Shown here piece after piece: positions 1-59,548 of a DNA stretch of 59,548 nt. Location of the stretch: assembly GCA_004298675.1 (NCBI GenBank), contig SCRI01000075.1:1-59548 (forward strand), given 5' to 3'. The notes beneath the pieces are model-generated. The model saw only the letters and a program-made list of their open reading frames with translations. It ran no database searches and was not told where the DNA came from. This DNA comes from a bacterium. GTDB lineage: Bacteria > Vulcanimicrobiota > Vulcanimicrobiia > Vulcanimicrobiales > SCRA01. A program made the position numbers and the translations under genes. Every line of letters begins with the position of its first letter. Within the stretch, counting starts at the first letter, position 1.

Positions 1-395
1 CGATGTTCAACCTCACCTCGGTGATGACGGGACAGGCGATCCATCTCTGCGGCATGTTGACCGAGGCCATCCACACACCGTTCCTGGGCGACCGCGCGCT
101 CTCGCTGGAGAACGCGCGCTACGTGATGAACACCGCGCGCCACTTCGGCGACGAGATCGTGGTCAGGCCCGGCGGCATCATCGAAAAGCGTGCGCAGTGG
201 GTGCTGGAGGAGTGCGAGCGGCTCCTGGAGCGCGTGGCCGAGCAGGGCTTGATGGCGGCCATCGAGGTCAAGTCCTTTGCCGACGTCTCGCGCGCGCCCG
301 GCGGCGGACGCGGCGCCGAGGGCGTTTTCGCCAAGTCCCCCGAGTACTGGAATCCCTTCGAGGAGGCGCTGCACCCGCTGGAGGTAGCGCTATGA
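1..395 (+). CDS. kamD: Lysine 5,6-aminomutase alpha subunit, C-terminal part (cut by window edge)
   Basis: This is the C-terminal 130 residues or so of the large subunit of the adenosylcobalamin- and PLP-dependent lysine 5,6-aminomutase, which moves the terminal amino group of D-lysine or beta-lysine during lysine fermentation. The reading frame is open to the first base of the window, so the gene starts upstream and the ATG at position 3 is internal. The stretch MFNLTSVMTGQAIHLCGM and the following conserved LSLENARYV segment are what I recognise as this family. The TGA stop overlaps the ATG of the next gene (ATGA at 392-395), which encodes the matching cobalamin-binding small subunit. That pairing is the strongest support for the assignment. 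Confidence 0.85.
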   Translation, partial: MFNLTSVMTGQAIHLCGMLTEAIHTPFLGDRALSLENARYVMNTARHFGDEIVVRPGGIIEKRAQWVLEECERLLERVAEQGLMAAIEVKSFADVSRAPGGGRGAEGVFAKSPEYWNPFEEALHPLEVAL

Positions 396-1135
396 AGCTG
401 TTGCGCCCCTACGGCGACACCGCCGACGACGGAGCGGTGCAACTCTCGTTCACGCTGCCGATGGCGTGGAGCGAGGCCGCCGACGAAGCCGCGCGCCGGC
501 TCGTGAGCAAGATGGGCTTCACCGGCGCGGCCGTGGTGGAGGGGCGCTCGATCGCCGCCGGCTTCTCGTTCTTCGTGATCTACGCGCGCACGCCGGCAAG
601 TGTGGATGTCTCGCAGATCGCCATCGACGCTCCGGCGCCGCACGTACTGTCGCTGGAACAAGTCGACGCGTTCATCCGCCGCGAATTCGGCCGCAAGCTG
701 GTGGTGGCAGGCGCCTGCATCGGCACCGATGCGCACACGGTGGGCATCGACGCCATCATGAACATGAAGGGCTGCCACGGCGACTACGGCTTGGAGCGCT
801 ACCACGAGTTGGAGGCGTACAACCTGGGGGCGCAGGTCTCCGCGGAGGAGTTCGTGCGCTTCGCGCGCGAACGCCGCGTGGACGTTCTGCTGGCCTCGCA
901 GGTGGTGACTCAAAAAGGCTCCGACGTTCGTACCTTTACCGCGCTGGCGGAGCTGGTGGAGGCGGAGGAGCTGCGCGAGCGCATGGTGCTGATCTGCGGG
1001 GGTCCGCGCGTGACCAACCTGCTGGCGCAGGAGCTGGGATACGACGCGGGATTCGGGCGCGGCACGCTCCCGAGCGAGGTGGCGACGTTCTTCGTCCATC
1101 GCTTGCGGGAGAAGCTGCTGTATGCCCGAGCCTGA
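392..1135 (+). CDS. kamE: Lysine 5,6-aminomutase beta subunit, cobalamin-binding
   Basis: This 247-residue protein is the small subunit of lysine 5,6-aminomutase and works as a complex with KamD. The C-terminal half has the base-off/His-on cobalamin motif DAHTVG (residues 113-118; H115 would be the lower axial ligand), followed by conserved glycine-rich parts of a Rossmann-like B12 domain (ICGGPRV). In the characterised clostridial enzyme PLP is bound by a lysine of this subunit in an NxKG context; here NMKG (K126) is the likely equivalent. The ATG at 392 overlaps the kamD stop, which sets the start. The 3' end overlaps the next gene by 14 nt. Confidence 0.9.
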   Translation: MKLLRPYGDTADDGAVQLSFTLPMAWSEAADEAARRLVSKMGFTGAAVVEGRSIAAGFSFFVIYARTPASVDVSQIAIDAPAPHVLSLEQVDAFIRREFGRKLVVAGACIGTDAHTVGIDAIMNMKGCHGDYGLERYHELEAYNLGAQVSAEEFVRFARERRVDVLLASQVVTQKGSDVRTFTALAELVEAEELRERMVLICGGPRVTNLLAQELGYDAGFGRGTLPSEVATFFVHRLREKLLYARA

Positions 1136-1622
1136 AGAGACGACCCTCGCCGCCAAGCCCGTCGCCCTTTCGAAGATCATCTACGGACAGCTCATGGAGC
1201 CGCCGCAGGCCAACGTGTACGGCACGGTGCACGGCGGCGAGATCATGAAGCTGGTCGACACGGCCGCGGGCTCCGCGGCCATCAAGCATGCCGGCCGCAT
1301 CTGCGTCACCGCTTCTGTGGATCGCATGGATTTCATCGCCCCCGTGCACGTGGGCGAGTTTCTCCACGTGCGCGCGAGCGTGAACTACGTGCATCGCACC
1401 TCGATGGAGGTTGGGGTGCGCGTCGACGCGGAGGTGCTGGTCACCGGCAGCACCCGTCACGTGGCCTCGGCCTACGTGATCTTGGTGGCGCTCGACGAGG
1501 CCGGGCGGCACGTGACCGTACCCGCGCTGCTGGCGGAGAGCGACGACGAGCGGCGCAGGATGGCGGCGGGCGCGGAGCGATATCGTCTGCGTCGAGAGCA
1601 GCGCACGCGCGCGGCGCGTTAG
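1122..1622 (+). CDS. Hotdog-fold acyl-CoA thioesterase
   Basis: This 166-residue single-hotdog protein is of the YciA/BACH type and hydrolyses acyl-CoA thioesters. The family signature VHGGEIMKLVD (residues 36-46, D46 as likely catalytic acid) is present, followed by a conserved region with SVDRMDF. The C-terminus is a charged, arginine-rich tail without hotdog sequence. Its start lies inside the kamE 3' end, so the three genes form one transcription unit. In lysine fermentation operons a different hotdog protein, 3-aminobutyryl-CoA ammonia-lyase (Kal), often occupies this place; Kal is shorter (about 130 residues) and lacks this signature, so thioesterase is preferred. The substrate is unknown but probably a CoA intermediate of lysine breakdown. 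Confidence 0.8.
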   Translation: MPEPEETTLAAKPVALSKIIYGQLMEPPQANVYGTVHGGEIMKLVDTAAGSAAIKHAGRICVTASVDRMDFIAPVHVGEFLHVRASVNYVHRTSMEVGVRVDAEVLVTGSTRHVASAYVILVALDEAGRHVTVPALLAESDDERRRMAAGAERYRLRREQRTRAAR

Positions 1623-1637
1623 GGGGAGTCCAGGTTC

Positions 1638-2180
1638 ATGGCAGAGTTTACCGCCACCGATTTCGGTTTGGGTGCGAGCAAGCTCGTGGCGACGCAGTCG
1701 TTCAGCGACGCGCGCGGCTTTCTCTTCGAGAGCTATAACGAGCCCAAGTACCGCGCGCTGGGTATCGATCACACCTGGCCGCAGGACACCGTCTCGGTCT
1801 CGCGGCGCGGCGTGCTGCGCGGCCTGCACTGCGATCCGCGGATGGCCAAGCTCGTGCAGGTGCTGCACGGTGCGGTCTACGACGTCTTCGTCGACATGCG
1901 CGCGGACTCACCCACCTATCGCCAATGGCAGGGCGTGGAGCTCTCCGACCGCTTCCAGCAGCAGCTTTACGTGCCGCCGGGATTCGCGCACGGCTTCCTG
2001 GCGCTGGAAGAGGGCACCGTCTTCCACTACAAGTTCAGCCTGACGTGGAACCCCGCGCGCGAGCTGGGCCTGCGCTGGGACGATCCGGCGCTGCAGATCG
2101 CCTGGCCCTTGGATTCGATTCCCGGCGGCGAGCCGCTGCTCTCCCCCAAGGACGCCGCGGCGCCGCTCTTGGCGCGCTAG
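1638..2180 (+). CDS. rmlC: dTDP-4-dehydrorhamnose 3,5-epimerase family protein
   Basis: This 180-residue cupin epimerase inverts C3 and C5 of a 4-keto-6-deoxy nucleotide sugar in rhamnose synthesis. Seen in the sequence: RGLHCDP with the catalytic histidine at H64, VPPGFAHGF in the second half of the barrel, and WDDPALQIAWP near the C-terminus, all typical. The segment that usually reads YKCTDYY is YKFSLTW here (residues 131-137), so one or both conserved aromatic or acid positions differ and a narrower epimerase activity is possible. The ATG is preceded by an AGGGGGAG ribosome site. It runs convergently into rmlD and the two stop codons share the palindrome CTAG at 2177-2180. No rmlA or rmlB is in the window. 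Confidence 0.85.
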   Translation: MAEFTATDFGLGASKLVATQSFSDARGFLFESYNEPKYRALGIDHTWPQDTVSVSRRGVLRGLHCDPRMAKLVQVLHGAVYDVFVDMRADSPTYRQWQGVELSDRFQQQLYVPPGFAHGFLALEEGTVFHYKFSLTWNPARELGLRWDDPALQIAWPLDSIPGGEPLLSPKDAAAPLLAR

Positions 2181-3064
2181 CTCGCCGGCGCGGGCGCGCC
2201 CAGCAGGCCTTTGGCCTGTAGGTAGGCGCGCAGCCCCGCTTGCCAGGTGGGCATGGAGTAGCCGATTTCGTGTAGCCCTTCGTTGGCCAGCAGCGAGTAG
2301 GCGGGGCGCCGCGCGCGCGTGGGAAACTGTGCCGACGATACCGGCGTGAGGTTTGCCGCGATGCCGGCTTGGCGGAAGATTTCGGCGGCGAACTCGTACC
2401 ACGAGCACGCGCCGGCGTTGGTGACGTGGTAGATGCCCGGGCGCTCGCTGCGCGCGATGGCGCGCATGGCCCCGGCCACGTCGCGCGTGTACGACGGCGC
2501 CACGGTCTGATCGTCGACCACGCGCAGCGCCTCGCCTGCGCGTGCCTTGCGCAGCATGGTTTCGGCGAAAGTGGTCCCCTTCACGCGCGAGCCCGCCACG
2601 CCGTAGAGTCCGCACGTGCGCACCACGAACCAGGTGCCGCCGTGGCGCGCGATCAGGCGTTCCCCGGCGACCTTGGAGATGGCGTAGACGCTGAGCGGTG
2701 AGGGCGGCGCCGACTCCGGGTACGGCGCGCGCGCGGCGCCGTCGAAAACGTAGTCGGTGCTGACGTGCATGAGCGCGGCGCCGGCGTTGCGGCACGCTTC
2801 CGCCAGCGCGTCCACACCCAAGGCGTTGACGGCAAAGGCCAACGCCGGCTCGCTCTCGCAGCGCTCGACGTCGTGAAAGGCGGCGGTGTTGATCACCAGC
2901 GTGGGCCGGTGCTGCGCCAGCAGCGCCGCCATGCTCGCGGGGTTCTCGAGGTCGAAGGCCGGCCGGTCCAGCGCCAGCGGAGCGAGGTCGGCGAAGGCCG
3001 CCATCAGGTCCGTGCCGAGCTGTCCGCGCGATCCCACGATCGCCACCCGATCCCAAAGCGCCAT
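2177..3064 (-). CDS. rmlD: dTDP-4-dehydrorhamnose reductase
   Basis: This 295-residue extended SDR is the last step of dTDP-L-rhamnose synthesis, NAD(P)H reduction of the 4-keto group. The Rossmann motif GSRGQLG is at residues 11-17, VSTDYVFDG at about 101-109 is the family hallmark, and the catalytic YxxxK is YAISK (Y127, K131). A second signature, DDQTVAPSYT, follows near residue 205. The length matches the family. It lies 21 nt downstream of glf on the same strand, so the two are probably co-transcribed, and it faces rmlC. Confidence 0.92.
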   Translation of the reverse strand: MALWDRVAIVGSRGQLGTDLMAAFADLAPLALDRPAFDLENPASMAALLAQHRPTLVINTAAFHDVERCESEPALAFAVNALGVDALAEACRNAGAALMHVSTDYVFDGAARAPYPESAPPSPLSVYAISKVAGERLIARHGGTWFVVRTCGLYGVAGSRVKGTTFAETMLRKARAGEALRVVDDQTVAPSYTRDVAGAMRAIARSERPGIYHVTNAGACSWYEFAAEIFRQAGIAANLTPVSSAQFPTRARRPAYSLLANEGLHEIGYSMPTWQAGLRAYLQAKGLLGAPAPAS

Positions 3065-3085
3065 GAACGCGCGCCTTCGCCGCCG

Positions 3086-4213
3086 CTAGACGCGCGCCTT
3101 CGCCAGTTCCTCGAACGCCGCTAGCGCCGACGCCACCACTTGATCCATGTTGTAGTAGCGATACTCCGCTAGGCGCCCCACGAACGTGACGTGGCGCTCC
3201 TTGGCGGCCAGCGCCGCATACTTTTGGTAGAGCGCGCGGCACTCGGGGCTGGGGATGGGATAGTAGGGGTCGCCCGCGGAGCGCGGGTACTCGCGCACGA
3301 TCGTGGTCTTGGGGTGCTCCTGCCCGGTGAGGTGCTTGAACTCCGTGGTGCGCGTATACGGCACCGCCTCGTCGGGCTCGTTGATCACCGCTACCTCCTG
3401 CAGACGCGGCCGGTCGAGCGTCTCGAACTCGAAGTGCAGCGAACGGTAGGGCAGCTTGCCGAAGCGTTCGTCGAAATACTCGTCCACCGGGCCCGTGAAG
3501 ATCACGTGGTTGAAGCGCTCGCGCCCGGCGATGGTGCGGTAGTCGCAGCCCAGCGCGAGATCGATGCGCGGATCGCTCACCAGGGCCAGGAACAGGGCCT
3601 CGAAACCGTCGCGCGGCATGGCTTGGAACGCATCGGTGAAGTAGCGGCAGTCGCCATCGACGCGGGTGGGGATGCGTCCGCAGACGCTGGCGTCCAGTTC
3701 GGAGGGGTCGAGCCCCCACTGCTTGCGGGTGTAGCCGCGGAAGAACAGCTCGTACAGCTCGCGCCCGACTTTGGCCAGGATGGCGTCCTCGGAGCTCTGG
3801 ACCCGCTCGATGCTCTCGGCACGAGCCGCCAGGAACGTGGCAGCCGCCTGTTCGTCGGGCGGGACGCCGAAGAGGCGCGCCAGCGTGACGCCGTTGATGG
3901 GAATGGGTACGAGCGCCCCACGCACGCGGGCGAGGACCCGATGCTCGTAGGGGCGCCAGGCCGTGAAGCGGGAGAGATACGCCACCACGCGCTGGGAGTT
4001 GGTGTGGAAGATGTGGGGGCCATAGCGGTGGATGCGAATACCGTGTTCGTTGAGGGGGTCGTAGGCGTTGCCGGCTAGATGGCTGCGGCGGTCGATCAGC
4101 AGCACCCGTGCCCCCAGCTCGCAGGCTAAGCGCTCCGCCATGGTGGCGCCCGCGAAGCCGGCCCCTACTACTAAGTACTCGTACACCGGCGCGTCCCTTG
4201 TACCGCGCGGCAC
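3086..4213 (-). CDS. glf: UDP-galactopyranose mutase
   Basis: This 375-residue FAD enzyme interconverts UDP-galactopyranose and UDP-galactofuranose and supplies Galf for surface polysaccharide. It has an N-terminal dinucleotide fold VGAGFAG (residues 17-23), the RYGPHIFHT segment, the central KQWG motif, and the C-terminal YYNMDQV that binds flavin and substrate. The length is standard. A GTG start at 4213 is chosen because GGAAGG stands seven bases upstream; an internal GTG at 4186 is the alternative. It heads a minus-strand unit with rmlD and is divergent from the PilZ gene across a 60-bp gap holding the perfect palindrome GTAGCGCTAC (4243-4252). Confidence 0.93.
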   Translation of the reverse strand: MPRGTRDAPVYEYLVVGAGFAGATMAERLACELGARVLLIDRRSHLAGNAYDPLNEHGIRIHRYGPHIFHTNSQRVVAYLSRFTAWRPYEHRVLARVRGALVPIPINGVTLARLFGVPPDEQAAATFLAARAESIERVQSSEDAILAKVGRELYELFFRGYTRKQWGLDPSELDASVCGRIPTRVDGDCRYFTDAFQAMPRDGFEALFLALVSDPRIDLALGCDYRTIAGRERFNHVIFTGPVDEYFDERFGKLPYRSLHFEFETLDRPRLQEVAVINEPDEAVPYTRTTEFKHLTGQEHPKTTIVREYPRSAGDPYYPIPSPECRALYQKYAALAAKERHVTFVGRLAEYRYYNMDQVVASALAAFEELAKARV

Positions 4214-4273
4214 AGGTTTACCTTCCAGCGTCCGATAACATGCGTAGCGCTACCTTAGGCCCGAGGGAGGACT

Positions 4274-4951
4274 GTGCTGGGTGATCTGTTGGCGTGGTTC
4301 ACGGGAAAGGAAGTGAACCGGCGCAAGTTTCCGCGCAAGCGGAAGCCCTTTCATGCCACGTACAGCGTTGACGGCGGCGCCACCCGCCGTCCAGCCATCG
4401 GCTTGGATATCAGCGGCGGCGGCATGTGCGTCATCACCCAGGAGGATCCCGGTCGCGACGAGTTCGATCTTACCGCGCTGATCGAGCAACGCACCGTGCG
4501 CATGCGCGCGAAGGTGGTCTGGCGCGATCGCGTCAACCATCAGGGGCGCACCGTGCATCGCTTGGGCATGCGCTATACGGGTATCCCCGCCGACGATTGG
4601 GACGCCATCGTGCGCTACACCACCGATCGCCCGGTTAGCGAAGAGAACAAGCTGCAGGAGGAGCTGGAGGTCGTGCGCATGACGCCCGACGAGACGGATC
4701 GACTCCTGCCGCAAGTGCTCCAGCAGCGGCTGCTCTCCATGCTCGTGGAGCGCCGCCGGCTGGCTCCCATCAATCCCAAGCAAAACCCGCTGGTCGCCTA
4801 TTTCTACGGCGGCGTGGCGCGGCGCAACGGTGCGGCGCTGCATCGGCTCACGATTCAGAGCAAGGTCGTGGCGCCCGACGGCAGCGACGAGCACTTCGAG
4901 ACCCGCTTCCTGTTCGACGATCGCGGCGAGCAGGTCACGATGCTCAACTGA
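4274..4951 (+). CDS. PilZ domain protein (c-di-GMP receptor)
   Basis: This 225-residue cytosolic protein has an N-terminal PilZ domain, roughly residues 14-115. The arginine-rich loop RRKFPRKR (16-23) and the DISGGGM motif (D45-M51) are the two c-di-GMP contacts of the fold. The C-terminal hundred residues match no family I recognise. It starts at a GTG with a GAGGGAGG ribosome site. It sits between the rhamnose/Galf genes and gmd-rmd, so it may adjust surface glycan production in response to c-di-GMP; that role is inferred from position only. The gene ends 15 nt before gmd. Confidence 0.82.
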   Translation: MLGDLLAWFTGKEVNRRKFPRKRKPFHATYSVDGGATRRPAIGLDISGGGMCVITQEDPGRDEFDLTALIEQRTVRMRAKVVWRDRVNHQGRTVHRLGMRYTGIPADDWDAIVRYTTDRPVSEENKLQEELEVVRMTPDETDRLLPQVLQQRLLSMLVERRRLAPINPKQNPLVAYFYGGVARRNGAALHRLTIQSKVVAPDGSDEHFETRFLFDDRGEQVTMLN

Positions 4952-5941
<990 letters not shown>

Positions 5942-5948
5942 ACGCGGC

Positions 5949-6905
5949 ATGCGTGCGCTGATCACCGGAGCCGGCGGCTTCGTGGGCCGTTATCTCGCGT
6001 TGGAGCTGCTCGAGCGCGGTGCCGCCGTCATCGCCACCGGCGACCACGACGCACCGGCGTGGTGTGCCGAACATGCGCTGACGTGGAGCACGCTCGACGT
6101 GCGCGACGGCCAGGCCCTGGAGCGCGTGCTGACGCAGGCCGCCCCCGACGCGGTCTTTCATCTAGCCGCGCAGTCGTTCGTGCCCGAGTCGCTGGAGCAT
6201 CCGCGCGAGACGTTCGACGCCAACGTGCTGGGGACGCTCGCGCTGTTCCAAGCGCTGCGGAAACTACGCGAGCGCGGGCTCGATCCCGTGGTGCTGGTGA
6301 CCTCCAGCGCCGAAGTCTACGGCGCGATCCCCGAATACGACGGACCGCTCGAGGAGACGCGGCCCACCAATCCCCGCAATCCCTACGCGGCCAGCAAGGT
6401 AGCGCAAGAGGCCATCGCACAGGCGGCCTTCCACTCCTGGGGCGTGCGCAGCGTGATCGCGCGCGCGTTCAACCACACCGGCCCCGGGCAGAGCCGGCGT
6501 TTCGTGGTGCCCTCGTTCGCCTACCGCATCGCGCAGATCGTGGCCGGCGGCGATCCCACGCTGTGGGTGGGCAACATCGAGAGCCAGCGCGATTTCACGG
6601 ACGTGCGCGACGTGGTGCGCGCGTACGCGCTGCTGGCGGAGCACGGCGCGGCGGGACAGACGTACAACGTCTGCAGCGGCTACGCCTATCCCGTCAAGGA
6701 TCTGCTGCGCGATCTGATTCTGCTGTCGCACGCCGCGCTCTACGTGAAGGAGGATGCGCAGCGCCTGCGCCCCGGCGACTCGCCGGTGCTGGTGGGCTCC
6801 AACGCGAAGCTGCGTGCGGCGACCGGGTGGAAGCCGGAGCTGCGCATCGAGCGCACTCTGGAGGACGTCTACGACTTCGAGCGCGCGGCGCTGGTGAGCG
6901 CATGA
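5949..6905 (+). CDS. rmd: GDP-4-keto-6-deoxymannose reductase (NAD-dependent epimerase/dehydratase family)
   Basis: This 318-residue extended SDR has GAGGFVGRYL at residues 7-16 and YAASK as YxxxK (Y146, K150). Together with the gmd gene immediately upstream this fits the reductase that makes GDP-D-rhamnose. The FNHTGPGQ segment after the active site is typical of Rmd and Gmd relatives. The family is functionally mixed, so a different 4-keto reductase or epimerase is possible. Its TGA overlaps the ATG of larC (6902-6905), coupling sugar synthesis to the nickel cofactor genes. Confidence 0.82.
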   Translation: MRALITGAGGFVGRYLALELLERGAAVIATGDHDAPAWCAEHALTWSTLDVRDGQALERVLTQAAPDAVFHLAAQSFVPESLEHPRETFDANVLGTLALFQALRKLRERGLDPVVLVTSSAEVYGAIPEYDGPLEETRPTNPRNPYAASKVAQEAIAQAAFHSWGVRSVIARAFNHTGPGQSRRFVVPSFAYRIAQIVAGGDPTLWVGNIESQRDFTDVRDVVRAYALLAEHGAAGQTYNVCSGYAYPVKDLLRDLILLSHAALYVKEDAQRLRPGDSPVLVGSNAKLRAATGWKPELRIERTLEDVYDFERAALVSA

Positions 6906-8176
6906 AGGTCGCCTACGTCGAGATGGTGGGCGGCGCCGCCGGCAATATGCTGGCCGGTGCGTTCGTGGATCTGGGCGTGCCGCTGGAGTATCTGGAGTCC
7001 CAGCTACGCACGATTCCCGTGCACGGCTGGCGCATCGAGACCACGCGCGTGGTCAAACGCGGCATCGCCGCGACCTACCTGGACGTGATCGTTCCAGGCG
7101 AGGACCCGTCGCACGAACACGAACATCACGAGCACGAGCACGGCCATCACCATCACGGACACGAGCACGAGCACGAGCATCACCACGAGGGGCGGCCCAC
7201 GCGCCATCTCTCCGACGTGCTGGAGATCGTGGAGCGCTCGGGTCTCTCGCCGCGCGTGAAGCAACAAGCCGGTGCCGTCTACCGGCGCTTGGCGGAGGCC
7301 GAGGCGCGCGTGCACGGCACCACCGCCGAAGAGATTCACTTCCACGAAGTGGGGCAGGTCGACGCCATCGTCGACGTTGCGCTGACGTGCGTGGCGCTCG
7401 AGCAGTTGGGCGTCGAGCGTCTCTACTGCTCCGATGCGCCGGTGGGCCGCGGCGAGATCGACATGGCCCACGGCCGCTTTCCCAACCCGCCGCCGGCCAC
7501 GCTGGAGCTGCTGCGCGGGATTGCGCTGCGCCCGGTAGAGGTGCGCGGCGAGCTGGTGACCACCACGGCCGCGGCGATCCTGGGCACACTGGCCGTGCAT
7601 CCCGGCGAGCGCCCTGCCATGCGCGTGGAGGCGATCGGCTACGGCGCCGGCAGCAGCGATTTCCCTATCCCCAACGTCACGCGGATCTGCGTGGGCGAGT
7701 TGCTGGAACAGACGCCCGGCGGCGAGGCGTTCGAGCGCGACGAAGTGATGGTGCTGGAGGCCAACGTCGACGACATGGACCCGCGCTGGTTCGAGGGCGC
7801 CTTCGACGCGCTGTTGGCCGCCGGTGCCAACGACGTCTGGCTCACCCCCGTGCAGATGAAGAAGTCGCGCCCCGCGGTGATCGTCGGTGCCGTCTGCCAG
7901 GTAGAGCATGCCGACGCCGTGGCGCGCGCGCTGTTGGAACATACCACCACGCTGGGCGTGCGCATGCGCAAGCAAGAACGCGCGATCCTGCCGCGGCGCA
8001 TCCAGAGCATCGCGACGCCGCACGGCAGCGTGCGCGTGAAACTCAGCCGTCTTCCGGGCGGACGGGAGCGGCGCACCGTCGAATACGACGACGTGCGTGC
8101 CATCGCAACGGCGCGCGGCGTACCAATCGAGGCCGTCGTGCGCGAGCTCGAGGTGCGCTTGGAGGAATGGTCGTGA
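6902..8176 (+). CDS. larC: Nickel-pincer cofactor nickel insertase LarC
   Basis: This 424-residue cytosolic protein belongs to the LarC family, which uses CTP to insert nickel into the pyridinium bis-thiocarboxylate precursor. Residues 71-95 are a histidine run with 16 His in 25 positions, the variable metal-rich loop seen in many LarC proteins. Conserved parts include EIHFHEVGQVDAIVD (around 145-160), HGRFPNPPPAT and the C-terminal NVDDMDPRWF. It is one continuous frame, unlike the Lactiplantibacillus gene that needs a programmed frameshift. The usual N-terminal DCFSGISGDM is here EMVGGAAGNM (residues 7-16). The start overlaps the rmd stop. No larA or larB is present. Confidence 0.9.
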   Translation: MKVAYVEMVGGAAGNMLAGAFVDLGVPLEYLESQLRTIPVHGWRIETTRVVKRGIAATYLDVIVPGEDPSHEHEHHEHEHGHHHHGHEHEHEHHHEGRPTRHLSDVLEIVERSGLSPRVKQQAGAVYRRLAEAEARVHGTTAEEIHFHEVGQVDAIVDVALTCVALEQLGVERLYCSDAPVGRGEIDMAHGRFPNPPPATLELLRGIALRPVEVRGELVTTTAAAILGTLAVHPGERPAMRVEAIGYGAGSSDFPIPNVTRICVGELLEQTPGGEAFERDEVMVLEANVDDMDPRWFEGAFDALLAAGANDVWLTPVQMKKSRPAVIVGAVCQVEHADAVARALLEHTTTLGVRMRKQERAILPRRIQSIATPHGSVRVKLSRLPGGRERRTVEYDDVRAIATARGVPIEAVVRELEVRLEEWS

Positions 8177-9024
8177 TTGAGGCCGAGGCAACACTGGACG
8201 TCAAGGAGCAGCATCTGCGCGCGCTGCTGCGCGAGATGGGCTCGTGCATCATCGCCTTCAGCGGCGGCGTCGATTCCGCGCTGCTGTTGAAAGTGGCGGC
8301 ACAGGAGCTGGGGGAACGCGCCATCGGCGTGACGGGCCGCTCCGACTCGCTGGCTAAACGCGAGTTGGACGGCGTCATCGAGTTCGTGAAACTCATCGGC
8401 GCGCGCCACGAGCTGCTGGAGACGCGCGAGATGGAGGACGAGAACTATCTCGCCAATCCCATCAACCGCTGCTACTTCTGCAAGACCGAGCTCTTCACGC
8501 AGTTGGAACGCGTGCAGAAGAAGTTCAACGTCACGGCCATCTGCGACGGCTACAACGCCGACGACGGCGGCGATTTCCGCCCCGGCCGCAAGGCCGCGGG
8601 CGAGCACGAAGTGCGCCATCCGCTCTCTGAGGCGGGCTTCCACAAGGCCGACGTGCGCGCTCTAGCCCACAAGTTGAACTTGCCCGTGTGGGACAAGCCC
8701 GCGCTGGCCTGCCTCTCCTCGCGCGTGCCGTACGGCACCAAGATCACACCGGAGATCCTGGCACAGATCGACGCCACCGAGATGGCGGTGCTGGCAGAGG
8801 GCATCTCGCAGGTGCGCGTGCGCCATCACAAGGAGGTGGCCCGCGTCGAGATCCCGCCCGAGGAGTTCGCCAAGATCCTGGAACCCGGCGTGCGCGACCG
8901 CATCACCGCCGCGGCCCGCAAGGCCGGCTATCGCTTCGTCGCGCTCGATCTGCTGGGGTATCGCAGCGGGTCGATGCATGAGGGGCTGGATAATGCGAAG
9001 GCCAAGGTAGGCGCCTCGGCGTAA
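8173..9024 (+). CDS. larE: ATP-dependent sulfur transferase LarE (PP-loop)
   Basis: This 283-residue protein of the LarE family activates the cofactor precursor with ATP and adds the two sulfur atoms of the nickel-pincer nucleotide. The PP-loop SGGVDS is at residues 30-35. Three cysteines stand out: C100 and C103 in NRCYFCK and C180 in ACLSSRVPYG; C180 aligns with the cysteine sacrificed by the Lactiplantibacillus enzyme. The GTG at 8173 is chosen because GGAGGA (8161-8166) lies six bases before it and GTGA overlaps the larC stop; ATG at 8167 is too close to that site. Confidence 0.9.
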   Translation: MIEAEATLDVKEQHLRALLREMGSCIIAFSGGVDSALLLKVAAQELGERAIGVTGRSDSLAKRELDGVIEFVKLIGARHELLETREMEDENYLANPINRCYFCKTELFTQLERVQKKFNVTAICDGYNADDGGDFRPGRKAAGEHEVRHPLSEAGFHKADVRALAHKLNLPVWDKPALACLSSRVPYGTKITPEILAQIDATEMAVLAEGISQVRVRHHKEVARVEIPPEEFAKILEPGVRDRITAAARKAGYRFVALDLLGYRSGSMHEGLDNAKAKVGASA

Positions 9025-9034
9025 CAAGGGCGCC

Positions 9035-9613
9035 GTGTCGGCCTTTGTTTTCAAGAACCGTGGCGCGATCTTGGCGCTGGGCGCGGTGCTGCTCGTGGTG
9101 TTGGGGCGCCCCGCGCCCGGCGCGCTGCTGGGCGTGGGGATCGCGATCGCGCTGCTGGGGGAGCTGCTCCGCATCTGGGCGGTGGGCTACTCCGGGGTCA
9201 CCACGCGCGCCGATCACGTGACGGCGCCGGCGCTGGTGACGGCCGGCCCCTACGCCTACGTGCGCAATCCGCTCTACGTGGGCAACTTCATCACCGCGGC
9301 GGGCTTCGCATTGGCCTTCGTCTCCGGTATGCGGCCCGTCGCGGCGGTGGTGCTGGCGGTTGTCGTGCTGGGCTTGATGGTGGCGACCTACGCCGTCATC
9401 ATCCCGTATGAAGAGGCGTTCCTCGCCCGCACGTTCGGCGAGCCGTTCGCCGCCTATCTGCGCGCGGTGCCGCGCGTGTTGCCGCGTGCGCCGCGCGCGC
9501 CGGGAGCGGGCTCCTATCGCCCGGAGGTGATCTGGCGCGCGGAGACGCGCACGTTCGTCACCTTCGTCGTGGTGCTGGCGCTGCTGGCGCTACGCCTGTG
9601 GAGCGCGCGCTGA
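9035..9613 (+). CDS. Isoprenylcysteine carboxyl methyltransferase / PEMT family membrane protein
   Basis: This 192-residue integral membrane protein has about four or five hydrophobic segments. GPYAYVRNPLYVGN (around residues 71-84) and the later EEAFLARTFGEPFAAY are the two SAM-binding signatures of the ICMT/phospholipid methyltransferase superfamily. Bacterial members methylate diverse lipophilic substrates and none can be named here. The start is a GTG 10 nt after larE; the gene closes the gmd-rmd-larC-larE run. A short hydrophobic tail after residue 170 is an additional transmembrane segment. Confidence 0.75.
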   Translation: MSAFVFKNRGAILALGAVLLVVLGRPAPGALLGVGIAIALLGELLRIWAVGYSGVTTRADHVTAPALVTAGPYAYVRNPLYVGNFITAAGFALAFVSGMRPVAAVVLAVVVLGLMVATYAVIIPYEEAFLARTFGEPFAAYLRAVPRVLPRAPRAPGAGSYRPEVIWRAETRTFVTFVVVLALLALRLWSAR

Positions 9614-9637
9614 CGCGCGCCGCCTGCCAAATCCCCA

Positions 9638-9666
9638 TTGCGCTTGCGCTCGAACGTGGGTATACT
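9638..9666 (+). promoter_or_regulatory. Sigma70-type promoter of the structured RNA
   Basis: TTGCGC (9638-9643), a 17-bp spacer and TATACT (9661-9666) form a good promoter. The expected start, about 9672-9674, falls exactly on the first bases of the terminal helix of the RNA. The same TTGCGC minus-35 with 17-bp spacing occurs in front of lexA. Confidence 0.65.
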
Positions 9667-9671
9667 TCTCG

Positions 9672-10042
9672 ACACGGAACCTCGAGTGGTTCGTCGTTGC
9701 AGTAAGGCCGAAACCTGAGGGCCGCATGAGGCGGCGTCGTCCGGGCAACGTTCCGGGCGATCTCCCCCAGGTGCTGGACTCCCGCCCTCGCGGGCGGGTT
9801 GGAGATGGCGGAGACCCGCCGGAAAAGAAGGGGACGGAGCCGCGATGTCGGCTCCCGAGCCGATGCCAGAATCGGGTCGGAATCCGGCGCGAAAAGATCG
9901 CCGGAAGAGGGCGCCCAAGGCGCCCGAAAGACGGTTGCGGTGAGGGTCATCCCCGAGCTGCGACGTATGCCGACTGGGGACTAGTGGGCCACTAGCGCCC
10001 GGCAGACCTCGCAACGACCCGAGATTACTCGAGGTTTCGTGT
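9672..10042 (+). ncRNA. Unclassified highly structured RNA, about 370 nt
   Basis: The two ends pair over 16 bp with a single G-U (9672-9687 with 10027-10042). Inside that helix 9693-9700 (GTCGTTGC) pairs perfectly with 10011-10018 (GCAACGAC). Between them lies a string of hairpins: GCCGC/GCGGC (9721-9735), ATCTCC/GGAGAT enclosing CCCGCC/GGCGGG (9760-9806), GGCGG/CCGCC (9807-9820), GGAGCCG/CGGCTCC (9836-9855), CCGGCG/CGCCGG (9884-9904), GGGCGCC/GGCGCCC (9910-9926) and CTAGT/ACTAG (9981-9995). I find no RNase P core (GAGGAAAGTCC), no tmRNA T-arm or tag, no SRP GGAA domain and no riboswitch consensus I know. It could be a free RNA or a long leader of the thiolase gene. Confidence 0.6.
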
Positions 10043-10120
10043 TGTCCGCTCCTCCAGGTCCCGCTCGCCGCGCAGGCGAAGTTGAGCAGGTCCTACCCCA
10101 CGGAGTGAAGAGAATCAGCA

Positions 10121-11458
<1,338 letters not shown>

Positions 11459-11489
11459 GGCCACGTCGTCGTAACGCAACAGACGAGCG

Positions 11490-11517
11490 CCGGGGCCTTA
11501 TGAAGGCCCCGGTGTTT
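11490..11517 (+). terminator. Hairpin terminator after thiolase
   Basis: CCGGGGCC (11490-11497) and GGCCCCGG (11505-11512) form a perfect 8-bp stem with a 7-nt loop, followed by TGTTT. The T-tract is weak, so partial read-through into the acyl-CoA dehydrogenase gene is likely. Confidence 0.55.
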
Positions 11518-11543
11518 GCCTGTCCGCCGGCGAGCACAGCGAC

Positions 11544-12716
11544 ATGAGCAGCGTCATCGAGACCCCGTCCAACATCGGCTTCCAATTCAGCGACGAGCAA
11601 GTGGCTGTCGCCCATCTCGTGCGCGACTTCGCGCAGCGCGAGATCGCTCCCAACGTGGCGCGCTGGGACCGGGAGCACGTCTTCCCGCGCGACCTCTACG
11701 GCAAGTTGGCCGGTGCCGGCATCCTGGGCATGACGATCCCCGAGGAGCACGGCGGCGGCGGCTCCGACACCGTCACCTATGCGCTGGTCGTAGAGGAGTT
11801 GGCCAAAGCCGACGCCGGCACGGCCACGACCTTCAGCGTGCATGCGATGGTGGCGGCTGCCATCAACGCCATGGGCACGCCGGAACAGCGCCGGCGCTAT
11901 CTCCCGAAGCTGGCCTCCGGCGAGATGCTGGCAGCCTTCGCGCTCACCGAGCCCGAGAGCGGCAGCGACGCCGCCTCGCTGCGCACGCATGCCGAGCGCA
12001 GCGGCGACGAGTTCGTCATCAACGGGCGCAAGCAGTGGTGCACCAACGCCGGCTACTCCGGCGTCATCATGGTGATGGCGCGCACGGGCGGCGACGGTGC
12101 CGACGGCATCAGCTCGTTTCTGGTGGAGAACGGCACGCCGGGTCTGGCGGTGGAGAGGGTCACCGAGAAGATGGGGATCCACAGCTCCAACACCGTGGAC
12201 CTTGCCTTCGACGGCGTGCGTGTGCCCGCGCAAGCACTGATGGGCGAGGAGGGGCGCGGTTTCCGCCAGGCGCTGCAAACGCTCAACGCGGGGCGCATCG
12301 GCATCGCGGCGCAGGCCTGCGGCATCCTCGCCGCCTGCCTGCACGAGTCGATCGTCTTCGCCAAGGAGCGCCGCACGTTCGGCAAGCCGATCGGCTCCTA
12401 TCAGGGCATCTCGTTCAAGATCGCGCGCATGCAGGTCGATCTCGACGCGGCGCGCCTGTTGATGTATCGCGCCGCCTGGTTGAAAGATCAAGGGCGCGAT
12501 TTCGCCGTCGCCGCGTCGGAGGCCAAGCTCTTTGCCTCTGAAGCGGCTCGACGCCACAGCTCGCAGGCCGTGCAGATCCACGGCGGCTACGGCTATACCA
12601 CGGAGTTCCCCGTCGAACGCTACTATCGTGACGCCAAGATCACGGAGATCTACGAGGGCACCTCGGAGATCCATCAGATCATCGTCGCGAGGTCCCTGCT
12701 CGGCAAGATGGACTGA
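11544..12716 (+). CDS. Acyl-CoA dehydrogenase
   Basis: This 390-residue FAD enzyme introduces the alpha-beta double bond in acyl-CoA and passes electrons to ETF. All three domains are present: N-terminal helical, a middle beta domain with AFALTEPESGSDA, and a C-terminal helical domain with QIHGGYGYTTEFPVER. The catalytic glutamate is E371 in IYEGTSEIH, the position used by short-chain enzymes. The sequence is closest in character to butyryl-CoA dehydrogenases, but substrate length cannot be fixed. It follows thiolase and precedes sucCD on the same strand. Confidence 0.92.
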   Translation: MSSVIETPSNIGFQFSDEQVAVAHLVRDFAQREIAPNVARWDREHVFPRDLYGKLAGAGILGMTIPEEHGGGGSDTVTYALVVEELAKADAGTATTFSVHAMVAAAINAMGTPEQRRRYLPKLASGEMLAAFALTEPESGSDAASLRTHAERSGDEFVINGRKQWCTNAGYSGVIMVMARTGGDGADGISSFLVENGTPGLAVERVTEKMGIHSSNTVDLAFDGVRVPAQALMGEEGRGFRQALQTLNAGRIGIAAQACGILAACLHESIVFAKERRTFGKPIGSYQGISFKIARMQVDLDAARLLMYRAAWLKDQGRDFAVAASEAKLFASEAARRHSSQAVQIHGGYGYTTEFPVERYYRDAKITEIYEGTSEIHQIIVARSLLGKMD

Positions 12717-12758
12717 CAGCACCGGTACCACGACGTTAGGAGATCGAACAACACCGCC

Positions 12759-13928
12759 ATGAATCTCATGGAGTATCAAGGGAAAGAACTGTTTCGCCGT
12801 TGCGGCATACCCGTTCCGCGTTCGCAGCATTGCAAGACACCCGACGACGTTGCGGCGTTCATCGAGAAGAACCCCGGCAAGTGGGTCGTCAAAGCGCAAG
12901 TCTTGATGGGCGGCCGCGGCAAGGCCGGCAAGATCAAATTCGCGACGAACGCGCAAGAGGGCCGCACGGTCGCCCGTGAGATCATGGCGACGCCGATGCC
13001 GCCCAATCGTCAGAATCCCAAAGGCGAGGCCATCAACTCGCTGCTGGTCGAGGAGACGGTGGAGATCGAGAAGGAGGCCTACTGCGCCATCACCGTCGAT
13101 CGCGCCACCAAGAAGCCGTCGGTCATCGTGACGCGCTTCGGCGGCATGGACGTGGAGGAGGTGCACGAGCAGCACCCCGAGTCGTTCAAGTACCACTTCG
13201 TTGACACCGCCATCGGCTACTGGCCGTTCGTCGGACGCGGCCTGGCGTTTGGCGCGGAGCTGGACAACGGCTACCGCAAGCAGTTCCCCGCGATCGTGGC
13301 GGGCATGTACGATCTCTTCTTCCGCTACGGCGCGAAGTTGGTGGAGATCAACCCGCTCGTGCTAACCAAGGATGGGCGCGTGGTGGCGGCCGACGCCAAG
13401 ATCGAGATCGACGACGACGGACTCTTCCGCCACCCCGAGTTCAAGGAGTGGCAGGCGGTGCTGCCGCTGGACGAGGACGAGAAGCTGGCGTCCGAGGCGG
13501 GGCTGGGCATCCGTAACTTCCGCCGTTTCGGCGGCACCGTGGGCACGATGGCCAACGGCGCGGGCTTGGCGATGGGCACGATGGACGCCGTCAAGAACGC
13601 CGGCGGCGAGATCGCTAACTTCCTGGACGTCGGCGGCGGCGCCGACGCGCAGCGCGTGCGCAACTGCTACGAGCTGGTGGTCAACCACACGGCGGCCAAG
13701 GTGCTCTTCATCAACATTTTCGGCGGCATCACGCGCGGCGACGAAGTGGCCAAGGGCATCGTCACCGCGATGAAAGAGACCACCTCGCGTAAGATTCCGC
13801 TGGTGATCCGGCTGACCGGCACCAACGAAGTCGAGGGGCGGCGCATCCTGGCGGAAGCGGGCATGACGCCGGTGGAGACGATGGACGAAGGCGCGAAGCG
13901 CGCGGTTGAATTGGCGGCGGGAGCATAA
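12759..13928 (+). CDS. sucC: Succinyl-CoA ligase (ADP-forming), beta subunit
   Basis: This 389-residue subunit has an N-terminal ATP-grasp domain (MNLMEYQGKELF start, KAQVLMGGRGKAGK near residue 46) and a C-terminal CoA-ligase domain with FINIFGGITR. With SucD it interconverts succinyl-CoA and succinate with ADP/ATP. The length and N-terminus match the family. AGGAG lies 14 nt before the ATG, and sucD follows after 3 nt, so the subunits are made together. Confidence 0.96.
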   Translation: MNLMEYQGKELFRRCGIPVPRSQHCKTPDDVAAFIEKNPGKWVVKAQVLMGGRGKAGKIKFATNAQEGRTVAREIMATPMPPNRQNPKGEAINSLLVEETVEIEKEAYCAITVDRATKKPSVIVTRFGGMDVEEVHEQHPESFKYHFVDTAIGYWPFVGRGLAFGAELDNGYRKQFPAIVAGMYDLFFRYGAKLVEINPLVLTKDGRVVAADAKIEIDDDGLFRHPEFKEWQAVLPLDEDEKLASEAGLGIRNFRRFGGTVGTMANGAGLAMGTMDAVKNAGGEIANFLDVGGGADAQRVRNCYELVVNHTAAKVLFINIFGGITRGDEVAKGIVTAMKETTSRKIPLVIRLTGTNEVEGRRILAEAGMTPVETMDEGAKRAVELAAGA

Positions 13929-13931
13929 ACA

Positions 13932-14810
13932 GTGAGCATTTATCTCGACAAGAATAGCAAAGTCTTCGTACAGGGCATCACCGGCTCGGAAGGCTCGTAT
14001 CACACCGGGCGCATGCTGGCGTACGGCACCAAGATCGTCGGCGGCGTCACGCCGGGCAAAGGCGGCCAGAAGACCACGCACGGGCTGCCGGTGTTCAACA
14101 CCGTCAAGGAGTGCATCGAGGCCACCGGCGCCACGCACCAATGCATCTTCGTACCGCCCGCGGGCGCGGGCGACGCGCTGTTGGAGGCGTATGAGGCGGG
14201 CGTCCGCTTCTCGGTCTGCATCACCGAAGGCGTACCGGTGCACGACATGCTCAAGGTTGCCGGCACCACGCCGGGCATGCGTATCATCGGGCCGAACTGC
14301 CCGGGTTTGGTCTCGCCGGGGCAGTCGCTGGTTGGCATCATGCCTGGTCACGTGTTCAAAGAAGGCAACGTCGGGCTCATCTCGCGTTCGGGCACGCTGA
14401 CCTACGAAGTGGTCGACGGCTTGACGCGCGCGGGCCTGGGCCAGTCCACCTGCGTCGGTATCGGCGGTGATCCCATCATCGGCACGACGTTCGTCGACTG
14501 CCTGCGCGAGTTTGCCAAGGACCCGCAGACCAAGGCGCTGGTGCTCTGCGGCGAGATCGGCGGATCGGACGAAGAAGAGGCGGCTGCGTTCATCAAGCAG
14601 CACCTCAGCCACATGCCGATCGTGGCCTTCATCGGCGGGCGCAACGCACCGCCAGGCAAGTCGCTGGGCCATGCGGGCGCGATCATCTCCGGCTCGTTCG
14701 GCACCCCACAGAGCAAGGTCTCGGCGTTCCAGGCCGCAGGCGTGCCCGTAGCCGACCGCCCCTCGCAGATCCCCGAGCTGCTCAAGGAGCGCATGGCAGC
14801 GCGAGTCTAA
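13932..14810 (+). CDS. sucD: Succinyl-CoA ligase (ADP-forming), alpha subunit
   Basis: This 292-residue subunit binds CoA with its Rossmann domain ([13 protein letters not shown] near residue 13) and carries the phosphohistidine H247 in [19 protein letters not shown] is the conserved middle motif. It starts at a GTG immediately after sucC. An inverted-repeat structure follows the gene. Confidence 0.96.
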
Positions 14811-14831
14811 CGCGCGAGCCGCCGCGGCACA

Positions 14832-14907
14832 AGTGCCATCTGAATGGCCGTCCCGGAGCGGGGCGGCCGGATGGACCTTGTGGCACTCGCGCGCGAGCGG
14901 TGATACT
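14832..14907 (+). promoter_or_regulatory. Inverted repeat overlapping a promoter upstream of the HTH-repeat genes
   Basis: AGTGCCA (14832-14838) and TGGCACT (14881-14887) are perfect inverted arms; between them GGCCGTCCC and GGGCGGCC can form an inner stem. The right arm overlaps the minus-35 TTGTGG (14878-14883), which is 18 bp from GATACT (14902-14907). The predicted start is only a few bases before the ATG at 14916. It may be an operator, the end structure of sucD mRNA, or both. Confidence 0.45.
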
Positions 14908-14915
14908 AAGGCGAG

Positions 14916-16304
14916 ATGCAGGGTTACACGTGGTCGCACCACGAGATCCGCCGCCTGCTGATGAACCTTTCGCGGCCGCGCGCGCTTGAACGCGATCCCA
15001 TCGCCCTCTCGCTGCAGCGTGCGCTCGGCAGCTCCTCGCCGCGGCGCGCGGTGGCCGATCTGGTGGAGCGTACCTTCGTCGAGCGCGATCCCGCAACGCA
15101 GATCGAGCGCACCGTCATCGAGCAGTGCGACCTGCAGGGCCGCGGCACGCGCGAAGTGGCGCGCGAGCTGCATCTCTCACTGCGGCAGTTTTTTCGCTAT
15201 CGCGCGCGCGCGATGGCGGCCATCGCCGCCACGCTCGCCAATCTCCTCGCCGATGCCGGCGTGCGTCCGGCTGAGCGGCTGCTGGATGCCTACCTCCAGG
15301 CCTATCCGCCCTCCGAAGCGGGCGGCCAGGCTGCCGCGGCCGCAAACGAACGCGAAGCCTACGTCACGCTGCGGGCGCGGTTGGGCGCGTGGCTGCCGTT
15401 TCATGAGGCCGAGGCCGAGCGCTTCGGAGCGTTTCACGCCGCCTGCACCTGGGTTCACATGGCTCGTCGCTACGATCTGGAGGGCGAGAGCGCCGATGCC
15501 GGCCGGCTACTCGAACGCGCGGGAGCGGCGCTGGGCGGACTGCCCAGCGCAGAGGCCGCTCACGTGGCCTTTCTGCTGGCCGACACACGCTATCTGATCG
15601 CCGGCGACCGCGGTGAGCGCCATGCGATGGAGGTGCAGTTAGAGGCCATGGCCGCGTTCGCGCCGCGCACGCCGGGGCCGGAGCTCTCCGAGGCGATTGT
15701 GCTGTTGCGGCGCGGCGGTGTGCAGGCGGCCGGCGGAGCCTTCGGTGACGCGCGCCGCTCGATGCGCGATGCCTTGCGCATCCGCCAGACGCACGGCGAG
15801 TTAACGCTCGTGGCCGGCTGCGTGCTCCTGGACGCCGCCATCCTGTTCTACGAGGGGCGTACCGAACGCGCTTGGGAGCTGGCGCGAACGGCGCGCGCAG
15901 TTCAGCCGCACGGCCCCGAGCTCTTTCCCAGCGCCTGCGCGCTGGAGTCGGCCGCGGCGTTGGCGTTGGAGCGAAGCTGGGAGGCGCCGGCGGCGGCGCC
16001 CGCCCCCTTCCTGCGCACGCGTCATTACGGGTTGCTGCAGGCGATCGACGTGCATCGCCATGCGTCAGCAGGCAACCTGGCGCCGGCGCGGGCGGCGCTC
16101 GCGAGCGCGGAGACCATCGTCACGGCGAGCGCGGGACCGCTGCTGAACGCGTACGTGACGCACGCGCGTGCGTTTCTTGCGCAGGCATCGGGGCAGCAGC
16201 GCGAGGCCGAAGCCCTCTTCCAGCGTGCCGAGACCGCCTTCGCGGCGCACGCGGACGCGCGCTGGGCCCCGCTTTTGCGGGCGCGCGCGGTATTAGCGCG
16301 ATGA
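14916..16304 (+). CDS. HTH plus helical-repeat regulator, first of a tandem pair
   Basis: I do not recognise a named family for this 462-residue cytosolic protein. Residues 1-110 are predicted helical and include an HTH-like unit, EVARELHLSLRQFFRYRARA (about 74-93), resembling sigma region 4 or LuxR-type DNA-binding helices. The rest is alanine- and leucine-rich with repeated helix pairs like TPR or a signal-sensing helical solenoid. There is no transmembrane segment or ATPase motif. The next gene is a paralogue with the identical core HLSLRQFFRYR, and the two overlap by ATGA. They lie directly upstream of the TonB receptor pair, which they may control; this is inference. Confidence 0.7.
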   Translation: MQGYTWSHHEIRRLLMNLSRPRALERDPIALSLQRALGSSSPRRAVADLVERTFVERDPATQIERTVIEQCDLQGRGTREVARELHLSLRQFFRYRARAMAAIAATLANLLADAGVRPAERLLDAYLQAYPPSEAGGQAAAAANEREAYVTLRARLGAWLPFHEAEAERFGAFHAACTWVHMARRYDLEGESADAGRLLERAGAALGGLPSAEAAHVAFLLADTRYLIAGDRGERHAMEVQLEAMAAFAPRTPGPELSEAIVLLRRGGVQAAGGAFGDARRSMRDALRIRQTHGELTLVAGCVLLDAAILFYEGRTERAWELARTARAVQPHGPELFPSACALESAAALALERSWEAPAAAPAPFLRTRHYGLLQAIDVHRHASAGNLAPARAALASAETIVTASAGPLLNAYVTHARAFLAQASGQQREAEALFQRAETAFAAHADARWAPLLRARAVLAR

Positions 16305-17602
16305 TCGTGAACGGGGTCGGGTGGCCTCTGCACGAGGTGCGCAGACTCTTGGCGCTCGTCGCGCAGCCCAAGGCGCTGGAACAGGACCCCGTCGCGATCT
16401 CGCTGCGCGAGGCTCTGGCATGCGCGGATGCACGCGAGGCGCTCGAACGCTTGGTGGACGCCGCCTTCGAGAGCGCCACGTCCGTTGCCGGTGTCGAGCG
16501 CAACATCATCGTGCTGTGCGATTTCGAGCGCCGTTCCTCGAAGGAGGTCTCCGCGCGCCTCCACCTCTCGCTGCGGCAGTTCTTCCGCTATCGCGTCAAA
16601 GCGTTGGAGGCGTTGGCGCAGGCGCTGCGCGGCGTGCTCAGCATCCATGAGATCGAGCCGCAGACGCTGTTGCTGGAGTCGCTGGCGGAGATCGATCCGG
16701 AGCGCGTGCTGGGGGTCTTTGAAGGCCGCAATGCTGCGCTCCGCGAGGAGCGCTACGCGCTGGCCGTCGCGCGCATCAATGCGTGGCAGCCGTTTGCGGA
16801 GCGGGATGCCGATGGCTTCCCAGCCTTCGACGGAGCGCTGCTGCGCTTGGCGCTGGGGCGGCGCTACGAGTTGTACGGCGACGGTGAGGGCATCGCTCGC
16901 GTCACCGCGCAGGTGCACGCGGCGATGGCGCAACTGGACGAGCGCAGTGCCAAGGCACTGGCCTTCGGCGTAGCCGATCTTTTGCGCGTCGATGCGTTGG
17001 CGCGGGGAGATCTGAGCGCGGTGGCCCGGCACACCGCGTCGCTGCAGCGCAACGCGATAGGGGCGGCGGGACGCGAGTCGCGCCTCATGTACGCGGGTGT
17101 GGCGGTGGCGGAGTTACAGGCCCTGCGCCGGGAGCCCGCCGAGGCACGCCACGCTCTCACCGATGCACTGGCGTCGGCGCCGCTCTACCGCGAGATCTGG
17201 GTGCTGACGTATGCCGCCTTTGTCGAGGCCGTGCTGCAGGCGGGCGAGGGAGACCACGCCCACGCGCGCGAGTTGCTGCGCCACACGCGTCTCGCGCTCG
17301 CGCATCGGCCCGACATCTACGGACGCGGGCAGGCGCTCGAGGGCCTCCTGGCGCTGCAAGCGGGTGAGTCGTGGCAGCCGGCGGCGCGGCCGCCGGCCCT
17401 GTTCTTCGTAACGCGTTACGGCGCGCTGGTGCGCGCGGTTTGGGCGCGCCATCTGCTGGAGCAGGGCGAGGGTGAGCGGGCACGAGTCGTGGCCGACGAG
17501 GCGGCCACGGTGGCCGAGGGAACCCACGCGCCCCTTATCGCCGCCTACGCGCGGGCTTACCGCGAACGGCAGCGCCAGACGCTAGCCTCGCCGTTTTTGT
17601 AA
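16301..17602 (+). CDS. HTH plus helical-repeat regulator, second of a tandem pair
   Basis: This 433-residue paralogue of the preceding gene shares the N-terminal pattern WxxHExRRLL, ALExDPxAxSL and HLSLRQFFRYR (around residues 82-92), followed by a long helical-repeat region with much lower similarity. The ATG at 16301 overlaps the stop of its neighbour. Conservation of the DNA-binding part and divergence of the repeat part suggest both bind similar sites but sense different inputs, or form a heterodimer. No enzymatic motif is visible. Confidence 0.7.
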   Translation: MIVNGVGWPLHEVRRLLALVAQPKALEQDPVAISLREALACADAREALERLVDAAFESATSVAGVERNIIVLCDFERRSSKEVSARLHLSLRQFFRYRVKALEALAQALRGVLSIHEIEPQTLLLESLAEIDPERVLGVFEGRNAALREERYALAVARINAWQPFAERDADGFPAFDGALLRLALGRRYELYGDGEGIARVTAQVHAAMAQLDERSAKALAFGVADLLRVDALARGDLSAVARHTASLQRNAIGAAGRESRLMYAGVAVAELQALRREPAEARHALTDALASAPLYREIWVLTYAAFVEAVLQAGEGDHAHARELLRHTRLALAHRPDIYGRGQALEGLLALQAGESWQPAARPPALFFVTRYGALVRAVWARHLLEQGEGERARVVADEAATVAEGTHAPLIAAYARAYRERQRQTLASPFL

Positions 17603-17795
17603 ATCGCCGAAAAAATAGATCATTTCGCTGATGAAAAGACGCTGATTGTTCGGCGTTTTGGCCGGTTTAGCCGCGTCGCGCGGCAGGGCCGCGGGGCACT
17701 CCGACTCGAAGAGGGCGCCTTCGGTCTCGGCTGGGCGACGTTCGGAATCCGCTTAGCCGTGGGCCGGTGTGCGTTACCTAGAAGAGGATGGGAAC
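17603..17795 (+). other. Upstream region of the first TonB receptor gene
   Basis: This 193-bp region contains an AT-richer stretch just after the regulator gene (17603-17660), unusual for this window, and a GTTTTGGCC block that also occurs upstream of the second receptor (around 21653). The ribosome site and start context AGGATGGGAACATG is shared by both receptor genes. I see no convincing minus-35/minus-10 pair. Confidence 0.4.
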
Positions 17796-20700
17796 ATGCC
17801 GAGATTTGCGTTTCGGCGTTCGCTCATCGCACTATTCGCGCTCGTGGCGATGCTGGTCCAGGGAACATGGGCACTGGCCGGCACCACGGGTTCGTTGACC
17901 GGAACGGTGGTTCTCGCCGAGAGCCAGGCCCCGGTCGCGGGTGCGAAGGTCACGATCTCCTCGCCTTCACAGGTGGAGTCTGCGACCTCGGACGCTAAAG
18001 GAAGCTTTGCTTTCCTCTCGCTCGCACCGGACGCGTATGTCGTCACCGTGGAGAAGGAAGGCTATCAGACGGTTTCCCAAACGGGAGTCACCGTCTTCGC
18101 CGATCAGTCACAGACGCTGACGATCGGCTTGCTCAAGATCATCGGTAAAGTCACCACGCGCGCGGCTAGCGCGTTGGTGAAACCCGGCACCACCGCCGAC
18201 ATCTACTCCGTGGGCGCGGCGCAGCAGCAGGCCGTAGCGGGCCTGGGCGGCGGCGGCGGCCTCAACAACGCCTACTCGGGCATCGCCTCGGTGCCCGGCG
18301 TGTACGTCCCGCAGGGGCAGAGCGGCTGGGCACAGTCGGTCTACGTCCGCGGCGCCGACTACACGCAGCTGGGCTACGAGTACGACGGCGTACCGGTGCA
18401 GCGCGCCTTCGACGCCTACCCGGCGGCCACACTCTCCGCGCTAGGCCAGCAGGAGCTGCAGGTCTACACCGGCGCTCAGCCGATCGACGCGCAGAGCACG
18501 GGCCTGGGCGGTTTCATCAACCAGGTCATCAAGACCGGAACGTATCCCGGCTTCGCAAACCTCTCGCTGGGGGTCGGCGGACCCGCGTTCTACCACCAGG
18601 CGCAGTTCGAGATCGGCGGCGCCAATGCCAGCCGCATGTTCTCGTACTACATCGCTTCGGCGGGCTACAACCAGGAGATCCGTTTCGGTTCGCAGTTCAA
18701 CGGTAACGACTTGACCTCGCGCTACGCGCTGGGCACGCCATATAACTTCCTGGTCAACGGCTGCGGCACGCCCAGTGCCACTACCGGCTGCTACTCGAAC
18801 GGTGCGGGCATCTCCGGCTTCACGCCCATCGGCCCCAACGGCTACGCCGTCGGTCCGTTCCAGTACGGCTTTGCCTCCAACCTCGCCGACCGCGAGAGCG
18901 TGGTGAACCTGCACTTCGGCATCCCGCACCGTAAGGACGCGGGTCGTGACGACGTGCAGCTGCTCTACGACACCTCCACGCTCTACACGTACTTCAGCAC
19001 GGCGTTGAACGACTTCGGCACCTCGGCGAACGACGTGGCTAACGGCACCATCACGCAGAACGGCACGGTCTACCCGTCGTGCACCGGAACGAATCAACCA
19101 TGTGCGCTCTTTGGCGGCGATGCGCCGTTCTATATCGACACGCAGACCTACACCGGAAAGATGGGCGTGCCGCTGACGGCGGGCTCTGTGAACAGCGTCT
19201 CCAATTACTACTTCCCCAGCTCGCCTAACAATCGCGCGGCCTTTGCCAACATCTCGCCCACGCATCGGGATGCCACCGTCAACGACGCGACGATCGTCAA
19301 GCTACAGTACCAGAAGAACATCGGCACGAATGCCTACTTCCGCGTGTACGGCTACACGTTCTACTCCGACTGGCTCAACAACGGCGCCGATAGCTTGACC
19401 GGCAATATCTGGGGGCCGATCCCCACCGACTACGAGCTGAACACGCACACGCGGGGCGTGGCGGGCACCTTCGCCGATCAGCTCAACTCTCAACACTTGC
19501 TGAACGTCACGGGCTCCTTCACGGACGCCGCCACGACGCGTTGGAACAACTGGTTCTTCCTCGGCTCACCGCCGTTTGCCAGCGGTAAGGTGGCCTATCT
19601 GGTCGACTCGACCAACCCGACGAGTGGGCTCTGCTACGGACCGGCGGGCGGTACCGCGGCCGCGGCCGTCTACTGCGGGTCGAAGAAGGCGGCTACCTAT
19701 GCGCTGCCGGGCTTCGGCTCCGGCCCTCTTGCGCCGGTCGGCTCCTCGCCGACGGTTCAGGCGGCCAGCGGCCTGACCTGCGGCAGTGGGCCGTGCGAAT
19801 ACTTCGTGGCCGAGAACGGAACGATCGGCACCTTCAACACGGTGGTGCCGAAGTTCTCGTCGTTCTCGATCTCCGACAACTGGAAGCCTAGCAACAAGCT
19901 GCTGGTCAACCTCGGTCTGCGCTACGACAACTTCACCTACGACCTCACCGATACCGCAGGCGGTCCCGCGCGCACGCTGTGGCAGAACTCGTACAACGCG
20001 TTCCACTGCTTCAGCTTGGCAACGGGAGTCACGTCAACGTCTACGGCCAACAGCTGCCCCGCCGGGCAATCGCAGGTAGCGTTCTCCAATGCCTCGCCGT
20101 CGACGGTGACCTTCACCGATTGGGAGCCGCGCATCGGGTTCACGTACTCGCAGAATCCGCTGAACGTCTTCCGCTTCTCGTACGGCAAGTACGACCAGCC
20201 CGCGAGCTCGGCGTACCAGCAGTACAACGTGGCCCAGCAGAACCTGGCTGGGTACGACGTGCCGAAATTCTATTCGTTCGGCTTCAAGGATCCGGCGCAC
20301 GGCATCCCGCCGGCGATCTCGTACAACACCGACTTCTCCTGGGAGCACCAGGTCAAGGGGTCGGATATGTCCTGGAAGCTGACGCCGTTCTACCGCACCA
20401 CCAAGAACCAGCTTGCCAGCGTGCTGCTGGATCCCAAGACCAACTTCGTCTCGGCGATCAACGTGGGTAAGGAGACGGCCGAAGGCTTCGAGCTCTTGCT
20501 CCAAAAGGGCAACTTCAACGAGAACGGTCTGGCTGGCCAGCTCTCGTTCACCTACACCCACGGTACGGAGAAGTTCCAGCAGCTGGCGAACGGTGCGACC
20601 GTCGTCGACGGCTTGAACCTCAACATCCTGGGCTACAACCAGTACACCAAGTTCTGTGCGACCAATCCCACGGATAGCCGCTGCAGCAGCGCGAAGCTGA

Positions 20701-21491
20701 ACTTCACGCCGATCACGGCAGCAGCATGCTTCAACACCGGCACCGGCGCGCCTGACCCAACCTGTGCGGCAGGCGACGTCCAGAACCCGTACTGGAACGC
20801 TCCGGTACAGAGCCTCTTCAGTGCGAGCGATACCTTCCCGCCGTTCAACCAGTTCCCGTCCACCGCCGGCGCCACCGGCGTGGCCGGAAGCTACGTCGAA
20901 CCGTACACGGCTGCGCTCGTGTTGAACTACAAGCACAACAAATGGGCGGTGACGCCGACCTTCCAGCTCTCCGCGGGCGGGAAGTACGGCACGCCGCTGG
21001 CCGCGCTTGGCGTGGATCCGGCGACGTGCGCCGGCACGCTGGCGGCCACCGGTACCGATCCGCGAAACCCCGGGGGCTCGGGTCAGGGGGCGCTCTACGA
21101 TGCGCAAACCTGCGGCGGCGCGATCGGTATCCCCGATCCCTACACCGGGAAGTTCGACTCGCTCGGCGCGTTCACGCAGCCCGCGCAGTTGGTTGGGAAT
21201 CTCCAGATCAGCTACCAGGCCACGCCGCGCGTGCAGTTCGTCTTGACGATGGTCAACGTGCTCAACAGCTGCTTCGGCGGCTCCAGCGAGCCGTGGAACA
21301 CCGGCAAGCCAACCTGCGGGTACTTCTTCTCGCCGCTGCCGTACGTCGGGAACTTCTACAATCCCGGCAACACGATCCAGAACGGGGCCCAGTTCCCCTA
21401 TGGACCGGCCTTCGGCAGCGTTTTCCAGCAGGCGTATCAGAGTCAGTCCAACCCGTTCGAGGCCTTCTTCGCGGTGCACGTCAAGCTCTAG
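17796..21491 (+). CDS. TonB-dependent outer-membrane receptor with N-terminal carboxypeptidase-regulatory-like domain (copy 1)
   Basis: This 1231-residue outer-membrane protein has a signal peptide at residues 1-27 (RRSLIALFALVAMLVQG core). A beta-sandwich of the carboxypeptidase-regulatory type (about 28-115, GSLTGTVV to QTLTIGLLK) follows, then a plug domain (about 120-245, with GVYVPQGQSGW and SVYVRGADYTQLGYEYDG), then a large beta-barrel. It is much longer than classical siderophore receptors and resembles OAR-like receptors that take up large or peptide/glycan substrates. Several barrel loops carry paired cysteines. The C-terminus is HVKL without the usual terminal phenylalanine. ATG 17796 is chosen for the signal peptide and GAAGAGGA site; an upstream in-frame GTG at 17769 is rejected. 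Confidence 0.88.
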   Translation: MPRFAFRRSLIALFALVAMLVQGTWALAGTTGSLTGTVVLAESQAPVAGAKVTISSPSQVESATSDAKGSFAFLSLAPDAYVVTVEKEGYQTVSQTGVTVFADQSQTLTIGLLKIIGKVTTRAASALVKPGTTADIYSVGAAQQQAVAGLGGGGGLNNAYSGIASVPGVYVPQGQSGWAQSVYVRGADYTQLGYEYDGVPVQRAFDAYPAATLSALGQQELQVYTGAQPIDAQSTGLGGFINQVIKTGTYPGFANLSLGVGGPAFYHQAQFEIGGANASRMFSYYIASAGYNQEIRFGSQFNGNDLTSRYALGTPYNFLVNGCGTPSATTGCYSNGAGISGFTPIGPNGYAVGPFQYGFASNLADRESVVNLHFGIPHRKDAGRDDVQLLYDTSTLYTYFSTALNDFGTSANDVANGTITQNGTVYPSCTGTNQPCALFGGDAPFYIDTQTYTGKMGVPLTAGSVNSVSNYYFPSSPNNRAAFANISPTHRDATVNDATIVKLQYQKNIGTNAYFRVYGYTFYSDWLNNGADSLTGNIWGPIPTDYELNTHTRGVAGTFADQLNSQHLLNVTGSFTDAATTRWNNWFFLGSPPFASGKVAYLVDSTNPTSGLCYGPAGGTAAAAVYCGSKKAATYALPGFGSGPLAPVGSSPTVQAASGLTCGSGPCEYFVAENGTIGTFNTVVPKFSSFSISDNWKPSNKLLVNLGLRYDNFTYDLTDTAGGPARTLWQNSYNAFHCFSLATGVTSTSTANSCPAGQSQVAFSNASPSTVTFTDWEPRIGFTYSQNPLNVFRFSYGKYDQPASSAYQQYNVAQQNLAGYDVPKFYSFGFKDPAHGIPPAISYNTDFSWEHQVKGSDMSWKLTPFYRTTKNQLASVLLDPKTNFVSAINVGKETAEGFELLLQKGNFNENGLAGQLSFTYTHGTEKFQQLANGATVVDGLNLNILGYNQYTKFCATNPTDSRCSSAKLNFTPITAAACFNTGTGAPDPTCAAGDVQNPYWNAPVQSLFSASDTFPPFNQFPSTAGATGVAGSYVEPYTAALVLNYKHNKWAVTPTFQLSAGGKYGTPLAALGVDPATCAGTLAATGTDPRNPGGSGQGALYDAQTCGGAIGIPDPYTGKFDSLGAFTQPAQLVGNLQISYQATPRVQFVLTMVNVLNSCFGGSSEPWNTGKPTCGYFFSPLPYVGNFYNPGNTIQNGAQFPYGPAFGSVFQQAYQSQSNPFEAFFAVHVKL

Positions 21492-21530
21492 GGCGCGCTG
21501 CTCCGCGGCGGATGCCGCAACGATCAACGA

Positions 21531-21561
21531 AGGGGTCCGGCTTCGGCCGGGCCCCTTTTTT
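21531..21561 (+). terminator. Intrinsic terminator after TonB receptor 1
   Basis: A 10-11-bp GC-rich stem (21531-21541 with 21546-21556) capped by the stable TTCG tetraloop is followed by six T residues. This is a textbook intrinsic terminator and separates the two receptor genes. Confidence 0.9.
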
Positions 21562-21698
21562 CACGCGTTTCAAGGGCAGGGAAGCATGCCCATGGGTCGA
21601 AACCGTTCACTCAGCCGGACACGGCCAGCGTGGGAACCTCATTGCGGGGTGCCCGTTTTGGCCTTGCCGGGGTGTGCATAAACGATAAGGATGGGAAC

Positions 21699-24600
21699 AT
21701 GAGGAATTTCAGGTTCCGGCATCCGTTCATTGCACTGCTCGTACTCGTGGCGATGCTGTTCCAGGGAACATGGGCACTGGGCGGCACCACGGGTGGATTG
21801 AGCGGCAATGTCGTCCTCGCGGATACCAACGCGCCGGTTGCCGGCGCGAAGGTCTCCGTTTCGTCACCTTCCGAGGTGCAGTCGACGACAACGGATGCCC
21901 AAGGCCACTTCGCCTTCGTCTCCCTTGCACCTGACACGTATACCGTGTCGGTGGAGAAGGAAGGCTACCAGTCCGTCTCACAGACCGGGATCGCCGTCTT
22001 CGCCGACAACGTGCAGACGGTCAGCATCTCGATGCTGAAGGTCATCGGCAAGGTGACCACGCGCGCGGTCAGCGCGCTGGTCAAGCCCGGTACCACGGCG
22101 GACGTCTACTCCATCAACGCCGCGACGGCCGACAAGATGACGGCCCTGGGCGGCGGCGGCGGCCTGAACAGCGCCTACTCCGCGATCTCCGCGGTGCCGG
22201 GCGCGTACGTTCCCGCAGGCAATCAGGGCTGGTTCCAAACCGTCTTGATCCGCGGCGGTGACTACGATCAGGTCGGCTACGAGTTCGACGGTATCCCCGT
22301 CAACCGCTCGTTCGACAACTACCCCAGCGGCAACGCCTCGGCGCTGGGTCAGCAGGAGCTGCAGGTGTACACCGGCGCCGCTCCGGCCGATGCTGAGGCT
22401 CAGGGACTCTCCGGGTTCATCAACCAGGTCATCAAGACCGGAACCTATCCTGGCTTCGCCTCGGTGGACCTGGGCATCGGTGCCCCGACGTTCTACCACA
22501 AGGCCAACTTCGAGATCGGCGGCGCCAACCGCGCCCGTACCTTCTCGTACTACGTTGGCATCGGTGGCTACGATCAGGACTACCGGTTCATCGATCAGAA
22601 CAACGGCGCCGGCATCTCGGGCAACTGGGGTGCGCCGTTCGATCAGCTGCCGTGCCCAACGGGTCCGACCGCGATCAACTTCTCGGCGTGCTACGCCAAC
22701 GGCTCCGTTGGCCCGGGCGGCTACATCATGGGTCCGTACCAGATGTTCAGCCCGTCGCACATCAGCGATCGCGAAAACGTCGTGAACCTGCACTTCGCCG
22801 TCCCGCACAAGAAGGACGCCGGGCGCGACGATATCCAGCTGCTGTATGATACCTCGAACCTGAACACGTCGTACTACAGCTCGCTGAACGACTGGACGCA
22901 GGCGCTCTTCGACGGCGACGTCACCGGCCTGAACTCCGGTAACGGCGGCGCGGTCGGCAGCAACTATCCGTTCTACATCGGCGGCTTCAAGTACAGCGGA
23001 ACCGTCGGCACAGCGCTGCCGGCTAACTACCGGAGCAAGACCACGCTGTACACATACCCCAGCTCCAATGGAGCGTGGCTGGGGACGCCGATCGATCCCA
23101 AGGCGCGCGATGCCAACAACAACTCGGCGACGATCGTCAAGTTACAGTACCAGCACAACATCGGCTCCAGCGCGTATCTGCGTGCCTACGGGTATCTCTT
23201 CTACTCCGACTGGTTCCTGTGGGGGCCCAACAGCACGTTCTCGAACTACGTGGGCGTCAATCCCCCGGATTACGAGTTGACGACTCACACGCACGGCGGC
23301 AGCATCAGCTACGCCAACCAGATCAACTCGAAGAACCTGCTCAACGTCCAGTTCTCGGCGGTGGGCGCATCGTCGATCCGCAACAACAACACGGAGATGC
23401 TGGACTCGGTCTCGGGTAGCCGCAAGACCTTTGCGCTGCTCGTGAACCAGAACAATCCGCTAAGCGGCGTCTGCTATACCTCCGCTGGAGCAGCGACGTC
23501 GTGCTATGGCGGCAGCCAGGCCAAGGCGACCTTCAAGAACGCCTACGCCGGCACGATCCCCGCAGCCCCCGCGGTCTGCGACACCGGTGCCAATGCCGGG
23601 CCCTGCGAATGGTACGTCGTTGAGAGCGGCCCGCACGGCACGTTCAACAACGTCAAGCCGACCTTCTACTCGTTCTCGATCTCCGATCAGTGGAAGCCCA
23701 CGGACCGGCTGCTCGTGAACCTGGGACTGCGGCTGGATGACTACCGCTTCTTGGGGGGCGATACGACGGGCCCCGCGCGCAACTTCTGGTTCAACGCGTG
23801 GAATGCGTCGGCTTGCATCTCCAACGTGCTGGGCAGCACGCCGGTCGACAAGACCAGCCTTGGTCTGACCGTCGCTCAGCCCTGCTCGGCGGCGAATGCC
23901 GGCAACACGAAGTACGCGCCGGCGACGCTGGCCAACAATTCCTCCGGAACCCAGACCTTCAACGTCTGGCAGCCGCGCGTGGGCCTCACCTACACGGTGA
24001 ACCCGTTCAACGTGCTGCGCGCCAGCTACGGCAAGTACTCGCAGGCGCCGAACTCGGCGTTCGAACAGTACAACACCGACGAGCAGAACCTGCCGGGCTT
24101 CCTGGGGCCGCGCTTCTATCAGTACGGCCGCACCCAGCCCAGCTACCCGATCCGTCCCGAGGTTTCGAATAACTTCGACTTCTCGTGGGAGCATCAGGCC
24201 AAGGGCAGCGACCTCTCCTGGAAGCTCACGCCGTTCTACCGTAAGACGAGCGATCAGATCCAGCAGTTCTACCTGGATCAGAAGACCAACTTCGTCTCCG
24301 GCTTGAACGTCGGCAACCAGACCAGTGAGGGCGTGGAGTTCCAGCTGAACAAGGGGAGCTTCAGTCAGAACGGCTTCGCCTATCAGCTGTCCTACACGTA
24401 CACCCACAGCACGATCAAGTTCAATACGCTGTCGAACGGCTCGACGATCGTCGCGCCGATCAACAACGCCATCGTGCAGTACAACGCCTTCACGTCGTAC
24501 TGCTCGACGCATGCGACCGATGCCCGCTGCGGCAGCGGCCAGCAGATACTGGATAACAACACGGCCACACCGATCGTCGCCGCACCGTGTTACACCGCTG

Positions 24601-25370
24601 CGGGTGCCGCAGTAGCCTTGGCTACTAGCTGCAACGCCACGGATGTCCAAAACCCCTACTGGAACGCTCCGGTGCAGAGCCTGTTGGATCCGAGCGCGAG
24701 CTACGCTCCGTTCGACCTCTTCCCAGGTGGCGTCGGCAGCTCGTACAACTCGATTGCGGTGCCGCACGTGGCGACGCTGGTCGTGAACTACAAGCACGAC
24801 CGTTGGTCCGTCACGCCGTCACTGCAGTTCCAGGCCGGCACCAAGTACGGTGCACCGGAGTCGACCGCGGGTGTTGACCCGCTGGCCGGCTGCAGCCCGC
24901 TGGCTGTTGGCGGAACCGATCCGCGCAACAAGTACAGCTCTGGCTCCGGCAACCTGTACGACGCCACGACCTGCGGGTCCACGTTGCCGATCCCCGATCA
25001 GTACACCGGGGCCTTCGACAACCTGGGTGCCTTCACGGCTCCTTCGGAGCTGATCGGCAATCTGCAGATCTCGTACGAAGCCTCGCCGCGCGTCACGTTC
25101 CAGTTGACGCTGGCGAACATCGTCAACAGCTGCTTCGGCGGCTCTTCACAGGCCTGGACCCAGGGCGCAGGCAAGAACGTCTGCTCCTACGGTGTCTTGG
25201 GTCAGGGCGCGATCTCGCCCGTCGGGAACGTCTACAACCCCGGCGCGCAGATTCAGCCCTACGTGCAGTACCCGTACCTGCGTAACTTCGGTCCTTACAA
25301 CGCGGGCTCGGGCGGTGCGCTTCCGAACCAGCCGTTCAACGCCTACTTCGACGTCAAGGTCAAACTCTAG
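21699..25370 (+). CDS. TonB-dependent outer-membrane receptor with N-terminal carboxypeptidase-regulatory-like domain (copy 2)
   Basis: This 1223-residue paralogue of the preceding gene has the same order: signal peptide 1-27 (FIALLVLVAMLFQGTWALG), carboxypeptidase-regulatory-like domain about 28-115, plug about 120-245 (VLIRGGDYDQVGYEFDGIPV), barrel to the end (DVKVKL). The N-terminal third is far more alike between the copies than the barrel loops, as expected if the two share TonB partners and secretion but differ in ligand. The start is set by the signal peptide and the AAGGA site; the frame extends to 21630 without it. It has its own terminator, so expression can be independent of copy 1. 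The ligand is unknown. Confidence 0.88.
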   Translation: MRNFRFRHPFIALLVLVAMLFQGTWALGGTTGGLSGNVVLADTNAPVAGAKVSVSSPSEVQSTTTDAQGHFAFVSLAPDTYTVSVEKEGYQSVSQTGIAVFADNVQTVSISMLKVIGKVTTRAVSALVKPGTTADVYSINAATADKMTALGGGGGLNSAYSAISAVPGAYVPAGNQGWFQTVLIRGGDYDQVGYEFDGIPVNRSFDNYPSGNASALGQQELQVYTGAAPADAEAQGLSGFINQVIKTGTYPGFASVDLGIGAPTFYHKANFEIGGANRARTFSYYVGIGGYDQDYRFIDQNNGAGISGNWGAPFDQLPCPTGPTAINFSACYANGSVGPGGYIMGPYQMFSPSHISDRENVVNLHFAVPHKKDAGRDDIQLLYDTSNLNTSYYSSLNDWTQALFDGDVTGLNSGNGGAVGSNYPFYIGGFKYSGTVGTALPANYRSKTTLYTYPSSNGAWLGTPIDPKARDANNNSATIVKLQYQHNIGSSAYLRAYGYLFYSDWFLWGPNSTFSNYVGVNPPDYELTTHTHGGSISYANQINSKNLLNVQFSAVGASSIRNNNTEMLDSVSGSRKTFALLVNQNNPLSGVCYTSAGAATSCYGGSQAKATFKNAYAGTIPAAPAVCDTGANAGPCEWYVVESGPHGTFNNVKPTFYSFSISDQWKPTDRLLVNLGLRLDDYRFLGGDTTGPARNFWFNAWNASACISNVLGSTPVDKTSLGLTVAQPCSAANAGNTKYAPATLANNSSGTQTFNVWQPRVGLTYTVNPFNVLRASYGKYSQAPNSAFEQYNTDEQNLPGFLGPRFYQYGRTQPSYPIRPEVSNNFDFSWEHQAKGSDLSWKLTPFYRKTSDQIQQFYLDQKTNFVSGLNVGNQTSEGVEFQLNKGSFSQNGFAYQLSYTYTHSTIKFNTLSNGSTIVAPINNAIVQYNAFTSYCSTHATDARCGSGQQILDNNTATPIVAAPCYTAAGAAVALATSCNATDVQNPYWNAPVQSLLDPSASYAPFDLFPGGVGSSYNSIAVPHVATLVVNYKHDRWSVTPSLQFQAGTKYGAPESTAGVDPLAGCSPLAVGGTDPRNKYSSGSGNLYDATTCGSTLPIPDQYTGAFDNLGAFTAPSELIGNLQISYEASPRVTFQLTLANIVNSCFGGSSQAWTQGAGKNVCSYGVLGQGAISPVGNVYNPGAQIQPYVQYPYLRNFGPYNAGSGGALPNQPFNAYFDVKVKL

Positions 25371-25399
25371 ACACCGGATTAGTCGAGAACGACAACGCG

Positions 25400-25438
25400 A
25401 AGGGGGTCTCCGGCGAATGCCGGAGGCCCCCTTCGTTT
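25400..25438 (+). terminator. Intrinsic terminator after TonB receptor 2
   Basis: A 15-bp stem with one G-T pair (25400-25414 with 25419-25433) and a GAAT loop is followed by CGTTT. It is very stable and correctly placed 30 nt after the stop codon. Confidence 0.85.
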
Positions 25439-25457
25439 GACGTGGAAAGCCCGGGCC

Positions 25458-25667
25458 GTGAAGTACGGATACCGTTGTGAAGATTGCGCGCGTGAGGTGT
25501 GGCCCGCTACCACGCGTACCGAGCTACAGTGGCTGCGAGATCGCCAACACGTAGCGCGTGAGGTGGCACGTCACTCCAGCGCCGGTCTGGACACATGGAT
25601 GCGCGAAGGCTTGGAGTTCCTCGACCATCACGCCGGCCACGACGTGATGCTGACGCATAAAGGCTAG
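25458..25667 (+). CDS. Small CxxC protein, unknown function
   Basis: This predicted 69-residue protein begins at GTG 25458. It has one CxxC pair in YRCEDCAREVW near the N-terminus and His-rich HHAGHD near the C-terminus, which together could hold one metal ion. An alternative TTG start at 25437 would lie inside the terminator and is unlikely. No clear ribosome site is present. The coding potential rests on the zinc-ribbon-like start KYGYRCEDC, a pattern common in small FmdB-like or regulatory proteins, so treat it as tentative. Confidence 0.45.
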   Translation: MKYGYRCEDCAREVWPATTRTELQWLRDRQHVAREVARHSSAGLDTWMREGLEFLDHHAGHDVMLTHKG

Positions 25668-25684
25668 CGAGGAGACGAGGGCGG

Positions 25685-25990
25685 TTAGTTGATCGGTACG
25701 CGCAGATGCTGACCGGGAACGATGGCACTCCCCGCGGGCAAGTGATTGGCGGCGGAGATACCGTCCATCGTCTCTTCGACATTGCCGTCAGCCGCCGTTT
25801 TGCTCGCGGCGATCTGCCAGAGCGTGTCGCCGTGATGGACGACCACCGTAGCGTAGCGCGGCGTCGGCGCGGCGTAGAGGTGCGACCCGACCAGATATGG
25901 GGTGGAGAAGAGGACCGCCATGCCGGTCAGCGCGACCAGCGGGGCGAGGGTGAAGGGTCTCTTCCGTCTGTGCAGCATGGCTGCGCTCAT
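25685..25990 (-). CDS. LysM-domain membrane protein, YneA-like SOS cell-division inhibitor candidate
   Basis: This 101-residue protein has a positively charged N-terminus, one transmembrane segment (about residues 14-38) and a LysM domain at 46-99 (VHHGDTLWQIA and PGQHLRVPI). Size and order match Bacillus YneA, which is divergent from lexA and blocks septation during SOS. Here too the gene is divergent from lexA, and a 13/14 match to the Bacillus LexA box lies 33 nt before its start. Orthology is inferred from architecture, position and operator; LysM proteins are otherwise common. The internal ATG at 25978 is an alternative start. Confidence 0.72.
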   Translation of the reverse strand: MSAAMLHRRKRPFTLAPLVALTGMAVLFSTPYLVGSHLYAAPTPRYATVVVHHGDTLWQIAASKTAADGNVEETMDGISAANHLPAGSAIVPGQHLRVPIN

Positions 25991-26022
25991 CCCTTTCGCT
26001 GACCGAACACTACCGCTTGTGC

Positions 26023-26036
26023 CAAACGAGTGTTCG
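26023..26036 (-). promoter_or_regulatory. LexA box, LysM-gene side
   Basis: CAAACGAGTGTTCG matches 13 of 14 positions of the palindromic Bacillus-type LexA operator CGAACrnryGTTCG. It lies 33-46 nt upstream of the LysM gene and would place it under LexA control. Confidence 0.7.
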
Positions 26037-26082
26037 TCCCCTAGATTCTAGGGCCAACAGGGGGCTCCTGTCAAGGTTCGCT

Positions 26083-26122
26083 CGAACATATGTTTGCGCA
26101 ATCGGAAGGGATATGCTATGCT
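26083..26122 (+). promoter_or_regulatory. lexA promoter with overlapping LexA box
   Basis: CGAACATATGTTTG (26083-26096) matches 13 of 14 operator positions. It overlaps the minus-35 TTGCGC (26094-26099), which is 17 bp from TATGCT (26117-26122). LexA bound here would block its own transcription, the normal autoregulation. Confidence 0.75.
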
Positions 26123-26143
26123 CTGCCCGTGGGAGGTGCAAGC

Positions 26144-26746
26144 GTGTCCCAAAAACCGCCGACACAGCGTCAACAGGCGATCCTCGACGTCATCGCCTCG
26201 TTCACCCGCGAGCACGGCTACCCGCCCTCGGTGCGCGAGATCGGTGAGCGCGTGGGCCTCTCCTCGTCGTCGACCGTCCAGAGTCATCTCAAGACGTTGG
26301 AACGGCGCGGCCTCGTCAAGCGCGATCCCACCAAGCCGCGGGCGCTCGTGCGCGATCACGCTCCAATGCCGGAGGTTATCTCGCTGCCGGTGGTTGGCCG
26401 GGTCGCCGCAGGCATCCCCATTACGGCCGTTGAGAACGTGGAAGACGAGTTTCCGCTACCCGCGAGCTTTGTGCGCGACGGCGGCTCGTTCATGTTGCGC
26501 GTCCAGGGCGACTCGATGATCGAAGCCGGTATCCTCGACGGCGATCTGCTGGTCGTGCGTCCGCAGCAGACGGCGGAGAACGGCGAGATCGTGGTGGCGA
26601 TGATCGAAGACGAGGCCACTGTCAAGACCTTCTACCGCGAGCCTGGGCGCGTCCGGCTGCAGCCGGAGAACCGCTCGATGCAGCCGATCTACGCGGAGAA
26701 CGTGGAGCTGGTGGGACGCGTCTGCGGCGTCGTGCGCAGGCTCTAA
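26144..26746 (+). CDS. lexA: SOS repressor LexA
   Basis: This 200-residue dimeric repressor has an N-terminal winged helix (residues 1-65; [17 protein letters not shown] is the recognition region) and a C-terminal S24 latent protease. The self-cleavage site is A89-G90 in VAAGIP, the nucleophile S124 in QGDSM and the general base K161 in TVKTF. GTG 26144 is chosen because GGGAGG stands eight bases upstream and the protein then has the family length; the frame is open further upstream but crosses the promoter. It represses itself and probably the divergent LysM gene. Confidence 0.95.
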
Positions 26747-26762
26747 GAGGCGCGCGCGCGCG

Positions 26763-26782
26763 GCGGCGCGAAGGCGCGCCGC
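26763..26782 (+). other. Hairpin directly before the C26 amidotransferase start
   Basis: GCGGCGCG and CGCGCCGC form a perfect 8-bp stem with an AAGG loop ending three bases before the ATG at 26786. It occupies the place of a ribosome site and may lower translation, or end lexA transcription, though there is no T-run. Confidence 0.4.
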
Positions 26783-26785
26783 GTC

Positions 26786-27574
26786 ATGGTCAAGATCGGA
26801 ATCACCTCGCAGGTCGCCCGCGGGGAGAGAATCGACGCCACGTTGCAGTCGTACATCGATAGCGTGGGCGCGGCAGGCGCCCAGCCCGTGCTCCTCGATT
26901 GGGAGCCGCAGCGTGCCGCCGAACTGCTGGCAGCGGTGGATGGCGTGGTGATGACCGGCGGTCCCGACCTCGCTCCCGCCTACTACGGTATCCAGCAGCC
27001 GCATCCGAGCGTCGAGCTAGGGCAAGCGGAGCGCGACGCCTTCGAACTGGAGTTGGCGCGCTTGGCCTTGGCCCGGGACGTGCCGGTGTTGGGGATCTGC
27101 CGCGGACTCCAAGTGATGAACGTGGCACTGGGCGGCACGCTGGTGCAGGACATCCATGCAGAGCTACCAACGGCTGCCGAGCATCAGCAGCAGTACCCGC
27201 AAGCTGGTGCCGCACCGCGGCCACGCGGAGAGCGTACGCATGGCGTGACGATCGCACCCGACTCCCTGCTGGCGCGTGCGTTGGGAAGCGCCACGCAGCG
27301 CGTGGACGTCAACTCCATGCACCACCAGGCCGTTGGCCGCGTGGCGCCGGAGCTGCTCGTGGTGGCGCGCGCCGTGGAGCGCGATCCGCGCGTGGAGATC
27401 GTGGAGGGGTTGGAGGCGCCTTCGGCGCGTCATCCGTTCTATCTCGCGGTGCAGTGGCATCCGGAAGAGTTGGCCAACCCGGCCGTCGGCGGCGATGCGG
27501 CCGCGCGCGATGCGCGCGGTCTCTTCGCGGCACTCGTGACGGCGGCGCAACGGCGGGGAGCGCTCCACATCTGA
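26786..27574 (+). CDS. Gamma-glutamyl-gamma-aminobutyrate hydrolase family protein (peptidase C26)
   Basis: This 262-residue class I glutamine-amidotransferase-like hydrolase is of the PuuD type. The nucleophile is C105 in GICRGLQ, and the His-Glu pair is H225 and E227 in VQWHPE. MTGGPDLAPAYYG (56-68) is the family N-terminal signature. Known members cleave gamma-glutamyl amides, for example in putrescine degradation. The window also contains a putrescine-type aminotransferase (45498), but far away. The following EIIC and PLP-enzyme genes overlap or lie close, so this is the first gene of a three-gene unit. Confidence 0.85.
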   Translation: MVKIGITSQVARGERIDATLQSYIDSVGAAGAQPVLLDWEPQRAAELLAAVDGVVMTGGPDLAPAYYGIQQPHPSVELGQAERDAFELELARLALARDVPVLGICRGLQVMNVALGGTLVQDIHAELPTAAEHQQQYPQAGAAPRPRGERTHGVTIAPDSLLARALGSATQRVDVNSMHHQAVGRVAPELLVVARAVERDPRVEIVEGLEAPSARHPFYLAVQWHPEELANPAVGGDAAARDARGLFAALVTAAQRRGALHI

Positions 27575-27597
27575 AGTATCTGGAACGCCTCTTCGCG

Positions 27598-28722
27598 GTG
27601 CTGCGCGCGGCCGGCGAGGAGCCCAACCTGGCCGCGGTCCGCACCAGCATACCCCTGGCCTTCATCGGTCTGGTCTCGCTGCTTCCGCTCTACCTCGCCA
27701 CACCGGGGGCGGCTTTTCGCACGCGCTTCTATGCCGCGTTTCCCGCCGGCTTCGGCGTGATGTCGTGGGCGCTCGTGGTGATTCTCTCCGCGACGCTTGC
27801 CAAGCGTCTGAAGACGCCGCGCTCGAGCGTGGTGCTGGTGGCGCTGCTGTGCTTCTGGCTAGCGCTGCCGCGTCCGCCGGCGGCGGGCCTGGTGGCGCAG
27901 TTGGCGCAGTTGGGCTCGAGCGGTCTCTTTCTCGCGATGCTGGTGGCGTTGGTGACGGCCAACGCACAGCGCTGGGGCACGCGCCTGGCCGGCACGATCG
28001 GTGCGGCCACCGCGCTGACGGCGGTCGTCGCTGCATCGGTGGGGCTCTTCGCGGCGCACCTCTCACTGGCGGTGGGCTTCACGCACCTGATGGCGCCGCT
28101 GGCTACATTGGGCGACAGTCTGCCGGCGGTGCTCTTCATCGTGATCGTGGAGACCGTGCTGTGGATGGCGGGCATCCACGGGCCCGCGCTGGTGGCGCCG
28201 GTGGTGACGCCGGTGTACCTGCACCTGGTTCAGGAGAACGGCAACGCGCTGGCGCATGGACTGCATCCGCCGCATATCGTCACCATCGCCTTCTTCGCCT
28301 TCGTCTTCCCCGGCGGTGCCGGCGCCACGCTGGCGTTGCCCTTCCAACTGCTGCGCGGCGGCATCTCGCGCGTGCGCCGGATCGCCGGGGCGGCGCTGCT
28401 GCCCTCGCTCGTGAACGCCAACGAGCCGCTGATGTTCGGGTTGCCGGTGATCGCCAACCCCGCGCTAGCCGTACCGTTCGTGGTCGCGCCGCTGGTGTTG
28501 ACCTGCGTCGCCTACGCCGCCACCGCGCTGCATCTCGTGGCGCCGACGGTGCTATGGCTGCCGTCGTCGATTCCAACCGTGATCTTCGCCTATTTCGCCA
28601 CCGGCGGCGATTGGCGCGCGGTGGTGCTGGCGGTGGTGAACGTGGCGCTGGCCGCACTCATCTATCTGCCGTTCGTCCGCGCTTACAAACGACACCTGGA
28701 GACTGCATGCAAGAGTTCGTAG
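27598..28722 (+). CDS. PTS EIIC-like membrane transporter (cellobiose/chitobiose family), orphan
   Basis: This roughly 374-residue integral membrane protein has about ten hydrophobic segments. Residues matching the sugar-binding H and E of ChbC-type EIIC are present: WMAGIHG (H194) and NANEPLMFGLP (E276). No EIIA, EIIB, EI or HPr gene is nearby, so it may take part in a PTS encoded elsewhere or act without phosphorylation. The start is uncertain: GTG 27598 is the first usual codon, but the frame extends to the preceding stop region, and GGGGAG (27555-27560) would suit a CTG at 27571. Its 3' end overlaps the next gene by 16 nt. Confidence 0.8.
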   Translation: MLRAAGEEPNLAAVRTSIPLAFIGLVSLLPLYLATPGAAFRTRFYAAFPAGFGVMSWALVVILSATLAKRLKTPRSSVVLVALLCFWLALPRPPAAGLVAQLAQLGSSGLFLAMLVALVTANAQRWGTRLAGTIGAATALTAVVAASVGLFAAHLSLAVGFTHLMAPLATLGDSLPAVLFIVIVETVLWMAGIHGPALVAPVVTPVYLHLVQENGNALAHGLHPPHIVTIAFFAFVFPGGAGATLALPFQLLRGGISRVRRIAGAALLPSLVNANEPLMFGLPVIANPALAVPFVVAPLVLTCVAYAATALHLVAPTVLWLPSSIPTVIFAYFATGGDWRAVVLAVVNVALAALIYLPFVRAYKRHLETACKSS

Positions 28723-29987
28723 CGGCGCTGCTGGAGACGGCGCCGCAGCCCTATCACCCGGCGCTCGTGCAGGCGGCGCGTGCCGCCGCGGCAGGCACCG
28801 CCGCAACGCCGGCGGCGGAACGCGCGCGCGACGCCGCCGTGCGGGCGCGCGTGCTGCGCGCGTTCGTCGCGGCCGATCTCACCGATGCCGACCTTGCCGG
28901 CACGACCGGCTACGGCTACGGCGATACCGCGCGCGATAGTTACGAGCGTCTGCTGGCGGAGCTGTTCGGCGCGCAGCGCGCGCTGGCGCGCCTTTCGCTC
29001 GTGAGCGGGACCCACGCCATCGTGGCCACGCTGGCGGCGCTGGTGGCACCGGGCGAGCGGCTGCTCTCCGCGACGGGGCGCCCCTACGACACGCTGCGTA
29101 ACGCCATCGCGCAGGACCAGGCCTCGCTGGTGCGGCGCGAGGGCGTGGAGTACGACGAAGTCGCGTTGCGCGCGGACGGGACGGTGGACCTGGAGGCGTT
29201 ACGCGCGGCGTTGGCGGAGCCCACGCGCGCGGTCTTCGTGCAGCGCTCACGCGGGTATGCGCCGCGCCCCTCGCTGGGCGTCGCGCAGTGCGGGCAGATC
29301 GTGGAGGCGGTGCGCGCGGTCTCGCCGCAGACGCTGGTGCTGGTGGACAACTGCTACGGTGAGTTCGTGGAAGAGCGCGAGCCCACGCACGTGGGCGCCG
29401 ACCTCTGCATGGGCTCGCTTATCAAGAACCCCGGCGGCGGGCTCGCCCCCACGGGCGGCTACGTGGCCGGGCGCGCCGATCTGGTCGAGCGCGTGGCCAC
29501 GCGCCTCTACGCGCCGGGGCTGGGCGATCGGCTGGGCCCGACGCTAGGGCTGGGGCGGCTCTTCTTCCAGGGGCTCTTTCAGGCGCCGCTGATCGTGCGC
29601 GAAGCGCTGCGCGGCCTGCGCTTTGCCGCCGCCCTCTTCGAGCAGCTGGGCTACGCCGTCGATCCCGCCCCCGCCGCGCCGCGCAGTGACATCATCCAGG
29701 GTATTCGCCTGCGTGACGCCGGCGAGTTGGTGGCGTTTGCGCGCGGGTTGCAGCGCGCGCTGCCGGTGAACGCGCGCTTCGCCCCCGAACCCGGCCCCGT
29801 GCCCGGCTACATCGATCGCGTGGTGATGGCGGGCGGATCGTTCGTGAGCGGGGCCACGCTCGAACTGTCGTGCGACGCGCCCGTGCGCCCGCCCTTCGAC
29901 GTCTACCTGCAGGGCGGCCTGATGGCCGAACACACCGCCATGGGGGCCATGGGCGCTGCCCAGGCCTTGCTCGAAAGGGGCGGCTGA
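28707..29987 (+). CDS. Methionine gamma-lyase family protein (aluminium-resistance type PLP enzyme)
   Basis: This 426-residue fold-type I PLP enzyme belongs to the family once named aluminium resistance protein. The cofactor lysine is K240 in GSLIKNPGGGLAPTGGY, the aspartate is in LVDNCYGEF (D214), and SGTHAI (100-105) is the phosphate loop. The length fits the family. Its reaction is not established for most members; carbon-sulfur or gamma elimination on methionine-like substrates is assumed from homology. The start codon lies within the end of the EIIC gene, indicating translational coupling. Confidence 0.85.
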   Translation: MQEFVAALLETAPQPYHPALVQAARAAAAGTAATPAAERARDAAVRARVLRAFVAADLTDADLAGTTGYGYGDTARDSYERLLAELFGAQRALARLSLVSGTHAIVATLAALVAPGERLLSATGRPYDTLRNAIAQDQASLVRREGVEYDEVALRADGTVDLEALRAALAEPTRAVFVQRSRGYAPRPSLGVAQCGQIVEAVRAVSPQTLVLVDNCYGEFVEEREPTHVGADLCMGSLIKNPGGGLAPTGGYVAGRADLVERVATRLYAPGLGDRLGPTLGLGRLFFQGLFQAPLIVREALRGLRFAAALFEQLGYAVDPAPAAPRSDIIQGIRLRDAGELVAFARGLQRALPVNARFAPEPGPVPGYIDRVVMAGGSFVSGATLELSCDAPVRPPFDVYLQGGLMAEHTAMGAMGAAQALLERGG

Positions 29988-30019
29988 ACGCCCGCCAAAC
30001 GTTTGCTTCACGGAGCATC

Positions 30020-30385
30020 ATGGATCGCCAACGTGAAGGACGCGCCTACTTCCGCGCCGCCGTCTCGATCCCGGCACGCTACGCCGTGGACGGGCGGACG
30101 GGCTATGCCGAGGGTTGGATCAACGATCTCAGCGGCGGCGGGGTCAAGCTCGTCACCGAGGAGGATCTGCCTGCCGGCGGCGTGGTCATGCTGCGCTTCA
30201 AGCTGCCCGAATCGAGCGAGCCGATCGACGCGCGTGGGCGCGTCGTGCTCTCCTATCGCGATTGCCCACGTGGCAGTTACGCGCTGGGCGTCACCTTCGT
30301 TGCAATCGATGCGCGGCAGCGCGAGCGCATCGTCCGCTACGTCCAAATGGTGCAGTTGCGCCGCCTCCAGGAGGGTATGCGGTAG
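30020..30385 (+). CDS. Single-domain PilZ protein
   Basis: This 121-residue protein is a bare PilZ domain. RAYFR near the N-terminus (R8 and R12) is the RxxxR motif and DLSGGGV (about 38-44) the second c-di-GMP motif. It would act as a small c-di-GMP-responsive adaptor. The start ATG has GGAG five bases upstream. It is followed after 23 nt by an FHA protein, placing two signalling modules in front of the coenzyme A genes. Confidence 0.85.
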   Translation: MDRQREGRAYFRAAVSIPARYAVDGRTGYAEGWINDLSGGGVKLVTEEDLPAGGVVMLRFKLPESSEPIDARGRVVLSYRDCPRGSYALGVTFVAIDARQRERIVRYVQMVQLRRLQEGMR

Positions 30386-30408
30386 CAACCGAACCCCTCC
30401 TCCCGTCC

Positions 30409-30708
30409 ATGTACCAGCTTGAAGTCTTGAACGGTCCCCTCGACGGCAAGACGTGGCCGTTCGAAAGCGAGATCACCATCGGGCGCGACGAGGCGCAGGC
30501 GCACGCGTGCATCAGCACGGACCGCTACGTCTCGCGGCGCCACGCGCGCCTGAACGTCGAGAGCGACGGCCTCGTGCTTACCGACCTGGGGAGCCGTAAC
30601 GGCATCCGCCTGGGCGGCAGCCCGGTTGAGCAGAGCACGCAACTCGCCCCCGGCCAGACCTTCGTCGTGGGGCGCACCGAACTGAGGGTTACCGAGCTGC
30701 CGTGCTGA
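30409..30708 (+). CDS. FHA domain protein
   Basis: This 99-residue forkhead-associated domain recognises phosphothreonine peptides. The conserved core is visible: IGRDE (24-28), SRRHARL (42-48), and GSRNGI (61-66). It has no other domain, so it should bring phosphorylated partners together; no Ser/Thr kinase is encoded in the window. The start of panC overlaps its 3' end, so it is co-translated with the pantothenate genes. The ribosome site CCTCC-rich region before the ATG is not convincing. Confidence 0.85.
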   Translation: MYQLEVLNGPLDGKTWPFESEITIGRDEAQAHACISTDRYVSRRHARLNVESDGLVLTDLGSRNGIRLGGSPVEQSTQLAPGQTFVVGRTELRVTELPC

Positions 30709-31595
30709 TCGTGCGCGCGCCCGGCGAGTGCCGGCGGGCGGTCGCGGAGTTGCCGGCGCCCGTCGGTTTCGTGCCGACGATGGGCGCGCTGCACGCGGGC
30801 CATCTGGCGGTCATCGACCGCGCGCGCGACGAGAATGCCGCCGTGGCCGTCTCGATCTTCGTCAATCCGTTGCAGTTCGGACCGCACGAGGATTACGAGC
30901 GCTATCCGCGCGTGTTCGACCGCGACTGCGAGCTGTTGCGCGAGCACGGCGTGCAGCTGCTGTACGCGCCCAGCGTCGAGACGATGTACCCTGAGGGCTT
31001 CAGCACCACCATCGACGTCGGGCGGCTGAGCGAGGAGCTGGAGGGTGCGCGCCGTCCGGGCCACTTTCGCGGCGTAGCGACGGTGGTGGCGAAGCTGCTG
31101 GGCGCCGTTGCTCCGCACCGCCTCTATCTGGGACAGAAAGACGCGCAGCAGACGGCGGTGCTGCGCCGCTTGGTGCACGATCTGGACATCGGCACCGAGG
31201 TCGTCATCGCGCGCACCGTGCGCGAGCACGACGGACTGGCGCTCTCCAGCCGCAACGTCTATCTCACGCCGGAGCAGCGCGCGGTGGCGCCGGCGCTCCA
31301 GCGGGCGCTGCGCGCGACGGCGTGGGCGATCGAAGAAGGCGAACGCGATCCGCGCGCGGCGGTGGAGTTGGGGCGCATGGAGCTGACCGCACCGTTCCGG
31401 GAGGACTACATCGCGGTGGTCGATCCCGCGACCTTCAGCGTGCAGGAAGAGCTGCGCCGCCCCGCCCTGGTGCTCGGCGCGGCGTACCTGGGCGTCACGC
31501 GTCTCATCGACAACGTCGCGGTGCCGGCCGAGGGCGGCGCCGATCCCATCGTCACGCCGCGGCGTTCGCAGCACGGGAGCCTGCGAGTCCCGTGA
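30702..31595 (+). CDS. panC: Pantothenate synthetase
   Basis: This 297-residue enzyme joins pantoate and beta-alanine with ATP to form pantothenate. PTMGALHAGH (25-34) contains the HxGH nucleotide motif (H31, H34), FVNPLQFGP and GQKDAQQ are further family motifs, and LSSRNVYL is the second signature near residue 185. The GTG start overlaps the FHA stop; the stop overlaps the GTG of coaBC (31592-31595). It is the first of three consecutive CoA genes. Confidence 0.96.
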   Translation: MLIVRAPGECRRAVAELPAPVGFVPTMGALHAGHLAVIDRARDENAAVAVSIFVNPLQFGPHEDYERYPRVFDRDCELLREHGVQLLYAPSVETMYPEGFSTTIDVGRLSEELEGARRPGHFRGVATVVAKLLGAVAPHRLYLGQKDAQQTAVLRRLVHDLDIGTEVVIARTVREHDGLALSSRNVYLTPEQRAVAPALQRALRATAWAIEEGERDPRAAVELGRMELTAPFREDYIAVVDPATFSVQEELRRPALVLGAAYLGVTRLIDNVAVPAEGGADPIVTPRRSQHGSLRVP

Positions 31596-32818
31596 GCATC
31601 CTGGCGGGGCGCACGCTGGTGGTGGGCGTCTGCGGCGGCATCGCGGCGTACAAAGTGGCCGGCATCGTCTCGACGTTGGCGCAACGCGGCGCCGACGTCC
31701 ACGTCGTCATGACGGAGGCCGCGCAGCGCTTCGTGACTCCGTTGACCTTTCACGCGCTCTCGGCCAATCGCGTGCACACCTCGCTCTGGGAGATGAGCCA
31801 GCGCGAGGATCACGTGCTGCACGTCAACCTCGCGCACCGTGCCGCGGCGCTGCTGATCGCACCGGCAACCGCGGACGCCATCGCCAAACTCGCGCACGGG
31901 TACGCCGAGGATCTGTTGGGCGCGGTGGCGCTGGCCGCGCGTTGCCCCGTGCTGTTGGCGCCGGCGATGAACTCTTCGATGTGGGAGCATCCCGCCACGC
32001 GCGCCAACGTGGCCACGCTGCGCGCGCGCGGCTGGCGAATCGTGGGGCCGGAGAGCGGCTTTCTCGCCGAACGGGAGCAGGGCGTGGGGCGCCTGGCGGC
32101 CGAGGAGCGGATCCTCGCCGCACTCGAGGAGGCGGTGGCGCGCACGCGCGAGCTGGAGGGGCAGCAGGTGCTCGTGACGGCGGGGGCCACGCGCGAGCCG
32201 CTCGATCCCGTGCGCTTCCTCTCCAACGCGTCGACGGGCGCGATGGGAATCGAAGTCGCGCGCGAGGCGCTGGCGCGCGGGGCCCAGGTCGATCTCGTCT
32301 TGGGACCCACCCATTTGGCGCCGCCGGGCGCCGCGCGCGTCCACCACGTCGTCAGCGCGCGCGAGATGCGCGAGCGCGCGCTCGCGCTGCGGGCGGGTGC
32401 GCACGTGGTGGTGGCCGCCGCCGCCGTCGCCGATTGGCGTCCGGCCGTGACGGCGCCGCAGAAGGTGAAGAAGAGCGAGCAGGAGCCCGTGCTGCGCTTG
32501 GAGCGCAATCCCGACATCCTCGCGGAGCTGGGAGCTGCCAAGGACGGGGTCTTCTTGGTAGGCTTCGCCGCCGAGACCGAGCGCGTGGAGGAGCACGCGC
32601 GCGAGAAGTTGGCGCGCAAGCATCTCGATCTCATCTGCGTGAACGACGTCTCGCGTCCCGGCATCGGTTTCGCCAGCGCCAACAACGAGATGCTGCTGCT
32701 CTGGGAGAACGGGCGCGAGGAATTGGCGCGCGCCGCCAAGCGCGAGATCGCCGCGCGCATCTGGGACCGCATCGCGGCGTTGCGCGCTGCGACGCGTCCG
32801 CGGGAAGGGGAAGCCTAA
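31592..32818 (+). CDS. coaBC: Bifunctional phosphopantothenoylcysteine decarboxylase / phosphopantothenate-cysteine ligase
   Basis: This 408-residue fusion has CoaC (FMN decarboxylase, residues 1-180) and CoaB (ligase, 185-408). CoaC shows H77 in LHVNLAH and APAMNSSMW (N127). The position of the catalytic cysteine (C158 of the Escherichia coli protein, usually SGxxACGxxGxGRM) reads SGFLAEREQGVGRL here, giving E160 instead of Cys. CoaB shows AAVADWRP and KVKKSE. The GTG start overlaps panC and its TAA overlaps the coaX ATG. Apart from the missing Cys the protein looks complete. Confidence 0.95.
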   Translation: MSILAGRTLVVGVCGGIAAYKVAGIVSTLAQRGADVHVVMTEAAQRFVTPLTFHALSANRVHTSLWEMSQREDHVLHVNLAHRAAALLIAPATADAIAKLAHGYAEDLLGAVALAARCPVLLAPAMNSSMWEHPATRANVATLRARGWRIVGPESGFLAEREQGVGRLAAEERILAALEEAVARTRELEGQQVLVTAGATREPLDPVRFLSNASTGAMGIEVAREALARGAQVDLVLGPTHLAPPGAARVHHVVSAREMRERALALRAGAHVVVAAAAVADWRPAVTAPQKVKKSEQEPVLRLERNPDILAELGAAKDGVFLVGFAAETERVEEHAREKLARKHLDLICVNDVSRPGIGFASANNEMLLLWENGREELARAAKREIAARIWDRIAALRAATRPREGEA

Positions 32819-33627
32819 TGCTGCTCGCCATCGACGTCGGCAACAGTGAGATGAAGCTGGGCGTCTTCGGCACGGAGAAGCGCGGTCAGGCCCAACTGAT
32901 CCGTGTCTGGCGTTTGACGACCGAACGCCGGCGCACGGCCGACGAGTACGGCGTCCAGTTCGTGAACCTCTTCGCCTTCGCCGGCTTGGATCCGCACGGC
33001 GTCACGGCGATTGCCGTCGCCAGCGTGGTGCCGGGCACGGAGCGCGCGCTGCGTTCCGCGTGTGAGGCCTACTTTGGCATCGAGCCCGCCTTCCTGCGCT
33101 CGGGCGAGCAGCAGTTGATCGCCGTGCGTACCGAGCGCCCGCGCGAAGTAGGCGCCGACATCATCGCGGGCGCCATTGGGGGCGTAGCCAAATATGGCGC
33201 GCCGTTGATCGTGGTGGGCTACGGCACCGCCACCACCTACGCCGCCGTCTCCGCGTCGGGCGAGTTCTTGGGCACAGCCATCGCGCCCGGCATCCAGATC
33301 GCCTTCGATGCGCTGGTGGGGCATACGGCGCAGCTGCCGCAAGTTTCGTTGGAGCTGATCAACTCGGTCATCGGCAAAAACACGCAAGAGGCGCTGCAGT
33401 CGGGCGTGATCTACGGCGTCATGGGGCAGACCGAGGGCATCGTGACGCGCATGCGCGCGGAGCTGGGCGCGCAGACCAAAGTCGTGGCCACCGGCGGCTT
33501 GGCGGACGTGGTGGCGCGTCACCAGGAGCTCTTCGACGCGATCGACGCCGTCGATCCGCACCTAAACCTCGAAGGTCTGCGTCTGTTCGCGCGCACGCTG
33601 GAGCACGCGAAAGCCGCCACGCCGTGA
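32818..33627 (+). CDS. coaX: Type III pantothenate kinase
   Basis: This 269-residue ASKHA-fold kinase phosphorylates pantothenate, the first committed CoA step, and is not feedback-inhibited by CoA in known members. DVGNSEMKLG (6-15) is the phosphate loop, APGIQIAFDALVGHTAQLP the second conserved block. Two canonical positions differ: GADR is GADI (D114 kept, I115) and the monovalent-cation aspartate of DFGTATT is glycine (GYGTATT, G134). It overlaps coaBC and the following kinase gene by a few bases. Confidence 0.92.
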   Translation: MLLAIDVGNSEMKLGVFGTEKRGQAQLIRVWRLTTERRRTADEYGVQFVNLFAFAGLDPHGVTAIAVASVVPGTERALRSACEAYFGIEPAFLRSGEQQLIAVRTERPREVGADIIAGAIGGVAKYGAPLIVVGYGTATTYAAVSASGEFLGTAIAPGIQIAFDALVGHTAQLPQVSLELINSVIGKNTQEALQSGVIYGVMGQTEGIVTRMRAELGAQTKVVATGGLADVVARHQELFDAIDAVDPHLNLEGLRLFARTLEHAKAATP

Positions 33628-34940
33628 GGCTGCGCCTGGGTATCGGGCAGCGCCTCACGATCTGGTGGGCGCTGCTCTTTGCCGTGGGCTTGACGATCTA
33701 CTCGCTGCTGGCCGCGGCTTGGGTGGAGCATGCGCACAAACGCGCGCTCTCCATGAGCCTGTTGTCGGAGGCGCGCGAGGCGGTCACGGTGGTCGATGCC
33801 ACGCGCGGCCGTTTCACGCGCGCGCTCGCACTCCAGGCGATCGCGGGTTATTCGGTCGTTCCCTACGTCGACCGCCGGCCGGGTGGCGCGCTGGGCACGC
33901 CGCCCTCGGCGCAGGCCCTCGCGCGCGCGGCGCAGCTGCCGGTGGGGCGCACGAGTTATCTGCGCGGCAATCCCGCCTACCTAGTGGGTGTGGCCGGCGC
34001 CGGCACGGTGCGCGTGGCGGTCTTCGCCGACGACGAAGCCTTGGAGGACGAAGAGGAGCGCGTGCGGGCCGCGATGCTGGCGTCGGGTCTGCCGATGCTG
34101 CTCTTCGCGGTTTTAACCGGCTGGCTGTTGGCGCGCGGCGCGCTAGCCCCCATCGCTCGCATCACGGCCACGGCGTCGGAGGTGGCGCGCTCGGGGCGTT
34201 TGAGCGCGCGGCTGCATTTGGACGGTGACGACGAGTTGGGGCGTTTGGCGCGTACCTTCGACGGGATGCTCGAACGTCTCGAGGCTTCGTTCGAGCGCGA
34301 GCGCGCGTTCATCGGTGAAGTCTCTCACGAGCTGCGCCAACCGTTGGCGGCGCTGGGCGCGGAAGCGGAGCTGACGCTGCTGCGCAAGCGCGATCCGCGC
34401 GAGTACGCGCGCGCCCTCGAAACGATCCACGAGCGCGCCGAACGGCTCTCGCGCACCATCGACGACCTCTTGCTACTGGCGCGCGCCGATGCCGGCGCGG
34501 CCGGGCGGACGATGCGCGGCGAAGTCAACGAGGCGGTGAGTGAGGCCTGCGCGGAGGTCCAGCGCCGCGGACCCGGTATTGCCGTGGAGCTGCACCTGCG
34601 CGAGGAGCCGCTGGAGGTGGCCGTGGCCACCTCGCTGCTGACGCGCATGGTGGCCAATCTGCTGACCAACGCACGCCGCGCGGCGCGCCAGATCGTGCGC
34701 GTGGACGTGGCGGAACGCGGTGGCTGCGCCGTGGTGTCCGTGGAGGACGACGGCCCCGGCGTGCCTCTGGCCGAGCGCGAGGCGATCTTCCGCCGCTTCT
34801 ACCGGCGCTCGGAGGACGGCACGGGGCTGGGCTTGCCGATCGCCGCGGCGGTGGCGCGCGCCGGTGGCGGCAGCATCGCGGTGGAGGAGCGCGGCGGTGG
34901 CGGAGCGCGCTTCGTCATCGTGCTGCCGATCGTGGCGTGA
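33624..34940 (+). CDS. Sensor histidine kinase
   Basis: This 438-residue membrane kinase has two transmembrane segments (about 10-32 and 150-171) around a 115-residue periplasmic region, then HAMP (172-222), HisKA with GEVSHELRQPL (H235) and an HATPase domain with NLLTNARRA, DDGPGV and GTGLGLPIA. The GTG start overlaps the coaX stop. The gene runs convergently into an OmpR-type regulator and the two coding ends overlap by 26 bp; that regulator is the likely partner although on the opposite strand. Confidence 0.93.
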   Translation: MRLRLGIGQRLTIWWALLFAVGLTIYSLLAAAWVEHAHKRALSMSLLSEAREAVTVVDATRGRFTRALALQAIAGYSVVPYVDRRPGGALGTPPSAQALARAAQLPVGRTSYLRGNPAYLVGVAGAGTVRVAVFADDEALEDEEERVRAAMLASGLPMLLFAVLTGWLLARGALAPIARITATASEVARSGRLSARLHLDGDDELGRLARTFDGMLERLEASFERERAFIGEVSHELRQPLAALGAEAELTLLRKRDPREYARALETIHERAERLSRTIDDLLLLARADAGAAGRTMRGEVNEAVSEACAEVQRRGPGIAVELHLREEPLEVAVATSLLTRMVANLLTNARRAARQIVRVDVAERGGCAVVSVEDDGPGVPLAEREAIFRRFYRRSEDGTGLGLPIAAAVARAGGGSIAVEERGGGGARFVIVLPIVA

Positions 34941-35592
34941 AGCGGTAACCGAAGCCGCGTAACGTCTCGATGGATTCGCCCTGCTCGCCCAACTTGCGGC
35001 GCAGGCGTCCGATGAAGACGTCGACGACGTTGGAGGCGCTCTCGAAGAGCGAGCCCCACACGTGTTCCTCGATGCGCTCGCGCGGCAGTGCGATGCCGGC
35101 GTTGCGCACCAGAAACTCCAGCAGCTCGTACTCGCGTGCCGTCAGCTCCAGTGGCTCACCGGCGGCGCTGGCGGTGCGTGCGCGCACGTCCACCACCAGG
35201 TCGCCCGCCGTGTAGCGGCTGCTGCGCTGCGAGCCGGCGCGGCGAATCACCGAGCGCAGGCGCGCCAACAGCTCGCGCACGTGGAAGGGTTTGACGATGT
35301 AGTCGTCGGCGCCGGCGTCGAGGCCTAGCACGCGGTCGTCGAGCTCGTCGCGCGCGGTCACCAAGAGCACGGGTGTGGTATCGCCGGACTCGCGCAGGCG
35401 CCGGCAAATCTCCAGCCCCGCCAACTGCGGCAGCATCCAGTCCAGCACGATGGCGTCGAAGCCACCGGCGGCGGCCAGCGCATCGCCTTGCGCGCCGTCT
35501 TCGGCCGTCTCCGCCTCGTAGCCGCTCTCGCGCAACGCGCGCGCGATCACACCGCGTAGCGGCGCATCGTCTTCGACGATCAGCACGCGCAT
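34915..35592 (-). CDS. OmpR/PhoB-family response regulator
   Basis: This 225-residue regulator has a receiver domain with D8 and D9, phospho-acceptor D51 in VLDWMLP and K101 in VKPF, and a C-terminal winged-helix domain (LTAREYELLEFLVRN, ETLRGFGYRF). ATG 35592 is preferred to 35622 because the receiver starts MRVLIVEDD. It follows the efflux adaptor gene by 7 nt, so it is the last gene of the RND efflux operon and probably regulates it in response to the facing kinase. Confidence 0.93.
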   Translation of the reverse strand: MRVLIVEDDAPLRGVIARALRESGYEAETAEDGAQGDALAAAGGFDAIVLDWMLPQLAGLEICRRLRESGDTTPVLLVTARDELDDRVLGLDAGADDYIVKPFHVRELLARLRSVIRRAGSQRSSRYTAGDLVVDVRARTASAAGEPLELTAREYELLEFLVRNAGIALPRERIEEHVWGSLFESASNVVDVFIGRLRRKLGEQGESIETLRGFGYRFTPRSAAR

Positions 35593-35599
35593 CGCCGCA

Positions 35600-36889
35600 C
35601 TACTCGTCGCCGCCGCTCGCACCGGTTGCGAGCAGCTCGTAGCTGCCGTAGGTTGCCACCGTCTGGCCCGCTTTGATGCCCTGCGAATGGACCTCCTGCC
35701 AGCCGCCTTGACTCCAGCCCAGCGTGACCTTCACCGCATCGAACGTGCCTTTGGCGTTGCGCACGAACACGACGTACTCGCCGTCGGCGGGATCCTGCAC
35801 GACGGCGCTGGATGGAACCAGCGTGACGCCGCGGTGCACGCCCGTTTGGATATCCACGGGGAGCACGGAATTGATGGCGGCGCGGGGTGCGCCGTCGAAG
35901 GCCACCACGGCCTGCCCCATCTGCGTGGTGGGATCGAGCGGGCGCACCACGCGCAGCACGCGCCCGCCGGCGCTGCCCGCGCGCACGGGGTTGCCGGCCT
36001 CGACGAGCGCCGCTTGATCGCCGGAGAGCGCGACGCGCAGCTGCGCGGAGTCGGGATTGACCACGGTGGCGACCACCGCTCCGGCATCGGCCCACTCGCC
36101 GGGATTGCGCTCCACGCTGGTCACCACGCCGTCGATCGGCGCGCGCAGCACGGCGTTGCTCTCGCCGCGGCGCGCCGCTTCGAGGGCCGCGCTGCCGGCG
36201 GCGGCGTCCGAGAGCGCCTGCGCGTAGTTTTGGCGCGCCTGCAGCAGCGAGTCGGGAAGTTTGGCACGGTCGGCGGCTAGAGCCGCAGCATCGAGCGCCA
36301 CCTGTTGACGCGCCGCCTCCACGTCCTTGAGCGCGGCGACGCCGCCTTGCAGCAGCGTCTGCTGCCGTGCCAGTGCGGAGCGGTCGCCCTGCAAGCGCGC
36401 CTGGTCCTGCCGCACCTGCGCCGCTTCGGGGCTCAGCTCCGAGCCCGGCGAGTGCGTCAAGCGCCGCGCGCGCTCCAACTGCCGCGTGGCCACGTCGAGT
36501 CGCACCTGCGCCGCGCCTTGCTGTACCGCTAGCGGTTGAATGTTACCGTTGGCCGCCGCGCCGACCGTGGTGAGGTCGAGGCGCGCCACCACTTCGCCGG
36601 CGGTCACGTGCTGGCCGGCGTGGACGTCGACGGCGGCGATGCGCCCCGGCTCCGCGAACGAGAGCTGCGCGATCCCGCCGGAGGCGGCCGCCACGCGCCC
36701 TTCGCCGCGGATCTCGTGGGCGACGCTGCCGATGCGCACGGCGGCCGTCTGCACGTGTTGTGCAGGCGCGGTCGTGGGAGCGCTCTGCGCGCTCTGCGCG
36801 CTGCCCTGCCGGCCGTGCAGCAGCACGCCGGTCAGAACCAGTACGGCGGCGGCGCCGGAAGCGATGAAGGTTCGGTTACGGGGTGACAT
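35600..36889 (-). CDS. RND efflux periplasmic adaptor (MFP/HlyD family)
   Basis: This 429-residue adaptor has an N-terminal membrane anchor or signal (about 8-28), a lipoyl half (ISFAEPGRIAAVDVHAGQ-like barrel-sandwich around 77-105), a long alpha-hairpin (120-240), the second lipoyl half APIDGVVTSVE and a beta-barrel/MP domain. It links the inner-membrane pump to the outer-membrane channel. Its start lies inside the end of the TolC-like gene (14-nt overlap). There is no lipobox cysteine. Confidence 0.9.
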   Translation of the reverse strand: MSPRNRTFIASGAAAVLVLTGVLLHGRQGSAQSAQSAPTTAPAQHVQTAAVRIGSVAHEIRGEGRVAAASGGIAQLSFAEPGRIAAVDVHAGQHVTAGEVVARLDLTTVGAAANGNIQPLAVQQGAAQVRLDVATRQLERARRLTHSPGSELSPEAAQVRQDQARLQGDRSALARQQTLLQGGVAALKDVEAARQQVALDAAALAADRAKLPDSLLQARQNYAQALSDAAAGSAALEAARRGESNAVLRAPIDGVVTSVERNPGEWADAGAVVATVVNPDSAQLRVALSGDQAALVEAGNPVRAGSAGGRVLRVVRPLDPTTQMGQAVVAFDGAPRAAINSVLPVDIQTGVHRGVTLVPSSAVVQDPADGEYVVFVRNAKGTFDAVKVTLGWSQGGWQEVHSQGIKAGQTVATYGSYELLATGASGGDE

Positions 36890-38084
36890 CTGGATCGACT
36901 CCTTGCGCTAGCCGCAGTGCGTAACGGGCTTTGACGGCGTCGGCCTGCGCCGAGATCAGCGCGCCGCGCGCCGCCGCCTCCTGTGCCTGCGCCGAGAGCA
37001 CTTGAAATGCGCTGATGGCGCCGTGCGCGAATCCCAGACCAGCCGCGCCGGCCGCGGCCTGCGCCGCTTCGACGGCGCGCTGCTCCGCCGCCACGCGCAC
37101 TTGCGCGGAGCGCGCGTCGGCCAAGGCGGACTCCACCTCCAGCACCACCTCGCGGCGCACGGCTTCGCGTGCCGCCAGCGCCCGCTCGACTCCGGCGCGC
37201 GCCACCGCCGTCTGCGCGCGCACGGCGCCGGCGCTGTCGATGGGGACGTGGAGATTCAGCGAGACCGTGACGCCGGCGACCGGCGCACCGGAGTCGATGC
37301 CCGACTGTCTGCCAGCCGCTGCATCGAGCGCAGGTGCATACGCCAGCGTTGCGGCACGCAGCGACGCCTGCGCCGCGCGTACGTCGTCGTCGGCGGCACG
37401 CAGGTCCCCGCGCGCGCCGAGCGCGGCGTTCACCGCCGCCTGCTCGGCGGGGATCGCCAGCGTGAGCGCGGGCGGCTGCTCCAGCGTGGGGCGTGCCGAA
37501 GGCGCCAGGCCCAGCGCCAGATCCAGCGTCGCGAAGGCGGTCTGCGTCTTGCCGTCGGCGCCGGCCTGAGTCGCCTGCGCGGAGGCGTACGCGGCGGTGG
37601 CCTGCTCCGCGTCGATGCGCGGACCGTCGCCCGCACGCAGGCGCAGGTTGGCCGCATCCAACAGGCGTTTGGCGCCGGCCGTTTGGGCGGCGGCGATGGA
37701 GGCTTCGTCGCCGGCTACCACCGCGTCGAGATACATCACCACCACGCGCAGCGTGGCCTCGTGCCGCGCGCGCTCCAAGCGCGCGACGGCGGCGCTCTGC
37801 GTCGAGCGTGCCGACGACGTTTGCGCCGCCGCTTGCCCGGGAAAGGCGAAGGCTTTGCTCAGACCTACCACGGTGGTGCGTTGCGCGATCGTGCCGGTCG
37901 TGCCCGCTTGCGGCGCGAGCGCGTACGAAACGAAGAGCTGCGGCGCGCTGCCCGCGCGCGCGGCCAGCGTGCCCGCTGAGGCGGCGTCGCGCTCGGCGGC
38001 TGCCTGCAGCACGGCGGGGTCGTGCGCCAAGGCCTGCGTGACGGCGCCGTGCAGCGAGAGCGCGAGCGTGAGTGTTGGGGTCAT
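36876..38084 (-). CDS. TolC-family outer-membrane efflux protein
   Basis: This 402-residue protein is of the outer-membrane efflux protein type, dominated by long alanine-rich helices in two repeats, as in TolC/CusC. MTPTLTLALSLHGAV is a short N-terminus that could be a weak signal peptide. The repeated pattern of helices ending in SAQVRVAAEQRAVEAA and GAISAFQVLSAQAQE is typical. The ATG at 38084 overlaps the RND stop (ATGA, 38081-38084). It is on the short side for the family. Confidence 0.82.
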   Translation of the reverse strand: MTPTLTLALSLHGAVTQALAHDPAVLQAAAERDAASAGTLAARAGSAPQLFVSYALAPQAGTTGTIAQRTTVVGLSKAFAFPGQAAAQTSSARSTQSAAVARLERARHEATLRVVVMYLDAVVAGDEASIAAAQTAGAKRLLDAANLRLRAGDGPRIDAEQATAAYASAQATQAGADGKTQTAFATLDLALGLAPSARPTLEQPPALTLAIPAEQAAVNAALGARGDLRAADDDVRAAQASLRAATLAYAPALDAAAGRQSGIDSGAPVAGVTVSLNLHVPIDSAGAVRAQTAVARAGVERALAAREAVRREVVLEVESALADARSAQVRVAAEQRAVEAAQAAAGAAGLGFAHGAISAFQVLSAQAQEAAARGALISAQADAVKARYALRLAQGVDPDVTP

Positions 38085-41000
38085 GCCTGGGTCGTCCTCC
38101 AGCGTTTCATCGCGGCATAGAACGTGGGGATGATCCCCAGCGTGAAGATCGTGGCGGTGGAGAGGCCGCCGATGACCGCGATGGCCAGCGGCCGCTCCAT
38201 CTCCGAGCCGGCGCCGATGCCCAGCGCCAGCGGCAGCAAACCGCCGATGGCCGCGAGCGTCGTCATCACGATCGGCCGCAGCCGGATGCGCCCCGCGGCG
38301 ACGAGGGCGTCGTCGATGCTCGCGCCTGCGTCGAGCTCTTTGCGTGCGGCGTCCAGCAGCAGGATGCCGTTCTTGACCACGATGCCAACCAGGAGGATCA
38401 AGCCCATGAACGAGGAGACGTTGAAGGGCGTGCGCGTCACCAGGAGCGCCACGGCTACGCCCACCATCGCCAGGGGAATCGCGATGAGAATCACCGCGGG
38501 CTCGCGGTAGCTGCGGAAGGTGAAGACCATCACCACGAACACCAGCAATATCGCCACGATGCCCACCACCGCGAACTCCTTGAACGATTGCTGCTGCGCG
38601 GCGTAGGCGCCGCCGATCGCGGCGCGGTAGCCCGGCGGCAGCGTCACGCTCGCGAGCGCGTGCTTGAGGTTGGCGATGGCTGCGGAGAGGGTGCCGGAGT
38701 ACGACGCGGTGACGACGTCCTGCGGTTGGCCGTTGGCCTCGTAGATGTCGGTGCGCGGCGGCGCGGGGCCGATGTCGGCGAGGCTTCCCAGCGCAGCCAC
38801 GCCGTTGGGGCCAACCACCGGAACGTCGGCGATCTGCTCCGGCGCAAAACGCCATTGCGGTGCGTAACGGACGCGGATCGGCACGACGTTGGGCGGCACG
38901 GAGATGCCCGCCGCAACGTCGCCGCGCACGGCGGCGGTGAGCGTGGCATCGAAGTCGCTGGGCGAGAGTCCCAACCCCGCCGGCAGCCCCAGCCGCGGGC
39001 GGATCGCCAGCGAGGGATCCTCCACCACCACGCCGTCGAAGACGTCGTGGATGCCCGCCGCCGAGGAGACGGCGGCGGCAACCTTGGGTGCCAGCGCCGT
39101 CAGTACGCGATGGTCGGGACCGGAGAGCCTGATCTCCACCGGTGCCGGCGCGCCGGAGAGATCGTTGATCATATCCTCCAGTACCTGGTGGAAGTCGAGT
39201 TGGACGTTGGGGTAGGCGTCTTGGATGTTATCGCGTAGGCGCCCGATCAGATCTTCGATGGGCGGGCGCGTTCCCGACGCGCGCAGCGTGACGCGCAGGA
39301 TGCCTTGGTTCTGCGGCAACGGGGTGAAACCGGTCGTGTCGATGCCGGTGAAGTTGCCTTGTGCACGTACACCGGGGAGCGCCGCGGCCAAGTGCTCCAT
39401 GCCGTCGGCCACGCGCGTCGTCTCCGCCAGCGAGGTTCCCGGCGGCAGCGTATAGCTGACTTCGAAGGCACCTTCGTCCATGCGCGGCAGAAAGCCGTTG
39501 GGCAGCCGCGTGAGGATCAGCACGGTGAGTAGCAGGCAGACGGCGCCGGCCGCATAGGCCTTCCACGGGCGCGCCAGCGCGCCGCGCAGGACCGGTTCGT
39601 AGACGCGCAGCAGCGTCTCCAGCACGCGGTTGTGCCGGATCTTGCGCTCGCCGCCGGCGAGAAAGCGTTCGGCCAGAATCGGCGCCAGGAAGAGCGCCAG
39701 CAGCAGCGAGGCGATCAGCGAGACACCCAGCGTGATCGAGAGCGCGCGGAAGAACGAACCCGTGATGCCGCTGACGAATGCCAGCGGAAGGAAGACCACC
39801 AGCGTCGTCGTGGTCGAGGCGATCATCGCGGCGGAGATCTGTCCGCTTGCGTCGACGATTGCTTCGCGGCGCCCTTTGCCCAACTGCAGGTTACGCTCGA
39901 TGTTTTCGATGACCACGATAGCGTCGTCGATAATCAGTCCCACCGCTACCGCCAAGCCGCCGGCGCTCATGAGGTTCACGCTCTCGTGCGCCACGCGCAT
40001 GAAGGCAAAGGTCACCAGCATCGCCATGGGGATGACGAAGGCGGCGATGGCCGTGACGCGCCAGCTTCCCAAAAAGAAGAAGATCACCCCCACCGCCAGC
40101 GCCGCGCCGATGAGGATGGAATCTCGCAGCGTGCGCTGCGAATCGCGGATCAGCGTGGTCTGATCCCAGTACTTCGTGACCTGCGTCGCGGCCGGCAACG
40201 CGCGTGTGAGCTGGGGCAGACGGCTCTCGAAGATGTTCGCCAGCTTCACCAAGTCCGCGTTCTGCTGCGCGTAGACGCTAAGCGTCACCACTGGCCGGCC
40301 CTTGGCGCTGGCCGAGTTGGTGGTGGGCGCGACCGAGAGGTGGACGCCGGCGACGTCGCCCACGCGCAGCGTGACGCCGTTGCGCACGGCGACGGGGATG
40401 GCGGCGATGCCTTGCGCGTCCTGGATGCGCGCATCGACGGTGGCGAAGAGCCGGCGGTAGCCGCTCTCGCCGTGGCCGATCGACTGCACGGCCGTGGCGC
40501 CGGCGATGGCCTGCTCCACGTCCGCGACGGTGAGCTTGCGGGCCGCGAGCTTGAGCGGATCCACGTCCACGGCGAACTCACGTGGATTGCCGCCGACCAC
40601 CATCATGCGCGCCATGCCGGGGATGCCGGTGAAGATCGCCGTGGAGCTGCGCTCGATCTGCTCGTGCAGAATCGTGCGGGAGACGCGCGGCGATGTGAAC
40701 GCAAACGAGAGGATAGGCTCGAAGTTGGACGCGACGATGCGCGCCTGTACCTGCGCGTCGGCCGGGAGGCTCCCCGAGATCGTCGAGAGCGCCTGCGTGA
40801 TCGCCTGGAGATCGCGGTTGGGATCGGTATTGCCGTAGAAGTCGGCGATGAGATCGACGTTGCCCTGCGAGGAGTTCGCGCGCACCGAGCGGATACCGGG
40901 GGCGAGCGTCACCGCCGCCTGGAGCGGGCGCGCCACCTGGAGGCTCATCTGTTCGGCCGGCGTATCGCCGCGGCTGACCGTCACCTCCACGCGCGAAAAG

Positions 41001-41122
41001 GCCATCGCCGGGAAGATGGCCTTGGGTAGGATGAGGTAGGCTTGGAGGCCGGCGAGCGCCAGGATCGCGGCGACGAGCGCGATCGCGCGCCGGTGACGGA
41101 GGCCGAACGAGGCGAGATTCAC
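38081..41122 (-). CDS. RND efflux transporter permease (AcrB/CusA-like)
   Basis: This roughly 1013-residue inner-membrane proton antiporter has twelve transmembrane segments and two large periplasmic loops. AVGLIIDDAIVVIENIER in TM4 carries the proton-relay aspartates, and VGIVVKNGILLLDAARKE is the matching segment in TM10. With its adaptor and channel it forms a tripartite pump. The start is uncertain: GTG 41122 gives a normal N-terminus just before TM1; ATG 41182 adds 20 residues and shares the CCATGG with the dus start; the frame runs to 41272. The substrate (drug, solvent or metal) is not decidable. Confidence 0.92.
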   Translation of the reverse strand: MNLASFGLRHRRAIALVAAILALAGLQAYLILPKAIFPAMAFSRVEVTVSRGDTPAEQMSLQVARPLQAAVTLAPGIRSVRANSSQGNVDLIADFYGNTDPNRDLQAITQALSTISGSLPADAQVQARIVASNFEPILSFAFTSPRVSRTILHEQIERSSTAIFTGIPGMARMMVVGGNPREFAVDVDPLKLAARKLTVADVEQAIAGATAVQSIGHGESGYRRLFATVDARIQDAQGIAAIPVAVRNGVTLRVGDVAGVHLSVAPTTNSASAKGRPVVTLSVYAQQNADLVKLANIFESRLPQLTRALPAATQVTKYWDQTTLIRDSQRTLRDSILIGAALAVGVIFFFLGSWRVTAIAAFVIPMAMLVTFAFMRVAHESVNLMSAGGLAVAVGLIIDDAIVVIENIERNLQLGKGRREAIVDASGQISAAMIASTTTTLVVFLPLAFVSGITGSFFRALSITLGVSLIASLLLALFLAPILAERFLAGGERKIRHNRVLETLLRVYEPVLRGALARPWKAYAAGAVCLLLTVLILTRLPNGFLPRMDEGAFEVSYTLPPGTSLAETTRVADGMEHLAAALPGVRAQGNFTGIDTTGFTPLPQNQGILRVTLRASGTRPPIEDLIGRLRDNIQDAYPNVQLDFHQVLEDMINDLSGAPAPVEIRLSGPDHRVLTALAPKVAAAVSSAAGIHDVFDGVVVEDPSLAIRPRLGLPAGLGLSPSDFDATLTAAVRGDVAAGISVPPNVVPIRVRYAPQWRFAPEQIADVPVVGPNGVAALGSLADIGPAPPRTDIYEANGQPQDVVTASYSGTLSAAIANLKHALASVTLPPGYRAAIGGAYAAQQQSFKEFAVVGIVAILLVFVVMVFTFRSYREPAVILIAIPLAMVGVAVALLVTRTPFNVSSFMGLILLVGIVVKNGILLLDAARKELDAGASIDDALVAAGRIRLRPIVMTTLAAIGGLLPLALGIGAGSEMERPLAIAVIGGLSTATIFTLGIIPTFYAAMKRWRTTQA

Positions 41123-41164
41123 CAACCGAGCATAGCCGTTGATGATGAACGGCGGATGACGTGG

Positions 41165-41170
41165 TAGAAT
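41165..41170 (+). promoter_or_regulatory. Extended minus-10 of the dus gene, near-leaderless
   Basis: TGGTAGAAT (41162-41170) is an extended minus-10 with no good minus-35. The expected start, about 41177, leaves only some four bases before the ATG at 41181, and no ribosome site is visible. Confidence 0.45.
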
Positions 41171-41180
41171 CGGCAGTGCC

Positions 41181-42185
41181 ATGGCCCAAGCGATCCCGCC
41201 GCTGCGCATCGGACCCCACACGATCTGGCCCCCCATCGTCCTCGCGCCGATGTCGGGGGTCACCAATCGCACCCTGCGGGCGCTCTACAAGCCCTTCGGG
41301 CTCGGTCTGACCGTCACCGAGTTCGTCTCCTCGAACGCCCTGCAGTTCGGCAGCCGGCGCACGATGGAGATGATCGACCAGCACGGCTTGGAGCATCCCG
41401 TCTCCACGCAGCTCTGGGGCAACGACCCGCGCGTCATGGCCTATGCGGCCAAGGTGGTGCGCGAGTGCGGCGCCGACATCGTGGACATCAACTTCGGTTG
41501 CCCCGCGCCCAAGGTGACCAAGACTGAAGGCGGCAGTGCCTGCCTGCGCGACGTCGAGCGTTGCGAGGCGATCATGCGCGCGGTGGTCGCGGCCGTCGAC
41601 TGCCCGGTGACGGTAAAGATGCGCCTGGGCTGGACGGAGCAGGACCTCGTCTTCGTGGAGGTTGCCAAGCGCGCGCAGGCGGTGGGCGTCCAGGCGGTGA
41701 CGCTGCACGCGCGCACCGCGCGGCAGTTCTACAAAGGCAGCGCCGATTGGGAGCAGATCGCGGCGCTCAAGCACGCCGTCGACATCCCGGTGATCGGCAA
41801 CGGTGACTTAGACGATCCCCATCTTGCCATGGAGCGCATGCGCGCGAGCGGCGTCGACGCAGTGATGCTGGGGCGCGCCACGCTGGGCAATCCCTGGCTG
41901 ATCTCGGCGCTGCGCACGCTGATGGAGGGCGCGCAGGCGCAACCGTATCCCGCGGCGGCGGAGCGCCTGCGCTACGCCATCCATCACTATCGTACGATGG
42001 TGGAGGAGTGGGGCGAGGAGCGCGCGGTGCCGCAGATGCGCAAGCACTTGGGCTACTATCTCAAGGGCTTCGCCGGCGCCAGCGAGCTGCGCGAGCGCGT
42101 GATGCGCACGAGCGGCGCCGAGGAAACGATCGCGGTGGTGGAGTCGACGATCGCGCGCCTGGAATCCGCGCCGCTCGTGGCCTAG
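41181..42185 (+). CDS. dusB: tRNA-dihydrouridine synthase
   Basis: This 334-residue FMN enzyme reduces specific uridines in tRNA D-loops. The TIM-barrel starts PPIVLAPMSGVTN (17-29); the catalytic cysteine is C107 in NFGCPAPKV; HARTARQFYKGSADW and VIGNGDL are further Dus motifs, and a C-terminal helical domain with KHLGYYLKGF follows. Family members of this length are DusB type. The start is fixed by the extended minus-10 and conserved N-terminus. Confidence 0.93.
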   Translation: MAQAIPPLRIGPHTIWPPIVLAPMSGVTNRTLRALYKPFGLGLTVTEFVSSNALQFGSRRTMEMIDQHGLEHPVSTQLWGNDPRVMAYAAKVVRECGADIVDINFGCPAPKVTKTEGGSACLRDVERCEAIMRAVVAAVDCPVTVKMRLGWTEQDLVFVEVAKRAQAVGVQAVTLHARTARQFYKGSADWEQIAALKHAVDIPVIGNGDLDDPHLAMERMRASGVDAVMLGRATLGNPWLISALRTLMEGAQAQPYPAAAERLRYAIHHYRTMVEEWGEERAVPQMRKHLGYYLKGFAGASELRERVMRTSGAEETIAVVESTIARLESAPLVA

Positions 42186-42201
42186 CGCTGATCCGCGGGC
42201 G

Positions 42202-42516
42202 CTAGAACATCACCGGCAGCGCCTCGGATTTGGCCAGCGCCTCCTCCATCGAATAGGTGGCGTGAATGCGCGACGTGTTCCACTGGATCAGACGGCTCTC
42301 GAACATGAAATCGCGCACGGCCTCGATGCTCGCCGACTCCACGATCGCCATGACGATGTGATCGGGGCCGAAGACGCGGATCGTGATGATGTTCAAGCCG
42401 AGCTTGCGGGCGAGATCGGGAATGCGCTGCGCGCCTTCCTTCATCAGCGCGCGCACCTGTGCGTTCGACGTGGGGCAGTGCTCGGGGCTGTGCTTGGCCA
42501 AGATGACGTACTGCAT
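42202..42516 (-). CDS. Small ferredoxin-like barrel protein (DUF3303-type)
   Basis: This 104-residue cytosolic protein has a beta-alpha-beta pattern with MQYVILAKHSPEHCPTSN at the start, FGPDHIVMAIVES in the middle and QWNTSRIHATYSMEEAL near the end. I recognise this as a dimeric alpha-beta barrel small family often labelled DUF3303; no function is established. It has its own promoter and operator-like dyad. It lies at the end of the symporter and OsmC group, separated from osmC by 99 nt. Confidence 0.75.
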   Translation of the reverse strand: MQYVILAKHSPEHCPTSNAQVRALMKEGAQRIPDLARKLGLNIITIRVFGPDHIVMAIVESASIEAVRDFMFESRLIQWNTSRIHATYSMEEALAKSEALPVMF

Positions 42517-42539
42517 CAGCGTTCTCCTCTGCCGACCGG

Positions 42540-42587
42540 GGACTGCAACGTAGCCTGATTCTAGGGTGCAGTCCGCGGCTGAGGCAA
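42540..42587 (-). promoter_or_regulatory. Promoter with flanking inverted repeat upstream of the small barrel protein
   Basis: On the minus strand TTGCCT (42582-42587) is 18 bp from TAGAAT (42558-42563). Perfect 8-bp inverted arms GGACTGCA (42540-42547) and TGCAGTCC (42567-42574) flank the minus-10, centred on it. This is a classic repressor-operator geometry. Confidence 0.6.
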
Positions 42588-42615
42588 GGAACGACCGCCG
42601 CCTTGTGCTCCGCTC

Positions 42616-43116
42616 TCACGCGCCGCGAACGGCGGCGTCCGCGTGCTTACCCGAAAGGCTCACGAGCCACGTCAGCTCTTGCTCGATCCCGGCATCCTTG
42701 ACGAGGTTGTACATGGGGCAGCGCGCGCGGTGCAGCTCCTTGAGCCGCTCGATCGCCACGCCGTCCGCGTCGTCGACGCCGAGCCGGATGGTGCATTCGA
42801 TGCGCTGGTAGTGCGGCGAGACCGGCGCGGTGCCGAAGAGGCCGCGCCGGTCAACCGTGGCCACGCTCTCGAGCTCCACGCTCTGCACGTGCAGTTGCAG
42901 CTCGCGCGCGATCATCACGATGACGATCTGCAGGCACGCATTGTAAGAACCTAGCACGTACTCCAGCGGCGTGGGCCCCGCGTCCTTGCCGCCGAGCTTT
43001 GCCGGCTCGTCGACGGTGAAGGCATGTCCGCGCACGTGCTGGAGCGAGGCGAAGGCGCCCTGCCACTCCAGCGTGGCGTGGATATGTCGAAGCTCCGAGT
43101 GCTGCTCAGCCGGCAT
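42616..43116 (-). CDS. OsmC-family peroxiredoxin-like protein
   Basis: This 166-residue OsmC/Ohr-fold protein has both family cysteines: C61 in SYNACLQI and C133 in ARCPMYN. OsmC proteins reduce organic hydroperoxides through this cysteine pair. The ATG at 43116 is preferred to 43134 because GGAGGTGGAG precedes it. It overlaps the symporter stop by 11 nt. Which hydroperoxide it handles is unknown. Confidence 0.88.
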   Translation of the reverse strand: MPAEQHSELRHIHATLEWQGAFASLQHVRGHAFTVDEPAKLGGKDAGPTPLEYVLGSYNACLQIVIVMIARELQLHVQSVELESVATVDRRGLFGTAPVSPHYQRIECTIRLGVDDADGVAIERLKELHRARCPMYNLVKDAGIEQELTWLVSLSGKHADAAVRGA

Positions 43117-44725
43117 ACTCCACCTCCTGCGCAATGTTCACGGTAGCAAGAGCGGCCGGCTCGCGCGTGGCGTCGATGACGGCCACGAAGAGCGCGCTCA
43201 CGATCACGAAGGCGACCAGACCCACCAAACCGGCGGCATAGAGCGGCGCCGCAAAGAGCGCGAGCGTGAGCCCTGCCAGCGCCGCCGTGCCGAGCGCGGT
43301 CGCGCCGCGCGCGGAAAGCTGCAGCGTGTAGCTGCCGCGGCGCTCGATCAGCGTGATCGCCGCCAGCGCGACGATGTTGGCGATCATCCCCGGCCACACG
43401 GGATGCGTGTGCAGGAAGAAGAGCGCCAGACTCCAGTGGCTGAGATGGTACCAGCCCAAGCCCGTGAGCGTGCCTACCGCCATCGACGCGAGCACGGCAC
43501 GGCGCGTGGCCAGCGGCCAGAAGAGCGCCGCCACCACCGGCGCGAACGTGGCGGAGTTACGCGTCACCCAGGCTAACACGTTCCACCACGCCGACTGCTC
43601 GGAGCGCAGCGAGGCGAAGACCACCATCAGCACCGTCAGCAGCACCAGCGACCAGCGCGTGTAGCGCACGTAGGCCGCATGGGGGCGGCCGGGCAGCAGT
43701 GCCGTGCCGACGTCGCGCCCTAGGCTCGTGGCGCCGGAGAATTGGCAGGGTGCGCCCCAACCCAGCGCGCAGGCCCAGAAGCCCAACAGGAAGAGCGCCG
43801 CCAGCGGAGCCGGCAGCACGTGCGCGAGGTACTGCGGCACCGCGATCAGCCCGGCCTTACCGCCGGGCACGGCGTACGCGGCCGCAAGGCCGATCACCAC
43901 GGCGCCCGCGATCAGCGGCAGCCCTAGCCCAGCCGCCCAGTAGAGACCGCGTTTGCCCTCTGCGAGCGTGCGGCAGGAGAGCGCCATTTGGAAGGTGGCT
44001 TGAGCCAAGATCACGTTGAGCACGAAGGTGCCGAACCAGGCCACGATCGTCTGCACGCCCACCGTGGCGGGAGCGAAGAGCTCGGGGCGCGCGGCCGCGA
44101 GCTGGCGCAAGCCCGCGATGCCGGGATCGATGAAGACCGCCGTCAGACCGACGCCGAGCATCACGTAGATCGTGATGACGTTGAAGAGCTGCGTGTAACC
44201 GACGGACCACATGCCGCCGAACTGCAGGTAGATCAGCAGCAACGCCGCCGTGACCGCCACCGAGAGCAGCAGCGAGAGCCCCGTGAAGACGTGCAGCGCC
44301 GAAGCGAAGGCCAGCGCGGTCGCCACCGACCACATGGGGAAGGCGAACGCGGTAATCGCGCCGCCCAGGGCCCGTGCACTTTCGCCGAAGTGATCGCCGA
44401 TCAGCCCCGAGACGGTAACCAGCAGGCGCTCGCGAAACGGCGCCAGCAGCACGGCGGCGATCAGCAGCACTTGCGCGGTCTCGGCCACGCCATACCAGAC
44501 CGCGGAGACGCCCTTGAGATACGAGAGCTCCAAGATCGCGATGAATGAGGAGCCGGAGAAGAGTCCCGTCACGCAGACGGCGACGAACAGTGCGTTGAAC
44601 GAGCGTCCCCCCACGAAGTAGCCGCCGCCCCCGTCCGCCTTACGGTGGGCAAAACGCCCAACCGCGACGAGCAGGATGGTGTAGGCTGCGGCCAGTGAGA
44701 TAAACCAAGAGCCTACGGTTGTCAT
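43106..44725 (-). CDS. Sodium:solute symporter family transporter
   Basis: This 539-residue membrane protein has about thirteen hydrophobic segments. SSS family signs include GGRSFNALFVAV in TM2 and GLFSGSSFIAILE near the Na+ site, and QFSGATSLGRD in the second inverted repeat. The substrate cannot be named (proline, pantothenate, sugar or acid are all carried by relatives). A promoter about 190 nt upstream and a structured leader precede it. AAGGA is placed seven bases before the ATG. Confidence 0.88.
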   Translation of the reverse strand: MTTVGSWFISLAAAYTILLVAVGRFAHRKADGGGGYFVGGRSFNALFVAVCVTGLFSGSSFIAILELSYLKGVSAVWYGVAETAQVLLIAAVLLAPFRERLLVTVSGLIGDHFGESARALGGAITAFAFPMWSVATALAFASALHVFTGLSLLLSVAVTAALLLIYLQFGGMWSVGYTQLFNVITIYVMLGVGLTAVFIDPGIAGLRQLAAARPELFAPATVGVQTIVAWFGTFVLNVILAQATFQMALSCRTLAEGKRGLYWAAGLGLPLIAGAVVIGLAAAYAVPGGKAGLIAVPQYLAHVLPAPLAALFLLGFWACALGWGAPCQFSGATSLGRDVGTALLPGRPHAAYVRYTRWSLVLLTVLMVVFASLRSEQSAWWNVLAWVTRNSATFAPVVAALFWPLATRRAVLASMAVGTLTGLGWYHLSHWSLALFFLHTHPVWPGMIANIVALAAITLIERRGSYTLQLSARGATALGTAALAGLTLALFAAPLYAAGLVGLVAFVIVSALFVAVIDATREPAALATVNIAQEVEYAG

Positions 44726-44748
44726 CTCTACGTCCTTGCAGAATGGAA

Positions 44749-44780
44749 CAGGGCCCCTTGCCGTCCGGCGAGGGGCCCTG
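44749..44780 (-). promoter_or_regulatory. Long hairpin in the symporter leader
   Basis: A 13- to 15-bp stem with a single G-U is centred at 44764-44765 and ends about 23 nt before the symporter start codon. It lies in the leader transcript and is followed only by a poor U-tract, so it may be an attenuator or a translation-control structure. Confidence 0.5.
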
Positions 44781-45006
44781 TACGATGCGGTGCGCGAAGC
44801 CTGCGCGCTACCCTCTCATGCGTATGGGGATCCGTCGCCGATTGGCACTCGCGTGCATTCGCGGCGTGGGACACATGACGCAGGGGACGGCGTAACGGTT
44901 CACGGTGCTCGCATGCTACCAGAGGCGAGCGAGTGAGGTCAACGCTTGCAGCGAGAATTCACCCGGCAGAGGGACGCGCTCGCGGCCGCGGGAACGTGCC
45001 TCGACG
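44781..45006 (-). other. Rest of the symporter/GNAT intergenic region
   Basis: This holds the symporter promoter on the minus strand (44913-44942) and the roughly 125 nt of leader before the hairpin. On the plus strand it is the region upstream of the GNAT gene, where I see no clear promoter. No gene is supported. Confidence 0.5.
44913..44942 (-). promoter_or_regulatory. Promoter of the symporter operon
   Basis: On the minus strand TTGACC (44937-44942), an 18-bp spacer and TAGCAT (44913-44918) form a good sigma70 promoter. The expected start near 44906 gives a leader of about 180 nt. Confidence 0.6.
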
Positions 45007-45471
45007 ATGCACGAAATCGCCGTTGCGTCGGCGCCAGCTCAGATCGAGACGGTGCGCGCGCTCTTCCGCGAATACGCGGCCTCGCTCGACGTCGACCTCT
45101 GCTTCCAAGACTTCGAGCACGAGTTGGCCACGCTACCCGGCGGCTACGCGCCGCCGCGCGGAACGCTGCTGCTGGCGCGGGTGGACGGCACCCCCGCGGG
45201 CTGCATCGCGCTGCGTCCACTGGAGAACGGCGTCTGCGAGATGAAGCGTCTGTACGTCAGGCCGGAGTACCGGAAGAGCGGTCTTGGGCGCGAGCTAGCG
45301 CGGCGCGTGCTCGAAGATGCCAAGGCGCTGCACTATCACGCGATCCGTCTGGATACGCTGCCTTCGATGGGAGCAGCGATCGCGCTCTACCATGCGCTGG
45401 GCTTCCGCGAGGTCGCTCCCTACCGCCACAATCCCGTCGCCGGCGCGCTCTTCCTGGAGCGGAATCTCTAA
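45007..45471 (+). CDS. GNAT-family N-acetyltransferase
   Basis: This 154-residue acetyl-CoA-dependent acetyltransferase has the pyrophosphate loop in [14 protein letters not shown], CxALRPL-like strand 4 before it and the C-terminal [11 protein letters not shown]. The acceptor is unknown. ATG 45007 is chosen for the family N-terminus; the frame is open to 44905 but that part lies in the divergent promoter. It precedes the aminotransferase by 26 nt on the same strand. Confidence 0.85.
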
Positions 45472-45497
45472 AGCACGGGTGGAAAGCGCCCGGTACC

Positions 45498-46790
45498 ATG
45501 AAGCAGTTGGACGAGTTGTACGGCGCCGCCTCGCCGCAGGCGCTGTACGACGAAACGGTGGCCAATTACCGGGACTTCGTCAATCCGCCCCTCGCGCGTG
45601 TGATGAAGCTCTCAGGGTCCGTGGTCGAGGTGCGTGCCGCTGGGACCACGATCTACGATCACCACGGCAAGGCCTACCTCGATTTCGCCGGCGGCTACGG
45701 TGTCTTCACGCTCGGCCACTCGCATCCCAAAGTCGTGGAGGCGGTGCGCCGCCAGTTGGAGCTGATCTCCCTCTCCGGCAAGGTGTTCTTCAACCCGTTG
45801 CTGGGGCGCGTGGCCAAGCGCTTGGCTGAGCTGGCGCCAGGGGACCTGCGCATCTCGTTCTTCGCCAACAGCGGCACCGAGGCGGTGGAGGGGGCGCTCA
45901 AGCTCGCCAAGGCCGCCACGCACCGCCATAAGATCGTCTCGACCACCAATGCCTACCATGGCAAGACGTTGGGCTCGCTCACCGCCACCGGGCGCGAGTA
46001 CTTCCGTAAGGAGTACCAGCCGCTGGTGCCGGACTTCGAGCACGTGCCCTACGGCGACGCCGAGGCGCTCGAGCGCGCGTTACCGGAGGCGGCGGCATTC
46101 ATCGTCGAGCCGGTGCAGGGCGAGGGCGGCGTCAACCTGCCGCCGCAGGGATACCTCACGCGTGCGCGCGAGCTGTGCGACCGCTACGGCGCACTGCTCA
46201 TCGCCGACGAAGTGCAGACGGGACTCGGACGCTGCGGCTTTCGCTTCGCCGTGGACGAAGAGGGCGTGGTACCCGACATCATGACGCTGGCCAAAGGTCT
46301 CTCCGGCGGCGTGATTCCCGTGGGCGCCTATCTCGCGCGCCCCGCCTGCTGGAACGCGGCCTACGCCAAGCAGCCGTTGATGCATACCTCCACGTTCGGC
46401 GGCGGTGAGCTGGCGTGTGCGGCGGCGCTGGCCGCGCTCGACGTGCTGGAGGAGGAGCATCTGGTGGAGAACGCGCGCGAGCGCGGACGCCAGTTGATCG
46501 ACGGTGCGCGCGCCGTAGCCACGGCCTATCCCGACGTCGTGCGCGAAGTGCGCGGCAAGGGATTGCTGGTGGGCGTGGAGCTGACGCACGAAGGCTACGC
46601 CGGCACGATCATTCCCGAGATGCTGCATGCAGGTGTCACCGCGGCGTGGACGCTCAACATGCAGCGCGTGATCCGCCTGGAACCGCCCTTGGTGGTGACG
46701 GAGGAGGAAGTCGAGCGCGCTCTCGCGGCGCTGCGCAAAGGGGTGGCGCAGGCCAGGGAGAAACTCGGGGTCCTGTCATGCCCTACGTAG
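45498..46790 (+). CDS. Class III aminotransferase, putrescine/ornithine type
   Basis: This 430-residue fold-type I PLP enzyme has SGTEA (125-129), IADEVQTGLGR (D237) and K266 in TLAKGLSGGVIP. The start is compatible with putrescine or other omega-amino aminotransferases (N-terminal extension with ANYRDFVNP). The amino donor could be putrescine, ornithine, beta-lysine or GABA. Its 3' end overlaps the next gene by 13 nt. Confidence 0.85.
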   Translation: MKQLDELYGAASPQALYDETVANYRDFVNPPLARVMKLSGSVVEVRAAGTTIYDHHGKAYLDFAGGYGVFTLGHSHPKVVEAVRRQLELISLSGKVFFNPLLGRVAKRLAELAPGDLRISFFANSGTEAVEGALKLAKAATHRHKIVSTTNAYHGKTLGSLTATGREYFRKEYQPLVPDFEHVPYGDAEALERALPEAAAFIVEPVQGEGGVNLPPQGYLTRARELCDRYGALLIADEVQTGLGRCGFRFAVDEEGVVPDIMTLAKGLSGGVIPVGAYLARPACWNAAYAKQPLMHTSTFGGGELACAAALAALDVLEEEHLVENARERGRQLIDGARAVATAYPDVVREVRGKGLLVGVELTHEGYAGTIIPEMLHAGVTAAWTLNMQRVIRLEPPLVVTEEEVERALAALRKGVAQAREKLGVLSCPT

Positions 46791-47233
46791 AGTCCTCGAT
46801 TACCATCGCGGCCCCGGCTCGCCACGTGTACGACATCGCCAAAGAGCAGGAACGTTTTCCGGAGTTCATGCCGGACGTCGAGACGATCGAGGTGGTGGAG
46901 CGCCGCCCCGGCAGCGTGCTCACCAAATGGAAGACGCTGGTTGAAGGGGCGCCCATCGAGTGGGTGGAGGAGGACGTCTTCCATGACGACACCTGCTGCA
47001 TCGATTACAAACTGCTCGAAGGTGATCTCGACAAGTTCGAGGGCCGCTGGACGTTCAGCGAGGACGGTAGTGGCGAGACGCGCGTGACGCTCGGTGTCGA
47101 CTACGATTTCGGCGTGCCCACGCTGGCCGAGCTGATCGGTCCCACGCTGCAGAAGAAAGTCGAGGAGAACTCGGCGATGATGCTGCAAGCGATCAAGCGC
47201 GAGGCCGAGGCGAAAGTCGCCGGCCAGCACTAG
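46778..47233 (+). CDS. SRPBCC-fold (START-like) protein
   Basis: This 151-residue protein resembles coenzyme Q-binding or polyketide-cyclase SRPBCC proteins. The pattern SSITIAAPARHVYDIAKEQ at the N-terminus and the long C-terminal helix after GPTLQKKVEEN are typical of the helix-grip fold, which binds hydrophobic ligands. It overlaps the aminotransferase end and is likely co-translated. Function unknown. Confidence 0.78.
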   Translation: MPYVESSITIAAPARHVYDIAKEQERFPEFMPDVETIEVVERRPGSVLTKWKTLVEGAPIEWVEEDVFHDDTCCIDYKLLEGDLDKFEGRWTFSEDGSGETRVTLGVDYDFGVPTLAELIGPTLQKKVEENSAMMLQAIKREAEAKVAGQH

Positions 47234-47248
47234 CGGACGCGCTTTGGT

Positions 47249-47905
47249 CTAGCGCGGCAGGGCGAACGCCGCGATCTCGTTCTTCTTGAAATCGTTGGTC
47301 CAGAGGCGTTCGCCATCCCGCGCTAGCGAGATGGCGGCGAAGGGCGATTGCGCGATCCACTCTGGTTTGGGCTCGCCGTTATGGGCCACGCGCGCGATGC
47401 GGCAGCCGCCGCGCTCGCGCCCCCGCCAGGTGGAGATGTAGAGCACGTCGTCGATCCAAGCGAGGCCGACGATCTCCTCGCCGATGGGAATCTCGCGCAC
47501 CGGGCGGCCGGCGTCGTCCAATTCCAGCACGCGCTTGTTGTAGCGCTGGCTCAGCCACAGCCGCTCGCCGTCGAATGCCAAGAACGACCCGGTGTCGTCC
47601 GGGCACGGAATCGCCTCGTGCTGCTTGAAGCCGTGGCCCGGGAGATAGCGGCGGATGAAGCGGCTGTCGCCCTCCTCGCTGCAGAGGATCCGGATCTCGT
47701 CGCCCACCGCCACGCTGCCCACCGGGCGCCCTGGGACGGCAGACTCCTCCGAGACCACGCCGCTGTGCGGGTCGAGGGCATACAGGCGGCCGGTCTCCCA
47801 CGATCCCACCCACAAGCGCTGGCCGTCAAAGGCTAGCGACTGCGGGGCGGGGCAAGGGGCGGGGATCCGCACGAGCTCCTCGAGCGGACGCAACGTCGTC
47901 TCCAT
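47249..47905 (-). CDS. Beta-propeller-like protein, unknown function
   Basis: This 218-residue protein shows repeated strands of the type LAFDGQRLWVGSW, LAFDGERLWLSQRYN and LARDGERLWTNDF about every 45-100 residues, suggesting a small NHL/SMP-30-like propeller. No signal peptide is visible from the ATG at 47905, which is preferred to 47962 because the upstream segment looks non-coding. It is divergent from the acyl-ACP-reductase-like gene. Confidence 0.7.
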   Translation of the reverse strand: METTLRPLEELVRIPAPCPAPQSLAFDGQRLWVGSWETGRLYALDPHSGVVSEESAVPGRPVGSVAVGDEIRILCSEEGDSRFIRRYLPGHGFKQHEAIPCPDDTGSFLAFDGERLWLSQRYNKRVLELDDAGRPVREIPIGEEIVGLAWIDDVLYISTWRGRERGGCRIARVAHNGEPKPEWIAQSPFAAISLARDGERLWTNDFKKNEIAAFALPR

Positions 47906-47967
47906 GGGCGGCGCCTTCGCTGAAAAGGGCCTCCTGCCCCTACACAGAAAGCTGGCCCCCAATATTC

Positions 47968-49095
47968 ATGGGTAAGTTCGCGTTTCTGATCCACCCCCTC
48001 TCGCTCGAAGACGTGGCCCGTTACGAGCCCGGCGCCAGAGGCAAAGGGCGCGCGATCATCGAGAAGATCCTCTCCTGGATGCCGTGCTGGACCACGGCGC
48101 ATATCACGGGGGTACGCTCCAAGGCCACCGGTGCCGAGGTGGAGGGCTGGTTCATCACCGTGCCCCTCATGCCCGAGCACTTTGTGACGCTGCCGCGCGA
48201 GGAGGTCTACGGCCGCATCGTGCACGCCTGCGAGATGGGCGCGGAGTTGGGGGCGGAGATCGTGGGCCTAGGAGCCTTCACGGGCGTCGTCGGCGACGGC
48301 GGCGTGACGATCGCGGAGCGCTCGCCCATCCCCGTGACCACCGGCAACTCGCTGACGGTGGTGGCGGCCGTGCAGTCGCTGCTGCGCGGCGCGCGCGAGA
48401 TGGAGATCGATCCCAAAGATGCCGTCTGCACCGTGGTAGGGGCCACCGGCTCCATCGGCAGCGCGGTGGTGCGAATGCTGGGCGACAAGGTGGGGCGGAT
48501 GGTGTTGGTGGCGCGCAATCAGACGCGCCTGCGCAAATTTGCCGAAGAGGTCGCGCCCGAGCTCGGCGCGCCGGTCGAGTTCACGACCGACGTGAGCGCG
48601 GGCGTGCGCCGGGCGCAGCTGATCATCACGGCCACCAGCTCGACGTTGGAGATCATCCATCCGGAGGATCTGCAGCCCGGTGCGGTGGTCTGCGAGGTCT
48701 CGCTACCTCACGACGTGAGCCGCCGCGTCGCGGAGCTGCGTCCGGACGTCCTGGTGATCGAAGGCGGCAACATGCGCGTCCCCGGCGAGCCGCGCTTCAT
48801 GCGCGTACGCGAACAGGGTGAGGAGTTCGATCTGGGGCTCCCGCCCGCGACGGCGCTGGCTTGCATGTCGGAGACGATGACCTTGGCCCTGGAGGGGCGC
48901 AACGAGAACTATAGCCTTGGACGCGGAATCCGGTTGCCGCAGTTGCGTGAGATCGAGGGCCTGGCGGCGCGTCATGGTTTCGAGCTAGCGGATCTGCGCG
49001 CATTCGACGTCGCGATCACCAAGGAGCAGTTGGAGTCCACGCGCGCGGCGGCGCGAATCGCGCGGCTGGGCCGCGCCGTCGGAGGCAATTCATGA
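47968..49095 (+). CDS. Homologue of cyanobacterial long-chain acyl-ACP reductase
   Basis: This 375-residue protein has the architecture of cyanobacterial acyl-ACP reductase (AAR), which reduces fatty acyl-ACP to aldehyde. The central NADPH fold is VVGATGSIGSAVV (near 152), TTGNSLTVV corresponds to the AAR TTGN motif, and C299 in ALACMSETM aligns with the thioester-forming cysteine of the Synechococcus enzyme, followed by the conserved LEGRxENYSLGR. Databases often label such proteins shikimate dehydrogenase, but the AAR resemblance is closer. No aldehyde-deformylating oxygenase is nearby. The next gene overlaps its stop (ATGA 49092-49095). Confidence 0.8.
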   Translation: MGKFAFLIHPLSLEDVARYEPGARGKGRAIIEKILSWMPCWTTAHITGVRSKATGAEVEGWFITVPLMPEHFVTLPREEVYGRIVHACEMGAELGAEIVGLGAFTGVVGDGGVTIAERSPIPVTTGNSLTVVAAVQSLLRGAREMEIDPKDAVCTVVGATGSIGSAVVRMLGDKVGRMVLVARNQTRLRKFAEEVAPELGAPVEFTTDVSAGVRRAQLIITATSSTLEIIHPEDLQPGAVVCEVSLPHDVSRRVAELRPDVLVIEGGNMRVPGEPRFMRVREQGEEFDLGLPPATALACMSETMTLALEGRNENYSLGRGIRLPQLREIEGLAARHGFELADLRAFDVAITKEQLESTRAAARIARLGRAVGGNS

Positions 49096-50015
49096 AACGA
49101 GTGGTCTCGGTCTCACTGGGGAGCTCGACGCGCGACCACCGGGTCGCCGTCGATTTTCTCGGCGAGCGTTTCGACATCTCACGCGAGGGCACCGACGGCT
49201 CGTTGGACCGCGCCATCGCGCGCATCCGCGAGTTGGACGGCAACGTCGACGCGATTGGCTTGGGCGGCATCGACGTCTATCTCTATGCCGGCAGCAAGCG
49301 TTATGCGCTGCGTGACGGCAAACGCCTGCTGGAAGCCGGCACGAAGACACCCATCGTTGACGGCAGCGGACTGAAGAATACGCTGGAACGCGAGGCCGTG
49401 CGCTATCTGCGCGAGCAGCTCGGGTTGGAGCTGCGCGGCACCAAGGTGCTGATGGTCAGCGCACTCGATCGCTTCGGCATGGCGCAGGCGCTGGTGGAGG
49501 CGGGCGCCGACGTGCTCTTCGGCGACTTCATCTTCGCCCTCGATCTCGACAAGCCGGTGCGTGATCTCGCCGAGTTCGAGGTCCTGGCGGAGCGCTATCT
49601 CCCCGATGCCTGTAAGCTGCCGTTTCAGTTCTTCTATCCCACGGGCAAGAAGCAAGAGGCACCGCCCAAGCCAAAATACCCGCACTATTACGACGAAGCC
49701 GCTCTCATCGCGGGCGACTTCCACTTCATGCGTCAGTTTCTCCCGGATCGTCTAGACGGCAAGACCGTGCTAACCAACACCGTTACGCCAGGCGACATCG
49801 AGGAGTTGCGCCGGCGTGGTGTCGCGCGGCTAATCACGACCACGCCGGATCTAGGCGGCCGCTCCTTCGGCACCAACGTGATCGAAGCGGCGCTGCTGGC
49901 TCTCTTGGGCAAACGGTGGGAAGAGGTGACTCCTGCCGATTATCAGCGCGCACTGCGCGAGTTGCGCTTCGAGCCCCGAGTCGTCAACTTCACCGCGGGC
50001 GCGCCGACACCGTAG
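49092..50015 (+). CDS. Conserved protein often labelled quinate 5-dehydrogenase, true function unknown
   Basis: This 307-residue cytosolic protein has the N-terminal VSLGSSTRDHRVAVD, GGIDVYLYAG, VDGSGLKNTLER and LMVSALDRFGMA blocks of a family paired with the preceding reductase in other bacteria. It lacks a clear NAD(P) dinucleotide motif, so the quinate dehydrogenase label is doubtful. KLPFQFFYPTGKKQE is another conserved stretch. Coupled translation with the AAR homologue suggests a joint pathway. Confidence 0.75.
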   Translation: MKRVVSVSLGSSTRDHRVAVDFLGERFDISREGTDGSLDRAIARIRELDGNVDAIGLGGIDVYLYAGSKRYALRDGKRLLEAGTKTPIVDGSGLKNTLEREAVRYLREQLGLELRGTKVLMVSALDRFGMAQALVEAGADVLFGDFIFALDLDKPVRDLAEFEVLAERYLPDACKLPFQFFYPTGKKQEAPPKPKYPHYYDEAALIAGDFHFMRQFLPDRLDGKTVLTNTVTPGDIEELRRRGVARLITTTPDLGGRSFGTNVIEAALLALLGKRWEEVTPADYQRALRELRFEPRVVNFTAGAPTP

Positions 50016-50041
50016 GAAACAAGGGTAAGAGGGGACGAGCC

Positions 50042-50108
50042 TGGTGCGTCGAACGCACCGCCGCTAACGTCGTCGCTATCTGTGCCGCCGCGCTGTATGA
50101 AGCGCGGC
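50042..50108 (+). other. Two hairpins in the greA leader
   Basis: GGTGCGT/ACGCACC (50043-50059) and GCCGCGCT/AGCGCGGC (50087-50108) are perfect stems upstream of greA. There is no U-tract. The second ends 12 nt before the GGAGG ribosome site. Confidence 0.4.
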
Positions 50109-50130
50109 AGCGTGGGACCGGAGGTCCAGG

Positions 50131-50634
50131 GTGAACGAAAAAGAGATCGTCTTAACGGCAGAAGGGCTCCGCAAGCTCGAGGAAGAGCTCGACCACCTCA
50201 AGACGGTCCATCGCCAAGAGGTGAACGAGCGCATCCGGCAGGCCAAAGAGTTCGGTGATATCACCGAGAACGCCGAATACGAGGACGCCAAACAAGAGCA
50301 AGCCTTCGTCGAGGGCCGCATCCTCAAACTCGAGGCGATGATCCGCAATGCGCGGCTGATCGACGAGAGCGAGTTCACCAGCGGTGAGGTGCACCTTGGC
50401 TCGATCGTCAAGGTGAAGGACGTTACGAATAATCGCGCCTTCGAATTCACGATCGTCGGCAGCGCGGAGTCCGATCCAGCCAATCAGCGCGTCTCCAACG
50501 AGGCGCCGATCGGCCGGGCATTGATGGGCAAGAAGAAAGGCGACGAAGTAGTCGTCAACACGCCCAAGGGCAGCGTGGCCTATAAGATCGAGCAGATCAA
50601 GTCGCAGAAGAAGGCCGCGAAGAAGGCGGGATGA
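50131..50634 (+). CDS. greA: Transcription elongation factor GreA
   Basis: This 167-residue factor rescues backtracked RNA polymerase. The N-terminal coiled coil (about 10-75) has the acidic tip GDITENAEY with D43 and E46; the C-terminal FKBP-like domain (80-158) follows, with a lysine-rich tail. The GTG start is supported by GGAGG six bases upstream. The stop overlaps lysS (ATGA). Confidence 0.96.
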   Translation: MNEKEIVLTAEGLRKLEEELDHLKTVHRQEVNERIRQAKEFGDITENAEYEDAKQEQAFVEGRILKLEAMIRNARLIDESEFTSGEVHLGSIVKVKDVTNNRAFEFTIVGSAESDPANQRVSNEAPIGRALMGKKKGDEVVVNTPKGSVAYKIEQIKSQKKAAKKAG

Positions 50635-52130
50635 AGGACCAGGAGGGGACCCGCGAAGCGGAGCTGATTGCGGCCAGGCGAGCAAACCTGGCCGCGCTTC
50701 GTTCCATGGGGGCGGATCCGTATGTCCTCACCCGCTTCGACGTGAACGCCAAGGCGAGCGAACTGCAGCGGCGCTTCGCCGATCTCCCCGCCGGCGAGAG
50801 CCTGCCCGAGCGCTTCGCGCTCGCCGGGCGCGTGATGCTGCTGCGCGGCCAGGGCAATATCGCCTTCGCCGACCTGTGGGACGAGAGCGGCAAGATCCAG
50901 CTCTTCTTGAAGGCCGACGTGGTGGGTAAGGAGCCGCTCAAGGCCTTCCAGCACCACGTCGACCGCGGCGACTTGCTGGGCGCCCAGGGGCGCATCGCAC
51001 GTACGAAGCACGGGGAGCTCTCACTGCTCGTCGAGCGCTACGACGTGCTCGGCAAGGCGCTCGCGCCGCTCCCCGACAAGTGGCACGGCTTGGTCGACGT
51101 GGAGCGCCGGTATCGCCAGCGCTATCTCGATCTCGCCGTCAATCCGGAGGTTCGCCAAGTCTTTCTGATGCGCTCGCGCATCATCGCCGAGTTGCGCCGC
51201 TTTCTGGATGCGCGGGATTTCGTGGAAGTCGAGACGCCGGTGCTCATCAACATCGCCGGCGGCGCTACCGCGCGCCCCTTCCAGACGCACCACAACGCGC
51301 TCGACCTCGATCTCAACTTGCGCATCGCTACCGAGCTCTATTTGAAGCGTTTGGTTGTGGGCGGGATCGAGCGTGTCTACGAAATCGGCCGCATCTTCCG
51401 CAACGAAGGGATCGACACCAAGCACAATCCCGAGTTCACGATGATGGAGCTCTACGCGGCCTACTGGAGCTATGAGGAGATGGCCCAGTTTACCGAGGAG
51501 CTCTATGCGCACCTGGTGGCGCTGGTGACCGATGGCAAGTCGACGCTGCCCTTCGGGGACCGGGTGCTCGACTTCCAGCGTCCGTTCGCGCGCGTCAAGT
51601 ATTTCGATGCGCTCCAGGAGCACGGCGGATACGCGCGTGCCGATCTGCTGGACGCCGAGCGCGCGCTGCACATCGCGCAGTCGTTGGGCCTTCCCAAGCC
51701 GCCCTCGCATGCGCATGCGCTCGACAAGATCTTCGAGGCGGTGGTCGAGCCGCATCTGGTCGATCCCACCTTCGTCATGGACATCCCCGTGCTGCTCTCG
51801 CCGCTGGCCAAGCGGCGCGCCGACGACCCCCTCTTGACCGAACGCTTCGAGCTGTTCATCGCCAACATGGAGGCGTGCAACGCCTTCTCCGAACTCAACG
51901 ATCCCGACGATCAGCGCGGACGCTTCGAGGAGCAGGCGCGCGATCGCGATGCCGGCGACGCCGAGGCACCGCCGCCGGATTGGGACTTCATCACCGCGCT
52001 CGAAGTGGGGATGCCGCCTACGGCGGGTATCGGCATCGGAATCGACCGCCTCGTCATGTACCTGACGAATCAGCAGTCGATCCGTGACGTCATCCTCTTT
52101 CCGCTGGCGCGACCGATCGTGGAGCGCTAG
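50631..52130 (+). CDS. lysS: Lysyl-tRNA synthetase, class II
   Basis: This 499-residue enzyme has an N-terminal OB-fold anticodon domain (about 55-150) and class II catalytic domain with motif 2 (GRIFRNEGIDTKHNPEFTMME) and motif 3 (GIGIGIDRLVM). The length is standard. Its ATG overlaps the greA stop. The 3' end is overlapped by a small minus-strand gene. Confidence 0.97.
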   Translation: MKDQEGTREAELIAARRANLAALRSMGADPYVLTRFDVNAKASELQRRFADLPAGESLPERFALAGRVMLLRGQGNIAFADLWDESGKIQLFLKADVVGKEPLKAFQHHVDRGDLLGAQGRIARTKHGELSLLVERYDVLGKALAPLPDKWHGLVDVERRYRQRYLDLAVNPEVRQVFLMRSRIIAELRRFLDARDFVEVETPVLINIAGGATARPFQTHHNALDLDLNLRIATELYLKRLVVGGIERVYEIGRIFRNEGIDTKHNPEFTMMELYAAYWSYEEMAQFTEELYAHLVALVTDGKSTLPFGDRVLDFQRPFARVKYFDALQEHGGYARADLLDAERALHIAQSLGLPKPPSHAHALDKIFEAVVEPHLVDPTFVMDIPVLLSPLAKRRADDPLLTERFELFIANMEACNAFSELNDPDDQRGRFEEQARDRDAGDAEAPPPDWDFITALEVGMPPTAGIGIGIDRLVMYLTNQQSIRDVILFPLARPIVER

Positions 52131-52248
52131 GCGTTCTCTTGACGCGCTCGGGGCCCACCAGGCCCTTGGCGACCAGGTACATCTTCGTGTTGATGACGAC
52201 GAAGCGCCAGATTTGGTAAGGAATGAAGCTTCGCCAGAATCTCGACAT
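52090..52248 (-). CDS. 52-residue protein downstream of the SQR-like flavoprotein
   Basis: This small frame starts 6 nt after the flavoprotein stop and has GGAG eight bases upstream of its ATG. It encodes a basic, aromatic N-terminus (FWRSFIPYQIWRFVVINTKM), which I associate with short proteins next to SQR-like genes, followed by a less regular tail. Its end overlaps lysS by 41 bp. The amphipathic N-terminal segment could attach to membrane or the flavoprotein. Confidence 0.65.
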   Translation of the reverse strand: MSRFWRSFIPYQIWRFVVINTKMYLVAKGLVGPERVKRTPSAPRSVAPAERG

Positions 52249-52254
52249 GCGCGC

Positions 52255-53682
52255 TTACTCCGGTATCAATGGCCAGCCTGGGCGGGCCTGCAGCTTCCAC
52301 AGGAACGCGCTATGCAGCGCGCGCTTGGTCCACGCGCCGCCTAGCCCCACCTCGAGCGTGCAGAGCTGCATGTCGCGTCCGTATTTGGGGTAACGCTCGA
52401 AGTCCCGTGCTACCGGCGTCATGATGATCGACGCCGCCGATCCGCTCCAGAAGGAGTTGCCCATCGACGCGATACAGGCCGCGGGAATCTCCGATAGCCG
52501 CGCATGGTGGCTGGGCGGGCGGCCCCCGATCTGGTCGGCAATGTTCTGCGCAACCGTGCGCCCCATGATGCCCGAGGCCATCCCGGTTCGCGGCGTGGTG
52601 GCTTGGATGACGGCACCTCCCGCGGACTTCTTGGGCTTGGAGAGCGGGTGCGGCGGCGCGAACGCGATGCCGGCGGCGTACAGGTTCTCGTAGCGCGGCG
52701 AGCGGTAGACGGCCGGCCAGTCCGAGCCACGGTACTGATCGTAGGCTTTGGGCGTGTAGTCGCCGTCGACGCTCATGAAACCGTTGGGCTGCGTGAGGTC
52801 CTTGGAGATGTCGGATCCGTCGGCGGCCACGTAGCGCAGCGGAATGCCGCGGAACTGCGGGATCAGCATCGCGAAGTCGTAGTCGAGCGACGCCGGATCG
52901 GCGCCGGCCTGCTCGTAATGCACGCGTCCGGGCTCGACCTTGGTGACTCCGGCGGCCATGATGGACCGCACGTCGGCCTCGTCCAAGAGGCCGCGTACGA
53001 GACTCGCGCCGGTGACGAGCCGGCCAAAGTTCAGCATCTCGACGCCGTCGACGCCGAAGTCGCCCGCCTCCGGCTCGTTGCTGAGCCAGACGAGGTCCGC
53101 GCGCTCGCGCAGGCCGCGCCGCCGCAGATCGGCATCGACGTTCATCAGGTACTCGAAGGCCGCTCCTTCGCAGGTGGCGGTGGGATGACCGGTGCCGATG
53201 ACCAGGCGCTTGCGCTGCCCCTTCTCCAGCTCCGCGACGACGGCGAGGTAATGGTCGCGAGCTTGCTCGGCGTGCTCGACGCTGCAGACGCTCCACGTGT
53301 TCCCGGTCTGGGGGCCCAGGCCCGGCGTCGCGGCAAAGTTCAGGAACGGACCGGTGGCGTTGACGCAGTAATCGTAAGGACGCAGCTCGCGCGAGCCGTC
53401 GCCGCGCTCGACGGCGACGGTATTCTCGTCGGGATGGATCTCCGTAGCGCGTCCGTCGACGTAGTGCACGCCGATGCGCTCGTAAACCGGTGCCAGCGTA
53501 AAATGCACGTTGTCTGCGGGCATCGTTCCGGTTCCCACCCAGATCAAGCTAGGGAACCACGTAAAGCGGTTGCCGGGCGAGACGACCGTGATCTCCGCCT
53601 GGTGCTTGAGCAGACGGGAGAGATGGAGTGCCGCCGTGTGGCCGGCGAAGCCTGCTCCCAGGATGACGATGCGCGGCTTCAT
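52255..53682 (-). CDS. Sulfide:quinone oxidoreductase-like FAD flavoprotein
   Basis: This 475-residue member of the two-dinucleotide-binding flavoprotein group has the FAD motif VILGAGFAGHTAA (7-19). C133 (SVCSVEHA) and C171 (TATCEGAAFEY) lie near the positions of redox cysteines in SQR, and a further Cys is in IPAACIASMGN. C-terminal segments look amphipathic, as for membrane-peripheral SQR. The family also includes type II NADH dehydrogenases, so substrate is not proven. Confidence 0.78.
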   Translation of the reverse strand: MKPRIVILGAGFAGHTAALHLSRLLKHQAEITVVSPGNRFTWFPSLIWVGTGTMPADNVHFTLAPVYERIGVHYVDGRATEIHPDENTVAVERGDGSRELRPYDYCVNATGPFLNFAATPGLGPQTGNTWSVCSVEHAEQARDHYLAVVAELEKGQRKRLVIGTGHPTATCEGAAFEYLMNVDADLRRRGLRERADLVWLSNEPEAGDFGVDGVEMLNFGRLVTGASLVRGLLDEADVRSIMAAGVTKVEPGRVHYEQAGADPASLDYDFAMLIPQFRGIPLRYVAADGSDISKDLTQPNGFMSVDGDYTPKAYDQYRGSDWPAVYRSPRYENLYAAGIAFAPPHPLSKPKKSAGGAVIQATTPRTGMASGIMGRTVAQNIADQIGGRPPSHHARLSEIPAACIASMGNSFWSGSAASIIMTPVARDFERYPKYGRDMQLCTLEVGLGGAWTKRALHSAFLWKLQARPGWPLIPE

Positions 53683-53753
53683 GCTCCACAGATACCGCTT
53701 GCATGTGAAGCGGCGACGAAGGGAGGACGAAGCCGCGCCGCGGTCAGGCTTGG

Positions 53754-54227
53754 TTAGTCGTTGTCGCCGTAGTCGTCACGGTCGCCGCCGTGGCGGCCAT
53801 GGTGCTTGTACCAGCCGCGGTGCAGACCGTTGTCGTGGTGCCAGGTATAGGCCTGGGCGCTCGGTCCGCACTGCTCGTCGCCGTCGTTGTCGCCGTAATA
53901 GTTGCAAAGGTTCTGACCGTTGTTGCTCAGGTAGTAGGTCTGCCCGTTGGGATAGACCACTCGCCCATCGGCGTAGACGGTGCCGCCGTTGCGCGTGTAG
54001 CCGACGACGGTGTTGTGCGCGAGCTGCTTGTGGTGGTAGTTGTTGTACAGGACGATCGCGGTGGTCGCCGCGACCGCTCCCAGAATGATGTTGCGCGTCG
54101 AGCGCGCTCCCGTGGTCTCCGCCTGGCTCGGCGCGATGGCGCCGAGTAGAAGCGCGATCGCGAGGGCGATCGCCGCGGCCCCTCGGGTCAGTGCCGGATA
54201 ACGGCGTACGACTTCGGTCATCATCAA
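53754..54227 (-). CDS. Secreted protein with His/Asp-rich tail
   Basis: This 157-residue protein has a signal peptide (about residues 1-36, ending PSQAE), a short hydrophobic AAATTAIVLY segment and a central repeat of Tyr/Gly/Asn (VGYTRNGGTVYADGRVVYPNGQ) resembling small beta strands. The C-terminus is HHGRHGGDRDDYGDND. Two cysteines (LCNYYG, EQCG) may form a disulfide. A GGGAGAG site is next to three consecutive ATGs, so the exact start is uncertain. Function unknown. Confidence 0.7.
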   Translation of the reverse strand: MMMTEVVRRYPALTRGAAAIALAIALLLGAIAPSQAETTGARSTRNIILGAVAATTAIVLYNNYHHKQLAHNTVVGYTRNGGTVYADGRVVYPNGQTYYLSNNGQNLCNYYGDNDGDEQCGPSAQAYTWHHDNGLHRGWYKHHGRHGGDRDDYGDND

Positions 54228-54299
54228 CTCTCCCTTTCTGGAGGCGACAACGAGCCGGCGCCACGGAAGGTTCCCGCGGCAGGCGTGCTGTGGGGCGGC

Positions 54300-57017
54300 T
54301 CACCCGGTGACGCGCAGGCCCGCGGCGATACCGTTGATCGAGAGGCGGATCGCGTCCAGGATGGCAGGCCCGGCTTGGGCCTGCTCGCGTGCCCGGCGCA
54401 CCAAGCGCATCTGCAGGAACGAGATGGGGTCGACGTAGGGATTGCGCAGCGCGATGCTGCCGGCGATGACGGGGTCGTTCGCCAGCAGGTGCGGCTGCTC
54501 GAGGATGGCAAGCACGGCGCGCACGCTGCGCTCGTGTTCGGCGTTCACCAACGAGAGAAAGTGAGACCGCAGTGCGGCGTCGGCGACGAGCGTGCGTGCG
54601 TAACGCGAGAAGATGTCGAGGTCGGCGGTGGCCAGCGCTCGCTCCACGCTGCGCGTCACGGCCTCGAAGAACGGGAAGGCGCGTGCGCACTGGCGCAACG
54701 TCTCGTGGCCTTCGCGCTCCAGTTGCGGGAGCACCGCACTTCCGAAGCCGTACCATGCCGGCAACAGTGCGCGTGCCTGCGTCCAGGCGAAGGTCCAGGG
54801 GATGGCGCGCAGGTCCTCGATCGCCCGGCTGGCGCCGCGGCGTGCGGGGCGCGAACTGATCTGCAGGCCGGCGATCTCGCCGATGGGTGTGCACTGCTCG
54901 AAGAAGCGCAGGAAGTCGGGGTCGTCAACGAGCGCGCGATAGGCCGCGTAAGCACGCCCGGAGAGCTGGTCCAGGAGCGGCGTCCAGCGCGCCTGGCCGA
55001 GCGGCGGGCGTTCGTCCAAGGAGCGGTAGACCGAGGTGGTGAGCAGCTCCAAGTTACGCCGCGCGAGTGAAGGCAAGCCGTAGCGCGATGCGATGACCTC
55101 GCCCTGCTCGGTGACTTTGAAGCGCCCGTCGTGAGCCTCGGAGGGCTGCAGCGCCATCGCCCGGTGTGGAGCGGCGGCCCCGCGTCCCAGCGACCCGCCG
55201 CGGCCGTGGAAGAACGTCAGCCGCACGCCGTGCTCGGCGGCCACGGCGCAGAGTCCGCGCTGCGCCTGGTAGATCTCCCAGCTGGCGGTGAGCAGGCCGC
55301 CGCTCTTGTTGGAGTCGGAGTAGCCGAGCATGATCTCCCAACGCTCACCGCAGCGGCGCACGGCCTCGCGGAACGGTACGTTGCGCAAGAGCGTGCGGCA
55401 GACGGCGGGGGCGGCACGCAGGTCGTCGATGCTCTCGAAGAGCGGCACGCAAGGAATCACTCCGGCATCGAAGGCGCCGCACTCGCGTGCCAGCAGCATC
55501 AGTGCCAGCATGTCCGAGGGCGCGGTGGTGCCTGAGAGAATGAGGCTGCCCAGCGCCTGCGGGCCGTGTGCGGCACGCACCGTGGCCACGGCCCACAGCG
55601 AGGCCAAGAGTTCCTCGGTCGGCTGCGAGAGCGTGCCGTGACGCGGCAGCAGCGAGCGCGCGCCGCACAGCTCGCGCGTGAGGCGCGCCGCGCGCTCCTC
55701 CTCGCCGAGCGCGCGCAGCTGGGTAGACTCCGGCTCGACGGTGGCGAGGATCTCATCCAGCGCCTGTAGCACGCGACGCTGATGCTGGCGCCATTCCAGC
55801 GGGCAAAGCGTGAAGCCGAAAAGCGAGAGCGTGCGGCGCAGCCGCGCCAGCGGCGCCGCCGTCTCCAGCGCGTCGCATTGACGCAGGCTCTCCCACGTCA
55901 GCTCGAGATCCGCCGCAAAGGCCGCGGCATCGGGATAGCCGCCTTCGCGCCGCTCCAGCGTCAGCGTTAGACGGCGATGCACGAACGCCATTTTGCGGCG
56001 GTAGGGCTCTGCGTTTTGCCGCGGGCCGATCGCGTAGCGCACTTCGCCCAACGCAAATTCGTCACGCTCCAGCGAGTCCAGCAGCGCCCGTGAGGCGCCC
56101 ACGCGCGCGAGATTCTGCGAGAGACGCGCGTTGAGCGCGGCCACCTCTTGCTGGTAGCGCTCGAGGATGAAGCGGCGCGCGTCCTCGGCCGCCGCCGCCG
56201 TCACCTCCGCCGTGACGTTGGGATTGCCGTCGCGATCGCCTCCCACCCAACTGCGGAAGTGCAGGAACGTCGGCAGCGTGGGGGTTTCGGGTCCCAGCCG
56301 TTCGGCGAGGTGTTGCTCGAAGCGCTCGAAGAGCAGCGCGGCCTCGTCCACCAGCGTGCCGCGGAACCAAGCCAGCGCGTTGCGAACTTCGTCGTGCACG
56401 GTGGGGGGCGTAACGTAGAGCTCGTTGCTCTCCCAGAGCAGCAGGATCTGCGCGCGCAGCTCGCGCTCCGTCTCGCCGCGCTCTGCGGGGGTGAGGATGC
56501 GTTCCTCCAGCGAGCGCAGCAGCGCCGCCGTGGCGGCGATCTTCTCGATGGTGGTCCGGCGCTGCACCTCCGTGGGATGCGCGGTGACCACCAGCGTGAT
56601 CTCCAGCGCCTCCAGCGCGCGCGCCACCGCGGCTTGCGTGCCGGGTTCGAGCGTTGCGGCCAGCTCCTCCAGCGAGCCGGGCTGCGGCGCCTCACCGCGC
56701 AGCGCGCGCTCGCGGCGTCGGCGCTCGCGATGAAGCTGTTCGGCGAGATTGGTCATCAAGAAATAGAGCGCGAAGGCGCGGATCACATCCACCGATTGCG
56801 GCACGGTCAGCGCATCGAGTGCCGCGTCCAGCTCCGCTTCGACCTCCGCGCCCGGCTCGCGCCGGCGCCGCCGTGTCAGCGCGCGGATCTGCTCGACGCG
56901 CTCGAAGGTTCCGGGCGGCGCGTGCCGCCGCAGCACGTCGCCCACCATGCGTCCCAGCCGGTTGACGTCGTCGCGCAGTGCCGCGGCGATCGGCTCACTG
57001 AGCGGTGAAGCCGCCAT
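54300..57017 (-). CDS. ppc: Phosphoenolpyruvate carboxylase
   Basis: This 905-residue TIM-barrel enzyme converts PEP and bicarbonate to oxaloacetate. TAHPTEVQRRT (H147), GGDRDGNPNV, MLGYSDSNKSGG, FFHGRGGSLGRG and the C-terminal GIAAGLRVTG are all conserved catalytic or C-terminal signatures. ATG 57017 lies inside the end of the SDR gene (23-bp overlap); no good ribosome site is visible, suggesting translational coupling. It supplies the TCA cycle with oxaloacetate. Confidence 0.96.
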   Translation of the reverse strand: MAASPLSEPIAAALRDDVNRLGRMVGDVLRRHAPPGTFERVEQIRALTRRRRREPGAEVEAELDAALDALTVPQSVDVIRAFALYFLMTNLAEQLHRERRRRERALRGEAPQPGSLEELAATLEPGTQAAVARALEALEITLVVTAHPTEVQRRTTIEKIAATAALLRSLEERILTPAERGETERELRAQILLLWESNELYVTPPTVHDEVRNALAWFRGTLVDEAALLFERFEQHLAERLGPETPTLPTFLHFRSWVGGDRDGNPNVTAEVTAAAAEDARRFILERYQQEVAALNARLSQNLARVGASRALLDSLERDEFALGEVRYAIGPRQNAEPYRRKMAFVHRRLTLTLERREGGYPDAAAFAADLELTWESLRQCDALETAAPLARLRRTLSLFGFTLCPLEWRQHQRRVLQALDEILATVEPESTQLRALGEEERAARLTRELCGARSLLPRHGTLSQPTEELLASLWAVATVRAAHGPQALGSLILSGTTAPSDMLALMLLARECGAFDAGVIPCVPLFESIDDLRAAPAVCRTLLRNVPFREAVRRCGERWEIMLGYSDSNKSGGLLTASWEIYQAQRGLCAVAAEHGVRLTFFHGRGGSLGRGAAAPHRAMALQPSEAHDGRFKVTEQGEVIASRYGLPSLARRNLELLTTSVYRSLDERPPLGQARWTPLLDQLSGRAYAAYRALVDDPDFLRFFEQCTPIGEIAGLQISSRPARRGASRAIEDLRAIPWTFAWTQARALLPAWYGFGSAVLPQLEREGHETLRQCARAFPFFEAVTRSVERALATADLDIFSRYARTLVADAALRSHFLSLVNAEHERSVRAVLAILEQPHLLANDPVIAGSIALRNPYVDPISFLQMRLVRRAREQAQAGPAILDAIRLSINGIAAGLRVTG

Positions 57018-57771
57018 CGACCGTGATGACCGAGCCCGTGATGTACGAGGCTGCATTGGAGGCGAGAAAGACGACGGCGCCGGCCAGCTCGTCGGGGTTG
57101 GCGATACGCCCCAGCGGGATGCGGGCGATCAATTCCGGTCCGAGTTTGGGATGCTCCGCAAGACCCTTCGTCAGCTCGGTGGCGAAGTAGCCGGGCGCCA
57201 CGGCGTTGACGCGCACGCCGTGTGGCGCCAGCTCCAGCGCCAACGAGCGCGTCAACTGGTCGAGCGCGCCCTTGGCCGCGGCGTAGGCCGCCAGACGCCC
57301 GTCGCCGACTTGCCCCAGCACCGAAGAGATGTTGATGATCGAGCCGCGACCGCGCGTCTTCATGTGCGGCGCCGCCGCGCGCGAGCAGTAGAAGGCGCCG
57401 CGCAGATCGACTTCGAGGATCTCGTCCCAGGCGCCGTTGTCGATACGCTCGATGCCCGCGAAGAGCGGGCTGATGCCCGCGTTGTTGATCAAGACGTCGA
57501 CGCCGCCGTGCTTGCGCTCCACGTGGGCGAAGAGCGCCGCCACCTGGTTGGCGTCGCGGACGTTGCAGGGCATGCCCACGGCCTGCAATCCCAGTGTGGT
57601 CAGCTCGCGCGCGGCATGCTCCGTCCCGTCGACGGTGCGCCCGCAGACGATGAGTGAGGCCCCCGCCGCGCCCAGCGCCGCCGCCATTGCGAAACCCAAC
57701 CCGCGCGTGCCGCCGGTGACGACCGCGGTGCGCCCTTCCAGGGAGAAGAGATCGATGAGACGCTGCTGCAT
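56995..57771 (-). CDS. SDR-family oxidoreductase (FabG-like)
   Basis: This 258-residue classical SDR has TGGTRGLG (19-26), NNAG (96-99), S150, and YAAAK (Y163, K167). The N-terminus has a short extension before the Rossmann fold. It resembles 3-ketoacyl reductases or gluconate 5-dehydrogenases, but the substrate is unknown. It is divergent from truA and overlaps the PEP carboxylase start. Confidence 0.88.
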   Translation of the reverse strand: MQQRLIDLFSLEGRTAVVTGGTRGLGFAMAAALGAAGASLIVCGRTVDGTEHAARELTTLGLQAVGMPCNVRDANQVAALFAHVERKHGGVDVLINNAGISPLFAGIERIDNGAWDEILEVDLRGAFYCSRAAAPHMKTRGRGSIINISSVLGQVGDGRLAAYAAAKGALDQLTRSLALELAPHGVRVNAVAPGYFATELTKGLAEHPKLGPELIARIPLGRIANPDELAGAVVFLASNAASYITGSVITVDGGFTAQ

Positions 57772-57830
57772 TCCCCTTCAGGTGCGACGTCGAGGTGCCG
57801 GCTCCCCGCCGGAAGAAGCCTCGGCGCGGC

Positions 57831-58622
57831 ATGACGACGATCCGGCTCGTTCTGGAGTACGACGGCACCGCATTTCACGGTTTGCAGTTTCAGCCTGCGT
57901 TGCGCACGGTAGCGGGCGTGGTCGAGGCGACCCTATCCACGCTCCTGCGTGAGCCGATCAAGATCGCGGCGGCCGGGCGCACCGACGCGGGCGTTCATGC
58001 CACCGCACAGGTCGTCTCGTTCGTGACAGAAAGCCCCTTCGCGACGCGCAAGCTGGTGCCCGCGCTGGCGGCACTGCTGCCGCACGACGTGGTGGCGTGC
58101 GAGGCCGAGGAGATGCCGGCGGGCTTCTCCGCGCGCTTCTCGGCGCGCGCGCGCCACTATCGCTATGCGATCCTCAACCGTCCGCAACGTCCGGCGCTGC
58201 TGCGTGCGCGCGTGCACCACGTGTGGCAGCGTCTCGACGTTGCGGCCTTCAATCGGGCGGCACGCGCGGCGCTGGGCGAGCACGATTTCCGCGCCTTCTG
58301 CGGCGTGCTGCCGGAGCGTGGCGGCACGCTGCGCCGGCTGCACGACTTGGAAGCGGAACGGCGGGGCGAGCTGGTGCTGGTACGGGTGCGCGGCGACGGC
58401 TTTCTCCACCGTATGGTGCGCGTGCTCGTCGGTACGCTCGTAGAGATGGCGCAAGGACGCCGCGATCCGGAGTCGCTGGCGTCGATCCTGGAGTCGGGGG
58501 ACCGCCGCCGGGCGGGGTACACCGCGCCGGCGGCGGGGCTCTACTTCGCCGGGGTCACCTATGCCGACCGTACCATCCTCGCGGAGCCCTTCTCCGGGCT
58601 AGTTGAGGGCGGGCTGGAGTAA
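57831..58622 (+). CDS. truA: tRNA pseudouridine(38-40) synthase
   Basis: This 263-residue enzyme isomerises uridines 38-40 in the anticodon arm of tRNAs. The catalytic aspartate is D52 in [20 protein letters not shown] is the second motif. ATG 57831 gives the normal N-terminus [12 protein letters not shown]; an upstream GTG at 57795 adds 12 unlikely residues. The 3' end overlaps the convergent chemoreceptor gene by 24 bp. Confidence 0.95.
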
Positions 58623-59548
58623 GCGGCCTGCGGCGGCGGGGGGCGCCTGCAGCTCCACGTGCAGGGACAGCGCCCGCTCGCCCAGCGCGTCGATCGCCGC
58701 CAACCCCTGTTGGGCGGCGGCCTCCAGCTCCGACGCCAGCCGCAGCACGTTCTCCGTAGCCGCATGGCGCGAGGAGATCGCCTCCGTCACCGAGCCCACC
58801 AAGCGATGCATCGCCTCCACCGTGGAGGCCAACTGCGTGTTGGAGGCGTTCTGTTCGTCCAGCGAGGCGGTGACGTCACGCATCAAGGCGTTCATCTGCT
58901 CGACCGATTCCACGATCGCGCGCGAGCCGCCGGCCTGCTCGCGAGCCGTGAGCGAGATCTCGCTGATGAGGCGGCTCGATTGCGTCACCGAGGTCAGGAT
59001 CTCAGAGATGGCGCGGCCGGCGCGATCGGCCATCTCCAGGCCCAAACGCGCCTTCTCTCCGGAGGCCGTGGTGGAGGCGACGACTTCGGAGGTCTTGTGC
59101 TGGATGTCGCGGACCAGCAAGCCGATCTCCTTGGTCGAGGCGGCGGAGTTCTCGGCCAATTTGCGCACCTCGTCGGCGACGACGGCGAAGCCGCGGCCGT
59201 GCTCGCCGGCGCGCGCCGCCTCGATGGCTGCATTGAGCGCCAAGAGGTTGGTCTGATCGGCGATGGTGTCGATGACTTCGACGATGTTGCCGATGCGGGC
59301 CGAAGCCTGCCCCAGCTCCTCCATGCGGTGCACGATCTGGTTGATGTCGTCGGCGATCTCGCGCGTCGAGGCCACCAGTTGCTCCACGGCCTTGCCGCCG
59401 TCCACGGCCTTGGTGTTGGCCTGCAGGGAGAGGTCGTTGGCGTTCTGGGCGTTCGCCGCCACCTGCGAGACGGAGGTCGCCATCTCGGCGATGGCGCTGG
59501 CCACGCCGTTGACCGTGTCGGCGAGGCCGCCCATGGTGCCGGAGATCG
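58599..59548 (-). CDS. Methyl-accepting chemotaxis protein, signalling domain (cut by window edge)
   Basis: This is the cytoplasmic part of a chemoreceptor and the frame continues past the end of the window, so the sensor half is missing. The hairpin tip [20 protein letters not shown] and the following [17 protein letters not shown] bind CheA and CheW. Long heptad-repeat helices flank it. The C-terminus ends in a short proline-rich piece without a NWETF-like CheR tether. Confidence 0.9.

Follow-up and report, generated by a model that had tools for sequence, protein, structure and literature searches.

What does the interval between a membrane methyltransferase gene and a thiolase gene encode in a bacterium of Candidatus Eremiobacterota, where a preliminary description had recognized an unclassified structured RNA? 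In the window, as the whole stretch of 59,548 nucleotides analysed here is called, this interval holds what, judged by comparison with related genomes, is a real and selected structured RNA, an orphan confined to one genus and provided with a promoter of its own. The fold, the identity of the RNA relative to fourfold-degenerate sites, the invariant promoter hexamers, the compensatory changes and the lack of a coding signature are the grounds for this conclusion. The RNA class is probably real, is unmatched in Rfam and is so far limited to one genus. The favoured reading, to which a probability of about 60% is assigned, is an independent non-coding RNA of about 375 nt that would represent a new orphan class, known so far from one Candidatus Eremiobacterota genus.

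The locus and its neighbours

The features of the locus are as follows.

9035–9613, + strand: upstream gene for an ICMT/PEMT-type membrane methyltransferase (Pfam PF04191, PF04140)
9638–9643, + strand: -35 element TTGCGC, invariant in four species
9661–9666, + strand: -10 element TATACT, invariant in four species; predicted transcription start at about 9672–9674
9670–10044, + strand: structured RNA, about 375 nt (fold z of -6.0, conservation, covariation)
10045–10120, + strand: spacer between RNA and thiolase gene, poorly conserved; terminator not found
10121–11458, + strand: downstream thiolase gene (Pfam PF00108, PF02803)

The comparison set consists of four sampled species of one genus, including that of the window and two others referred to as G001 and G002. 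The RNA is single-copy and has the same two neighbours in all four genomes, and the thiolase start invariably lies about 75–95 nt 3' of it on the same strand. The sequence that links the two, ribosome site included, is conserved far below the level of the RNA. Among the thiolase relatives that carry names, the top two come from Candidatus Eremiobacterota metagenome-assembled genomes, with 62% and 59% identity, and the third has 51%.

Two other parts of the window are recorded here in passing. Just 5' of the methyltransferase/RNA locus, at 6900–9024, are putative proteins that by eye resemble LarC and LarE of nickel-pincer cofactor synthesis. Positions 17769–25370 hold two tandem paralogues of about 1240 aa with CarboxypepD_reg, Plug and TonB-receptor barrel domains.

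Fold of the RNA

The + strand of the RNA folds with an energy of -205.9 kcal/mol, compared with -174.8 ± 5.2 for shuffled sequences (z = -6.0; none of 100 shuffles as low), and its GC-corrected energy is the lowest among 634 segments of 374 nt from both strands of the 59.5-kb window. A terminal helix of about 29 bp, composed of P1a (9670–9691/10023–10044) and P1b (9693–9699/10012–10018), encloses a multi-branched body with at least ten hairpins or sub-helices.

9670–9691, + strand: 5' arm of P1a; CGGAACCUCGAGUGGUUC (9675–9692) invariant
9693–9699, + strand: 5' arm of P1b, partner 10012–10018
9713–9772, + strand: branched domain, P3 (9713–9719/9766–9772) around P4 (9721–9735) and P5 (9736–9761); AU/GC exchange in P3, GC/AU in P5
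9781–9820, + strand: hairpins P6 (9781–9798, CG/UA exchange) and P7 (9807–9820)
9815–9834, + strand: longest invariant run, CCCGCCGGAAAAGAAGGGGA, which the model leaves unpaired over its 3' two thirds
9836–9925, + strand: hairpins P8 (9836–9855), P9 (9860–9880), P10 (9883–9905) and P11 (9909–9925); two-sided changes in P10 and P11
9934–9964, + strand: hairpin P12; the G001 sequence is widely diverged and still folds as a hairpin
9969–10003, + strand: hairpin P13; the CUAGU/ACUAG inner stem is invariant, and the loop reads GGGCC, GGGCA or CGAUC
10012–10018, + strand: 3' arm of P1b, partner 9693–9699
10023–10044, + strand: 3' arm of P1a; AGAUUACUCGAGGUUUCG (10022–10039) invariant

The 16-bp helix that had been described between 9672–9687 and 10027–10042 is real and forms part of the longer P1a. 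The inner helix, claimed as 8 bp (9693–9700 with 10011–10018), also exists, and is modelled here with slightly narrower limits as P1b; hairpins are indeed present between the arms, and they number at least ten, sub-helices included, where at least seven had first been counted. Fold predictions compete over pairings near 9769–9780 and 9991–9998. It was also observed that the 5' arm of P1a (9675–9692) can fold on itself as GAACC-UCGAGU-GGUUC, and that ACCUCG recurs just before 10012; alternative pairings of the RNA ends are therefore possible.

Promoter and 5' end

In the four species, a conserved promoter, recognized by its hexamers, stands directly before the helix of about 29 bp that joins both ends of the RNA. 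The early proposal of TTGCGC and TATACT separated by 17 bp before this helix was borne out, as both hexamers are invariant in the four species despite drift of the spacer between them, in sequence as well as in length (17 bp in the window, 17–18 bp among the species). The distance from the start to the terminal helix is fixed across the species, and a TATACT -10 hexamer also precedes the RNase P RNA gene of the same genome. Because the -35 element matches only 3/6 of the sigma-70 consensus, the pair is not listed by a strict promoter scan. RNA polymerase would initiate at about 9672, and from this start the first bases would enter the terminal helix directly, as in stable RNAs with paired ends.

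Conservation, covariation and coding potential

Pairwise identity of the RNA is 82–94%, compared with 57–77% at fourfold-degenerate thiolase sites of the same species pairs in a codon alignment. Covariation in relatives, which the preliminary description had named as a check, was found: eight base pairs carry pairing-preserving changes on both sides, a number reached by none of 500 shuffles (3.0 ± 1.3), and with only four sequences the majority of pairs show no variation, which limits the covariation. In the alignment, 98.4% of cells are paired, while sliding the partners by 1–3 columns lowers this to 35–47% with 0–2 two-sided pairs. The terminal helix itself covaries, with CG, GC and UA in columns 44:414 (unpaired in one species) and AU and GC in columns 45:413. 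In addition, several long runs are invariant beyond what pairing explains, foremost CCCGCCGGAAAAGAAGGGGA at 9815–9834, and may be candidate sites of protein, RNA or tertiary contacts. At the level of the aligned sequences, the comparison shows that selection has maintained the structure of a body of more than ten helices, together with several single-stranded runs that do not vary.

Could the same conservation reflect a small protein gene or a dual-function RNA? The + strand has ORFs of 61–89 aa, most with a common TAG end, and a 32-aa ORF from the P8 loop; in each of the four species an ORF runs up to the conserved GACUAG, and AAGAAGGGGA resembles a ribosome site. However, such ORFs are common at 67% GC, indels shift the frame between species, and no protein match was found in plasmids. 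A coding signature was sought in all six frames of both strands across the four species, and no codon-position bias emerged: the three codon positions share the substitutions evenly, and non-synonymous changes exceed synonymous ones. A coding role is consequently very improbable. Equally little can be said for a former insertion element of MITE-like type, with terminal inverted repeats, that became fixed at one site, a notion that deserves hardly any credence. The imperfect inverted ends of about 29 bp and the existence of relatives that have the site without the RNA would fit it, but the sequence is single-copy with no others in its own genome, is more conserved than its flanks, carries compensatory changes and is preceded, immediately outside the repeat, by an invariant promoter of its own.

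Relation to known RNA families

A search of the whole window against Rfam 15 at gathering thresholds gave no match, and even at E <= 10 the region returned only chance-level matches to parts of it. For three homologues, searched at E <= 1, the only result was a sub-threshold Xoo5 match on the other strand and outside the RNA. A strong Rfam match had been named in advance as what could end the claim of novelty, and no meaningful one appeared.

RNase P RNA and tmRNA are the most natural comparisons, being similar in size (350–375 nt) and likewise single genes with a promoter and helix-closed ends. The locus differs from both in that it has no sequence or covariance-model match to them, and normal copies of both are encoded elsewhere in the genome: RNase P RNA at G000:C46:178032 (245.8 bits) and tmRNA at G000:C50:78576 (125.8 bits), both above the Rfam cut-offs, with RF00010 (E <= 10) and RF00023 unmatched at the locus. 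6S RNA (G000:C3:32729) and SRP RNA (G000:C46:45259) are also found above cut-off, and RF00013 and RF00169 are unmatched here. Because a normal copy of each exists elsewhere, the RNA fills none of these four roles. The initial judgement that it is neither RNase P RNA nor tmRNA therefore holds, and of the three options originally left side by side, namely a new class, a very divergent known one or a thiolase leader, the second is disfavoured for housekeeping RNAs, while the structured RNA with its own promoter stands, unmatched in Rfam. More broadly, a divergent member of any known large RNA (RNase P RNA, tmRNA, 6S, SRP RNA, group I/II intron, GOLLD, ROOL or OLE) is suggested by the size class and the closed ends that recall RNase P RNA and tmRNA; given the chance-level Rfam matches, the four normal housekeeping copies and the absence from the viral contigs searched, it is very unlikely and can be regarded as largely refuted. 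A hammerhead ribozyme was also considered, on account of a match in another genome of the phylum (G133, below), and rejected: of the hammerhead core (CUGANGA ... GAAA, with an NUH cleavage site), CUGANGA is replaced by UUGGAGA in the window, stem III is absent on inspection and Rfam gives no match.

OLE, ROOL and GOLLD resemble the RNA as orphans with elaborate conserved secondary structure and unassigned function. Their Rfam models have no match at the RNA, which unlike them is chromosomal and lies away from tRNA and phage genes. ROOL env-120 measures 659 nt and GOLLD RNAs exceed 800 nt (PMC12286853), so that the RNA is about half as long as the former and less than half as long as the latter. 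The orphan structured motifs of intergenic comparative screens (PMC6429828, PMC2864571) rest on the same kind of evidence, being intergenic, structured, covarying and conserved; the RNA described here falls outside Rfam 15, is large, and among the genomes searched occurs in one genus only.

An independent RNA or a thiolase leader

The main rival, since no clear terminator follows the RNA, is that the RNA forms a long, structured leader at the 5' end of the thiolase mRNA and controls thiolase by a riboswitch-, protein- or attenuation-type mechanism. Like known leaders and riboswitches, the RNA lies on the same strand before a metabolic gene, about 75–95 nt from it in all four species. Neither in the window nor in G001 did a simple scan find a convincing intrinsic terminator 3' of the RNA, a separate thiolase promoter in the spacer is not obvious by eye, and G002 has a terminator-like hairpin, CUCGAG-AUUA-CUCGAG, in the 3' arm with a U-rich tail. 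On inspection, however, this hairpin pairs less well in the species of the window and is disrupted in G001, so that not all four keep it, and no conserved expression platform was found. Synteny carries little weight, as the arrangement has been seen in a single genus; conservation is poor in the spacer that holds the ribosome site, and the thiolase genes of relatives lack such a leader. A helix closing both ends at the start site, here 29 bp long, is typical of independent stable RNAs, and a sensor RNA of 375 nt would be large. As to the missing terminator, the tmRNA and 6S genes of the same genome are followed by a hairpin and T-rich sequence by eye, though the simple scan lists neither, whereas no such sequence follows the RNA studied here. 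Control of thiolase by a leader is accordingly a possibility to be taken seriously, though an unlikely one.

For the independent RNA, which is preferred, either processing or inefficient termination would generate the 3' end immediately past the terminal helix, and some transcription may continue into thiolase. The closed RNA would be stable and may serve as a trans-acting scaffold, either by itself, in complex with protein or through self-assembly.

A lead for self-assembly comes from the P13 loop, which reads GGGCC, GGGCC, GGGCA and CGAUC in the four species and contains a self-complementary tetramer in three of them (GGCC in the window and G002, GAUC in G001). Palindromic loops that switch sequence in this manner have been described for inter-molecular kissing loops in OLE and GOLLD (PMC12286853), and the possible palindrome of P13 is of the sort that pairs between copies there. 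With ten loops to choose from, it is a lead, not evidence. That the RNA is a new bacterial machine, an independent molecule of about 375 nt that self-assembles through the P13 loop or works as an RNP, in the style of ornate RNAs but chromosomal and in one Eremiobacterota genus, is thus a speculative and rather doubtful suggestion.

Distribution and origin

Blastn matches to the whole RNA fall in four genomes that belong to a single genus. Searches with a 3-mismatch pattern among 103 genomes of the order, and with a covariance model of the 3' third (R2) among 149 Eremiobacterota genomes, recovered these four and none besides. As the models were built on four close sequences with strict filters, distant homologues may be missed. 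Phages and plasmids searched by blastn gave no match, nor did viral contigs searched with exact RNA patterns.

A model of the middle third (R1) gave many low-scoring matches in the 149 genomes of the phylum. The best, in G133 (29.8 bits), consists of hammerhead-like elements beside a Twister-P5 ribozyme, and another, L103, lies in protein-coding-looking sequence by a low-complexity repeat; both were rejected as homologues because neither has an R2 part adjacent. A blastn match in G085 (E 8e-4) was rejected as well, with no other part of the RNA there. The G133 elements are an observation of their own: three hammerhead-like copies and one Twister-P5 ribozyme (Rfam, 56.4 bits) occupy positions 122–178, 611–666, 1493–1550 and 2443–2503 of L102 and precede small phage-like genes. 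The hammerhead-like element has the form GUC, CUGAGGA-stem-GAAAC with an extra U, and all three copies are below the Rfam cut-off.

In the sister family, most genomes with measurable loci have a methyltransferase–thiolase interval of either 0.9–1.0 kb or 55 bp. In the long form, the gene before thiolase encodes a cation-efflux transporter (PF01545; two loci checked), and the 55-bp interval is that of a different genus in the sister family. L014, one of the two top thiolase relatives, has a methyltransferase–thiolase junction identical base for base to that of two genomes in the window's order. This shared junction and the two top thiolase relatives point to Eremiobacterota as the phylum of the window. 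The interval, 9614–10120 in the window and compared across loci L126–L152, is in this respect a swap site, filled by an insert of about 0.9–1.0 kb, by 55 bp or by the RNA according to lineage. Because only the four congeners carry the RNA, with a cation-efflux gene or 55 bp in neighbouring lineages, the RNA appears to have been gained, or to have become recognizable, in the window's genus.

Significance

Bacteria have few large structured RNAs, several of which have turned out to be ribozymes or unusual RNA assemblies. An Rfam-unmatched RNA that is conserved above the silent sites of its neighbour, with a defined predicted 5' start and closed ends, would be a compact target for probing and cryo-EM in a little-studied phylum. 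Moreover, its apparent gain at the level of a genus, at a site that in neighbouring lineages is empty or occupied by a cation-efflux gene, would make the origin of the RNA traceable.
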